In this document: in pieces, positions 1 to 45,369 of the stretch
Layout of the letters: each line of letters opens with the position of its first letter
How positions within the stretch are numbered: position 1 is the stretch's first letter
Assembly: GCA_014860005.1 (NCBI GenBank)
Contig: JACZKP010000190.1
Coordinates: 1 to 45,369 of the forward strand
Direction: 5' to 3'
DNA length: 45,369 bases
Source: Verrucomicrobiota bacterium
Lineage (GTDB): Bacteria > Verrucomicrobiota > Verrucomicrobiae > Limisphaerales > UBA11358
Program-made: the position numbers and the translations under genes
Notes under the pieces: generated by a model
Databases searched by the model: none
The model's input: the letters and a program-made list of their open reading frames with translations, nothing else
Told to the model about the DNA's origin: nothing

Positions 1-386
1 CGTCCTTCATCGACCTCCAGGACACCAAGGACTACCTTACGCTGCACCCGCTGAACAACAAGCCCTACTACCTCGGCGTCTTCCTCACCGGCGCCTACCA
101 GGACATCATGGGCGACCTGCACAATCTCTTCGGGCGGGTCAACGAAGTGCATGTCTTCCTCGACCCTGACGAGCCTACCGGTTATTATATCGAGGAAATC
201 ATCGAAGGCTCGACCATCGTGCAGACTTTGGCTTCGGTGCAATACGACGAGAACGAATTAAAACGACAGATGAAGGCGCAGATTGACGAAGCCATCAAAT
301 CGGATCGCATGAAGCCTTCCGAGGGGATGCGCCTGCTCGACGAGTACGAACGCGGGCTGAAGTCGTACACTTATTTGAGCTTCTAG
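1..386 (+). CDS. speA: Biosynthetic arginine decarboxylase, C-terminal part (partial)
   Basis: The reading frame is open from the first bases of the window (first full codon at base 3) and ends with TAG at 384-386, so about 127 C-terminal residues are visible. They contain GAYQDIMGDLHNLFGRVNEV and, a little later, GYYIEEIIEG, which are hallmarks of the C-terminal domain of the PLP-dependent, Mg-requiring arginine decarboxylase SpeA (about 630-660 residues). SpeA converts arginine to agmatine, the first step of the agmatine route to putrescine and polyamines, in the cytoplasm. The catalytic lysine and barrel domain lie upstream of the window. The match to the family is clear; only the N-terminus is missing. 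Confidence 0.93.
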   Translation, partial: SFIDLQDTKDYLTLHPLNNKPYYLGVFLTGAYQDIMGDLHNLFGRVNEVHVFLDPDEPTGYYIEEIIEGSTIVQTLASVQYDENELKRQMKAQIDEAIKSDRMKPSEGMRLLDEYERGLKSYTYLSF

Positions 387-396
387 CTCCGCCCCG

Positions 397-1176
397 ATGA
401 GAATGGAAGATGGCGCCCGGAATATAAGCAACCCGCAGGATGAACCGCTCGTTCTTCAGAATCCCCCATCCACCGATTCTGCGGCCCGGCACCTTTCGGA
501 TTCCGTCCCCCAGCCGGAATTGCTTCGCTCGTTAGGCCGGTTGGTGCGCGGATTATCCGCGCTGTTCTGGGGATTGCCCGCCGCACTGATCGTTTGTGTG
601 GGCATTGCCAGTGCCGGCTGGTTCAGAAGTTTTGGCGTGCTGCCTCCGCTCGCGGCCACCGGCCTGCTGCTCTTCGGCTTGTGGCAGATTGGCGATTTTC
701 AGAAACAGGAGCGCCCCTGGCGCAGCGCGCTGGACCGCACCCGGCTGGTCGCGCTCATCAATTGCGGCCTCTGCCCGTTTGTCTTCTGGTGGCATCGCAT
801 CCCCGATCATCCCTTCTTCACCGTGGCCGTTGCGATGCTGGCGTTGTCCGGCCTGCTGTTCCTGTTCAATTTGAATCTCGCGCTGGCGCGGCTGGGCGCC
901 ATGTTGCCCGACGAAACGCTGCGCCAGGAAACACGCCAGTTCACCGCCGTGAATCGCGGCCTGCTCGTGGCGATGTTGCTACTTGTGGCCCTCTCGCTCC
1001 TGCTCGCGCGCCTGCCCGGATTGCCGCCGGAGGTGGTCGCCATGATTCAGTTAGTCAATCAGACCGGTTTCTGGTCCTTCGTCCTGCTTGTGCTGCTGCC
1101 GCTCTCGCTGACCATGGCCATGATCTGGAAGACCAAGGAAGTCATCCTTGCCAGCGTGTTCGACGCGCGGCGCTGA
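397..1176 (+). CDS. Multi-pass membrane protein of unknown function
   Basis: This 259-residue protein starts 10 bases after speA, so it is probably co-transcribed with it. A polar N-terminal stretch of about 45 residues is followed by about six hydrophobic segments (roughly residues 50-72, 76-96, 115-133, 140-165, 188-206 and 224-245), ending with a short basic tail. I see no motif of a known transporter or enzyme family. The N-terminal segment has no cleavable signal peptide. A second ATG two codons downstream is an alternative start. The function is unknown; the context with arginine decarboxylase is not informative enough to assign one. Confidence 0.7.
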   Translation: MRMEDGARNISNPQDEPLVLQNPPSTDSAARHLSDSVPQPELLRSLGRLVRGLSALFWGLPAALIVCVGIASAGWFRSFGVLPPLAATGLLLFGLWQIGDFQKQERPWRSALDRTRLVALINCGLCPFVFWWHRIPDHPFFTVAVAMLALSGLLFLFNLNLALARLGAMLPDETLRQETRQFTAVNRGLLVAMLLLVALSLLLARLPGLPPEVVAMIQLVNQTGFWSFVLLVLLPLSLTMAMIWKTKEVILASVFDARR

Positions 1177-1216
1177 AATCCCCGCGTCAGGTCCGTCGTT
1201 GTTCAACCAAGCCTCT

Positions 1217-2290
1217 CTATGCGGTTACTTCAACCGCTGAATTGCGTCCGGTCAGCCGCTCATACCCCCACCGCAACATTCGCTCGGTGGTTTCCCAACT
1301 CACGCACGCGTCGGTGATGGACACGCCGTATTGCAGTTCGGGGACCGGTTTGGGGAACGGCTGGTTGCCCTCGTGCAGGTTGCTCTCGATCATCACGCCA
1401 ATGAGCGAACGGGTGCCGCCGAGGCGTTGCTCAATCACGCTGCGCCATACGTCTTCCTGTCGCGCGAACTGCTTCGCGGAATTAGCATGGCTGCAATCCA
1501 CCATGAGCACGGGCGGCAGGTTGGATTGCTTCAAGACGGCCTCCGCGTCGCTAATGCTTTCGGCGTCGTAATTGGTGCGCGCCCGGCCGCCGCGCAGGAC
1601 AATGTGACCATCCGGATTGCCGTTCGTGCGCACGATGCTCGTCACGCCGTCCTGGTCAATGCCCAGAAAACTGTGCGGGTGCCGCGCGGCACCCATGGCG
1701 TCAATGGCGATTTGCAGGCTGCCGTCCGTGGCGTTCTTGTAGCCGATGGGCATCGAGAGGCCGCTGGCCATTTCGCGGTGCGTCTGGGATTCGGTCGTGC
1801 GCGCGCCAATGGCCGCCCATGTAACGAGGTCCGCGATGTATTGCGGTACGATGGGATCAAGAAACTCCGTGGCCGTCGGCAAACCGATGCCCGTAATTTC
1901 CACCAGCAAACGGCGCGCAATTTTCAATCCGGCCTCGATGTCCTGCGAGCCGTCCAGGTGCGGGTCGTTGACCAGGCCCTTCCAGCCGATGGTGGTGCGT
2001 GGCTTCTCGAAATAGACACGCATGACGATTTCCATTTGATCGGCAAACTCGCGGCGTAGCGCGTTGAGCCGCGTGGCGTATTCCCGGGCGGCCTGTTCGT
2101 CGTGAATCGAGCACGGACCCACTACAACCAGCAAACGGGGATCGTCCTGCCGCAGGATGCGGATGACGCGTTCGCGGCTTCGCGCCACAGTGGCGCTGGC
2201 TGCTTCGCTGGTCGGAAATTCGGCCTTCACCGCGCGCGGCGTCGAGAGCCGCACCATTTCGCGGACGTGCAGGTCTTGCGTTTTGAACAT
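1217..2290 (-). CDS. 3-deoxy-7-phosphoheptulonate synthase, class I (AroF/G/H type)
   Basis: This 357-residue enzyme condenses phosphoenolpyruvate and erythrose 4-phosphate to DAHP, the first step of the shikimate pathway to aromatic amino acids. Its length equals that of E. coli AroF/AroG/AroH (348-356 residues). Visible family motifs are VVGPCSIHD, with the metal-binding cysteine; [16 protein letters not shown], the PEP and phosphate site; [18 protein letters not shown]; and MVDCSHANS, with the metal-ligand histidine. The N-terminal arm used for feedback binding is present, so inhibition by an aromatic amino acid is likely, but I cannot tell which one. The gene is monocistronic and convergent with the membrane protein upstream in the window. 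Confidence 0.93.
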
Positions 2291-2297
2291 CGCGCCC

Positions 2298-2324
2298 AGT
2301 ATAGCGGGATTCGCTCAAATTCAA
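2298..2324 (-). promoter_or_regulatory. Possible sigma-70 promoter of the DAHP synthase gene
   Basis: On the minus strand TTGAAT (2324-2319) and TATACT (2303-2298) are separated by 15 bases, a little short of the optimum. The -10 element lies only 7 bases before the ATG, so a transcript from it would be leaderless. No Shine-Dalgarno sequence is visible, which agrees with that. This is a motif match only. Confidence 0.35.
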
Positions 2325-2507
2325 GCTAGGAAAGCAAGGGGAGAAGTAATGCCTCACTAATCCCCGGCCTTAACTGGATTGGCGGGGCTGGTTTGCTTCC
2401 ATGGCAAGTATGTATGGGAGCATATTTACGCAGTTCACTGGTCCCCGAATCGAATGGATTGGTCGAATTTGCTGACATTAGAGAAGATGCAGCAAACCGG
2501 GAAGGTC

Positions 2508-2533
2508 GCGCATATCGGATGCGCATATCGGAT
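2508..2533. repeat. Perfect 13-bp tandem repeat upstream of the serine hydrolase gene
   Basis: The unit GCGCATATCGGAT occurs twice head to tail (2508-2520 and 2521-2533), 39 bases before the chosen ATG at 2573. It could be two operator half-sites or a recent slippage duplication. The rest of the 282-base gap 2291-2572 shows nothing else that I recognise. Confidence 0.7.
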
Positions 2534-2572
2534 TGCATCATTCTGCTATTTCAGGCTCAATCCTGCCTGCCT

Positions 2573-3985
2573 ATGAAATCCCTGTTTGCTTGTTTCGTCT
2601 TCGTGACTGCCTGCTGGGTCGGCAGCCTGCAATTGCCCGCGCAAACCCCGGCGGCATTGCCCGACAGTTTCGATATTCAGGCGATTGATACGTTCCTCGC
2701 GCAAACCCTCCAGCAGAAGGGCCAGCCGGGGTTCTCGGTTGCCATTGTGAAGAATGGGGAGGTCGTGCTGGCGAAAGGATACGGCAAGCGCTCGCTCGAA
2801 GATGGCCGACCGGTTGAAACTGACACGCTGTTCGCCATCGGGTCGGTGAGCAAACAGTTCACCTGCGCCGCTATTTTGCTGCTGGCCGAAGACGGCAAAC
2901 TGTCGGTCCACGACAAGGTCGCCAAGTATTATCCCGATCTGACGCGCGCCAACGACATCACTTTGCTCGACTTGATGAACCATGTTTCCGGCATTCCGGA
3001 TTACTACCCGCTCGATTTTGTGGATCGTCGGATGCGGCAACCGATTGATCCGGATGCACTGCTTCGCCGGTACGCGGGCGGAAAACTCGATTTTGAACCG
3101 GGGAGTAAATACTCCTACAGCAACACCGGTTACATCCTGCTCGGTCGCGTGGTGGAAAAGGTCGGTGGAAAACCGTTCGGCGAATTTCTGGCGGAACGCC
3201 TCTTCAAACCGCTCGGCATGAATCATACCGTTCACGAGCCGGAGTTGTCCGATCCACGCCTCGCGCGCGGCTACACCATCTTTGCCCTCGGCGCATCGGA
3301 ATACACGGACCCTGAAGCGAGCGGTTGGATCGGCGCGGCGGGAGGTATTTATTCCACCCCTTCCGATCTGGCGAAGTGGAATCTGGCCCTGATCGGCGGC
3401 AAAGTGCTCAAGCCCGAATCCTACGCGTTGATGACTTCGCCGCGGAATCTGGCCGGTGGCAAAGTCTCGGAGTACGGTTGCGGCCTCGGCGTCCGGATGC
3501 AGAGCAATCGCCAGGTGCTCACGCACGGCGGCGCCGTCAGCGGCTTTGTGACGTTCAACGGCACGGTGCCCTCCACGCGTTCCTCGCTCACCCTGATGTG
3601 CAATCAGGACGCCGGTTCAGGTCCGCTGGCAGGGCAGATTTTTTCCCTGCTCCTGAAAGAACCGTCGAACGTTCCCACCATTCGCGGCCTCTCGACTGCG
3701 GATGCGGTGAAGCGCGCGTTCGCGGGTTTCCAAAAAGGCCGTGTCAACCGGAGCGAGTTTAGCGAGGAATTCAATCATTACCTCACCGACACCAAACTCG
3801 CGGGCGCCGCGAAGCGCCTCAAAGGCTACGGCAAGCCGCAGAAAGTGGAAGTCCTCAGCACAAATGAACGCGGCGGCATGGAAGTCACGACCAGCCGGCT
3901 GACCTTCAAAAAGGGAACTCTCCAGGCTTTGATGTATCGGATGCCGGACGGCACGATTGAGCAGTTCTTCATTTATCCGGATTGA
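2573..3985 (+). CDS. Secreted serine hydrolase of the beta-lactamase / penicillin-binding (class C) family
   Basis: The ATG at 2573 is preferred over an in-frame start 180 bases upstream because it opens directly into a signal peptide (residues 1-23, hydrophobic core followed by LPAQ). The mature protein of about 445 residues carries the three active-site motifs of the class C beta-lactamase / DD-peptidase / esterase fold: S91-V-S-K94 with the nucleophile serine, Y182-S-N, and H318-G-G. The last 110 residues form an extra domain after the catalytic fold. Such proteins act in the periplasm on peptides, peptidoglycan or small esters; the true substrate cannot be read from sequence, and antibiotic resistance should not be assumed. 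Confidence 0.85.
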   Translation: MKSLFACFVFVTACWVGSLQLPAQTPAALPDSFDIQAIDTFLAQTLQQKGQPGFSVAIVKNGEVVLAKGYGKRSLEDGRPVETDTLFAIGSVSKQFTCAAILLLAEDGKLSVHDKVAKYYPDLTRANDITLLDLMNHVSGIPDYYPLDFVDRRMRQPIDPDALLRRYAGGKLDFEPGSKYSYSNTGYILLGRVVEKVGGKPFGEFLAERLFKPLGMNHTVHEPELSDPRLARGYTIFALGASEYTDPEASGWIGAAGGIYSTPSDLAKWNLALIGGKVLKPESYALMTSPRNLAGGKVSEYGCGLGVRMQSNRQVLTHGGAVSGFVTFNGTVPSTRSSLTLMCNQDAGSGPLAGQIFSLLLKEPSNVPTIRGLSTADAVKRAFAGFQKGRVNRSEFSEEFNHYLTDTKLAGAAKRLKGYGKPQKVEVLSTNERGGMEVTTSRLTFKKGTLQALMYRMPDGTIEQFFIYPD

Positions 3986-4039
3986 GAACGTGGGCGGTGC
4001 GAATACTCACGACCCGCACGAATCCAAACGTCGAGCGGA

Positions 4040-5386
4040 TCATCCCCGCACGCGGATTACCGGCTCAACCATCGGCCCTTCCAGAAAACGCGCCGGATTC
4101 GGGTCCGCCAGCCAGCCGGCCAGCGTCTTGAAGGTAGCGGCGTAAGTTTGCAAGGTCTGTTCGGTGGAAGCGACATCGTGCGCCGCGCTCAAGTTGTGAG
4201 TGGTCAGTTGCAGGAGGCCGCGCTTGACGACTTCCTGCTGCCACAGACTGCGTTCGAGGAAGCTGTCCTCGCCCGCCGCGTCGCGGAATCTCAAAAGCGA
4301 CCAGGCCGGGAAGCCTACGCACTCGAAACGCGGATGCAGCCCTGCCTGCTTTGCCAAGGCGTTGAAGCCGTCCTGCAAGCGTCGTCCGTTGGCCTCGATT
4401 CGCGCCAAGGCATCTGTTTGCTCAAGCACGTCCAGCACCTTCATGGCGGCCGCCATGGCCCCCACGTCGCCGCCGAAGGTGAAGCTGAAAAAGATTTCGG
4501 TGAAGACCTGCATCACCTCGGACCGGCCCAGGACGCAGGCGATGGGGAAGCCGTTGCCCATCGCTTTTCCGAAACACGCCAGGTCCGGCGTCACCCCGAG
4601 GCGTTTCTGCGCCCCGCCCAGGCCCAGATGGAAGCCGGTGCAGATTTCGTCGAAAATCAACAGTGCATCGTGCTGGTGCGCGAGGTCTTTGACTCCTTGG
4701 AGGTATCCCGGTTCAGGCATGGTGAAGTTCACTGGCTCCATGATGACGGCGGCGAACTCGCCGTTGTGTTGCGCCAGCAAGTTCGCCAGTGCTGGCAAAT
4801 CGTTGTAGGGGAACGGGTGCGTCAATGCGCGGACCGCGCCGGGCACGCCGCGATGGCGAGTGGTTGAGCCGATGTACCAATCCTGCCAGCCGTGATAACC
4901 GCAGCAGGCGATCCGCTCGCGGCCCGTATAGGCGCGCGCGACGCGCACGGCTCCGGCGGTGGCATCCGAACCGTTCTTACCGAACCGGACCATTTCAGCA
5001 CAAGGAACGAGGCGCTGCAGCCGTTCAGCGAGCCGCACCTCGACGGGATGGGGCAGGGAAAAACTGTGGCCACGCGCGATCTGCGCCGCGACGGCTGCGT
5101 TCACCTCGTCATGGGCGTATCCGAGGATGTTCGGGAGCAGGCCCTGGACGTAATCAATGTATTCGTTGCCGTCCACGTCCCAGACGCGGCAGCCCTTGCC
5201 ACGTTCGAGGAAGACGGGCGAAACGCCGCGAACATACTGGTTGAAACCTTTGCTGAAGGTCTGGGTGCAACCCGGAACCACCTTCTGCGCGCGGCCCAGC
5301 CACGCCTCGGATTGCGTCAGCGTTCGCTTGGGCGCCGGGCCGGCAACAGCCCGTTGGTAGAGCGACGTGTAGTAGCGTTCGTCCAT
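4040..5386 (-). CDS. Class III aminotransferase, glutamate-1-semialdehyde aminomutase-like
   Basis: This is a 448-residue PLP enzyme. FDEICTGFHLG holds the cofactor-binding aspartate and CFGKAMGNGFPIA the Schiff-base lysine, both as in glutamate-1-semialdehyde 2,1-aminomutases and related aminotransferases; KNGSDATAGAVRVARAYTGR is also typical of this branch. Length and the N-terminal extension fit the wider class III group better than a classical HemL (about 425 residues). Since it is not next to haem genes and follows an unknown acidic protein by only 10 bases, a role in sugar or secondary amine metabolism is as likely as one in tetrapyrrole synthesis. The family is certain, the substrate is not. 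Confidence 0.85.
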   Translation of the reverse strand: MDERYYTSLYQRAVAGPAPKRTLTQSEAWLGRAQKVVPGCTQTFSKGFNQYVRGVSPVFLERGKGCRVWDVDGNEYIDYVQGLLPNILGYAHDEVNAAVAAQIARGHSFSLPHPVEVRLAERLQRLVPCAEMVRFGKNGSDATAGAVRVARAYTGRERIACCGYHGWQDWYIGSTTRHRGVPGAVRALTHPFPYNDLPALANLLAQHNGEFAAVIMEPVNFTMPEPGYLQGVKDLAHQHDALLIFDEICTGFHLGLGGAQKRLGVTPDLACFGKAMGNGFPIACVLGRSEVMQVFTEIFFSFTFGGDVGAMAAAMKVLDVLEQTDALARIEANGRRLQDGFNALAKQAGLHPRFECVGFPAWSLLRFRDAAGEDSFLERSLWQQEVVKRGLLQLTTHNLSAAHDVASTEQTLQTYAATFKTLAGWLADPNPARFLEGPMVEPVIRVRG

Positions 5387-5396
5387 GAATCCGAAC

Positions 5397-6587
5397 TCAT
5401 CCCCGCCCGCGAAATTCGTCCATCAACTTCAGGATGCCTTCGCGGATTTCAAACAACTCCTGCCGCGCCTCCGCAATCATTATCGCCGGCAACAGTTGCT
5501 TCGGGGAAACAGCCTCCAGCCCGGCCTGGGATTTGTGCAGGTGATCCAGCGCGCGCTTCAGATACGCCACGGTGAAGGCATCGTCCGCGTAGCCGCGTCC
5601 CTCAGCCAAACCTTCCAGCGCGCCGGCCAGTTTCACGCTGGTGGTCTGGAACTCGAAGAGGAACTGCCCCAAATCTTTGTCGTCTGAATTCTCGAGCCCC
5701 AGGTCATCGGCCTGATGCCAGAATCGCATCGCGCTCTCAAAGCAACGATGCTGCAACGGATGCCGAAGGTCGCCGTCGTCCGTCCGAATCCAGTCAATCC
5801 CTTCGCGGTCCGGCTCCGGCTCGGGCGGTGGCTCGTTGGCGGCAGCTTCGCAAATCGCGTTGATCTCCTCGATGGACATCCGCTCATCAACATCGTCCTC
5901 GGTATCCCAGCCCATTTCCTTGGCGATCTTCTCCTCAGCCTCTTCGGAATCTCCGTACTTCTCCAGCAGTTCCATGTATTTGGTCGTGCGCGCGTCGGAT
6001 TCCTTCATGAACTTCTCGTAATCGTGCTCGTCCCACTCCTGCTCCGGGTCCTTCTGGCCGCGCTGTTGTTGTTCAATCGCTGCACTGAGTTTCTGCATGA
6101 AATCGTCCATGCCGGCGGCGGCTTGTTGCGCGCGCGCGGCATCTTCCGCCGGTGTCATCCGCCACTCGGGCGCGGAGATCGTGAGTTTGTAGTCTGCGCT
6201 CTCGACCACAACCCGTCCGTTCGCCTCGCTGAACCATTCGAGGTAAAGGGAATTGGCCATGTGCTCCGGCGGCTTTTCCTTGCGGTGAATCATCTCGAGC
6301 GCTTCGGCCAGCGGCACATCGAATACCCGCACTTTCCGTGACGCCGTCAAGTCACCGATGCTGCCGCGCTGAATCGGATTGAGCGAATCGAGATGCTGAT
6401 GCGGAACACGCTTGCTCGGGTTCGCGAATGTGAGCAAACACCCGGCGAGATCGGGCCATGCGTTCCCCTTCAGTTCGAGCACGACGGGTTCAGCTCGGCC
6501 CTCGACCCAGATCTTGCCGCAGACGAATCCTTTGACGCGGTTGTCAATCTCCCCGCGCACCACGCTGTCATGAATCCGGAAAGCCAT
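5397..6587 (-). CDS. Acidic hypothetical protein
   Basis: This 396-residue soluble protein has no signal peptide and no membrane segment. The N-terminal 160 residues look like a small beta-rich domain. They are followed by a strongly acidic, helix-rich region (residues about 160-270, many D/E with a PPPEPEPD stretch) and a helical C-terminal domain of about 130 residues. I recognise no named family. Its stop lies 10 bases before the aminotransferase start on the same strand, so the two are probably one transcription unit. Its own 5' side (6588-6713) shows no clear regulatory motif. Confidence 0.72.
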   Translation of the reverse strand: MAFRIHDSVVRGEIDNRVKGFVCGKIWVEGRAEPVVLELKGNAWPDLAGCLLTFANPSKRVPHQHLDSLNPIQRGSIGDLTASRKVRVFDVPLAEALEMIHRKEKPPEHMANSLYLEWFSEANGRVVVESADYKLTISAPEWRMTPAEDAARAQQAAAGMDDFMQKLSAAIEQQQRGQKDPEQEWDEHDYEKFMKESDARTTKYMELLEKYGDSEEAEEKIAKEMGWDTEDDVDERMSIEEINAICEAAANEPPPEPEPDREGIDWIRTDDGDLRHPLQHRCFESAMRFWHQADDLGLENSDDKDLGQFLFEFQTTSVKLAGALEGLAEGRGYADDAFTVAYLKRALDHLHKSQAGLEAVSPKQLLPAIMIAEARQELFEIREGILKLMDEFRGRG

Positions 6588-6713
6588 GCGCGCAGCATAA
6601 ATGCATTGCCATTATCCGGCAAAAGAGTTTTGTCCTCAGGCGGTTTCTATGGGGCGCTGCTTTCGTTACGCCAAGGACGGTAGTGTGCCGGCGGGTGCGG
6701 GCCGGTCGCGGCG

Positions 6714-7508
6714 TCAAACGGCCACCCGTGCCTTGATGGCGGGATACGGGTCGTAGCCGGCCAATGCAAAATCCTCGAAGCAGAATTCGTGTAGGTTGCT
6801 GACGGCAGGGTTCAGCTTCAAGTGCGGCAAAGGGCGCGGGGTGCGCGTGAGTTGCAGTTTTGCCTGCTCGAGGTGGTTCGCGTAGAGATGCAGGTCGCCA
6901 AAGGTGTGAACGAAATCACCGGGCTTGAGGCCGCACACCTGCGCGACCATCAGCGTGAGCAAAGCATAACTGGCGATGTTGAAGGGCACGCCGAGGAAGA
7001 TGTCCGCACTGCGTTGGTAAAGTTGGCAGCTCAAGGCGCCTTCCTGCACATAGAACTGAAACAGCGTATGACAGGGCGGCAGGGCCATGGTTTCGATCTC
7101 CCCGGGATTCCACGCGGTGACGATGAGCCGGCGGCTGTCGGGGTTCTGTTTAATCTGCGCGATCAGGTTGTGAATCTGGTTGATCGAGCGGCCATCGGCG
7201 GTGCGCCAGTCGGTCCATTGCGCGCCATACACGCGGCCCAGTTCGCCGTTCGCGTCGGCCCACTCGTCCCAGATCGTTACGCCGCGTTCGTTCAGATACC
7301 GGACGTTCGTGTCGCCGCGGAGGAACCAAAGCAGTTCGTGGATGATGGATTTGAGATGAACCTTCTTCGTCGTGATTAGCGGAAAGCCTTCGGCCAGCGG
7401 AAACCGTGCTTGCGCGCCGAACACGGAATACGTGCCCGTGCCAGTGCGGTCAGCTTTGAATTTGCCGTGCCCCATGACCTGTCGGAGCAAATCGAGATAC
7501 TGAGTCAT
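6714..7508 (-). CDS. thyA: Thymidylate synthase
   Basis: The enzyme methylates dUMP to dTMP with methylene-tetrahydrofolate. Starting at ATG 7508 gives 264 residues, exactly the length of E. coli ThyA, and the sequence aligns end to end: DRTGTGT near the N-terminus, [14 protein letters not shown], the catalytic cysteine in [11 protein letters not shown] (position 146), [19 protein letters not shown] and the C-terminal IKARVAV. An in-frame extension of 13 residues upstream is encoded by a dispersed repeat and is rejected. No strong ribosome binding site is seen before this ATG. The neighbours are functionally unrelated. Confidence 0.95.
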
Positions 7509-7525
7509 GCCGGGGAAGATGTTTA

Positions 7526-7557
7526 CCGCGAAAAACACGAAACACACGAAAGAAAAC
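7526..7557. repeat. Short dispersed-type repeat with ACACGAA units upstream of thyA
   Basis: The stretch reads CCGCGAAAAACACGAA then ACACACGAAAGAAAA, with the unit ACACGAA doubled. On the minus strand this is a TTTCGTG-type repeat lying just upstream of thyA. It accounts for the spurious in-frame N-terminal extension of thyA. Confidence 0.45.
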
Positions 7558-7598
7558 TATCCCATGCCCCTGCCACCCGTGGGACGATAGACGCATCC

Positions 7599-10247
7599 TC
7601 ACATGCCGCCGGATGTTTGGGTGTTTGGGGCCTTGGGTGGTTCCGGGGATTGCGGTGCGGGCGCTTTGAAAGGCGAATCTTCCGGCACTTTCACGATCGG
7701 TGCCGTGGCTGGCGCGGCACGCTTCGACTCGAGGTCGGAAGGTATTTTAAGCAGATGCAACTCCTTGGCGAGATCGTCCAGGAGCACGATGAGCAGGCTC
7801 TGGAGGTTGCGCTTCTGGTGGGAGAGAAACCACGCAAATGCTGGTACGGTCAACAGCAGCAAACCCAGCCCGACCCACCAATTGCCAAAGAGTCCGACGA
7901 CCAGCGTTTCGAGTCCCAGCAGCGACCAGAAGGCGACCTTCGCCTGCAACGACCAACGGCCCCGCAATCGGCAGCGCAGCAACCTTCGGCCCGGGGGATG
8001 ATCCTCGGCGGCGGTGATCAATTGCACGCAACTCCAGCGGTTGCCGTACATCTCAAGGTCAAATTCACTCCACCCAATGTCCGAACGGTTGGGCCAGCCC
8101 CGGCGATCCAGCTCGGCGATGATCCGCGTGACAAACACGACGCGTTCCAGCGGTTGTTCCGCCCAGTATTGGACTTCGTTGAGCGTTTCCGGGCTGTCGC
8201 GCAGGGCCACGGAATCAAGGCTTTCCGGCGCTTGCGGCGGCGTCAGGCGCAGTTGCAGCCGTCCTTGGTAGCGTTGGCCGCCGCGGACGATGGGTTGCAG
8301 AAAGAACAGCAGCGCTACCAGCGGCCGCGACCACCAGCGTCGCCGGCCGGGTGGCAAGGCCGCTTGCGCCCCTGCGGCGAGGCAAAGCCCGGCGGAACAA
8401 AGCAGACTTGTTGCCGCGAGCAACAGCAGATACGGAAACGCGGCGGACAATACCCACAGCGGCAGCGTGACGAGCACGTGATACTCCAGCGTCGTGAACA
8501 ACATCAATGAGAGCGCGGGCTCGGAGGAGTAAAGTGTTTGAAATGGACCGCTGCCGAACATGCCGCGGTAAATGACCGATGGCCGCAGCAGCACGCCGAA
8601 TTTCGCCGGCGTGTAAATCCGCCCGCGCCAGATGCTGTCGCCGAACGCGTTGAAATACTCCGGGTGTTTGCGCACGAGCAGGGCCTCGGCTTCCCCATAG
8701 CCGCGTTGTTGTGTCAAATACGCACCCACGGTTGAACGGCGGTAGTGCCACACGAAGGCCGCCGGACTGAAGCCAATGTGGGCGCCCGCCTGCTGCAGCC
8801 GCCAGCAGATGTCCACGTCATCGCCGGCCTTGCGAAAGATCGGATCAAATCCGCCCACGGCGGCGAGCGCCCACTTGTAAAACGCCATGTTGCAGCCGGG
8901 GATGTGTTCAGCCCGCCGGTCGTCCAGCATCACGTGCGCCGGTCCGCCGGGCGACACCATCACGGCGGCGGCGACGGCGGAATCCTCCGGAGGCAGCAGA
9001 TTGGGCCCGCCCATCGCGGCGCAGTCGCTGTTGAGCAAATCGCCCACGAGGTAATAAAGCCAGTCCTCGTCCGCGCGGCAGTCCGCATCCGTGAACGCCA
9101 CGATTTCACCGAGGGCGGCGGTGATGCCCGTGTTGCGCGCGACGGAGAGGCCGCGATTGTGGTCATGCCGGATGAACCGCACACCCGGATGGAGCGAGGA
9201 TAGTTCCGCGGTTGTATCCGTCGAACCGTCATCCACCAGGATGACTTCGTAATCGGGATAGTTGAGTTTCGCCAGCGAATCGAGGCACGTGCCCAGCGTG
9301 CGGTCGGCGTTGTAACTGGCAACGACCACGGAAACCTTCGGATGCCGGGCGAGGGGAAAGCGGGGTGCGGCGCGGAACATTTCCTGAACCACATGAAACG
9401 ACTCCTTTGGCTGGCGATCCGCGGTGGTGAGGCCCATTTGCCAGTCTTCGACGTGTCGCCCGTCCTTGAACCAATCGTCCGTGAAGCTGAACACCACCGC
9501 ACCGGCCAGGCCGCCGCGAAACGTGTGTTCGATCTGCCAGCGGAGGATTTCGCACTTGCGCGCCTCGCCCTCCCGCAGCGAATCAATGCCGAATTCTCCC
9601 AGCAAGAGCGGCTTGGCGTCCGCCATCATTTGCAGGCGGGCGAGATAATTTTTGAACGGTTGCGGGTGATGCAGATAGACGTTGAAGCACACGAAGTCCA
9701 GGCCTTGCGGGCGCAGGAATTCCGTGGGGGGATAGTTGGTGAACGTGCATAGGCAGCCCGGGTCCAGTTGTTTGGCCGCCAGCACCAATTCGTCAAGGAA
9801 CTCCGCCATCGCACGTTCGCCGCTCCAACGCACGATGTCGGGCGGGATTTCATTGGCCAGACTGAAGGCGAACACGGCTGGATGCCCGGCACAAGCCGTC
9901 ACCGCCTGCCGCACCTTGTCCCGCACGGCGGTTCGCAGAGGGGCGGAGTCGAGAAAACACCGGTGCTGGTCCCACGGAATGTCCACGAGCAGCAGCAGCT
10001 CGTGTTGCGCGGCCAGGTCGAGAAACCAGCGGGGCGGAACGTGGTACACGCGCAACAGATTCGCGCCCAGTTCGCGGACGAGGGCGAAGTCGCGTTCCGT
10101 TTGCGCCGGCGACGCGAAGGGTTCGCCCCCGGCGTTCGGGGCAAATGGTCCGTACGCCACGCCCTTGGCGTAGAATTTTTCCGCACCCTGGCGAAAGAAT
10201 TTGCCATCCACCATGACGCGCGGGCGGGAGGAAACCGGCTCTGACAT
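7599..10247 (-). CDS. Fusion of a glycoside hydrolase (TIM-barrel) and a family 2 glycosyltransferase, membrane-bound
   Basis: This is an 882-residue two-enzyme protein. Residues about 10-295 form a TIM-barrel glycosidase of the GH2/GH5 clan: RVYHVPPRWF, a proton-donor glutamate in SLANE (E133) and a nucleophile glutamate in LLLGEFG (E218). Residues about 303-530 are a GT-A family 2 glycosyltransferase: VVVASYN, VDDGST (339-343), the metal site TDAD (386-389), GDDVDI (475-480) and a QQRGYG motif replacing QxxRW. Hydrophobic segments follow (about 575-640 and 755-800). The tail (about 830-882) is Pro/Ala-rich. The protein has no signal peptide, so both catalytic domains are probably cytoplasmic. 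A role in making or trimming a surface glycan is inferred. The upstream gene is divergent. Confidence 0.85.
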   Translation of the reverse strand: MSEPVSSRPRVMVDGKFFRQGAEKFYAKGVAYGPFAPNAGGEPFASPAQTERDFALVRELGANLLRVYHVPPRWFLDLAAQHELLLLVDIPWDQHRCFLDSAPLRTAVRDKVRQAVTACAGHPAVFAFSLANEIPPDIVRWSGERAMAEFLDELVLAAKQLDPGCLCTFTNYPPTEFLRPQGLDFVCFNVYLHHPQPFKNYLARLQMMADAKPLLLGEFGIDSLREGEARKCEILRWQIEHTFRGGLAGAVVFSFTDDWFKDGRHVEDWQMGLTTADRQPKESFHVVQEMFRAAPRFPLARHPKVSVVVASYNADRTLGTCLDSLAKLNYPDYEVILVDDGSTDTTAELSSLHPGVRFIRHDHNRGLSVARNTGITAALGEIVAFTDADCRADEDWLYYLVGDLLNSDCAAMGGPNLLPPEDSAVAAAVMVSPGGPAHVMLDDRRAEHIPGCNMAFYKWALAAVGGFDPIFRKAGDDVDICWRLQQAGAHIGFSPAAFVWHYRRSTVGAYLTQQRGYGEAEALLVRKHPEYFNAFGDSIWRGRIYTPAKFGVLLRPSVIYRGMFGSGPFQTLYSSEPALSLMLFTTLEYHVLVTLPLWVLSAAFPYLLLLAATSLLCSAGLCLAAGAQAALPPGRRRWWSRPLVALLFFLQPIVRGGQRYQGRLQLRLTPPQAPESLDSVALRDSPETLNEVQYWAEQPLERVVFVTRIIAELDRRGWPNRSDIGWSEFDLEMYGNRWSCVQLITAAEDHPPGRRLLRCRLRGRWSLQAKVAFWSLLGLETLVVGLFGNWWVGLGLLLLTVPAFAWFLSHQKRNLQSLLIVLLDDLAKELHLLKIPSDLESKRAAPATAPIVKVPEDSPFKAPAPQSPEPPKAPNTQTSGGM
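7615..7638. repeat. Dispersed repeat, copy 1 (also at 34315-34337), inside the 3' end of the glycosidase-glycosyltransferase gene
   Basis: The sequence GTTTGGGTGTTTGG followed by GGCCTTGGGT recurs at 34315-34337 with only a small internal difference. Here it encodes the last dozen residues of the fusion protein (PPKAPNTQTSG), so the extreme C-terminus of that protein is probably repeat-derived. Confidence 0.6.
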
Positions 10248-10389
10248 GCGGCTTAGACGGCGGACAATTTGGTTTTAGTCATTACCGCTCCAAGTTGGCA
10301 ACCCGCGTCGGGCGGCGCAAGCCACGGATGGCTGGTGAATGGAAAATTGGCTTGCCTGCGGCACCCGGCCCGGAATCTATTGGCGGGCA

Positions 10390-10881
10390 ATGCAAGAGTT
10401 GCCACACACCCATTCCTGCTTCGTTTGCGGCGAATCGAATGCCTCCGGCCTGCGCCTGCGTTTTGAAACCGATGGTCGTCTCGTGCAAACGCGCTTCACG
10501 GTCCGCCCCGAGCATATCGGCTTCAAAGGTGTCATGCACGGCGGGCTGATCGCCACCGTGCTCGATGAAATCATGGTCTGGGCCTGTGCCGTGGGCACGC
10601 GGCAATTTGCCTACTGTGCCGAATTCACGGTGCGTTTTTTGAATCCTGTCCGACCGGGCGAACTGATCATTGCGGAGGCGGAACTGGCCGAAAACCGCAA
10701 GAACCGGATTTTTCAGGCCCAAGCAGTACTGCGGGATGAAACCGGAGGTGTCCGGTCCCGGGCGACGGGAAAATATCTGCCACTCAAAACGGAGGCGGCC
10801 ACGGAAATGGCCGCGGATTTTGTCGGGGACACGCGCTGGATACTGGACGCGGGTCTGCCGCTTAATCACGAACGCGATTGA
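10390..10881 (+). CDS. PaaI-type hotdog-fold thioesterase
   Basis: Starting at ATG 10390 gives 163 residues, the usual size of single-domain hotdog proteins; the longer in-frame start adds only an unconserved tail. CFVCGESNASGLRLRF near the N-terminus and MHGGLIATVLDEIMVWA are characteristic of the acyl-CoA thioesterase group in which an aspartate or glutamate of the central helix activates water. The likely substrate is an acyl-CoA or acyl-ACP thioester. It lies in a convergent arrangement, 6 bases from the end of the TolC-like gene, so the two do not share a promoter. Confidence 0.85.
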   Translation: MQELPHTHSCFVCGESNASGLRLRFETDGRLVQTRFTVRPEHIGFKGVMHGGLIATVLDEIMVWACAVGTRQFAYCAEFTVRFLNPVRPGELIIAEAELAENRKNRIFQAQAVLRDETGGVRSRATGKYLPLKTEAATEMAADFVGDTRWILDAGLPLNHERD

Positions 10882-10887
10882 CCGGGC

Positions 10888-12399
10888 TTATCGCCCATCC
10901 ACGCTTATCGCATTTCGTTCGAGCGTGGCGCCTTCAAAAAAGGCGAGTTGCGTCAAAGACTTCTTGTACACGGTCAGCGCCCGGATTTCCTCGGAACTCG
11001 CGGAGGTAAGGTCGCGCTGCAATTGCAGGACGAAGAAGCTGGTGCTCTTGCCGCTCTCCAGTTTCTTCTGCTCGGCGGAGAGAGCCGCTTCGGCGAATTC
11101 GCGGGCCGCACGGGTGGCTTCGACACGTTCGAAATTCGACTGTGCGACTTTGATCGCGTTGTCAATCTGGATCATGATTTCCTGTTCCAGCTTCTTGAGC
11201 TGCAAGACATATTGTTCCTGCTGCGCCTTGGTGGACTTGTAGCGGTTGCGGGCGCCGGTGTTAGCCAGCGGAATGACGAGCCGGCCGCCATAGTAATGAA
11301 ACGGCTCATTGCGGTCGCGGACATTGCTGAACGCATCGCGAAACTCCTGGCCCGTGCCGCCCAAGCCGTAACCGCCGAAGACTTCGAGTTGCGGGAAAAG
11401 CTGGTTGTGGTCGTATTTCAAGCGGATGCCATACTGTTCCAGGGTAAGCTTGGCTTGAAGGTAATCCGGGCGCTGGGTCAAACCTTTGCCCCAACTGTCA
11501 TGCAGATTGAACAGTTGCCGGCTGGCGTCCAGCGTGCCGGACGGCATGATCACCATGCGGGTCATGGCGGCGAAATCGTCGCTCATCAGTCGCTTCAGGG
11601 CGTTCTCCGCCAAGGAGAGCGCGTTCTGGGCCTGGAGCAGGTCAGCCCGGCTGGAAGCCGCCTGGGCCTCCGCCTGCTTTTCATCCAGCGGCGCCATGGC
11701 GCCCACCTCCACGCGGCGTTTGTTTTCCTGCAACAACTGCGTGGCCAGTTCCAGCGCCTTCTCCTGCACTTTCACGGACTCGCGCGTGTAGATGAGATCG
11801 TAATAGGACTGCTCGACATCATTGATGACCGACATGATTTGCTGGCGCAATACGTGTTCCGACTGCTCAAGCCGGCTTTTGCCCAACCGGATGTTCAGCC
11901 GGGTGGCGTCAATCCAGAAATCCTTGAGCAGCGGTTGCGTCACGTTGATGGAAGCCGACGCGCGGCTGTTTTCAAAATCGCGCGGCTGAACTACAAGGTT
12001 GGTGTCCAGAAAGAAAGTCTTCCCATACTGGTCGCTGGCGCTGCCTTGCAGACTATAGCGCGTCCCGAACGGCAGCAATCCACCGAGGCTGGAACGGAAT
12101 GTATCCGTTTCGGTTTCCGAGCCTGGCACCTCGAGACCCCCTTGAAATATGGACCGCCCCGCTTCGCTGTAATCGTGCCGGCCCTCGAAGCTGAACTCAG
12201 GGTCGTAACCCGCGTAGGCGGCGTTGAGATCATAGAGTGACAGTTGTGGATTGTACTGTTCAATCCGCAGGTCCAGATTGTGTTCCAAGGCCGCTTGAAT
12301 GCAGTCCTGCAACGACAAGGCGCGCACGGTGGGTTCGGCGCCAAAAGATGGCACCGCCAGCGCCATAACTAACAAGCCCAGGAACAATCTCTTTTTCAT
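10888..12399 (-). CDS. TolC-family outer membrane efflux protein
   Basis: From ATG 12399 the protein has 503 residues with a signal peptide (MKKRLFLGLL, then AVPSFGAEP). Its two halves have the long heptad-like helices of outer-membrane efflux channels, for example LGKSRLEQSEHVLRQQIMSV and AQAASSRADLLQAQNALSLA, and the N-terminal LSLQDCIQAALEHNLDL is the standard opening of the family. Such proteins form a trimeric channel for tripartite pumps or type I secretion. No inner-membrane pump or adaptor gene is adjacent here, so the partner is encoded elsewhere. The presence of this gene shows the organism has an outer membrane. Confidence 0.88.
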   Translation of the reverse strand: MKKRLFLGLLVMALAVPSFGAEPTVRALSLQDCIQAALEHNLDLRIEQYNPQLSLYDLNAAYAGYDPEFSFEGRHDYSEAGRSIFQGGLEVPGSETETDTFRSSLGGLLPFGTRYSLQGSASDQYGKTFFLDTNLVVQPRDFENSRASASINVTQPLLKDFWIDATRLNIRLGKSRLEQSEHVLRQQIMSVINDVEQSYYDLIYTRESVKVQEKALELATQLLQENKRRVEVGAMAPLDEKQAEAQAASSRADLLQAQNALSLAENALKRLMSDDFAAMTRMVIMPSGTLDASRQLFNLHDSWGKGLTQRPDYLQAKLTLEQYGIRLKYDHNQLFPQLEVFGGYGLGGTGQEFRDAFSNVRDRNEPFHYYGGRLVIPLANTGARNRYKSTKAQQEQYVLQLKKLEQEIMIQIDNAIKVAQSNFERVEATRAAREFAEAALSAEQKKLESGKSTSFFVLQLQRDLTSASSEEIRALTVYKKSLTQLAFFEGATLERNAISVDGR

Positions 12400-12433
12400 A
12401 ACGCGCGAAGCTTGCGGCATCCGTTCGGGTTCG

Positions 12434-13459
12434 TCAACTCGCCGCCGCGCGGTTCAGACGATCCTCAATGGCACGCCATTCGACAGTTTGCGGCGGTGAT
12501 TCGACCACAATCAACTCCGCCCCCGCCGCGTCGCACCGGTGAAGTTCCGCGTAAAGAGCGCGCGCAAACGCCTCGGGATCGTGCGGAATCACGCTCACTT
12601 CGGCAAAGGCTTCGTGCGAGGGAATCCGGGTGTGCGCGATGACGTGGGCTTTTGTGCTGGATGAGAAATGGCTGGCGATCTGGGCTTTCAAGTCGCACTC
12701 ATCCTGCCAGCTCAGCACCAGCAGTTTCGCCTTGGGCGCATAATGCTTTGGCAACAACCCTGGACTGCGCAACGCATCCATTGTCGGAGTTTGTCCAGGC
12801 ACACCTGAGATTTCACCTGCCACCGCCGTCAGCGACTCTGCGTGAATCATGCCGGGCCGTAGAATCCGGGGCGGCGCGCAAGTAACGTCCAGTACGGTGG
12901 ATTCAAGGCCCACCTGCGCCTGACCACCGTCCACGATCAACCGCAGCCGGTCGCCGAGTTGCTCGCGCACATGCTCCGCATTGGTCGGGGATACGCGGTT
13001 TGACAGATTCGCGCTCGGGGCCGCCAGCGGAAATCCACATTCCTGAATCACCGCTTGAATGAACGGATGCGCCGGCCAGCGTACGCCCACCGTTGAACCG
13101 CCCGCCGTGACGATGTTGGGAATATTTCCGCCCTTGGGCAGCACCAGCGTCAGCGGGCCCGGCCAGAAGGCGCGCGCCAGGGAATCCGCCAGCACCGGCC
13201 AATCCGTCGTGCAACCTTTCGCCATTTCCAGGCTGGCGACATGCACGATGATGGGATTGTGCGCGGGCCGACCCTTGATTTCGTAAATGCGGGCGACCGC
13301 AGCCGCATTGAGTGCGTTGGCCGCCAGACCGTAAACGGTTTCCGTTGGCAGCGCCACGACTTCGCCCGCGCGCAACAACTCCGCCGCGCGCCGGACCGCT
13401 TCCCGAAACAGGGGCAGGGTGTGCGTCGGCAGGAATTCGCCTGGTGATTGTTGGCCCAT
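12434..13459 (-). CDS. L-threonylcarbamoyladenylate synthase (Sua5 type)
   Basis: The enzyme makes threonylcarbamoyl-AMP from threonine, bicarbonate and ATP for the t6A37 modification of tRNA. From ATG 13459 it has 341 residues, typical of the two-domain Sua5 form: a YrdC domain (about 15-205) with LPTETVYGLAANA, the KGRPAHNPIIVHV loop and SANLSNRVSPT, followed by a Sua5 C-terminal domain beginning near LLPKHYAPKAK. A longer in-frame start would add 29 residues that overlap the toxin remnant and lack family similarity. The gene ends 34 bases before the TolC-like gene on the same strand. Confidence 0.9.
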   Translation of the reverse strand: MGQQSPGEFLPTHTLPLFREAVRRAAELLRAGEVVALPTETVYGLAANALNAAAVARIYEIKGRPAHNPIIVHVASLEMAKGCTTDWPVLADSLARAFWPGPLTLVLPKGGNIPNIVTAGGSTVGVRWPAHPFIQAVIQECGFPLAAPSANLSNRVSPTNAEHVREQLGDRLRLIVDGGQAQVGLESTVLDVTCAPPRILRPGMIHAESLTAVAGEISGVPGQTPTMDALRSPGLLPKHYAPKAKLLVLSWQDECDLKAQIASHFSSSTKAHVIAHTRIPSHEAFAEVSVIPHDPEAFARALYAELHRCDAAGAELIVVESPPQTVEWRAIEDRLNRAAAS

Positions 13460-13526
13460 GAAATTTCGTCTGGCCTGAAGCTGCGGAATAAAGTCGGCGG
13501 ATGCAATCGAAAGGTCCGGCGCTCGC

Positions 13527-13724
13527 TCAGACTGCAACCGCGCCAAATTTCCGATTCCCAGTTGCGCACCAGGCGATACGCGTTACTTCAAAGCGACCTT
13601 CGGCGCGGGCGAGCAATTCACCGTTCTTTAAGCCGGCCCAGCCAAAGGGAGCGGACTCGACGGCGTGTCCCGGCAACTCACGCTTCAACCGCCAATCCAG
13701 ATCCTCGTCGAGCAGGATTTTCAC
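13527..13724 (-). CDS. Truncated DUF5615 (PIN-like) toxin remnant
   Basis: The gene starts with GTG at 13724, immediately after the TGA of the DUF433 gene. Residues 1-47 (MKILLDEDLDWRLKRELPGH and on to NGELLARAEG) match the N-terminal half of DUF5615 PIN-like proteins, which are usually about 110-120 residues. After that the sequence loses the expected second half, including the conserved TxDR segment, and stops at residue 65. I infer that the toxin is broken by a deletion joining it to the region upstream of sua5. Confidence 0.6.
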   Translation of the reverse strand: MKILLDEDLDWRLKRELPGHAVESAPFGWAGLKNGELLARAEGRFEVTRIAWCATGNRKFGAVAV

Positions 13725-13937
13725 TCAGGCGGGCGCAAGAATCTGTTGGCGCGATTCTTCAAGAATAGCGATAACTTGCTCGCGACGCACGCTGGGGAAG
13801 CCTTCGAGAAAGTCGCCGATGGAATCCCCCGCCTCAAGATGATCGAACAGGCTCTGCACAGGAACGCGCGTGCCTTTGAAGACTGGCATGCCGCCGAGGA
13901 TTTCGGGGTCCGAACTGATTTCGCCTGTCGTTTTCAC
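13725..13937 (-). CDS. DUF433 antitoxin-like protein
   Basis: This 70-residue protein contains ISSDPEILGGMPVFKGTRVP and LFDHLEAGDSIGDFLEGFP, the core of the DUF433 family (a small winged-helix-like domain). DUF433 genes are usually paired with a downstream DUF5615 or PIN-type gene, and that is the arrangement here: the stop codon abuts the GTG of the truncated partner. With the partner broken, this is probably an orphan antitoxin that is still intact. Confidence 0.8.
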   Translation of the reverse strand: MKTTGEISSDPEILGGMPVFKGTRVPVQSLFDHLEAGDSIGDFLEGFPSVRREQVIAILEESRQQILAPA

Positions 13938-14002
13938 ATTCGCAGATTAACGTGCAATGACCGGGCTTTCAATGAATGGTTTTTTGCTAATGATGCACCA
14001 GC

Positions 14003-14689
14003 CTAAGCCTCCCTTGGCCGGCGCACCACCACGTCAATCTCCGCCTTGTTTTTCGCAATCGTGTTTGCGGGCAGGTGACCACGCCAGTTCACGTTCGGAT
14101 AAATCACCGCGCCACGACCGATGATACTGCCCGGATTCAGCACGGCGTTGCAGCCAATGTCGCAACCGTCGCCCAACAGCGCGCCGAACTTGCGCAGCCC
14201 GGTGTCGAACGGCACGCCGTCCACTTCCACCGTGACGTTACCGGGAAACGCCTTGTAGTTCGACAGCACCACGCCCGCGCCCAGATGGGCCTGCTGGCCG
14301 AGAATGGAATCGCCGACATAGTTGAAATGCGGCACCTGGCAGTCGTTGAACAACACCGCGTTTTTAAGCTCACAGCCGTTGCCCACCAGACAACCATCGC
14401 CAACAATGACATGCTCGCGGAGGTAGGCGTTGTGGCGAATCTGGCAGTTGCGCCCGATGATGGCCGGCCCTTTGATCATCACGCCGTCCTCGACCATCGT
14501 CCCCTCGCCGATGAACACGTCTTTTCCGATGTAGGCGACGCCTTCGCAGCGGTTGTGGAGCGACGGCTTCAGGTTGGCGGCGAGGTATTCCCTGATCCGT
14601 TTGAGCGCGTCCCAGGCGAATTCGACGCCGTCGAACAGCGCGGCGTGCTCCGTTTGCTTCAGGTCGAACAGATCAACGGGTTTGAACAT
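14003..14689 (-). CDS. Left-handed beta-helix nucleotidyltransferase-like protein (GlmU C-terminal type)
   Basis: This 228-residue protein consists almost entirely of hexapeptide repeats of the left-handed beta-helix fold (YIGKDVFIGEGTMVEDGVMI, then VIVGDGCLVGNGCELKNAVL and SIIGRGAVIYPN). The GAGVVLSNYKAFPG segment followed by KFGALLGDGCDIGCNAVLNPG closely resembles the acyltransferase half of UDP-GlcNAc pyrophosphorylase-related proteins. The nucleotidyltransferase (Rossmann) half of a full GlmU is absent. It may acetylate a sugar phosphate or serve as a partner of a separate uridylyltransferase. The gene stands alone, on the minus strand. Confidence 0.78.
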   Translation of the reverse strand: MFKPVDLFDLKQTEHAALFDGVEFAWDALKRIREYLAANLKPSLHNRCEGVAYIGKDVFIGEGTMVEDGVMIKGPAIIGRNCQIRHNAYLREHVIVGDGCLVGNGCELKNAVLFNDCQVPHFNYVGDSILGQQAHLGAGVVLSNYKAFPGNVTVEVDGVPFDTGLRKFGALLGDGCDIGCNAVLNPGSIIGRGAVIYPNVNWRGHLPANTIAKNKAEIDVVVRRPREA

Positions 14690-14699
14690 GGCGTGAAGT

Positions 14700-14725
14700 G
14701 TAGGACAGGCGTCGCGCCTGTCTCC
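14700..14725. repeat. GTAGGACAG palindromic repeat, copy 1
   Basis: GACAGGCG-TCG-CGCCTGTC forms a perfect 8-bp hairpin inside GTAGGACAG...CTGTCTC. The same layout appears at 22590-22615, 39484-39508 and, inverted and incomplete, at 39570-39588. This copy lies in the 119-base gap upstream of the beta-helix gene. Confidence 0.75.
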
Positions 14726-14808
14726 ATTTTTCTTTCTGTGAAGCTGGTTTGGCGGCGGCCAGTCTGTTGCCAGTCAGCGGTTAAACCTCCTTTGAATCAG
14801 CCAGGGCA

Positions 14809-16110
14809 TCACCTGTCCAGTTGCTGCTTCAGCAGTCCCTCGATTCGTGATTCGATCTCAGCAAGACTCTCAAAGACCTTTCCGACCAGTTTCCCTTCGC
14901 GATCAATCAGAGCATAACTTGGCAGGCCGGAGAGCACATAACTTTCCATCGTGGCCCCCGTGTCAACAACCACGGGGTAAGTCACCTTGCGATCCCTCAA
15001 ATACTCTTGCATGGGTTTGCTGATTCCGCCGCTGCCGTGGACCCCAATGACAATCAGCCCCTGATCCCTGAACTTGCTGTAAAGCGCCTCCAGCCGGGGC
15101 AATTCCTGGACACATGGCGTACACCACTGCGCCCAGAAATCCAGCAACACAACCTTCCCGCGCAAGTCCGCCAAGACCAGCGGCTCGATTGAATTATACC
15201 AAGCCTTGCCGTACAGCCTTGGGGCCGCGTCACCACTCGTTGGCGACTGGGGCCTGAATGACGGCGTGAATTCGCCGTTGCGCAGGAAGTAATGCACGCC
15301 ATTCGTCCAAACCGAGATTGATCGCTGCGATTTCATATCGGCAAACAACGCCGGAACATAGCCACCGGTAGCCGTCAGATCGTTGGTTCCGAGTTGCAGC
15401 GAAAGAAACTCATGTCGGTATTCGTGTTCAGATATCTTAACGGTGAAGGCTCGTGGGATGCCAACGTTGGTGGTCGCAAATTCGTAGCTTGTGATGTGAA
15501 CGGGAACACCTCCAACTGCGGGAATACTTGCACTGATTGGCAAGCCATCTTCCCCCAATTCAAGCCTGCCGGTCACATAAGTATTCACAACCGGCGTGGA
15601 GAACTTCAACAACCCCCAACCAATCTGCCCATCCATAATGCTGTGGAAGGAGAGATTCTGGCGCAAACCCAGAGACATCGCACCCAACATCAATTGTCGT
15701 TCAAACGCCCCTTGTGAATCAGGGCCGCTCCCGCGCGCCACCACCTTCTCGGCGAAATGAAGGTTTCGATCACTGACGGACCAAAGAACTGTAGAGGATG
15801 CTCCAATCGTTGTGTTGTTGGCCTGGGTGAACGGTTTTGTGGGATTATTGGTATCCGGTATCAGCCGCTGGACATACCATGTGCCGGCTTGCCAGCCAAA
15901 GCGCCACCATTCCTTATTCACCAAGGTTCCGTCAGGCTTGGTTATTTCACGGCAAACCACCGCTTCCTTGACCGGCACGCCGCCATTGACAAAGGCTTTG
16001 AATGTGGCCAATCGCGGATCGGCCTCTTGGCCCAGCGCGCGTGGCCCGCATGTTAACAAGTGGATCAAACCGCCCGATAGCAGCAGTTTGAGAATCAGCT
16101 TCTGGTTCAT
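14809..16110 (-). CDS. Exported protein with C-terminal TlpA/ResA-like thioredoxin domain
   Basis: From ATG 16110 the protein has 433 residues. The N-terminal 25 residues look like an export signal (LKLLLSGGLIHLLTC...RALGQ); the LLTC could be an atypical lipobox. A central 270-residue domain of unknown family is followed by a thioredoxin-like domain (about 295-433) with GKVVLLDFWAQWCTPCVQEL, whose WCTPC pair is the redox-active motif, and a cis-proline region GLPSYALID. It should work in the periplasm as a thiol-disulfide reductant, perhaps in cytochrome c or protein maturation. An in-frame extension to 16239 lacks signal features and is rejected. Confidence 0.82.
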   Translation of the reverse strand: MNQKLILKLLLSGGLIHLLTCGPRALGQEADPRLATFKAFVNGGVPVKEAVVCREITKPDGTLVNKEWWRFGWQAGTWYVQRLIPDTNNPTKPFTQANNTTIGASSTVLWSVSDRNLHFAEKVVARGSGPDSQGAFERQLMLGAMSLGLRQNLSFHSIMDGQIGWGLLKFSTPVVNTYVTGRLELGEDGLPISASIPAVGGVPVHITSYEFATTNVGIPRAFTVKISEHEYRHEFLSLQLGTNDLTATGGYVPALFADMKSQRSISVWTNGVHYFLRNGEFTPSFRPQSPTSGDAAPRLYGKAWYNSIEPLVLADLRGKVVLLDFWAQWCTPCVQELPRLEALYSKFRDQGLIVIGVHGSGGISKPMQEYLRDRKVTYPVVVDTGATMESYVLSGLPSYALIDREGKLVGKVFESLAEIESRIEGLLKQQLDR

Positions 16111-16290
16111 GGCTTCAAATTTTGTTCGCCCTCTCCCGCGATCCATGCGCAACGCGCAACCCTTATGAGAAACAGGAAAGCATGTCGAGGAGTGGGCGTC
16201 AATCATGGGTATGATTGATCTAATCGTCTCCTGGAACACGAGCCGCAGGCTGGCTTTTATGTAACTATTACTCTACGCTCACACCGTCAG

Positions 16291-16971
16291 ATGAAAGATT
16301 TGTACATCGCCGCAAAGGAACGCTGGGCGCAAAAAATGGCCGGCAAGGTTCACCCGGCTGTCCGCTCGGCTGATCGCCTGCCTCCGGGCCAGCGCTTGGT
16401 CCACAATTTCCCCGTGCTTGATTTGGGCACCCAGCCGGAAATCCCGCTCGAAAAATGGGAGCTTAAGATTCACGGGCAGGTGGAAAACCCGATCACCCTG
16501 AACTGGCAACAATTCATGGCTCTGCCGCAGTTAAAGGACGTTAGCGATTTTCACTGCGTCACGACTTGGAGTCAGTTCGACATGGAGTTTGAAGGGGTGG
16601 CGTTCTTCACCCTTGCCGACCTCGTGAAGCCAAAGCCGGAAGCAACGCATGTCTTCTTCAAGAGCTACGACGGTTACTCGACCAACAATCCACTCGCCGT
16701 CTGCATGGATGACGACGTGCTGGTCGCCCATTCTTGGAACGGAAAACCGATCAGCAGAGAACACGGCGGGCCGGCGCGCGTCATTATCCCGAAGCGTTAC
16801 GCGTGGAAGGGGGCGAAGTTCATCCGCGAGATTACGTTTCTGGACCGGGATATTCTCGGCTTCTGGGAAGTGCGCGGCTACTCGAACACGGCGGATCCGT
16901 GGTCGGAAGACCGGTTCGCCCAACCGGATTCACCGCCCCCGGGATTTCAAAGTGAAACTGCGATCTACTGA
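16291..16971 (+). CDS. Molybdopterin-dependent sulfite oxidase-like oxidoreductase (cytoplasmic)
   Basis: This 226-residue protein is of the sulfite oxidase / YedY fold. FHCVTTWSQFDMEFEGV contains the cysteine that ligates the molybdenum cofactor; GYSTNNPLAVCMDDDVLVAH and HGGPARVIIPKRYAWKGAKF are conserved cofactor-pocket segments. The protein lacks both a Tat signal and the haem domain of true sulfite oxidases, so it is a short cytoplasmic member with unknown substrate. Its stop codon is only 3 bases before the ATG of the cysteine desulfurase, suggesting translational coupling. Confidence 0.87.
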   Translation: MKDLYIAAKERWAQKMAGKVHPAVRSADRLPPGQRLVHNFPVLDLGTQPEIPLEKWELKIHGQVENPITLNWQQFMALPQLKDVSDFHCVTTWSQFDMEFEGVAFFTLADLVKPKPEATHVFFKSYDGYSTNNPLAVCMDDDVLVAHSWNGKPISREHGGPARVIIPKRYAWKGAKFIREITFLDRDILGFWEVRGYSNTADPWSEDRFAQPDSPPPGFQSETAIY

Positions 16972-16974
16972 GCA

Positions 16975-18126
16975 ATGCCGCGGACGATTTACTTCGATTA
17001 CAACGCCACCACCCCGCTCGATCCGGCGGTGCGCGAAGCGATGTTGCCGTTTCTCGGAGAAGTGTGGGGAAATCCCTCCAGCGTGCATCACGTTGGCCGC
17101 CAGGCACGGGCGCTGTTGGATGAAGCTCGCGATCGTTGCGCGCGCGTTCTGGTTTGCAAGCCCAATGAAATCGTTTTTACCAGCGGTGGAACAGAGTCCA
17201 ATAACTTGGCCATCTTCGGCGCGGCACGGCGGTTGAAATCAAAAGGCCGGCACCTGATCACCTCCTCCATCGAACATCACGCGGTGCTGCATTGCTGCGA
17301 GTATCTGGCCAAACACGAAGGCTTTGATCTAACCGTTCTCCCAGTGGATCGGAGTGGCTTGGTTTCACCGGACGATCTGGTGCAGTCCATCCGCGCGGAC
17401 ACCATTCTGGTTTCGATCATGGCAGCGAACAACGAGATCGGAACGATTCAACCGGTGGCCGAATTGGGAGGTCTCTGCCGCGAGCGGGGAGTGGTTTTCC
17501 ACACGGACACGGTTCAGTGGTTTGGCAAAGAGCCTTTCACTGGCCTTGATCAGTTCAACGCGGACCTTGTCTCGGTCTGTGCGCATAAGTTTCACGGACC
17601 GAAAGGCACCGGTTTGCTTTACGTGCGCTCGCCTTTGCAGCCTGATCCAACCCAGTTTGGTGGCGCTCACGAAAACGAACGCCGGGCCGGAACGGAAAAC
17701 CTCGCCGCGATCATTGGTTTGACTGAGGCAGTAGAGCAATTTGTGCGCGACCCGGTCTTTGATTCGCAAAATATGTGGCGTTTTACGAACAGGTTGGCAC
17801 TGGTGCTGAAAGACATTCCCGGCGTGGAGATCATCGGATCACAACAACAACGCCTGGCCAATACCCTCGCGTTTGTGGTGCAAGACTCCGACAGCGTGGC
17901 GTTGTTGGCAGGGTTGGACCTTGAGGGAATCTGTGCCTCCAGCGGATCAGCTTGCTCAGCAGGCTCATTAGTGCCGTCCCACGTGGTATCGGCCCTAGGA
18001 TATGAGCAAAAACTGGCCAATGCGCTCGTCCGCTTCTCACTCGGGCGGGGTACTACGATGGACGAAGTTGAACAAACCGCCTCAATCCTGCCTCGGAGCA
18101 TCCGCCGGGTACAACGTCGCGAATAG
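16975..18126 (+). CDS. Cysteine desulfurase (NifS/IscS family)
   Basis: This 383-residue PLP enzyme takes sulfur from cysteine to form an enzyme persulfide and alanine. YFDYNATTPLDP opens the protein, FTSGGTESNN binds the cofactor phosphate, CAHKFHGPKGTG carries the PLP lysine and SSGSACSAGS carries the persulfide cysteine in the long active-site loop typical of class I (IscS/NifS) rather than SufS. The segment HTDTVQWFGKEP deviates a little from the usual HTDAVQAxG. It is distant from the suf genes at 42-45 kb, so it probably supplies sulfur for tRNA thiolation or general Fe-S synthesis. Confidence 0.92.
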   Translation: MPRTIYFDYNATTPLDPAVREAMLPFLGEVWGNPSSVHHVGRQARALLDEARDRCARVLVCKPNEIVFTSGGTESNNLAIFGAARRLKSKGRHLITSSIEHHAVLHCCEYLAKHEGFDLTVLPVDRSGLVSPDDLVQSIRADTILVSIMAANNEIGTIQPVAELGGLCRERGVVFHTDTVQWFGKEPFTGLDQFNADLVSVCAHKFHGPKGTGLLYVRSPLQPDPTQFGGAHENERRAGTENLAAIIGLTEAVEQFVRDPVFDSQNMWRFTNRLALVLKDIPGVEIIGSQQQRLANTLAFVVQDSDSVALLAGLDLEGICASSGSACSAGSLVPSHVVSALGYEQKLANALVRFSLGRGTTMDEVEQTASILPRSIRRVQRRE

Positions 18127-18340
18127 CTTGCCAACAGGTCCCAAAACAACTGTGAACTGATTATGGGTTATGTGAACAAGGTGGACAACTTCTCACTTTT
18201 TCGCTGGCGTCTTGAAGGCGTTTACGGTTCCCTGAAGCCGTAAGTCGTTGGTGGGCCATTGACAGCACGGGTTGTTTGCCTTATTCACAGGCCTTAATAC
18301 GAATAGTTTTTTAGAAAGAAAACATCCATAGTAAGCACAC
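18127..18340. other. Candidate replication-origin-like region upstream of dnaN
   Basis: The 214-base gap has a perfect DnaA-box match TTATTCACA (18281-18289, plus strand). One single-mismatch box reads TTGTTCACA on the minus strand (18171-18179), and a weaker one reads TTGTCCACC (18180-18188, minus). Just before the ATG of dnaN the sequence becomes AT-rich (18292-18340). Origins often lie next to dnaN. dnaA is not in the window, and three boxes are few for an origin, so DnaA-dependent regulation of dnaN is an equally good reading. Confidence 0.4.
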
Positions 18341-19450
18341 ATGAATCTCACCATTGCGAAGGACCAACTGCTTAGTGGCCTCCAAGCTGTGCAAAATGTC
18401 GTCAGCACGCGCACCACGCTTCCAATTCTTTCCAATGTCTTGCTGCGGGCAGAAGGGGAGCGATTGGAATTCACCGCCACCGATCTGGACGTGACGGTTT
18501 GCTGTGGGGTGGAAGCCAAGGTGGGCAAGGGCGGGGCGTCCACCGTGCCGGTCAAAAAGCTGTTTGGTATTGCGCGGGAATTGAACGGCAGTGAAATTGA
18601 ACTGGAAGTGGACGAGAAGAACGTGTGTAGCCTGCGTTGCGGGCCTTCCTTCTACAAGATCCACGGCTTGGGGGCTGATGAATTTCCCCCCCTGCCCAAG
18701 TTTAAGGAGGATAAAAAGGTGGCCATCCCGCAATCCACCATGAAGAGCATGATGCGCAAGACTTCCTTTGCCATCTCGACGGATGAAGCACGCTATGTGC
18801 TGAACGGTATTTTTCTTAGCCTCAAGGATCACAAGCTCACCATGGTGGCAACAGATGGCCGGCGGCTGGCTTTGGTGGATGAGGAAGTAGATGTGCCGGA
18901 GCAAAGCCAGGGGGAATTCATCATTCCCGCCAAGGCTGTGAATGAATTGAACCGCTTGCTTCAGGAAAAAGGCGAGGTCGAGATCAAATACAGTGAGAAC
19001 CAGTGCGCGTTTACTTTGAAAGATGAAAAAGGGTTTTCCATCCTGATCATCACCAAGTTGATTGAGGGCAACTATCCGAACTACCGACAGGTGATCCCTG
19101 CGGAAACGAAGGAGCGCGTGGCGCTGCCGCGTGAAGAATTTCTGCACGCCCTGCGCCGCGCGGAAATCATGACAAGCGATAAGGCCAATTCCGTGAAGCT
19201 GGCCTTTGGCAAGAACAACCTCGCCATTACCGCCAATGCGCCGGAAGTGGGCGAGGCCAAGGAAAGCATTGCGGTGAACTACAAGGGCAAGGAAATCGCC
19301 ATCGCGTTTAATCCCAAATATCTCATTGACCCGCTCAATGCGCTGCCCGACGACGAGGTTTTCATCGAACTCATTGATGAACTCAGCCCTGGGGTAATGA
19401 AGATCAATGGGCCCTTCCTCTACGTTGTCATGCCAATGCGGCTGACATAA
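18341..19450 (+). CDS. dnaN: DNA polymerase III subunit beta (sliding clamp)
   Basis: The 369-residue length and the three repeated clamp domains fit DnaN. Recognisable parts are the N-terminal LLSGLQAVQNVVSTRTTLPI, the second-domain motif YVLNGIFLSLKDHKLTMVAT followed by DGRRLA, and the C-terminal VVMPMRLT that forms part of the binding pocket for clamp-binding peptides. The clamp encircles DNA and tethers the replicative polymerase. The gene stands between the cysteine desulfurase and mrp with its own upstream region. Confidence 0.96.
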   Translation: MNLTIAKDQLLSGLQAVQNVVSTRTTLPILSNVLLRAEGERLEFTATDLDVTVCCGVEAKVGKGGASTVPVKKLFGIARELNGSEIELEVDEKNVCSLRCGPSFYKIHGLGADEFPPLPKFKEDKKVAIPQSTMKSMMRKTSFAISTDEARYVLNGIFLSLKDHKLTMVATDGRRLALVDEEVDVPEQSQGEFIIPAKAVNELNRLLQEKGEVEIKYSENQCAFTLKDEKGFSILIITKLIEGNYPNYRQVIPAETKERVALPREEFLHALRRAEIMTSDKANSVKLAFGKNNLAITANAPEVGEAKESIAVNYKGKEIAIAFNPKYLIDPLNALPDDEVFIELIDELSPGVMKINGPFLYVVMPMRLT

Positions 19451-19573
19451 GCGCCGCAGCCTACGTCGAATCAAGGTCCCAGGTGCTGGGTCCGCCTGAC
19501 GTTTATTTCTATCAACGCCCAACCCTGAACGAAACTTGCGTTCAGCGTCAGGGCTGGCAACTTGAACAGGTTC

Positions 19574-20632
19574 ATGAGCACACTCACGCAGGATGACATC
19601 AAGAACGCGCTCAAAGCCGTCAAGTATCCCGGCTATTCGCGCGACATCGTTTCTTTTGGGTTGGTCAAGGAAATCAGTGCCGCCAATGGAGCAGTCAGCG
19701 TTTCGCTGCAACTGACCTCCGCCAGCGCTGAAGCCGCGCAACAAATCAAGAGCGAGAGCGAGCGGGCGTTGGGAGCATTGCCCGGAGTGCAGCACGTTCA
19801 CGTTGAAGTCAAACAACCCGCTGCCGCTGCGGGTGCGCCAGCGAGCGGCACGCCGAGTCCGTGGGCCAATCAGAATCGCGTGCCCGGCATCAAACGCATC
19901 GTCGCCGTGGCCAGCGGCAAGGGTGGCGTGGGGAAATCCACCGTCTCCGTGAATCTCGCCTGCGCCCTCCAACACCTCGGGGCGCGGGTCGGGTTGCTGG
20001 ATTGCGACATTTATGGACCGAGCATTCCGCTGATGATGGGCATTCATGAACGGCCCGGCTTGAGCGCGGACGAAAAAATGATTCCCCCTTCCAGTCACGG
20101 CGTGAAGTTGATGAGCATGGGCTTTCTATTGGACGGGGATCAACCGGTGATCTGGCGCGGGCCGATGATCCAGCGCACCATCCAGCAATTTGTCGGCGTG
20201 GTGGAATGGGGCGAACTGGATTTTCTGCTCGTGGACCTTCCGCCCGGCACCGGCGACGCCCAACTCTCGCTTTGCCAGACCGTCCCGCTTGATGGCGGAG
20301 TGATTGTGACCACGCCCCAGGAAGCTTCGCTCGGAGTTGTGCGCAAGGGCATTGCCATGTTTGAAAAGGTCAACGTTCCCATCCTTGGCATCGTGGAGAA
20401 CATGAGTTACTTCACGGCGCCGAACGGTGAACGCGTTGAAATCTTCGGGCACGGCGGCGGGCGTGCCGAAGCGGAGCGCCAGAAACTCCCTTTCCTCGGC
20501 GAGGTGCCTCTCTTCACCGAAATCCGGGAAGGTGGCGACCGGGGCGTGCCAGTGGTGGTGTCCGCACCCGACCAAACGGCGGGCCAGGCATTCCTGCGTG
20601 TGGCGGAGGCCGTCAGGCAAAAACTGGGTTAG
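19574..20632 (+). CDS. Mrp/ApbC (NBP35) family P-loop ATPase, iron-sulfur cluster carrier
   Basis: From ATG 19574 there are 352 residues. An N-terminal MIP18/DUF59-like domain (about 1-85) is joined by an Ala/Pro linker to the deviant Walker A P-loop ASGKGGVGKST, followed by LLDCDIYGPSIPLM, LVDLPPGTGDAQL and TPQEASLGVVRKG. The usual CxxC of the C-terminal part is replaced by YFTAPNG, as in a subset of the family, so cluster binding by those cysteines cannot be assumed. Mrp proteins carry Fe-S clusters to apo-proteins in the cytoplasm. Confidence 0.9.
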   Translation: MSTLTQDDIKNALKAVKYPGYSRDIVSFGLVKEISAANGAVSVSLQLTSASAEAAQQIKSESERALGALPGVQHVHVEVKQPAAAAGAPASGTPSPWANQNRVPGIKRIVAVASGKGGVGKSTVSVNLACALQHLGARVGLLDCDIYGPSIPLMMGIHERPGLSADEKMIPPSSHGVKLMSMGFLLDGDQPVIWRGPMIQRTIQQFVGVVEWGELDFLLVDLPPGTGDAQLSLCQTVPLDGGVIVTTPQEASLGVVRKGIAMFEKVNVPILGIVENMSYFTAPNGERVEIFGHGGGRAEAERQKLPFLGEVPLFTEIREGGDRGVPVVVSAPDQTAGQAFLRVAEAVRQKLG

Positions 20633-20785
20633 CGGCCAAAGGGAGCACGCGCCGGGGCCGGGTTTCTAACCAAGCCGGGTAATACGGACGGAGACTCAGG
20701 TCTTTACCTGATGAAGAATAGGGTTGTCAGGTGGGCAGGTGCGGGCGTAGCTTGCCTTACGAATTTGAATTTGAACTTTCGGCTT

Positions 20786-21004
20786 ATGTCGGATGAGAAC
20801 AAAGACCTTCCGAACGGTGACGGAGTGCTGAAGAACTCTTCGCTCTACCGTGAGTTTCAGGCGGAACGCGATGAAATCCTCAGGCACAAGTGGATTGAAT
20901 CGGAGAAAGCCGGACACGACATCGGCTTTGAACGGGCGTTGACGGACTGGATCGTCCGGCATCGCACCAAGTGGCGCAAAACCCGTCAAACCGCGAACCA
21001 TTAG
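20786..21004 (+). CDS. Small conserved hypothetical protein
   Basis: The 72 residues from ATG 20786 are charged and helical (SLYREFQAERDEILRHKWIE then SEKAGHDIGFERALTDWIVR). An in-frame start 75 bases upstream adds an implausible tail. I recall similar short sequences as stand-alone unknown proteins but cannot name a family. It lies 153 bases after mrp and directly before the pyr leader, so transcription of pyrR may begin at its promoter. Confidence 0.65.
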   Translation: MSDENKDLPNGDGVLKNSSLYREFQAERDEILRHKWIESEKAGHDIGFERALTDWIVRHRTKWRKTRQTANH

Positions 21005-21022
21005 CCATTTGCTTTGAACGCT

Positions 21023-21053
21023 CCTTTAAGGTGGCCCCGTGAGGTCGCCAAGG
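21023..21053 (+). promoter_or_regulatory. PyrR-binding RNA loop in the pyrRB leader
   Basis: The leader has the layout CCTTTAAGGTGGC - CCCGTGAGG - TCGCCAAGG, matching the known PyrR-binding stem-loop: outer CCTT/AAGG stem, purine bulge, GGTGGC/GTCGCC stem and the CCGTGAGG-type terminal loop recognised by PyrR. Binding is stimulated by UMP in known systems. AAGG at 21050-21053, the 3' foot of the stem, also serves as Shine-Dalgarno for the short leader ORF at 21058. Confidence 0.82.
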
Positions 21054-21057
21054 CGGC

Positions 21058-21123
21058 ATGATGAAAACCAACCAAACCAACGCGAACCGGTCGAGGCGAC
21101 CCGTTCGCATTTTTTATGTCTGA
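21058..21123 (+). CDS. Putative pyr leader peptide (21 codons) spanning the attenuator terminator
   Basis: ATG-ATG at 21058 is preceded by AAGGCGG and opens a 21-codon frame ([20 protein letters not shown], then V) that runs through the whole terminator hairpin. It stops at TGA 21121-21123, overlapping the pyrR start by 8 bases (ATGTCTGA). The pyrR ATG has no ribosome binding site of its own, because the terminator U-tract directly precedes it. Coupling through this short ORF would therefore explain its translation. No codon run suggests amino-acid attenuation. The inference rests on position only. Confidence 0.5.
21082..21115 (+). terminator. Intrinsic terminator / attenuator before pyrR
   Basis: The stem is GCGAAC-c-GGTCG, loop AGG, CGACC-c-GTTCGC (21082-21108, one C/C mismatch), followed by A and six T (21110-21115) that end exactly at the pyrR ATG. 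The 3' arm GGCGACC (21095-21101) is also perfectly complementary to GGTCGCC (21043-21049) in the PyrR-binding loop, so an alternative pairing that prevents the terminator is available. Confidence 0.85.
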
Positions 21124-21652
21124 GGCCAGCGTCATCCTGAACCACTCCGCCATCCAGCGCGCCTTGACGCGCATCGCTCATGAAATTGCCGAGCGCAATG
21201 ACGCTGCCGCCGAGGTGGTGTTGATCGGCATTCAGGAGGGCGGCGCGCCCCTGGCCGAACGGCTGGCCGGCATCCTCAGCAGTATCTGGAATCAACCCGT
21301 GCCCGTCGGCCAGCTCGATGTGGGCATGCATCGCGACGACCTCGACCAGCGCATCGCGCCCAAGATTCACCCGACGGTTATTCCCTTCGACGTGACCGGA
21401 CGCACCGTCGTGCTGGTGGACGACGTGTTGTTCAAAGGCCGCACCATCCGCGCGGCGATGGATGCGCTGAATGATTTTGGCCGCCCCACGCGCATTCAAC
21501 TGGCGGTGCTCATAGACCGCGGCCACCGGGAACTGCCCATCAAGGCGGACTTCGTCGGCAAGAATGTGCCCACGTCCCACACCGAGAATGTGCGCGTGCG
21601 GTTGAGCGAGGGCGGGATGGAGGACGAAGTCGTGCTGGAGAAACGACCATGA
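21116..21652 (+). CDS. pyrR: Pyrimidine operon attenuation protein / uracil phosphoribosyltransferase
   Basis: This 178-residue PRTase-fold protein has [17 protein letters not shown] at the N-terminus and the PRPP-binding motif [41 protein letters not shown] completes the typical PyrR ending. PyrR binds the leader RNA of pyr operons when UMP is high and thereby lowers expression; many PyrR proteins also convert uracil and PRPP to UMP. The leader loop, attenuator and short ORF just upstream indicate that it regulates its own operon. It overlaps pyrB by 4 bases (ATGA). Confidence 0.95.
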
Positions 21653-22593
21653 CCTGGAATCGCAAACATCTGCTGGACATCGAATCGCTGACGGCGGAGG
21701 AAATCACCACCGTCCTTGACACCGCCAAAGCCTTCAAGGCCGTCGGCGAGCGCGCTATCAAGAAGGTGCCGGCCCTGCGCGGCCGAACCGTCGTCAATCT
21801 CTTTGTCGAGCCGTCCACGCGCACGCGCATCAGTTTTGAACTCTCCGAACAACGCCTCTCCGCTGACATCATCAACTTCACCGCCGAGGCGTCCTCGTTG
21901 AAGAAAGGCGAGACCCTGAAGGATACCGCCAGAAACCTGGAGGCGCTCAATGCCGACTTCATTGTCATCCGACACAGCGCCGCGGGCGCGCCGCATTTTC
22001 TCGCCCGCGTGCTCAACGCCCACGTCATTAATGCCGGCGACGGCGCGCATGAGCATCCCACGCAGGCCTTGCTCGACGTCTTCACCATCCGCGAGCGCAA
22101 AGGTCGGATCGAAGGACTGAACGTCACGATTCTCGGGGACATCCTGTTCAGCCGCGTGGCACGGTCGGACGTGTGGGCGCTCACGAAACTGGGCGCCAAG
22201 GTGACACTGTGCGGGCCGGCGACGCTGGTGCCGAAGACCTTCGAGCAAATGGGTTGCCGCGTCACGCATAACGTGGAAGAAGCCATCCGCGACGCGGACA
22301 TCATCAACCTCCTGCGCATTCAACATGAACGTCAGCGCAAGACGATGTTTCCGAGCCTCAACGAATACGTGACCCTCTTTGGCCTGAACAAAGCCCGGCT
22401 CGCGAAGACCAAACCCGACTCGCTCATCATGCACCCCGGCCCCGTAAATCGTGGCGTGGAAATTGACAGCGACATCGCCGACAGCGACCGCTCACTGATT
22501 CTGGAGCAGGTTACGAACGGCATTGCCGTCCGCATGGCCGTGTTGTTCCTCGTCAACGGCGGCAAAGGCCCGCAGGAAATTGCGGCCACGTAG
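21649..22593 (+). CDS. pyrB: Aspartate carbamoyltransferase catalytic subunit
   Basis: This 314-residue enzyme forms carbamoyl-aspartate from carbamoyl phosphate and aspartate, the committed step of pyrimidine synthesis. [17 protein letters not shown] carries the carbamoyl-phosphate-binding [32 protein letters not shown] and [12 protein letters not shown] are the other active-site segments. The last of these is of the type seen in PyrR-linked enzymes lacking a PyrI regulatory subunit. Its start overlaps the pyrR stop. The next genes are on the opposite strand, so no pyrC follows. The TAG stop codon is the first part of a dispersed GTAGGACAG repeat. Confidence 0.95.
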
Positions 22594-22615
22594 GACAGTC
22601 CGTCCCGGCTGTCTC
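22590..22615. repeat. GTAGGACAG palindromic repeat, copy 2, overlapping the pyrB stop codon
   Basis: GTAGGACAGTCCG followed by TCCCGGCTGTCTC has the same outer arms (GACAG / CTGTC) as the copy at 14700 but a degenerate centre. The TAG in its first bases is the stop codon of pyrB. The remaining gap to 22709 shows nothing else. Confidence 0.6.
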
Positions 22616-22709
22616 TCGTTTCTGAATTTAACCGAAGCAAAAGAGACGAACGAAGGTTGAGCGATTTTTCTTATTCATCATTCATGTTGCCCGGGAATAA
22701 AGACACTGC

Positions 22710-23705
22710 TCACTCCGAAACCCCCGTTCGCTGCCGGGCTATTCGAGCCTTTCGCGCTATTTCCGGGTCGGAAACCGGCTTCCATTCATCATCGTGAACG
22801 AAGTAACCAATGCTCACACCCAGACGATCGTCATGCGCGATCATTCTGGCGGGCGACGCGATTCGCCCTGCCATGTCTTTCTCGGAGAAACTGATCTTGG
22901 TCACGGTTAATTCCGATTGCAGTACGACGCGGAGATCATTCGGATCTTTCCGTTCCCAATTGGGGAAGAAACGCTTGCAGACCGCCCGCAATGGAAAAGT
23001 GATGCCGTGGAGATTCGTTGTTTCAATGACCTTGTACTGGAGTTCTGTGAAGCCATTTTCAAACGGTGCTGCATATCGCATAATTCGGCCCTCGTCCTCC
23101 AGGCCGGTTTTCTCGACATTCAAGTCGAGTTCGAACCCGCTATTCGTGATCACCAATTCTGAAAGAAAAGCGTTCTCGGGAGTGAGATATTTGGCTGCGT
23201 AGAAACCTTCATTTTCCGGCGCGTTGAAGATTTTGGGACGGTAGTCCGGCAGGCTGATAAACCTTCGCATTTGCTGCCCGTCAATCAACGGCTATTGGGG
23301 ATACGGACAAAGGCCTAGCCAAGTGGCCAACATTGCCGTCCTACCGGACAGAGGAAATGAAAACGGACAGGCGTTGACTGATGTCGTCACACCCGTGTTC
23401 GTGCTGCCTTCAAACACAACGTAGGAACGGGTGCCATCCGGAATCTTCATGCAGTTTTCGACGATTGTGATTCCGCTGGGCCGGTGCAAGTACCTGAACC
23501 TGGCTTCCACCTGCCACCAGCCGTTGCTGTAGAGGAAAACCACGCGCGCGTCGGTTCGGTAATTCAGATTCGTGTCGGTTCTGAATTCCTGAGTCAACAG
23601 GCGTCCTTCGGCAACAAAGGGAGGGATGGCGTTTTCCGCTGCCATGGCCGGGAGACATTTCAACAGCCAACCGATCATGCCGAACATGCAAATGTGTGTT
23701 TTCAT
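22710..23705 (-). pseudogene. Tandem duplicate of the exported 330-residue protein, interrupted by one in-frame TAG
   Basis: Two reading-frame pieces (23705-23292 and 23291-22710) are in the same frame and separated only by TAG at 23294-23292. Aligned with the intact copy at 23716-24708, the residues around it read CPYPQ-stop-PLIDGQQ against CPQPE-L-PVMDGQR, so a leucine codon (probably TTG) became TAG and nothing else was lost. The first part has the same signal peptide (MKTHICMFGMIGWLLKCLPA then MAAEN). Roughly two thirds of the residues still match. The stop could in principle be read through; otherwise the gene is dead and recently so. The gap to the intact copy is 10 bases. Confidence 0.8.
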
Positions 23706-23715
23706 AAAGATGTGC

Positions 23716-24708
23716 TCACTCAGATCTTTCTGTTTCTTGCCCGGCGGAGAGTGTTCTCCGCTTGATCTCCGGGTCGGACACCGGCTTCCACTGGTCGTCG
23801 TAAACACTGTAACTCCTCCTGGCACCGGGCCGGAAGTCCATCGCGCGCATTTCAGCAGGGGCCGTGATTCGGCTTGCCACGTCCTTTTCGGAGAAACTGA
23901 TCCATGTCACCGTCAGTTCCGACTGTGACCCAACGCGCAAGTCATCCCGGTCTTTTCCTCCCCAGTTGGGGGAAAAACGCTTGCTCATCGTCCGCAGCGG
24001 GAAAGCCACGCCATTGATGTTCGTTGATTCGATTACTTGATAATGAAGTTCTGTATAGCCGTTCTCAAACGGCGCGGCCACCCGGTGGATCTCTCTACCG
24101 ACGGCAAAGTCTGGAGCAACTGTCAGTTCTATGCTGAACCCATTGTTGGTGACCAGCAATTCCGAGAGGAAAACATTCCCCGGTGCGAGGGGCTGGGTTT
24201 TGTAGAAGCCCTCGTTCTGCGGAGCATTAAAAATGTCAGGGTAGCAGGACGGTAGATTGATGAATCGGCTCATTCGCTGGCCGTCCATCACGGGCAACTC
24301 TGGCTGCGGACAAAGACTCAGCCACGGGAACAATAATTCCGGCCTTCCGGGTGGAGGAAAAGCCGTCGGACAGGCTTGGACTCCCACCAGACCTCTTGCG
24401 GTGCTGCCCTCAAAGTGCGTGTAAGTGCGGGTTCCATCCGGAATTCTCATGCAATTATAGACGTTGGTCATGGTTCCGGAAAGGTGGTTCAAGTGCCTCG
24501 CTTCAACCTGCCACCACCCGTTGCTATAGATAAAAATGAAGCTCGCATCAGTCCGGTAATTTAGATTCGTTTTTCCGTCGGGTCGAAATCCCTGAGTTAA
24601 CAGGCGTCCTTCGGCAACAAACGGCGGGATGGCGTTTTCCGCTGCCATGACCGGGAGACATTTCAAGAGCCAGCCGATCATGCCGACCATGCAAATGTGT
24701 GTTTTCAT
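23716..24708 (-). CDS. Exported protein of the sigma-linked sensor-domain family (intact copy)
   Basis: From ATG 24708 there are 330 residues with a signal peptide (MKTHICMVGMIGWLLKCLPV then MAAEN). The mature part is beta-rich: IYSNGWWQVEAR, LLFPWLSLCPQPELP, a central NEGFY region, and AAPFENGYTELHYQVIESTN with NGVAFPLR. The same order of segments (W.VE, a PWL..C block, and G.L.FHY....TN..GW..P) is found in the 360-residue neighbour and in the C-terminal domain of the sigma fusion protein at 26015, so I take all as distant paralogues. It is probably the third gene of that operon. Its function is unknown. The ATG choice is supported by the shared signal peptide in the duplicate. Confidence 0.72.
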   Translation of the reverse strand: MKTHICMVGMIGWLLKCLPVMAAENAIPPFVAEGRLLTQGFRPDGKTNLNYRTDASFIFIYSNGWWQVEARHLNHLSGTMTNVYNCMRIPDGTRTYTHFEGSTARGLVGVQACPTAFPPPGRPELLFPWLSLCPQPELPVMDGQRMSRFINLPSCYPDIFNAPQNEGFYKTQPLAPGNVFLSELLVTNNGFSIELTVAPDFAVGREIHRVAAPFENGYTELHYQVIESTNINGVAFPLRTMSKRFSPNWGGKDRDDLRVGSQSELTVTWISFSEKDVASRITAPAEMRAMDFRPGARRSYSVYDDQWKPVSDPEIKRRTLSAGQETERSE

Positions 24709-24875
24709 AAAGATGTGCGTCTGGATGTTGGCTGGCTGCGCCCGTGTCATGGTTGGTCTTTGGTGGAAGACGCAGGTTGTCGCGCCACCCGCCATTCAAC
24801 GGTCTGTAAATCACCGATTGGCGATCTCGACGGTTCTTGCAGTGGTTTCACCCGCATATTCATGCTGTGAAGCCG

Positions 24876-25958
24876 CTATGGTCCGCGTTTCGCCCGTGCG
24901 ATCCGTTCTGCGAGTTTTTCTTGTAGTACCGGATCATTCGTTGGTGGTACGAAGGTGTTGGTCGTGGTGTACTCAATCGCACGATCGTAAGGACTCAGTA
25001 AGCCTGCATCACGAAAACGGTAGTCCCAAATGGTTTGATTCGTTGCACCTGGCACAATGACGCTTGCTGGTTTTGTGGAGGCGATAATGGACGTAACGTT
25101 TCCCCTGCCACCCATTCGCGGCACTGTCTTGCCGTGTTCATAGTCATTACGATACCATTCGAAAGCGACTGGTATATTCCATCCCAAGAAGTTTGTTGAC
25201 CTGGTGACGACATAATGGAACCGAAGAGCGCCCTCGGGAAAATCCCATTTGAACCCTGTGGACCCACGTTTCCATAATTCTACGTTTTGATTGCCTTGAA
25301 AGATGCCATTTGTGACAGAAGCAGAAAAGAGTGAGTCGGAGGCGAACATATCCACAGTTTGTGGCAGTCCCAAGTCGTCCTGGAAAGTTAGTGTCCTGTC
25401 GGAATAGGCGAGGCTGTCAGGGGAAGTGAGGGCGCCAAAAATCATCGTCGGCACCGGCAACGGGATCAGTCGGCTCTCGCGTTTCAGATAGTCTCCGGAG
25501 CAGAACGCCAACCAAGGCATGTTATGCATCGTCGCGCCCATCGGGCATCCCATGTAAGATGGACGCGAGGAGACGGTCACACGAGAATTCCCTGATGGGA
25601 AGTTATCGTTGTAATAGACGTTGGTCCCGTCGAAGCATAACTGTGTCTTCCCACCCTCCCCAAAGCTTAAATCAATGCGCCACTCATTCGTTCCAGTGGT
25701 GCAAACCGCTAAAAAGGCCAGGTTGGTCAAGTTTGCGGGATGTTCGATGTCACCGGAGGGGAATACGAATTGCTCGAACTCTGCGGTGATTGTCACGAAA
25801 CGTTGGGTCGGTGCATTTCCCATGCTCGGCGCGACCGATCGCGAGCTTGCCGTTTCTTCCGCAGCTTGAAGCGACAGACCGAGAAACAGCATGGCCACGG
25901 TGAGCGGTCGGGTGGTGGATGCTTTGAGATTTCGGAGTTGATGACAGAATGCCTTCAT
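24876..25958 (-). CDS. Exported protein, stand-alone paralogue of the sensor domain of the adjacent sigma fusion
   Basis: This 360-residue protein has a basic N-terminus and a hydrophobic core (TVAMLFLGLSLQAAEE) ending in a likely signal-peptidase site. The mature region matches the C-terminal half of the next gene upstream on the same strand in long, clear blocks: NMPWLAFCSGDYLKRESRLI against NIPWLAFCSGTYLKREGRLI, DDLGLPQTVDMF against DALGLPRTVDLF, FHYVVTRSTNFLGW against FHYAATDWTNFFGW, and a tail TNTFVPPTNDPVLQEKLAER against TNAFASPTNDPALQEQFAKK. It starts 56 bases after the sigma fusion, so it is almost certainly in the same operon. Biochemical function is unknown. Confidence 0.8.
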   Translation of the reverse strand: MKAFCHQLRNLKASTTRPLTVAMLFLGLSLQAAEETASSRSVAPSMGNAPTQRFVTITAEFEQFVFPSGDIEHPANLTNLAFLAVCTTGTNEWRIDLSFGEGGKTQLCFDGTNVYYNDNFPSGNSRVTVSSRPSYMGCPMGATMHNMPWLAFCSGDYLKRESRLIPLPVPTMIFGALTSPDSLAYSDRTLTFQDDLGLPQTVDMFASDSLFSASVTNGIFQGNQNVELWKRGSTGFKWDFPEGALRFHYVVTRSTNFLGWNIPVAFEWYRNDYEHGKTVPRMGGRGNVTSIIASTKPASVIVPGATNQTIWDYRFRDAGLLSPYDRAIEYTTTNTFVPPTNDPVLQEKLAERIARAKRGP

Positions 25959-26014
25959 CTGGGTCGGGTGATAACTGCATGGAAGTTAGTTGAGCCGTTC
26001 ATTGTGTCAAGCCA

Positions 26015-27892
26015 TCACGGCCTGCGGCTCATCTGTCCTATCTTCTTGGCAAATTGTTCTTGAAGCGCGGGGTCGTTCGTCGGCGACGCGAAAGCATTGG
26101 TGGTTACGTAGGTAAGAGCATTGACCTTGCTCGTTGCATCTCGGAAACGCCAATCCACGATGGTCTGCTGCATGGTCGGCACGAACAGATTTCCCGGTAT
26201 GGTTGACTCGCGGATGGACTTCACTCTACCGATGCCACGACAGAACCAATCGCCATTTTGCTCATACTTCCGGCCTTCTTGGAAAAACTCGAACTTTGTT
26301 GGGAAGATCCAACCGAAGAAGTTTGTCCAATCGGTCGCAGCGTAGTGGAAGGTAAGCACGCCCTCCTCCAGTTCTGCCACGATTTTCTTCTTCCACGCCG
26401 CGTATCGGGTTCCGAAGAAGGCTTCCTCGTCGAACGCATCTTCAGAAGCTTCAAGCAGCGCTTTCGAGGTGAAGAGATCTACCGTTCGCGGGAGTCCAAG
26501 CGCGTCGTTGAAAGTCTCGGTCTGGTCGGTGTACGCGAAACGATCGCGCGTGTGGCGCAGGGTGGTGGCAGGTAGAGGAATAAGCCGTCCTTCGCGCTTT
26601 AAGTATGTTCCCGAACAAAACGCGAGCCAGGGAATATTCACGACGATGTCGCCCAGCGGATGACCGTCGAGTGACGGCCAGATGTGAATTCCGAGATTGG
26701 TCTTTGCCTGCTCGTAAGGCACGGTCCAGGCAAGCTTGTCTCTGGTTTCCTCCGCATCCGGCTCAGTGACGCGAAGACTTCTGTAAACGGTGCGACCATC
26801 AAAATGCCATTTCGATTCGCCAGTCGTGGTAAAATCATTCTCGATCCACCACTCGTTGGTTCCTGTGACGCAAACGAAAGAGAACTTCCGGAAAGATTCT
26901 CCGGTTACAATGTGGCCAGTCTCGCTCCCGGGATGGGAGGTGAATTCAACCTCCCCGGAGATTTCGACATACCGTTGCGGATCGGCTTCCACAACCTGCT
27001 CGGGTAACAGAGCCACACCCGCAAGTCGTCTGGAGATTTCACGACGCGTCACGCCCTCAACGACGGTTTCACCAGCGCTCACTTGTGCCTGCGAATCTGC
27101 CTCATTGCCTCCGTGCTTGCCAAACCACAGCCAGGTTATGGACAAGGCGGCCACAGTGAGAGTTGCCGTCACCTTTTGCAATCGCGTCAGACTCGTGAAC
27201 AACGCCAGCAACGCGAGCAGACCCGCGAAAGTCGGTGCTGCACTTCGCAAGGCTGCCTTCGTCACACGTGAAGCCGTGACGGCCGGGATGGACGCCGCTG
27301 TATGTTGCAGTGCCGCCGCCGCCGCCGCCACCGTGGCTGTCTTGTAGCCGCGTCGCTGGAAGAATTGGGACAGTTTCTCCAGCGCGGCGGCCACGCGTTT
27401 GCGCGCTGCATCTTCGCTGGTCCCGAGCGATTCTCCCACGTCGCGCAAGGACCGCCTTTCGTAATAACGCAGCAACAACGCGGTCCGGTCCTGGTCTCGA
27501 AGGGAAAGCAGCGCCTCATCCAACAGCGGGACGAGGGCGTTGAACGCGGGTTGTTCGTCCGGGTTTTTCATGGTCGTGCCCAGTTCGGCAGCGGTTTGTT
27601 CGCGGCGACGGCGGCGCAATTCGCCGCGCATCCAGGATTTGGCTTCGAGCAGGGTCGTGCGATGCAGCCAGGAAGGGAGCGAGTCGTCCGGTGCGAACTG
27701 CCACGCCTTGCGCGCAAGCACGCCGAAGACATTCTGACAGATTTCCTCCGCCGCGCCGTCGTCCGTGACTTTGCGCCGCGCGGTGGCATAGACGAGATCG
27801 AGATGCCGGCGGGTGACGGCGGCGAACGCCTGCTGATCGCTCTGCCGGGCAAACGCCCGCAACAATGCAAAATCCGATCGCCCTACGCTCAT
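26015..27892 (-). CDS. Membrane-tethered ECF-type sigma factor fused to an extracytoplasmic domain
   Basis: From ATG 27892 the protein has 625 residues. Residues 1-185 form a sigma-70-type factor of the ECF group: region 2 (FARQSDQQAFAAVTRRHLDL, EEICQNVFGVLARKAW) and region 4 (LLSLRDQDRTALLLRYYERR, SLRDVGESLGTSEDAARKRV). An Ala-rich linker leads to one membrane helix (about 241-257), then a basic stop. Residues about 300-625 form the same beta-rich exported domain as the gene at 24876. The fusion would place a transcription factor inside and its sensor outside; how the sigma part is released (proteolysis or direct signalling) is not visible. Two or three sensor paralogues follow. It heads the operon. 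Confidence 0.85.
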   Translation of the reverse strand: MSVGRSDFALLRAFARQSDQQAFAAVTRRHLDLVYATARRKVTDDGAAEEICQNVFGVLARKAWQFAPDDSLPSWLHRTTLLEAKSWMRGELRRRRREQTAAELGTTMKNPDEQPAFNALVPLLDEALLSLRDQDRTALLLRYYERRSLRDVGESLGTSEDAARKRVAAALEKLSQFFQRRGYKTATVAAAAAALQHTAASIPAVTASRVTKAALRSAAPTFAGLLALLALFTSLTRLQKVTATLTVAALSITWLWFGKHGGNEADSQAQVSAGETVVEGVTRREISRRLAGVALLPEQVVEADPQRYVEISGEVEFTSHPGSETGHIVTGESFRKFSFVCVTGTNEWWIENDFTTTGESKWHFDGRTVYRSLRVTEPDAEETRDKLAWTVPYEQAKTNLGIHIWPSLDGHPLGDIVVNIPWLAFCSGTYLKREGRLIPLPATTLRHTRDRFAYTDQTETFNDALGLPRTVDLFTSKALLEASEDAFDEEAFFGTRYAAWKKKIVAELEEGVLTFHYAATDWTNFFGWIFPTKFEFFQEGRKYEQNGDWFCRGIGRVKSIRESTIPGNLFVPTMQQTIVDWRFRDATSKVNALTYVTTNAFASPTNDPALQEQFAKKIGQMSRRP

Positions 27893-27944
27893 ATTCAACC
27901 CACAAGCTGCCGCTCGCGGGACAAACCGGAAATGATTTTTTTAG
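27893..27944 (-). promoter_or_regulatory. Conserved leader of sigma fusion gene 1
   Basis: On the minus strand an A-run (27942-27936), TTTCCGG (27932-27926) and GGCAGC (27911-27906) precede the ATG. The same three blocks occur before the second sigma fusion at 30775-30813 with identical distances: 14 bases between TTTYCGG and GGCAGC, and 10 bases between the starts of the T-run and CCG on the plus strand. Such spacing suits a promoter or operator recognised by the sigma factors themselves. Confidence 0.5.
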
Positions 27945-28019
27945 CATCGCCAAAGAGGTTGGCGTCAGACTCGCGGTCGGCCGGTGGAAATTGATTCTCC
28001 TCGTCACCTGTTTCTCGAA

Positions 28020-28096
28020 CATCATTCTGCCATTCTGTCATTCCTCAAACCGGCCGGGCAAAAACGAGAGTCAGAATGATTGAGGGCAGAATGATG
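28020..28096. repeat. Inverted repeat of the GGCAGAATGAT family, possible terminator
   Basis: CATCATTCTGCC (28020-28031) and GGCAGAATGATG (28085-28096) are perfect 12-bp inverted arms. Each is doubled internally by a similar unit (CATTCTGTCATTC and CAGAATGATTGAG). It lies just downstream of the last gene of the second sigma operon, so it could stop transcription there. Related units occur at 37947-38030, 39719-39801 and 41665-41854. Confidence 0.65.
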
Positions 28097-28126
28097 GGAG
28101 CGGGCTGCTGCAAAGACTGGCTGTGT

Positions 28127-29077
28127 TCAGCGAGTCTCGGCCTTTTCGCGAAACGTCTTTGGCAATTCGAAACCTTCGTGGGCCGCCAGATCCGGCCAAC
28201 CGTTCGGGAACAGCGGCTTGAAGGCCTGGGGGAAAGGTTGCCATGGGGCAACAACCGCGGTCATGTCATCGCCCGCCTGTTTGATGGTGAAGAGCAATTG
28301 GCCGTCGGTCCCGGCAGGGTAGCGATTCACCGTCAACGTGGTTGAATCATCACGGTCGGCTTTCAGTCCGACCCCGTCATCGAGCATTCCGGCATCCCAC
28401 ATCCATGAATAGGCGTAAGGCCCCTCCATCAACTCACCACGCTCAAGTCCGAGCGTCGCCAGAATACCGCTCACAAATGCGTTGCTTCGACTCTGGGAAA
28501 ACTCAGCGTCTTTCGGCAACGAATACCTGGCCAGCACATCCCCGGATGGTTCTTCACGCTGCGCGTGCGCGATCACCCAGGCTGTATGTTCGGTGCGCAG
28601 TCGTTCGGCGAGCGCTTCAATGGCGACTTGTTCCTCCGGGGTGATCGCCAGCGTCCCCCGCGCCGCTTCGGTCAGTTTCACCCCCTTGATGCCGGTCAAA
28701 GAGATGCCCGGCAAGGATTGCTTGCTGACGATGAGATAATCGCCGGTGGTGTTCCAGTTGAACCCCAGTTCGGCCAACAACTGTTCGCTTTCCGCGGGGG
28801 AAAGATCGTTCAATGCCGCGCCAGAAAGGACTTTTTCCGCGAGCACCGAAAGCGCGGGTCGTGTTGGTTGTGCCGCAAGGAGCTGCCGGGTTTCACGCAC
28901 GCGTTCGAGCACTTGTTGTTGCTCGAAATAGAGTTGAGCAAGCTGTTGGGTTTGCATTTGCCAGGCCGTCGTCCGGATGGCGGCTTCCCGCTTGGTTTCT
29001 GTCGTTGCGTTGCGCAGGGCGCAGAAGACGGTGGTTCCCGCAACGAGAATAACGATTGCGAGGAGGGCGCGTTTCAT
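28127..29077 (-). CDS. Membrane-anchored or exported partner of sigma fusion 2
   Basis: From ATG 29077 the protein has 316 residues; the start overlaps the sigma gene stop by 4 bases (ATGA), so the two are translationally coupled. An N-terminal hydrophobic segment (MKRALLAIVILVAGTTVF) is followed by a coiled-coil stretch (about 40-75: LAQLYFEQQQVLERVRETRQ) and a globular C-terminal region. LAITPEEQVAIEALAERLR and YSLPKDA recall LLGLTPAERELAEAALQKH and YSSLPRDA in the sensor half of the sigma fusion, suggesting a shared domain. I cannot name the family. It ends at 28127 before an inverted repeat. Confidence 0.75.
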   Translation of the reverse strand: MKRALLAIVILVAGTTVFCALRNATTETKREAAIRTTAWQMQTQQLAQLYFEQQQVLERVRETRQLLAAQPTRPALSVLAEKVLSGAALNDLSPAESEQLLAELGFNWNTTGDYLIVSKQSLPGISLTGIKGVKLTEAARGTLAITPEEQVAIEALAERLRTEHTAWVIAHAQREEPSGDVLARYSLPKDAEFSQSRSNAFVSGILATLGLERGELMEGPYAYSWMWDAGMLDDGVGLKADRDDSTTLTVNRYPAGTDGQLLFTIKQAGDDMTAVVAPWQPFPQAFKPLFPNGWPDLAAHEGFELPKTFREKAETR

Positions 29078-30765
29078 TGGTCGCCTTTCGGTTGCAGTCG
29101 GGCTTCGGCCTGCTGCCGAATCCACGCCAACGCCGGCCGGGTCAACGCAGCGGGGAAATCTTGCACATGCAGCTCCTCTTCGAGGGTGCCGCCAAACGGC
29201 AATTCCGCACCCGGCAGGAAAAGCTCCAACGCCAGGCCGCGAGGACCAAATGAGGAGCGTTGCGTTCGCCAACCATAATAGGCCATCAATTTGCCATCCT
29301 GGTCCCGAATCGAAACCGCCATTTCTTGTCCCTGGTCCCCGGCATCCAGGTGCAGGAGGCGTCGGAGCGTATGAGTGCCGTAAGATTTCGACTGTTCCCC
29401 CAGCAGCGGCCAGCGCTCGCCGCCGAGGACCGTCTGGAGAGTCACCTGCAATTCTTCCGCGCTTTGCTTCACCGCATCGCCCAGCGCGGGCAGGGCGAAC
29501 ACCTGACTTGCGACCGCGTCCCTGGGCAGACTGGAGTAGCTCCGGCTGTTGGTTTCGTATCGGCTCGACTCCATCAAGCTGTCCATCGCAGCGAGATGTT
29601 TCTGCAAGGCCGCCTCCGCCAGCTCACGCTCTGCTGGCGTCAACCCCAGCAACTCGCGCGCTTCCCGTTTGATCACGCCGGGTTGCGTGATCGGCAGAGA
29701 AACGGTCAACTGCGGCAGAATCGCCTTCGGAATTCGCACGAACGGCAGGTCGGCCGGCCATTGATAATCCGCGGTCAAAAGGCGGACCCGCACCCGCTCT
29801 TTCCACCCAGCGAATTTTTGCTCCGTCTCCGCACTGCGGGCCGCTGCGGTGCGGGCGTTGGCCAACGAATCGTCCAGTCGCGCTGCGGATGCCTTTAGCC
29901 GTTGGATTTCGGTTTGGACCCGATTGAATTCATACTGCGCGGCCGCAAGTTGGGTGTCCGTCTGCGCCAGCGCGGTCTCCGTTTCGCGATGTTCACGCAA
30001 TTGCCACGCTACCGGCCCGGCGGCAATCGCCACGCAAAGCGCCGCCGTTTGCATTTTGGTCAGGCTGGCAAACCGCGCGAACAAAACAGTCAAACCCGCC
30101 AGCGCGGGCGGTGCCGCCTGCAACGCGGCACTCACCACGGCGCTCGTGGTCGCCGCCGATGCAGATGCGGCGGTGTGGTGCAGCGCCGCCATGGCCGCTG
30201 CAACCGTCGCGGTTTTGAATCCACGGCGTTGGAAGAAATCCGAAAGCTTCTCCAACGCACTCTGCACGCGCTTCTGAGCAGTGTCTTCGCCGACGCCGAG
30301 GGACGCGCCCACGTCGCGCAGCGACTGGCTCTCGTAGAAACGTAGCAGCAGCGCGGTGCGATCCTTTTCGCGCAGTGAAAGCAACGCTTCGTCCAGCAGC
30401 GGCACGAGCGCGTTGAATGCGGGTTGTTCGTCGGGGGTTTTCATGGTCGTGCCGAGTTCGGCGGCGGTTTGCTCGCGTCGTCGTCGTCGCAGTTCGCCAC
30501 GCAGCCAGGATTTGGATTCGAGCAAGGCCGTTTTGTGCAGCCATGCCGGTAATGAATCGTCCGGGGCGAACTGCCAGGCTTTACCGGCCAGCGCGGTGAA
30601 AACGTTCTGCGCGACCTCTTGCGAGCCGTGTGAGTCCGCCAATTTACGGAGCGCGGTGGCGAAGACGAGATCGAGATGGCGGCGCACCAGATCGGCGAAG
30701 GCGCTTTGCTCGCCGTGGCGAACGAAACGTTGCAGCAACTCGAAATCGGTTCGGCGCTCGTTCAT
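29074..30765 (-). CDS. Membrane-tethered ECF-type sigma factor fused to a coiled-coil extracytoplasmic domain
   Basis: The protein has 563 residues from ATG 30765; another ATG three codons earlier is possible, but the shared leader favours this one. Residues 1-182 are an ECF-type sigma factor nearly identical in layout to the one at 26015: SAFADLVRRHLDLVFATALR (region 2) and LLSLREKDRTALLLRFYESQ with VGASLGVGEDTAQKRVQSAL (region 4). A linker leads to a membrane helix (about 238-255), then a long coiled coil (about 260-315, ALAQTDTQLAAAQYEFNRVQ) and a globular domain of about 240 residues. The sigma part is inside, the sensor outside. An overlapping partner gene follows. Its sensor is unrelated in sequence to that of the first fusion. 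Confidence 0.84.
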   Translation of the reverse strand: MNERRTDFELLQRFVRHGEQSAFADLVRRHLDLVFATALRKLADSHGSQEVAQNVFTALAGKAWQFAPDDSLPAWLHKTALLESKSWLRGELRRRRREQTAAELGTTMKTPDEQPAFNALVPLLDEALLSLREKDRTALLLRFYESQSLRDVGASLGVGEDTAQKRVQSALEKLSDFFQRRGFKTATVAAAMAALHHTAASASAATTSAVVSAALQAAPPALAGLTVLFARFASLTKMQTAALCVAIAAGPVAWQLREHRETETALAQTDTQLAAAQYEFNRVQTEIQRLKASAARLDDSLANARTAAARSAETEQKFAGWKERVRVRLLTADYQWPADLPFVRIPKAILPQLTVSLPITQPGVIKREARELLGLTPAERELAEAALQKHLAAMDSLMESSRYETNSRSYSSLPRDAVASQVFALPALGDAVKQSAEELQVTLQTVLGGERWPLLGEQSKSYGTHTLRRLLHLDAGDQGQEMAVSIRDQDGKLMAYYGWRTQRSSFGPRGLALELFLPGAELPFGGTLEEELHVQDFPAALTRPALAWIRQQAEARLQPKGDQ

Positions 30766-30774
30766 TTCACCCAT

Positions 30775-30813
30775 AGGCTGCCGCCGAAGTAACGAATCCG
30801 AAAACTATTTTTG
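30775..30813 (-). promoter_or_regulatory. Conserved leader of sigma fusion gene 2
   Basis: On the minus strand an A-run (30812-30808), TTTTCGG (30804-30798) and GGCAGC (30783-30778) match the leader of the first sigma fusion in sequence and spacing. The last bases before the start are also alike (TGGGTGAA-ATG against TGGGTTGAAT-ATG), which supports starting this gene at 30765. Confidence 0.5.
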
Positions 30814-30895
30814 CAGCAGGGGAACGATCGGCAAAGGAATAATCCCTACGAAGTTCCCCCTCATTTGGCCTGGAGACTCGCCATGAACTTGGCCG

Positions 30896-30966
30896 CGGAG
30901 CGCGGACCGCTGAGTCCGCGCGAACCGATGGGAACGGAACTGGCGGACAAGGCTGTCCGCGCTCCG
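30896..30966. repeat. Nested palindromic repeat in the 433-base gap 30775-31207
   Basis: CGGAGCGCGGAC (30896-30907) pairs perfectly with GTCCGCGCTCCG (30955-30966). Inside are two further hairpins: GCGCGGAC/GTCCGCGC (30900-30921) and GCGGACA/TGTCCGC (30943-30960). The gap between the sigma fusion and the next gene holds this, a second palindrome at 31020 and the leader blocks; no coding region was recognised in the rest. Confidence 0.7.
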
Positions 30967-31019
30967 GGGGTCACGGTCCCGATACGCGATTCGGAAATCG
31001 TGGAGACTCCCACTGAACC

Positions 31020-31084
31020 GGAGCGCCGGCTTGGAGCCGGCTTTGCAGGGGCAACGCGAAAAGCCCGTCACAGACCGGCGCTCC
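31020..31084. repeat. Second nested palindrome, same style
   Basis: GGAGCGCCGG (31020-31029) pairs with CCGGCGCTCC (31075-31084), and a GCCGGC-ttgga-GCCGGC hairpin (31025-31041) sits inside. The outer arms begin with GGAGCGC like those of the preceding repeat, so both may belong to one family. Confidence 0.65.
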
Positions 31085-31207
31085 ACCCCCCATGGTTCCG
31101 GGGTTCAAAGCACGAAGTGCCGTTTCGGAGAAATCTCTCCGCATTTCTCCGCTGTTCATTCCCCTTGCCTTGCCGTTACGGGCCGGCATCGAAATCGGTG
31201 GGCGGCT

Positions 31208-32056
31208 TCAGCCTCCAAAGTCAGCCATCACCGGCAGGTGATCGCTGAGGGCAAAAGAGCGTTCGTCCGCCGGATTCGTGCGGAAGTTGCCCTCGAACAG
31301 CACCCGGGCTGAACTGAACCGGCGCGACAGCGCTGAGTTCGCCCAAATGTAATCAATACGGTGTCTTGGCCTGGTACTGGGGATCGTGTAATCGGACTGA
31401 CCACCCTCCCGCTCACAGGTGTCAACGAGACCCGCAGCCTTCCAACGCGCGTATTCCGGTCCGTCGGGACGGTGATTGAGATCGCCCTGAAACAGCACCG
31501 GCGCGTCGCCCGCCAGATCCGTAGCCATCACCTCCAGCGCCGCGGTGACTTCGCGCGCCCGCACCTCTGCATTGCTCGGGTGGAGGTGCGCGCTGTAAAC
31601 CGTGAGTCGCCGTCCATTCATCTCCAACACCGCCCGTCCCCAATGCCGGGTAAACAGATCGGATGGCCGCGGCCCCTGCTTCAGCGGGCAGTTCTGTGAT
31701 TCAACAATCTTGAACCGCGAGATCACCGCGCCTGGAAATCCGCCGGGGAAATAGGTATGATGCCGGCCCATCGCCCGCGCAATGTCCGCCACCTTTTCCT
31801 CCGTGGGCGACTCCTGGAAAGTCACGATGTCCGGATCATAAAGTGCCAGTTCCAAGGCCATGCGTTCGACCATCTGGGGGCGGGCGCGTTGGAGCGCCGC
31901 GCGGTTGCCGTCTGTCTCGGGATAGCCTTTGCAGGCCAGTATGTTGTAGGTGATGGTGCGCAGACCCGGCCAAGGTGTCTGCGCGCCGGAGATGCGGGGT
32001 AGCAGGGCCGTGCCAACCAGTGCGGTGCTTGCCAGAATAAATGTGCGTCGGTTCAT
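31208..32056 (-). CDS. Exported endonuclease/exonuclease/phosphatase family hydrolase
   Basis: This 282-residue protein has a signal peptide beginning MNRRTFILASTALVG; the twin arginine suggests Tat export but the consensus is incomplete. The mature part has the EEP-fold motifs TYNILACKG, FQESPTEE (catalytic glutamate), YSAHLHP, FQGDLNHRPDG and, near the end, ALSDHLPVMADF with the catalytic SDH. Such metal-dependent phosphoesterases cleave nucleic acids, sugar phosphates or phosphoinositide-like compounds; the substrate is open. It lies 72 bases after the coiled-coil gene on the same strand. Confidence 0.87.
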   Translation of the reverse strand: MNRRTFILASTALVGTALLPRISGAQTPWPGLRTITYNILACKGYPETDGNRAALQRARPQMVERMALELALYDPDIVTFQESPTEEKVADIARAMGRHHTYFPGGFPGAVISRFKIVESQNCPLKQGPRPSDLFTRHWGRAVLEMNGRRLTVYSAHLHPSNAEVRAREVTAALEVMATDLAGDAPVLFQGDLNHRPDGPEYARWKAAGLVDTCEREGGQSDYTIPSTRPRHRIDYIWANSALSRRFSSARVLFEGNFRTNPADERSFALSDHLPVMADFGG

Positions 32057-32128
32057 AAAGCAGGTTCGGTGTGCGGCCAGCGTAGCCCCACCGCGGTTCG
32101 GGGAGCAAGGATTGAGGCAACTCTCGGC

Positions 32129-32782
32129 CTACCGCGAAACCGGGAGGGTCGCGTCAAACTGTTCCGCAGCCAGCTTCATCTCCAGGATTCGCCCAAAGCG
32201 CTGCGCTTCCTCATAAGAGCGGCGCGCGTCGAAGAACGCACGATACGGCACCAGCCTTGAATCGTAAGCCGCCGCCGGATCGTTCAGTGTTGCGATTTCA
32301 TCCGGGACGCCCAGCGAAACCCGTAGCGCGTCCAGTTGATCAAGGGCGGATCTCAGCTTGTGTTGCTGCTCTTCGTACCGCTCCTTCAAGATGACAAAAT
32401 TAGCCTCCGCGCGCAGTCGGCGTTGCTCGGGTGACTCAGCGGGGATCACTGGTAGTTGGCCCTGAACCATGGCCAACGCGTTGGACTGCTGATGCAGCAT
32501 CGCCAGCAGCATTGCCAGAATCCGATTCAGAGGTTCATTGATGGCGTCCGTTGCGATTGCCGCCGGCGTGACAACGGAAGAATGAAGCTCCAACTCGGCG
32601 AGCCGCAGCCGCAACTCCGCCAGAAGTTGGTTTTGCGATTCGATTTGCCCTCGCAACTCGCTTAATGAGTCTTGCGTTTCAGTGGATGAAACCTGAGCTC
32701 GGGTGCGGTCCTTCCAATGGACGGTCGCCATGAGCACCAGCGCGGCTGCCAGCAGGACAAACGTTGCTCTTGAGATGTTCAT
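32129..32782 (-). CDS. Membrane-anchored coiled-coil protein of unknown function
   Basis: This 217-residue protein has an N-terminal membrane anchor (about 7-22, FVLLAAALVLMATVHW) followed by a long helical region with heptads (about 35-70, LSELRGQIESQNQLLAELRL) and a second helical block (about 125-165). No catalytic motif is seen. Its position between the SpmAB fusion and the exported hydrolase, all on the minus strand, suggests an operon, but the functional link is unknown. Confidence 0.68.
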   Translation of the reverse strand: MNISRATFVLLAAALVLMATVHWKDRTRAQVSSTETQDSLSELRGQIESQNQLLAELRLRLAELELHSSVVTPAAIATDAINEPLNRILAMLLAMLHQQSNALAMVQGQLPVIPAESPEQRRLRAEANFVILKERYEEQQHKLRSALDQLDALRVSLGVPDEIATLNDPAAAYDSRLVPYRAFFDARRSYEEAQRFGRILEMKLAAEQFDATLPVSR

Positions 32783-32849
32783 AATGGGCCTTTCTTTATG
32801 AAATAGACCCGTCGCTGCGACCCGCGTTCAAAGTCTGGATCACCGGTTG

Positions 32850-34214
32850 TCACCCAAACATCATCTTGCAGATGATCACTGATGCGATGATGCCCACGCC
32901 GTCGGCAATCAATCCTGCCGGGACAGCGTGGCGAGTGCGTTTCACACCAACCGCGCCGAAATAAACCGCGATCACGTAAAACGTCGTTTCTGTGCTGCCG
33001 AAAATTGTGCCCGCCGTACGCGCAATCAAACTGTCCGGGCCGAACTCCTTCACCAGATCGGTGAACAACCCCAGCGTACCGCTGCCGCTCAAGGGACGCA
33101 CCAGGCAAAGCGGCACGATCTCGGTGGGAAAGCCCACCCAATCCAGCGCCGGCTTCAGCCAGGCTGTGAACATCTCAATGCCGCCTGCCGCGCGAAACAT
33201 TCCGATGGCGACCAGAATCGCCACCAGATACGGCATGATCATCACCGACACCTGAAAGCCTTCCTTCGCGCCCTCGACGAATTCCTCATAGACCTTAATT
33301 TTCCGCAACGACGCGTAGAGCGGGAAGAACGACAACAGGAACGGAATCGAGAGCAGCGAAACCGCATTCACGGCGCGGATGAAAGTGCGGGTGAAGAAAT
33401 TGTCGCCGGCCTGATTTGCCGGTGCCGCGTGACCGAACAATTCCGGGAAGCCAAACCGCAAAAACGCCCACGCAAAGAAGCCGAAGAACGCCGCCAGAAT
33501 AATGCCGCCAACCCAATCCAACGGCGCAAGCTCGTGTCCCCTCTCCCGTCCTTCGGACACCCTCTCCCCGTCGGACGGGGAGAGGGCAGGGAGAGGGGTT
33601 TTCTTTTCTTCAGTAGTCAACGGCGGCAGACGATAACCCGGCAGTTTCTCCAGCAGTTTCACCGAGGAGATGCCGGCGATGGTCGAGAAAATCGTCGCCA
33701 GAAAAGCTGTGCCGATGATGGCCGAGGGATTGACCGAACCCGCCACCGCCATCACCCCGACCGCCGTGGCGGGGACCAGTTGAATGGAACTGGTGTTGAT
33801 GGCAAGGAACGTACACATCGCGTTCGTGGCCACGCCGGGCCGGAGATTCAGCGTTTCCAAATCCTTCATCGCGCGGATTCCCAGCGGCGTGGCGGCATTG
33901 GCGAGGCCGAGCATGTTGGCCGCCATGTTCATCAGCATTGCGCCCATCGCGGGATGTTCCACGGGCACTTCGGGAAAGAGTCGGCGCATCACCGGCCGCA
34001 GCGCGCGGGCCAGGAGTTGGATCAAGCCCGCCTTTTCCGCCAGCCGCATCACGCCCAACCAGAGCGCCATGATGCCCGCCAGCGGCAGCGCCAGCTTCAT
34101 CACGGCGAACTCCGCGCGGTCGAACGCCTCCTTCGACACGGCCTCGAGCGCGCCGTTGTAACCGCCGATCAACACGGCGGCGACAATCAACCCGAGCCAG
34201 ATGTAGTTGAGCAT
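32850..34214 (-). CDS. Fused SpmA-SpmB (nucleoside-recognition / Gate domain) membrane protein
   Basis: This 454-residue protein joins two Gate-domain halves. The N-terminal half (about 1-195) is SpmA-like: NMAANMLGLANAATPLGIRA and AMCTFLAINTSSIQLVPATA. The C-terminal half (about 232-454) is SpmB-like: FVEGAKEGFQVSVMIMPYLV, LCLVRPLSGSGTLGL and TIFGSTETTFYVIAVYFGAV. Spm proteins were found through spore-core maturation in Bacillus but are widespread in non-sporulating bacteria with unknown transport function. The linker (about 197-231) contains TPLPALSPSDGERV, encoded by a perfect palindromic repeat and therefore likely an insertion. Confidence 0.9.
   Translation of the reverse strand: MLNYIWLGLIVAAVLIGGYNGALEAVSKEAFDRAEFAVMKLALPLAGIMALWLGVMRLAEKAGLIQLLARALRPVMRRLFPEVPVEHPAMGAMLMNMAANMLGLANAATPLGIRAMKDLETLNLRPGVATNAMCTFLAINTSSIQLVPATAVGVMAVAGSVNPSAIIGTAFLATIFSTIAGISSVKLLEKLPGYRLPPLTTEEKKTPLPALSPSDGERVSEGRERGHELAPLDWVGGIILAAFFGFFAWAFLRFGFPELFGHAAPANQAGDNFFTRTFIRAVNAVSLLSIPFLLSFFPLYASLRKIKVYEEFVEGAKEGFQVSVMIMPYLVAILVAIGMFRAAGGIEMFTAWLKPALDWVGFPTEIVPLCLVRPLSGSGTLGLFTDLVKEFGPDSLIARTAGTIFGSTETTFYVIAVYFGAVGVKRTRHAVPAGLIADGVGIIASVIICKMMFG
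33560..33586. repeat. 13-bp perfect palindrome (CCCTCTCCC family) inside the spmAB linker
   Basis: CCCTCTCCCCGTC and GACGGGGAGAGGG flank a single central G. The sequence is in frame and encodes part of the hydrophilic linker between the two Gate domains. Related CCCTCTCCC units lie at 38801-39041. Confidence 0.75.
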
Positions 34215-34281
34215 CGGTCGGAGGATACAAGCGGCAGGGAAAGCGAGAAAGCCGGAAAGTGGAGGCGAAGGCGCTCAAATC

Positions 34282-34337
34282 ACCCAAACGGCCAAATACC
34301 CAAATACCCAGGAGGTTTGGGTGTTTGGACCTTGGGT
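34282..34337. repeat. CCCAAATACCC / GGGTATTTG repeat, with copy 2 of the GTTTGGG element
   Basis: Plus-strand CCAAATACCC units (34292-34310) face GGGTATTTG (34333-34341), and GTTTGGGTGTTTGG plus ACCTTGGGT (34315-34337) repeats the element at 7615-7638. It fills most of the 137-base gap between the ankyrin protein and SpmAB genes and may serve as a terminator. Confidence 0.55.
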
Positions 34338-34351
34338 ATTTGAGTGTTTTC

Positions 34352-37300
34352 CTACGGCTTTTCCGGCACTTCAATCACGTCGCCGTCGCGCAGCCAGAGG
34401 TAGGGGGCGTTGTTGGCATCACTACAATCCACAGTCCATTCGCGAGTCTGGCCCGAGGCCGTGTCGCTGCGAGTGACTTTCACACGGGTAAGATCGGACG
34501 AGAAACGAACCAGCTTCGATTGGTCCAAGGCCGATCGCAGCATGAAAGACACGCTGCTGAATTTCGCGTGCCCCCCATAGACCAAAGTTCTGTCCTCCAA
34601 GAGAAGTGGTCTGTTGGTCTCGGCCCGCAAAAACTCTGGCGCAAGCTTCAGCGCCGCATTCGTGCGGCTGATCGCCACCGTGACCGTACGCGAGACGCAC
34701 TTGATCAACGCGGCTACGTCCGCGTCCGCCAGTCCCGGCCAACTCTCGGCCACAGGATGATCTGCTTCAGGAATCTCCACCACATCGCCCCAACGCAGCA
34801 TTACGTCGCGCGAACAATCACCGGAGTTCAGAATGTCGGCAACGTTGACTGGAATTGTCGTCCAACTCCGACCGTCAGCGGCAGGCCGATGGATGACCAG
34901 CTTTTTGAAATCGGGGAACCGCAGTGCCTCGCGCGACCAGACATCTGCGATTTGCCCCGTCCGTGGCTGCGGAACACCGGTGCGCCGGTCGCTAATCAAG
35001 CCATAATGCCCGGCGATCAACTCCAGGAGCCTGAACTGGTTCCAATCGTTCGTGCCCTTCGCGAAAACGACCGCGGAGTAGTTGGCTGAAGCACGGCGAA
35101 CTTCGATGCGGTCGGTGCGCGGCAGGTCATCCACCGCGCCATGCTGGCGGAGCAGATCGGCCAGCGCAGCGGCTGAAATGGGTTGCACCTCCGGGTCCTG
35201 GCGCGACGGCGGCGACGACGGCGGTAGCACACCGAAGGCAATCCCCGGCGCTCGCGGCCCGGCCATTTTCTCCTTGGCGTGGTCCATCGGTGTCTTGCCG
35301 TGGTTGTCGCGGACGTTTACGTCGGCCTTGTTGGTGAGCAGCAACTGCACAAGCGATCGGTCTTCCCGTCCTGCGGCCAGGTGCAGCGGGGTGTTGCCTC
35401 TCACAATCAGGTTCGGGTCCGCCTCGTGCGCGAGCAACAACGCCGCCACCTCGGTCTTGCGGTCAAGAACGGCTAGCATCAGCGGCGTCACACCATCGCG
35501 ATTGAAGCGGTTCACTTCGGCACCGGCGTCCAACAGAAGGCGGACCGTCTGCTCGTCGCCTTTTTGCACGGCGACGTGCAGCGGAGTGTCGCGCGCATCC
35601 GCGGGCGGATTCACTCGTGCGCCGGCGTCGAGCAAGGCTTTCACTCCGGCGGCGTTGCCGACCGCGGCAGCCGGGTACAACACTGAATTGGCCACCGGGT
35701 AGCCGCCTTCGGCGTTGGGATCCGCGCCCGCGTCGAGGAACGCTTTCAACAATTCAGCGTCCCCGTGGGCTCCCCAGACCAACGGTGAGCCAGAAACCGG
35801 AAGCCGGGCTTTCGCGTCCGCTTTGAACTGGAAGAAGAGTTTTGCCAGGTCGGCGCGCTGTTTGGCCACTGCGATTTGAAGTGGTGTCAACTTTGCGGCG
35901 CCTCGGGGGAAAGTCCTGCCATCCAACGAAACTTCGAAGTCCACGGGCGCTGCGCGATTGGGATCGGCGCCGGCACGCACCAACAGGTTCGCGATGTTGG
36001 TGCCTTCGCGATTGCACACGACCGCCAGCGGCAGGCCCGATGCGCCGGCGTTCGGATCGGCCCTGGCTTCAAGCAGCGCTTTCACCATGTCAGCGTGCCC
36101 ATTGCCCGCAGCGTAGCTGAGCGCGGAACGACCGCTGGAATCAACGATGTTGGGATCGGCCTTCGCGGAGATAAGCCGGTTCAGAACCTCTGAGTAACCG
36201 CGCACCGCTGCGATAAACAGCGACGTTTGACATGCGGCGTCTTGGGCATTGACGCTGGCGCCTTTGACAACGAGAAAAGCTGTGAGGTGGGGACGCCCAA
36301 AGACTGCGGTTAAATGCAATGGCGTTGACTCGTTCTTGGTTCTCGCGTTCACGTCGGCTTTGGCTGCAACCAAGGCCTCGGCCACCCCCTGAAAGCCTTT
36401 CCAAGCGGCGATATGCAGCGGCGTATGACCGTCTTTATCCCGCGCTTCCAAGTCGGCTTTGTATTGCGTCAGCAACTCGATCATGGCTTTGTGGCCACCG
36501 GCGGCTGCGTGATGCACCGGCGCGCCGGCTTGAATAAACCCAGGCCCATCGCCTGCCTTCTGCTCAACTGAGGCGCCGTTCTCCAGCAGGAAGCGCGCAA
36601 CCCGCAACTGGCCTCGCGCGGCCGCCAGGCAGAGCGGAGTCATGTTCCCCGGTCCCGCGGACCCCGAAGGCGCGTTGATCAAATCCGGGCTGTTTTGAAT
36701 CATCGCCTGGATGCGGCGGATTTCTTGTTCCTCCTCGTCTGTGGCAGCCGAGGCATTGGCGTCGGCGCTTCCAGAACCTCCGAACACTTGGGCGTTATCA
36801 GCGGCAGACACACGCAACTCCAGAGCCTTTTTGATGTGTTCAATTCGCGCGTTAATTTCTTTGTCAATGTTCCTTAAGTGCAAGTCGGCCGATATTATCT
36901 CTGGATGGTCCGGGGGGTGGTTGACGGCTTTCTCTGCGCGTTTGGATTGGGTGTCTTCGTATTGACTGAGGAGCTTGATGAGCAATTGATCGTGAACAAG
37001 TGTTGGTACGACCTGTCGGGCCTCCGCAGGCGTGAGCCTCTGGATTCTCTTGAGTAACACCCTGTCACGTGCCAAGTCTGAGCTCGCCAGACTTTTCTCT
37101 GCGAAGCCCGGCCTTGACTGATCGGCACGGATCGCCTCTGTCAATCGTAGCGTGGCTCGTAGTAGGGCTTCTTTTTTCATTATTAGCGTGTTGCGCCCAT
37201 CGTTGAACGCTTCCAAAATCCGATCCGCTTCCGCTCGCAAATTCGTATTGGTCGCTGATGACACACGTGTTTGTTCGTAACGATTCCAAATTCGGGTGAG

Positions 37301-37897
37301 ATCTTCGTCGTCAAGGATTCGGACGGTCGAAGCCGGATCGGTTGAATTCCTGGCTTGCTCTACCTGAAGTTTCAACAGCAGACACTGGTCTTCCAAGCTT
37401 GCTACTATATCGCCCAGAACTGAGTCAGCGGAAGAATTTGTCTCAACCCTGCTCAAGCCAAGAAGATTCTGCCGGCTCAACGTGGCGAGCGTTTCCTGAT
37501 CGGAAAACTCCCGCACGATGCGTTCGTATTGCAACACGGCTTCGTTGGTTTTGCCCTGCTTGCGATAGACTTCGCCCAGCCGGAAGATGGCGGTGGCGGC
37601 CAGCTTGCGGTCCTTATCGAATTGCGCGCTCACAGCCTGATACGCCTGCGCCGCCGCTTCGAGATTGTGATTGGCCTCCTCCTCGAATAATCCCTTTTGC
37701 AGCGTGGAGGTGAGATCGTTTGTCGCCGCCAAAACACTTATCGGCAGGAGGAGAAACGCGAAGGCGCAAAGGCGCAAACACGCAACGGGAAAACAGGCTT
37801 TGCCTCGCGTCCTGGCGTCCTGGCGTCTTGGTGTTAAAACTGAAATCGCCGCTTTTTCGGCTTCGCGCGTAGGTTCATGTTTCATGGCTGTCATCAT
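34352..37897 (-). CDS. Large exported protein: TPR-like N-terminus, ankyrin repeats, SLBB-like C-terminus
   Basis: From ATG 37897 (one of three close starts) the protein has about 1181 residues. A signal peptide is formed by ACLRLCAFAFLLLPISVLAA. Next comes a TPR-like helical region (AAAQAYQAVSAQFDKDRKLA, FRLGEVYRKQGKTNEAVLQY). About 12 ankyrin repeats follow in the middle, each with a TPLHxAA-type core (for example GHTPLHIAAWKGFQGVAEAL). The last 250 residues contain two beta-grasp, SLBB-like segments (MLRWGDVVEIPE and LWLRDGDVIEVPEKP), a domain known from polysaccharide-export proteins. It should act outside the cytoplasmic membrane as a protein or ligand scaffold. It lies downstream of a two-component pair. 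Confidence 0.82.
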   Translation of the reverse strand: MMTAMKHEPTREAEKAAISVLTPRRQDARTRGKACFPVACLRLCAFAFLLLPISVLAATNDLTSTLQKGLFEEEANHNLEAAAQAYQAVSAQFDKDRKLAATAIFRLGEVYRKQGKTNEAVLQYERIVREFSDQETLATLSRQNLLGLSRVETNSSADSVLGDIVASLEDQCLLLKLQVEQARNSTDPASTVRILDDEDLTRIWNRYEQTRVSSATNTNLRAEADRILEAFNDGRNTLIMKKEALLRATLRLTEAIRADQSRPGFAEKSLASSDLARDRVLLKRIQRLTPAEARQVVPTLVHDQLLIKLLSQYEDTQSKRAEKAVNHPPDHPEIISADLHLRNIDKEINARIEHIKKALELRVSAADNAQVFGGSGSADANASAATDEEEQEIRRIQAMIQNSPDLINAPSGSAGPGNMTPLCLAAARGQLRVARFLLENGASVEQKAGDGPGFIQAGAPVHHAAAGGHKAMIELLTQYKADLEARDKDGHTPLHIAAWKGFQGVAEALVAAKADVNARTKNESTPLHLTAVFGRPHLTAFLVVKGASVNAQDAACQTSLFIAAVRGYSEVLNRLISAKADPNIVDSSGRSALSYAAGNGHADMVKALLEARADPNAGASGLPLAVVCNREGTNIANLLVRAGADPNRAAPVDFEVSLDGRTFPRGAAKLTPLQIAVAKQRADLAKLFFQFKADAKARLPVSGSPLVWGAHGDAELLKAFLDAGADPNAEGGYPVANSVLYPAAAVGNAAGVKALLDAGARVNPPADARDTPLHVAVQKGDEQTVRLLLDAGAEVNRFNRDGVTPLMLAVLDRKTEVAALLLAHEADPNLIVRGNTPLHLAAGREDRSLVQLLLTNKADVNVRDNHGKTPMDHAKEKMAGPRAPGIAFGVLPPSSPPSRQDPEVQPISAAALADLLRQHGAVDDLPRTDRIEVRRASANYSAVVFAKGTNDWNQFRLLELIAGHYGLISDRRTGVPQPRTGQIADVWSREALRFPDFKKLVIHRPAADGRSWTTIPVNVADILNSGDCSRDVMLRWGDVVEIPEADHPVAESWPGLADADVAALIKCVSRTVTVAISRTNAALKLAPEFLRAETNRPLLLEDRTLVYGGHAKFSSVSFMLRSALDQSKLVRFSSDLTRVKVTRSDTASGQTREWTVDCSDANNAPYLWLRDGDVIEVPEKP
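37752..37831. repeat. Repeat-derived sequence encoding the signal peptide of the ankyrin protein
   Basis: AACGCGAAGGCGCAAAGG with GCGCAAACACG (37755-37783) contains a tandem GGCGCAAA unit. CCTGGCGTCCTGGCGTCTTGG-type units (37811-37831) lie next to it. Both are low-complexity arrays. They fall within the coding region and provide much of the signal-peptide sequence of the ankyrin-repeat protein. Confidence 0.5.
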
Positions 37898-37914
37898 GGC
37901 TCTTCCGGGGTTTT

Positions 37915-37938
37915 GAGTTGTCACGCTTTTGCAAAATC
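37915..37938 (-). promoter_or_regulatory. Shared 24-bp site, copy 1 (before the ankyrin-repeat gene)
   Basis: The plus-strand sequence GAGTTGTCACG-c-TTTTGCAAA-a-TC differs from the site at 41625-41648 in only two bases. Each lies shortly before the start of a minus-strand gene (17 bases before ATG 37897 here, 43 bases before the kinase gene there). Each is next to a GGCAGGAA-type inverted repeat. It may be an operator for the neighbouring response regulator or part of a mobile repeat. Confidence 0.5.
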
Positions 37939-37946
37939 GGAAACCG

Positions 37947-38030
37947 AAAGGCAGGAACATTGATGGCAGGAAAATGAAAAGGAAATCCCCGGTTCTTCCC
38001 GATTTTCCTGCCATCAATGTTCCTGCCTTT
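37947..38030. repeat. Perfect 29-bp inverted repeat
   Basis: AAAGGCAGGAACATTG-ATGGCAGGAAAAT (37947-37975) is repeated in reverse complement at 38002-38030 with a 26-base spacer. It lies directly after the response regulator stop codon (38038) and before the ankyrin-repeat gene. It could end or stabilise the regulator transcript; no U-run follows, so it is not a classical terminator. Confidence 0.85.
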
Positions 38031-38037
38031 CCTCATC

Positions 38038-38718
38038 TCACAAATCCAGCTTGTATCCCACGCCATGCACGGTCTTGATCCAACGGGGCGCGTCGGGATT
38101 CTTCTCCAGCTTCGCGCGCAGGCTGGCGATGTGGTTATCCACCGTCCGCGTCGTGGGGAACGCCGTGTAACCCCAGACCACGTCCAGGAATTTTTCGCGC
38201 GACACGGGTTCGCCTTCGGCCTCGGCCATCAACCGCAACATGGCAAATTCCTTGGCGGTCAGGTGGATTGGCCTTCGCCCACGCCCGGCCTTTTGCCGCG
38301 CCAGATCAATTTCCACGTCGCCGAGCTTTAGGCGGGCCGGCACGTGGTTTTGCTTGCGCGCCCGCCGCAGCAACGCTCGCACGCGCGCGAGCAATTCTTC
38401 GGTGCTGAATGGTTTCACGAGATAATCGTCCGCGCCCGCGTCCAGGCCGGTTACGCGATCCTCGATCTGGCTCTTGGCGGTGAGCATGAGCACGGGGACG
38501 GCGTTTCCCAATCGCCGCAGCTCCGCGCACACGGCAAAGCCATCAAGCCTGGGCATCATGATGTCGAGCAGGATGAGATCGGGTTTTTCCGCAACGGCTT
38601 TGCACAGCCCGATTTCGCCATCCGCAGCCGTCAGCGCGCGATAGCCTTCGCCCTCGAGCACGTCGGCCAGCGCCATGCGCATGGGGGTCTCGTCTTCGAT
38701 GATCAGGATGCGTTCCAT
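38038..38718 (-). CDS. OmpR/PhoB-type response regulator
   Basis: This 226-residue protein has a receiver domain (about 1-120) with acidic pocket IIEDE, phospho-acceptor aspartate in LILLDIMMPRLDG, LMLTAK and the lysine in DYLVKPFS. A winged-helix DNA-binding domain (about 128-226) shows LTAKEFAMLRLMAEAEGEPV and the recognition-helix region VDNHIASLRAKLE followed by TVHGVGYKLDL. It should bind DNA as a dimer when phosphorylated. Its kinase is encoded upstream on the same strand (39260-41581), with 541 bases of repeat-filled DNA between, an unusually large gap for such a pair. Confidence 0.93.
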   Translation of the reverse strand: MERILIIEDETPMRMALADVLEGEGYRALTAADGEIGLCKAVAEKPDLILLDIMMPRLDGFAVCAELRRLGNAVPVLMLTAKSQIEDRVTGLDAGADDYLVKPFSTEELLARVRALLRRARKQNHVPARLKLGDVEIDLARQKAGRGRRPIHLTAKEFAMLRLMAEAEGEPVSREKFLDVVWGYTAFPTTRTVDNHIASLRAKLEKNPDAPRWIKTVHGVGYKLDL

Positions 38719-39259
38719 TTGGCCTTAACCACAGATGAACCCAGCTCGGCAGACCCGCAACCGCGGAGGGTGTACAACGGCACGCGCGTGATCGAAGAAT
38801 CTCCCTCTCCCAGCGGGAGAGGGCTGGGGTGAGGGAGAAAGGGTTCTCCTCTCTCCACGTTCCGCAACGCGGACACAGTGCTTTGGTGTGCGGTTCTCCC
38901 TCACCCTTAATCCCTCTCCCGCTGGGAGAGGGAGACCGCAATCGTCACTCCCTTGGTTTGCGGAAAGCCACTCTGCCAGTGCCGACTCACGACACTCGGA
39001 AAGCCGGCAGATGATTCTCCCTCTCCCAGCGGGGGAGGGAAACAGCGGGCGGCCTCCCACTGAGTTCTTTGACGTTTTTGCACAAAGTCGCGTCATTGCA
39101 TTATGGATGGAAAGGGGCGCGGGCGTCAGCCCGCTTCACTGCTCGGCCACGTCCAGGTTCAACCGAACACAACAGATCATCGAACGGTGAAGCGGAATAA
39201 ATTCCGTCTGCCAAGTGCCAGAGCGTGTCATCTGCGTTCATTTGGGTCCATCTGCGGTT
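38719..39259. repeat. Repeat-filled 541-base gap between kinase and response regulator, three CCCTCTCCC elements
   Basis: Copy A (38801-38837: CTCCCTCTCCCAGCGGGAG then AGGGCTGGGGTGAGGGAG) and copy B (38896-38935) are inverted versions of each other. Copy C is shorter (39017-39041). Each has an internal CCCTCTCCC-GGGAGAGGG hairpin. Near the ends are short ATCTGCGTTCATTTGGG-like repeat remnants (38727-38745 and 39226-39259). I see no gene in the gap. Confidence 0.75.
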
Positions 39260-41581
39260 TCAATTCTTCATCGGCAGTTCGATTGTAAAACGGCTGCCCT
39301 TGCCGATTTCGCTCTCGACGCGCACACGGCCACCGTGCGCCTCGACGATGTGTTTAACAATGCTCAATCCAATGCCCACCCCCTGGTTTTCGCGGCGCAA
39401 CTCCAGGCCCAGACGATAGAACCGCTCGAAAATTCTTTCATGCTCGGATGGAGGAATGCCGGGGCCGTGGTCGCTTACGGACAGTAGGACAGCCGCCGCG
39501 GCTGTCTCAATATTCATGGCCGTTTGCTCGGGCTCAGGTCTTGGTTTGGTTGCTGATGAGTCAGAGAAAGGCGCGACGCCTGTCCTACGTTGAGCGCAAA
39601 CCAGTCCGACCGTCACCGTCTCGCCCTTGGGCGAATGTTTGATGGCGTTATCAATCAGGTTTACCAGCGCCTGTTGGATGGCGCGGCCGTCCATATTCAG
39701 TTCAAGGGGGACAGCATAGTCAGGGGAATGATTCTCAAGGGAATGGGGAGCAGAAACTTTCTGGTCCGAGTTTTTATTCCCCTGACCAACATTCCCCTGA
39801 CGAACTGGGTTCAACTCCAGCTTCACGCCGCGTTCCGCCGCGTACGGCGCCATGAGTTTCACCGTTTGCTCCACCAACGCGCGCAAATCTGTCGGTTCAA
39901 ACTCGTATTGCTTCCGCCCCTGCTCGATGCGCGAGAAATCCAGTACGTTCTCGATCAATGACGAGAGCCGGCGACATTCCTGTCCGATGAACCGGAAGTA
40001 TTCTGCCTGTTTCGACGGTTCGGAGATTTTGCCGCGTTCCAGGCTCTCCGCGAGCAATCGCACGGACGCGATGGGGGCGCGCAATTCGTGCGAGACGCTG
40101 GAAACGAAATTGGATTTCATCTCGGCCAGTTGTTGCTGGCGCAGAAACGCCCGTCGTGCAGCCAGCAGCCCGATGACCGCCGCCATGGTGGAACAGGCGA
40201 TGAGCAAGCCGAACCAGAATGTCCGCGTGCGTTGCCGCTCGAAGAGCGCGGTTGGACTGGTCAAATAGACACTGACGGCCAACGCCGGGGCGTCATCTGC
40301 GGGCCTGGCCGCTGACGCCAAGGCGCGCGAAGCAAATTCGAAACTTTTCCCGGGCAAATCCGTTTGATACTCCTTATCCACGTGGCCGGTTTTGCCGCCC
40401 CGGTGACGGTAGCGCCAGAGCCGGAGATCACTGTCGGGAAGGTCTAGTTTCCGGCCGCCCAATATGATTCCGACGCCGAAATAATCTGGAACCCGTTTCG
40501 TATCGCTCACGAGTTGGTTCAGCTCCGAGCTGATTTGCCGTTCGCTCAGGCAAAGGAAGGAGTAGTTGGTGTTGCTCGCGTCGAATCGCACAGCCAGCCA
40601 ATTGCGGTCGTGAATGTTGAAATGCGAAAGCGTCGCATCGGCGGAAAAAGCTGGGAAATCTCGGTTCCAGCCTTCCGGCAGTGTGAACCAAAACAGGCGC
40701 GGCAAGTGCTCGTCCGATGTCGTGTTGGTGGCGGTTACGGATGAGAAGCGGCTGGTTGGACCGCCGACAAAGTGCTGTTTGGCCGCCAAGTAAAAATCAC
40801 GCAGACACTCGTGCATTTCCCAAAGGGCAAGGCATCTTTGTCTCCACCTCTTTGTAGTCTCAGCTTCTTGATCCGGCGGTGTGCGCAGGAACAATGGAGT
40901 CAGCGGAGTCGGATGGAAGACCGCATTGGAGTAAAATGACTCCGCCGACACAAGATTCGTCAGCGACAGGTCGTTCGTCGTGGTCGCCGTTAGTTCGAGC
41001 AATTTCCATTGCGCCAATGGCTGTAAGGGGAGGCCGCTTTCACCAACCGCACTTGGAGATGTTTGCGATACCATGCTCAACGCTTCCGCTGCATCCGCAA
41101 GTTTCTGCTGTTGGATCAGCAACAGACCGAGCCGGTAATGCGCAGCGGCGGCGAACCGTTCCGGCGGGTTTGATTTGATAAAATCACGCCAGGCTTGTTC
41201 AGCGGAAGCGATGTTGTATTCGTTGTCACTTGCGCTTTGCGCCGCAAGCCAGAGCTGTTTGCCGTTTGAATCAAGTTCGGCGAGATCGAACGGATGAGGG
41301 ACGGGAACAGAGGCGTGAGGCGGTGGAAAGATCAAATCTCCTGCAGCATCAATTGTGAAATGCAACCGGCCGGACATGTTGGTCACGGCCAGTTCGGTCC
41401 AGATGTGCTCCACGAGGTCATCCGCGATGCTTTGCGCGCGTTCGGCGGCTTCGCGTTCGGCCAGCCGCCGGTCCTGGCGCAGCGAGAGGAAGCCCACGGC
41501 GGCCAGCACCGCCACCGGCAGGATAATCAGCAAGCCCTGCCAGAGGAAGGTCGGTTTGCGTGGTGGAGACGGTGCAGCCAT
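39260..41581 (-). CDS. Membrane sensor histidine kinase with two repeat-derived insertions
   Basis: This 773-residue protein has two membrane helices (about 13-33 and 455-475) enclosing a large sensor region (34-454) of unrecognised type, partly TPR-like ([20 protein letters not shown]). The kinase core follows: HisKA with phospho-acceptor H498 in [17 protein letters not shown] box [15 protein letters not shown] (N642), G1 box DHGPGIPP (704-711), F box FERFYRLG and G2 box [12 protein letters not shown]. Two unusual segments interrupt the ATPase domain: residues 591-628 just before the N box, and residues 665-699 between N and G1 boxes. Both are encoded by dispersed palindromic repeats. The frame stays open and all catalytic boxes are present, so the enzyme may still work. 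Confidence 0.92.
39484..39588. repeat. 105-bp in-frame repeat insertion in the kinase gene
   Basis: The left edge is GTAGGACAG-CCGCCGCGG-CTGTCTC (39484-39508), with a perfect 8-bp hairpin. The right edge is the inverted element GGCGCGACGCC-TGTCCTAC (39570-39588), the exact reverse complement of 14700-14718. The segment is 105 bases long (35 codons), so it keeps the frame and encodes residues about 665-699. Confidence 0.75.
39719..39801. repeat. Second repeat insertion in the kinase gene
   Basis: GTCAGGGGAATG (39719-39730) and CATTCCCCTGAC (39790-39801) are perfect 12-bp inverted arms, and a further ATTCCCCTGAC unit lies at 39776-39786. The segment encodes residues about 594-621, which have no counterpart in ordinary ATPase domains. 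The units resemble those at 28020-28096. Confidence 0.7.
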
Positions 41582-41624
41582 GTGCGCTTCTATTTGTGAC
41601 TGAGCCTAGGCCGACGGCAAGCGC

Positions 41625-41648
41625 GAGTTGTCACGATTTTGCAAAGTC
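41625..41648 (-). promoter_or_regulatory. Shared 24-bp site, copy 2 (before the kinase gene)
   Basis: The plus-strand sequence GAGTTGTCACG-a-TTTTGCAAA-g-TC matches 37915-37938 at 22 of 24 positions. It lies 43 bases before the kinase ATG on the minus strand. A regulatory role would fit autoregulation of the two-component genes; a repeat origin is the alternative. Confidence 0.5.
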
Positions 41649-41659
41649 TCAGGTGATTT

Positions 41660-41854
41660 TTTGGCAGGAAGATGGATGATAGGAATATAAAAACGAAAAC
41701 GGGTTTCCATGCAGCATATTTATGCCATCGCATTTTACTGCCCTTGCTTTCCTGGTCATCACGGCAAATCTGGTTTGGGCAAGAAGATTGAGGGCAAGAA
41801 AATGGAAATGAACCAGATCTCTCTGTTTTCATCTTCTTGTCATCCATCTTCCTG
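41660..41854. repeat. Inverted repeat of the GGCAGGAA family in the kinase-fur intergenic gap
   Basis: CAGGAAGATGGATGA (41665-41679) pairs perfectly with TCATCCATCTTCCTG (41840-41854). GGCAAGAAGATTGAGGGC plus AAGAAAATG (41778-41804) is a further unit, 23 of 27 identical to that at 37950-37976. The gap 41582-41938 holds only this, the 24-bp site and the Fur-type box. Confidence 0.65.
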
Positions 41855-41882
41855 TTAAAACCGGGCTTAGGTTGGCGCTTAT

Positions 41883-41897
41883 TTAGAATGATTCCAA
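41883..41897. promoter_or_regulatory. Fur/PerR-type box before the Fur-family regulator
   Basis: TTAGAAT-G-ATTCCAA is a 7-1-7 inverted repeat with six of seven pairs, close to the PerR/Fur consensus TTATAAT-N-ATTATAA. It lies 41 bases before the chosen ATG at 41939. An alternative upstream ATG (41888) lies inside the box, which speaks against it. Confidence 0.45.
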
Positions 41898-41938
41898 TTA
41901 TTGACTCCGCCCGGTCTGCGGCTAGACTGGCTTGTGCG

Positions 41939-42379
41939 ATGAATCCGGTGGAGAACAAAACCTTGGACCACGATCTGGGCGCGCGGCTGGCGACGAGTGG
42001 GTTTCGCTTCACGTTGCAGCGCCGCTGCGTCTATGACGTTTTGCTCCAGAAGCGGGATCATCCCACAGCGGAAGAAGTGTTCAGCCGCGCCAAGCGGCAG
42101 ATGGCGGACATTTCGCACGCGACAGTCTATAACTGTCTGGACGCGCTCGTGGCCTGCGGGTTGGTGCGCAAGGTGCAGCTTGAGCGCGGGGCCACGCGCT
42201 ATTGCCCGAACATGGAAGAGCATTGCCATTATTATTGTGACGAGTGCGAGGCGGTGTTCGATGTGGCCCTGCCCGCGGACGCGCCATTGATGCCGCGCCC
42301 GCGCGGATTCCAGATTGATCATTACGACATTGCGGTTCATGGCTTTTGCGCCGAGTGCGCCAGCCAGCGAAAGAAATAG
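41939..42379 (+). CDS. Fur-family transcriptional regulator
   Basis: From ATG 41939 the protein has 146 residues, the usual Fur size. A winged-helix domain (about 10-85) with FRFTLQRRCVYDVLLQKRDH and ISHATVYNCLDALVACGLVR is followed by a dimerisation domain with metal sites: EHCHYYCDEC (H95, H97, C100, C103) and a second CxxC (C137, C140) near the end. Two CxxC pairs indicate a structural Zn site as in PerR/Fur. Whether it senses iron, peroxide or zinc cannot be read from sequence. Its stop is 6 bases before sufB, so it probably regulates the suf genes and itself. Confidence 0.9.
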   Translation: MNPVENKTLDHDLGARLATSGFRFTLQRRCVYDVLLQKRDHPTAEEVFSRAKRQMADISHATVYNCLDALVACGLVRKVQLERGATRYCPNMEEHCHYYCDECEAVFDVALPADAPLMPRPRGFQIDHYDIAVHGFCAECASQRKK

Positions 42380-42385
42380 ATTTGC

Positions 42386-43834
42386 ATGAGCACAGCCACC
42401 GAAACCATCGAGACCCTGGTCAAACAGGAATACAAGTACGGCTTTTACACCGACGTGGAAACCGAGTCGGCCCCGCCCGGCCTGAACGAGGACATCATTC
42501 GGTTGATTTCCACGAAGAAGAAAGAACCGGAGTGGATGACGGAATGGCGGCTCAAGGCGTTCCGCCACTGGCAGACGATGACCGAGCCGACGTGGCAGTT
42601 CGTGAAGTATCCGCCCGTGGATTTTCAGGACATCACCTATTACTCCGCGCCGAAGCAGAACACAGACGGGCCCAAGAGTCTCGACGAGGTTGATCCGAAG
42701 CTCCTGGAGACTTACGAGAAGCTCGGCATTCCGTTGCGCGAACGCGAGCGGCTCGCCGGTGTGGCGGTGGACGCGGTGTTTGATTCCGTTTCAGTCGGCA
42801 CGACGTTCAAGAAGCAGCTTGCCGAAAAAGGGGTGATTTTCTGCTCGATGAGCGAGGCAGTGCTGGAGCACCCCGAACTCGTAAAGAAATACATCGGCAC
42901 GGTGGTGCCGTACACGGACAACTTTTATGCGTCGTTGAACTCGGCCGTGTTTACGGACGGTTCGTTCTGTTACATTCCGAAAGGCGTGCGCTGTCCGATG
43001 GAGCTTTCGACCTATTTCCGCATCAACGCCGCCAAGTCCGGCCAGTTCGAGCGCACCTTGATTGTGGCGGACGAAGGCTCGCACGTGAGCTACCTCGAAG
43101 GATGCACGGCGCCCATGCGCGATGAAAACCAATTGCACGCGGCGGTGGTGGAACTGGTCGCGCTGGAAAACGCACAGATCAAATACAGCACCGTGCAAAA
43201 TTGGTACCCGGGGGATGAACAAGGCCGCGGCGGGATTTACAATTTCGTGACCAAGCGCGGCCTCTGCAAAGGGCGCAACGCCAAGATCTCCTGGACGCAG
43301 GTCGAAACCGGTTCCGCCATCACGTGGAAGTATCCGAGCTGCATTTTGCAGGGCGAGAATTCTGTCGGTGAATTTTATTCCGTTGCCGTGACCAACAATT
43401 ATCAACAGGCCGATACCGGCACGAAGATGGTTCACATCGGCAAAAACACCCGGAGCACCATCGTGTCGAAAGGGATTTCCGCCGGGCACGGGCAAAACAG
43501 TTATCGCGGCCTGGTGAAGATCCAGAAAAGCGCCGCCAACGCGCGCAACTTCTCGCAATGCGACTCGATGCTGATCGGTTCGAAGTGCGGCGCGCACACG
43601 TTTCCGTACATCGAAGTGAAGAACACTTCGGCGTCGGTCGAGCACGAGGCTTCCACCTCGAAGATCGGCGAGGACCAGATTTTTTACTGCAACGCCCGCG
43701 GCATCGCCACGCAGGACGCCGTGAACATGATCGTGAACGGCTTCTGCAAGGAAGTGTTCAAGGAACTGCCGATGGAATTCGCGGTGGAAGCGCAGAAGCT
43801 GCTGGGCGTGAGTTTGGAAGGCAGCGTGGGATAA
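42386..43834 (+). CDS. sufB: Fe-S cluster assembly scaffold protein SufB
   Basis: This 482-residue protein matches SufB along its length: [85 protein letters not shown] and the C-terminal [20 protein letters not shown] and [14 protein letters not shown]. SufB forms the SufBCD scaffold on which clusters are built in the cytoplasm. It sits in the order fur-family gene, sufB, small membrane protein, sufC. The reading starts 6 bases after the regulator gene, so translation is likely coupled. Confidence 0.96.
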
Positions 43835-43859
43835 TCTTTGGCCGCGAGAGCATTTTTTT

Positions 43860-44108
43860 ATGGGCTTTCCAAACTCCAAAAAGGGCCTTCGTTGGGGACT
43901 TGCTTGCGGTTTGGTTTGCGCCGCTTGCTGGTTCGCGGCTGCTTATTTATTTTCAAAAGCGCCTGTAGCTTCTGAAGTATCCATATCGTTGGCTTTTCAG
44001 CCGTGGTGGAAATATTGGGGAACTGGCATCGTTATTTTTGTTGTCGTGGCACTCGTTGTTGGGATTCTCGCTGCGTTCAGGCCGATTTTTCCAAAGCGAA
44101 ACGATTAG
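43860..44108 (+). CDS. Small two-helix membrane protein in the suf operon
   Basis: This 82-residue protein has two hydrophobic helices (about 13-31, ACGLVCAACWFAAAYLF; and 53-73, GTGIVIFVVVALVVGILAAF) joined by a short loop and flanked by basic residues at both ends. It is inserted between sufB and sufC (25 bases after sufB, 16 before sufC). No motif or known family is seen, and no clear ribosome binding site precedes the ATG. Its base composition looks less GC-rich than the suf genes, so it may be a recent addition. Confidence 0.6.
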   Translation: MGFPNSKKGLRWGLACGLVCAACWFAAAYLFSKAPVASEVSISLAFQPWWKYWGTGIVIFVVVALVVGILAAFRPIFPKRND

Positions 44109-44124
44109 CAGTGAACCGAAATTG

Positions 44125-44895
44125 ATGAAACTACCTATACTCGAAATTAAAAACCTCAGCGCGGGCGTTGAGGGCAAACAAATTCTCAAGGGCGTCAGCC
44201 TGACCCTCAATCCGGGTGAAGTCCATGCCGTTATGGGACCAAACGGCAGCGGCAAGAGCACGCTGGCCGCCGTGCTGGCGGGTCGAGACGGTTACGACAT
44301 CACCAGCGGCGAAGTGCTTTATTTGGGCAAGGACTTGCTGGATCTTGATCCGGAGGAGCGCGCACGCGAAGGTGTCTTTCTCGCATTCCAGTATCCGGTC
44401 GAGATTCCCGGGGTGAACAGCACCGTGTTCCTCAAGGCCGCGCTCAATGAAATTCGCAAGCACAAGGGCGAACCGGAACTCGACGCGTACGAATTCCTCG
44501 CGCTCATGAAGGAGAGGATGAAGTTGCTGGAGTTGAAGGATGATTTGCTCAAACGCTCCGTGAACGAAGGCTTCTCGGGCGGCGAAAAGAAGCGCGCGGA
44601 GATTTTCCAGATGGCCGTGCTCGAACCCAAGCTCGCCATTCTCGACGAAACGGATTCCGGCCTCGACATTGACGCGCTGAAAGTTGTGAGCAACGGCGTG
44701 AACAAACTCAAGCGCGCCGACAATGCGCAACTCGTCATCACGCACTATCAACGGCTCTTGAACTTCATCGTCCCGGATTTTGTCCATGTGCTGGTGGACG
44801 GGCACATCGTGAAAACCGGCGGCAAAGACCTCGCGCTTGAACTCGAAGCGAAGGGTTACGACTGGATTCTCAAGGGCGAGCCGGCGGCTGCTTGA
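44125..44895 (+). CDS. sufC: Fe-S cluster assembly ATPase SufC
   Basis: From ATG 44125 (start of LPILEIKNLSAGVEGKQIL) there are 256 residues, the normal length of SufC; the longer in-frame start overlaps the small membrane protein and is rejected. Walker A is GPNGSGKST, the signature motif is SGGEKKR (as in all SufC), and Walker B is LAILDETDSGLD followed by the H-loop ITHYQRLL. SufC is the ABC-type ATPase that drives cluster assembly on SufB/SufD. sufD would normally follow, but the next coding sequence is a transposase. Confidence 0.96.
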   Translation: MKLPILEIKNLSAGVEGKQILKGVSLTLNPGEVHAVMGPNGSGKSTLAAVLAGRDGYDITSGEVLYLGKDLLDLDPEERAREGVFLAFQYPVEIPGVNSTVFLKAALNEIRKHKGEPELDAYEFLALMKERMKLLELKDDLLKRSVNEGFSGGEKKRAEIFQMAVLEPKLAILDETDSGLDIDALKVVSNGVNKLKRADNAQLVITHYQRLLNFIVPDFVHVLVDGHIVKTGGKDLALELEAKGYDWILKGEPAAA

Positions 44896-45101
44896 ATGGC
44901 GTTGCTGGCTTGGCGGCCGTACGGCCCGTTTTCAGCGGGCGCCGACCTGACTGGTCTTCCCCATCTGCGGATAGTTGCTGATTGATATCTTCAACAATGA
45001 CAGGGTTATTACGTGGGTTATTGTGTTGGCTCTAATATATTGCTATTGTCCTTGCCTTCCGCCCCCGCTTCCGCCCCCGCTTCCGCCACGCTGGGCCCGG
45101 C
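44896..45101. other. Gap between sufC and the transposase, with a short tandem array
   Basis: A perfect 12-base palindrome GGCCGTACGGCC (44915-44926) followed by CGTTTT is a weak terminator candidate. After that, 44985-45055 is clearly AT-richer than the surroundings. CCGCCCCCGCTT-type units repeat from about 45059 to 45090. This looks like the flank of an inserted element. No inverted terminal repeat could be confirmed from one end alone. Confidence 0.4.
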
Positions 45102-45369
45102 ATGTTCATCAAACGCAATTGCACCCAGCACGCTGGCAAACCCTACCAATCTGTCCTGCTGGTCCAAGGCAAACGCGTCCCGGCCAAACGCGCGCCTGGC
45201 CGCCCCGCCGCCGGCGCGGCGCCGCCCAAGTCGGTGGTGGTGCATGAGACGCTGGCCAACCTTTCCCGCCTGCCCGCCGAACTCATCGGGCTCATCGAAA
45301 GCTATTGCCAGGAGTCCGTTCCCACCGCCACCGCCACCCCCGCCACCCGTGCTGCGGCGCCCGCCGGCG
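45102..45369 (+). CDS. IS1634-like transposase, N-terminal part (partial)
   Basis: The reading frame runs from ATG 45102 out of the window (89 codons seen). MFIKRN..., KPYQSVLLVQGKR and ETLANLSRLPAELIGLIE follow the standard start of IS1634-type transposases, in which a short beta segment is followed by RTLANLSKLP. Between these lies a longer than usual Ala/Pro/Arg-rich spacer (AKRAPGRPAAGAAPPKSV), and the visible end is again Ala/Pro/Thr-rich. The catalytic DDE domain lies beyond the window, so completeness and activity are unknown. It stands where sufD is expected. Confidence 0.55.
   Translation, partial: MFIKRNCTQHAGKPYQSVLLVQGKRVPAKRAPGRPAAGAAPPKSVVVHETLANLSRLPAELIGLIESYCQESVPTATATPATRAAAPAG

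Follow-up and report, generated by a model that had tools for sequence, protein, structure and literature searches.

Candidate membrane-tethered ECF sigma factors with sensor domains and adjacent headless sensor homologues in a Verrucomicrobiota bacterium

ECF sigma factors are mostly held by separate anti-sigma proteins. A review of 2021 raises the question of how ECFs without a nearby regulator gene are controlled (PMC8103513). In the sigma/anti-sigma hybrid IutY of Pseudomonas putida, Prc and RseP set the sigma part free (PMC5411451, PMC9249621). The periplasmic part of IutY is FecR-like and receives a signal from the outer-membrane receptor IutA. In E. coli, RseB gates the release of an ECF sigma factor, and LPS has been proposed to displace RseB (PMC8103513). 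In the groups ECF41, ECF42 and ECF56, a fused C-terminal domain controls the sigma factor (PMC8103513, PMC3426412, PMC7730460), and WD40-bearing ECF factors have been described in Planctomycetes (PMC8567305). As for sigma-sensor fusions in Verrucomicrobia, no title was found among the matches listed in the open-licence PMC literature.

The window considered here, i.e., the whole analysed stretch of 45,369 nucleotides, contains two gene sets on the minus strand at 22.7-30.8 kb, in the order S2-P2 and then S1-D1-D2-D3. S2 (29074..30765, 563 aa from the ATG at 30765) encodes an ECF sigma factor followed by a hydrophobic linker, a 78-residue helix and an alpha/beta sensor. P2 (28127..29077), overlapping S2 by 4 nt (ATGA), encodes a headless partner of S2 with an N-terminal hydrophobic segment, a coiled coil and a homologous domain. 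After a spacing of 234 nt, there follows S1 (26015..27892, 625 aa from the ATG at 27892), which consists of an ECF sigma factor, a hydrophobic linker and a domain designated DomA. D1 (24876..25958) is a free DomA protein with a signal-like N-terminus and a predicted LolA-type fold, D2 (23716..24708) is a free protein of the homologous DomB family, and D3 (22710..23705) is a second DomB copy with an in-frame TAG at 23294-23292, which is a mutation or a sequence error. The likely starts were derived from the sequence (27892 for S1, 30765 for S2, 24708 for D2, 23705 for D3 and 29077 for P2). The arrangement noted in the preliminary description, two sigma-sensor fusions each followed by free homologues of the sensor, is real; it is general for the S2 type and nearly single so far for the S1 type.

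Sigma-70 regions 2 and 4 exceed the Pfam gathering score in both S1 and S2, and TIGR02937 is also above its cut-off, which places both heads among ECF sigma factors. S1 and S2 share 60% identity across head and linker, and BLASTP gave no similarity of note between their C-terminal parts. IutY combines an ECF sigma head, a single membrane segment and a periplasmic domain in one chain; S1 and S2 recall it in having a sigma head and a C-terminal domain, with an ambiguous number of membrane crossings between them. The sensors, however, are distinct from that of IutY and are paired with a headless sensor homologue; a search against Pfam, with E values of up to 1 allowed, revealed no FecR domain in either protein. 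ECF41, ECF42 and ECF56 differ in another way, since their extensions are SnoaL_2 or TPR domains, to which those of S1 and S2, attached through a hydrophobic linker, are unrelated (a C-terminal SnoaL_2 domain of the ECF41 type had no Pfam match in either protein).

The linker deserves separate attention. Each chain joins the sigma head to its C-terminal domain through hydrophobic stretches, of which S1 has two (residues 223-241 and 243-261, numbered from the TTG at 27898), and both of those in S2 are marginal. Thus, the hydrophobic linker reported earlier for S1 is present, but not as one helix, and a hairpin is possible there. Hydrophobic segments were called with a simplified scale, and 16 of 46 S2-type loci have none by the cut-off used. 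The positive-inside rule gives no support to an outside C-terminus, because K/R excess on the N side was found in 5 of 46 S2-type loci (and in 19 of the 49 other loci). A position of the sensor outside the membrane is suggested by homologues: a hydrophobic segment is present at the N-terminus of each of the 39 P2-type partners, and free DomA proteins bear such a segment at the N-terminus in 75 cases of 107 and at the C-terminus in 31 of 107. With two stretches in S1, marginal ones in S2 and unsupportive charges, topology is the weakest step of the mechanism discussed below.

As single sequences, S2 and P2 resemble each other weakly (E 0.027), but a comparison of profiles of the S2 sensor and P2 gave a probability of 99.9 and E 2.1e-31 over 284 columns, spanning the coiled coil and the domain, so their relationship, suspected from short shared patterns, is clear at the profile level. 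The alignment places the N-terminal hydrophobic segment of P2 on the S2 linker, a region to which only 12 of 47 sensor rows extend. P2 would thus be, in effect, S2 minus its sigma head. It was previously taken for a soluble duplicate of the sensor, a view that has to be corrected: P2 and all its counterparts carry the hydrophobic segment, so that it is not plainly soluble to judge by its sequence, and sensors and P2-type partners form two separate clusters. A test of own-pair homology with single sequences proved poor: at E<1e-3, matches were obtained for 26 of 69 own pairs and 747 of 4692 others, an excess of only about twofold because the families are shared among loci. Profiles and a six-frame profile search were used in its place.

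To follow the pair across the order of the relative G001, the S2 head with linker was searched in 313 genomes, with up to eight candidates scored per genome, and 181 of them gave a match at E up to 1e-20. The locus set comprised 100 of the loci listed, with the sigma gene called in 95, and an S2-type sensor was present in 46 of these 95; the P2-type neighbours form a cluster of 39. Of 451 other ORFs, 40 match the S2-sensor profile (E<1e-3), 39 of these being the gene right after the sigma fusion. The six-frame check raised the number of S2-type loci to 50 by adding L115, L121, L131 and L145, and three (L101, L138 and L139), which end at a contig edge, were left out of the pairing count. A separate P2 lies directly downstream in 46 of the 47 S2-type loci with downstream DNA, and pairs were called outright in 34 genomes. 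The S2-P2 pairing is near-obligate, and the preliminary expectation that such pairing occurs in other genomes was correct: S2-P2 is found widely and S1-D1 in one close relative. The remaining locus, L105 of G130, appears to encode a hybrid of S2 and P2, a 623-aa ORF whose S2-type sensor continues as P2-type sequence.

In 38 pairs, the distances among sensors and among partners correlate with r 0.940, and the partial correlation given sigma is 0.825, a value reached by 0 of 1000 permutations. The partial correlation between sensor and sigma given the partner is -0.042, and that between partner and sigma given the sensor is 0.519. The divergence of the S2 sensor thus tracks its neighbour more than its own sigma head, which suits contact between sensor and partner, although the correlation left between partner and sigma weighs the other way and an exchange of heads could itself loosen the sensor-sigma signal. 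Among the decoy, ligand-delivery and dimer-partner roles initially proposed, this co-divergence favours the dimer partner over the decoy.

Homology in the other gene set is evident at once. S1 and D1 share 38% identity over 340 columns (BLASTP, E 4e-63), and the motifs quoted in the preliminary description are present, so that sensor and neighbour align in both sets, by BLASTP for S1-D1 and by profiles for S2-P2. The two further distant copies are also homologous (S1 vs D2, E 4e-6), but as a second family, DomB, represented by D2 and the broken D3; the DomA and DomB profiles match with a probability of 97.9 and E 5.7e-13. Of 320 genomes, 45 had a DomA match with E up to 0.001, some of these matches being weak. 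In the relative G001 (locus L001, MAG TGS_VER2), the gene order is a sigma fusion, a D1-like gene, another DomA-like gene and DomB. Of the 20 best-ranked further regions outside G001, 19 have a called DomA gene, and none of these genes is sigma-fused. By precomputed Pfam annotation, a sigma domain occurs in 7 of 120 listed DomA homologues (120 of 140), the window's own included, and in 1 of 37 DomB homologues. The known examples of S1-D1 pairing come from two closely related organisms, and the S1 set is rarer than the S2 set.

In a DomA tree built by a quick method, D1 falls, with support 98, in a group with P0091, P0125 and L001_7 that does not include the S1 sensor. D1 as a recent decoy duplicate of that sensor was dropped for this reason, and the earlier view of D1 as its soluble duplicate has to be corrected likewise, the two belonging to different DomA subfamilies. 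The eight sigma-fused DomA rows are interspersed with free ones, P0018 being sister to P0021 (support 99), and count as one group only when ungrouped rows are excluded. DomA and DomB are joined in one protein in P0100, P0103 and P0145, which link both families. A scan of viral contigs with the DomA profile found no relatives.

The predicted model of D1 has a LolA-type half-barrel and falls by its fold into the LolA/LolB/RseB superfamily, with low TM-scores in the best Foldseek row (0.30 by query and 0.46 by target); by homology with this model, the S1 sensor would have a LolA-type fold as well. At the sequence level, D1 had no Pfam match at E up to 1, S1 had no LolA or RseB match in Pfam, and neither NCBIfam nor a profile search of PDB sequences connected D1 with LolA or RseB; no similarity of S1 or D1 to RseB itself was found by Pfam or by the latter search. 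The D1 model resembles the LolA-type fold of RseB, but RseB exists as a protein of its own that binds an anti-sigma factor, whereas the DomA domain is inside the S1 sigma protein.

Both S1 and S2 are preceded by an element of the form CGGWTT-N10-11-CGGCAG, namely CGGATT-N11-CGGCAG ahead of S2 (30778..30800, minus strand) and CGGTTT-N10-CGGCAG ahead of S1 (27907..27928, minus strand). Of 95 upstream sequences, 45 contain its loose form, CGGNTN-N5-14-CGGNAN, in their last 75 nt, a rate that is partly by construction as the patterns were derived from these same sequences; the carriers are both window genes, 38 of 44 S2-type genes and 5 of 49 other genes. In controls, it occurs in 56 of 2000 random 75-nt stretches and, after shuffling, in a mean of 0.93 of 95. 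The strict form TKTYCGGWTTN10-11CGGCAG has eight sites in 14 genomes, seven of them just upstream of such sigma-fusion genes (backward control, 1), and is absent in 7 of the 14 genomes despite a sigma-fusion gene of this kind. Genome-wide, the loose pattern gave at least 231 sites among those listed, versus at least 76 in the backward control, summed over 14 rows. A wider regulon was sought with both patterns: the strict sites lie, with one exception, at sigma-fusion genes, and the loose ones are in excess of their control. The sole strict copy in these genomes away from the sigma-fusion genes found is G080:C70:2920-2945. The distance from the element to the inferred start is 10-14 nt in 31 loci and 36-46 nt in six. 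We read the element as a putative autoregulatory promoter; it may instead have a role in translation, yet the six loci with the longer distance fit this less readily.

Taken as a whole, it is an evenly balanced question whether S1 and S2 are one-protein ECF receptors, with the downstream gene as a headless second subunit, IutY-like release and transcription of their own genes. Each chain would place its sigma head in the cytoplasm, cross the membrane and carry an extracytoplasmic sensor. S2 and P2, both anchored in the membrane, would pair via the coiled coil and the sensor domain, and S1 would pair with, or take a ligand from, LolA-fold D1 and D2, this ligand probably being a lipid or lipoprotein-like. 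An outside signal may alter the pair and make the tethered protein accessible to proteases acting in succession, as happens with IutY, and the freed head could then transcribe its own operon from the element described above. A membrane-held sigma factor driven from outside, as originally suggested, remains the best reading, with IutY as precedent, and its proteolytic release is a proposal by analogy. All 11 genomes contain the site-2 protease family M50; since each of 14 control genomes has it too, this is hardly informative.

Other explanations have to be weighed against the receptor with a fixed headless subunit. The sigma head may never be released and may work from the membrane like one-component membrane-bound activators, the partner setting only the oligomeric state; a headless coiled-coil homologue suits control by dimerisation, but cleavage of IutY, the nearest described protein, speaks against it, and we consider it rather unlikely. 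We are equally reserved about free domains as carriers of ligands or decoys titrating the signal rather than receptor subunits, with D1 and D2 ferrying lipid to or from the S1 sensor. The LolA-type fold of the D1 model, the mostly free occurrence of DomA (sigma-fused in none of the 19 regions) and the DomA-DomB fusions agree with carriers or decoys, whereas the near-obligate pairing and co-divergence of S2 and P2 and the membrane-like segment in every P2-type partner better suit a fixed partner.

It is very improbable, in our opinion, that the linker is a hairpin and the C-terminal domain a cytoplasmic regulatory extension as in ECF41. This would agree with the two neighbouring hydrophobic stretches of S1-type proteins and with the unfavourable charge distribution, but the terminal segments of free DomA proteins, the position of DomA behind a membrane peptidase of the M56 (BlaR1) type and the glycoside hydrolase or SecDF head domains borne by other fusions in the order all argue for an outside sensor. 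Still less credible is the view that local duplication, occurring repeatedly, simply left the neighbouring homologues behind and that they do not act together. Such regions do recombine, as follows from the broken D3, the mosaic described below and a second sigma gene after the first in five loci (L155, L158, L177, L183 and L186), but sensors and partners form separate clusters and are nevertheless paired in 46 of 47 loci.

IutY already provides a case of a tethered sigma factor. Among the matches listed in the open-licence literature, no title describes a near-obligate headless sister gene, a LolA-fold sensor or an exchange between heads and sensors. These operons suggest a testable answer to the question of the 2021 review: the sigma factor would be its own membrane receptor, and the adjacent headless gene a co-receptor. 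A LolA-fold sensor would combine within a single chain the roles divided among sigma-E, RseA and RseB in E. coli, and the exchange of heads and sensors together with a common upstream element would ease rewiring. The broader picture of a modular receptor, in which an exchangeable tethered sigma head is combined with varied outside sensors and, at least in the S2 type, an obligate headless sister and transcribes its own genes, S1 having a built-in RseB-like lipid sensor, is more tentative, and we lean somewhat against its holding in full.

Up to about residue 200, the L001 sigma gene resembles S2 (80-97% nucleotide identity per 60-nt window); beyond this point it resembles S1 (90-98% in most windows, with dips around residues 220 and 360-400). 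To judge from this pattern, it is a head/sensor swap within the linker. Of the 49 non-S2 fusions, five have DUF3738 in the sensor and two have TPR, while glycoside hydrolase family 2, alpha-L-fucosidase and a SecDF head occur once each (first 25 of 56 families listed). DomA itself stands behind a YceI domain in P0086 and behind an M56 peptidase in P0117, which resembles BlaR1/M56 sensor peptidases but has a protease instead of a sigma factor as the output module. Three loci, L164-L166, have another sensor type with a coiled-coil neighbour next, which matches the own sensor in L165 (E 6e-33) and L166 (2e-4) and not in L164. One more sigma fusion, L173:5209-6702, has a C-terminal part without a Pfam match, which we take to resemble a LolA/DUF2092 domain.
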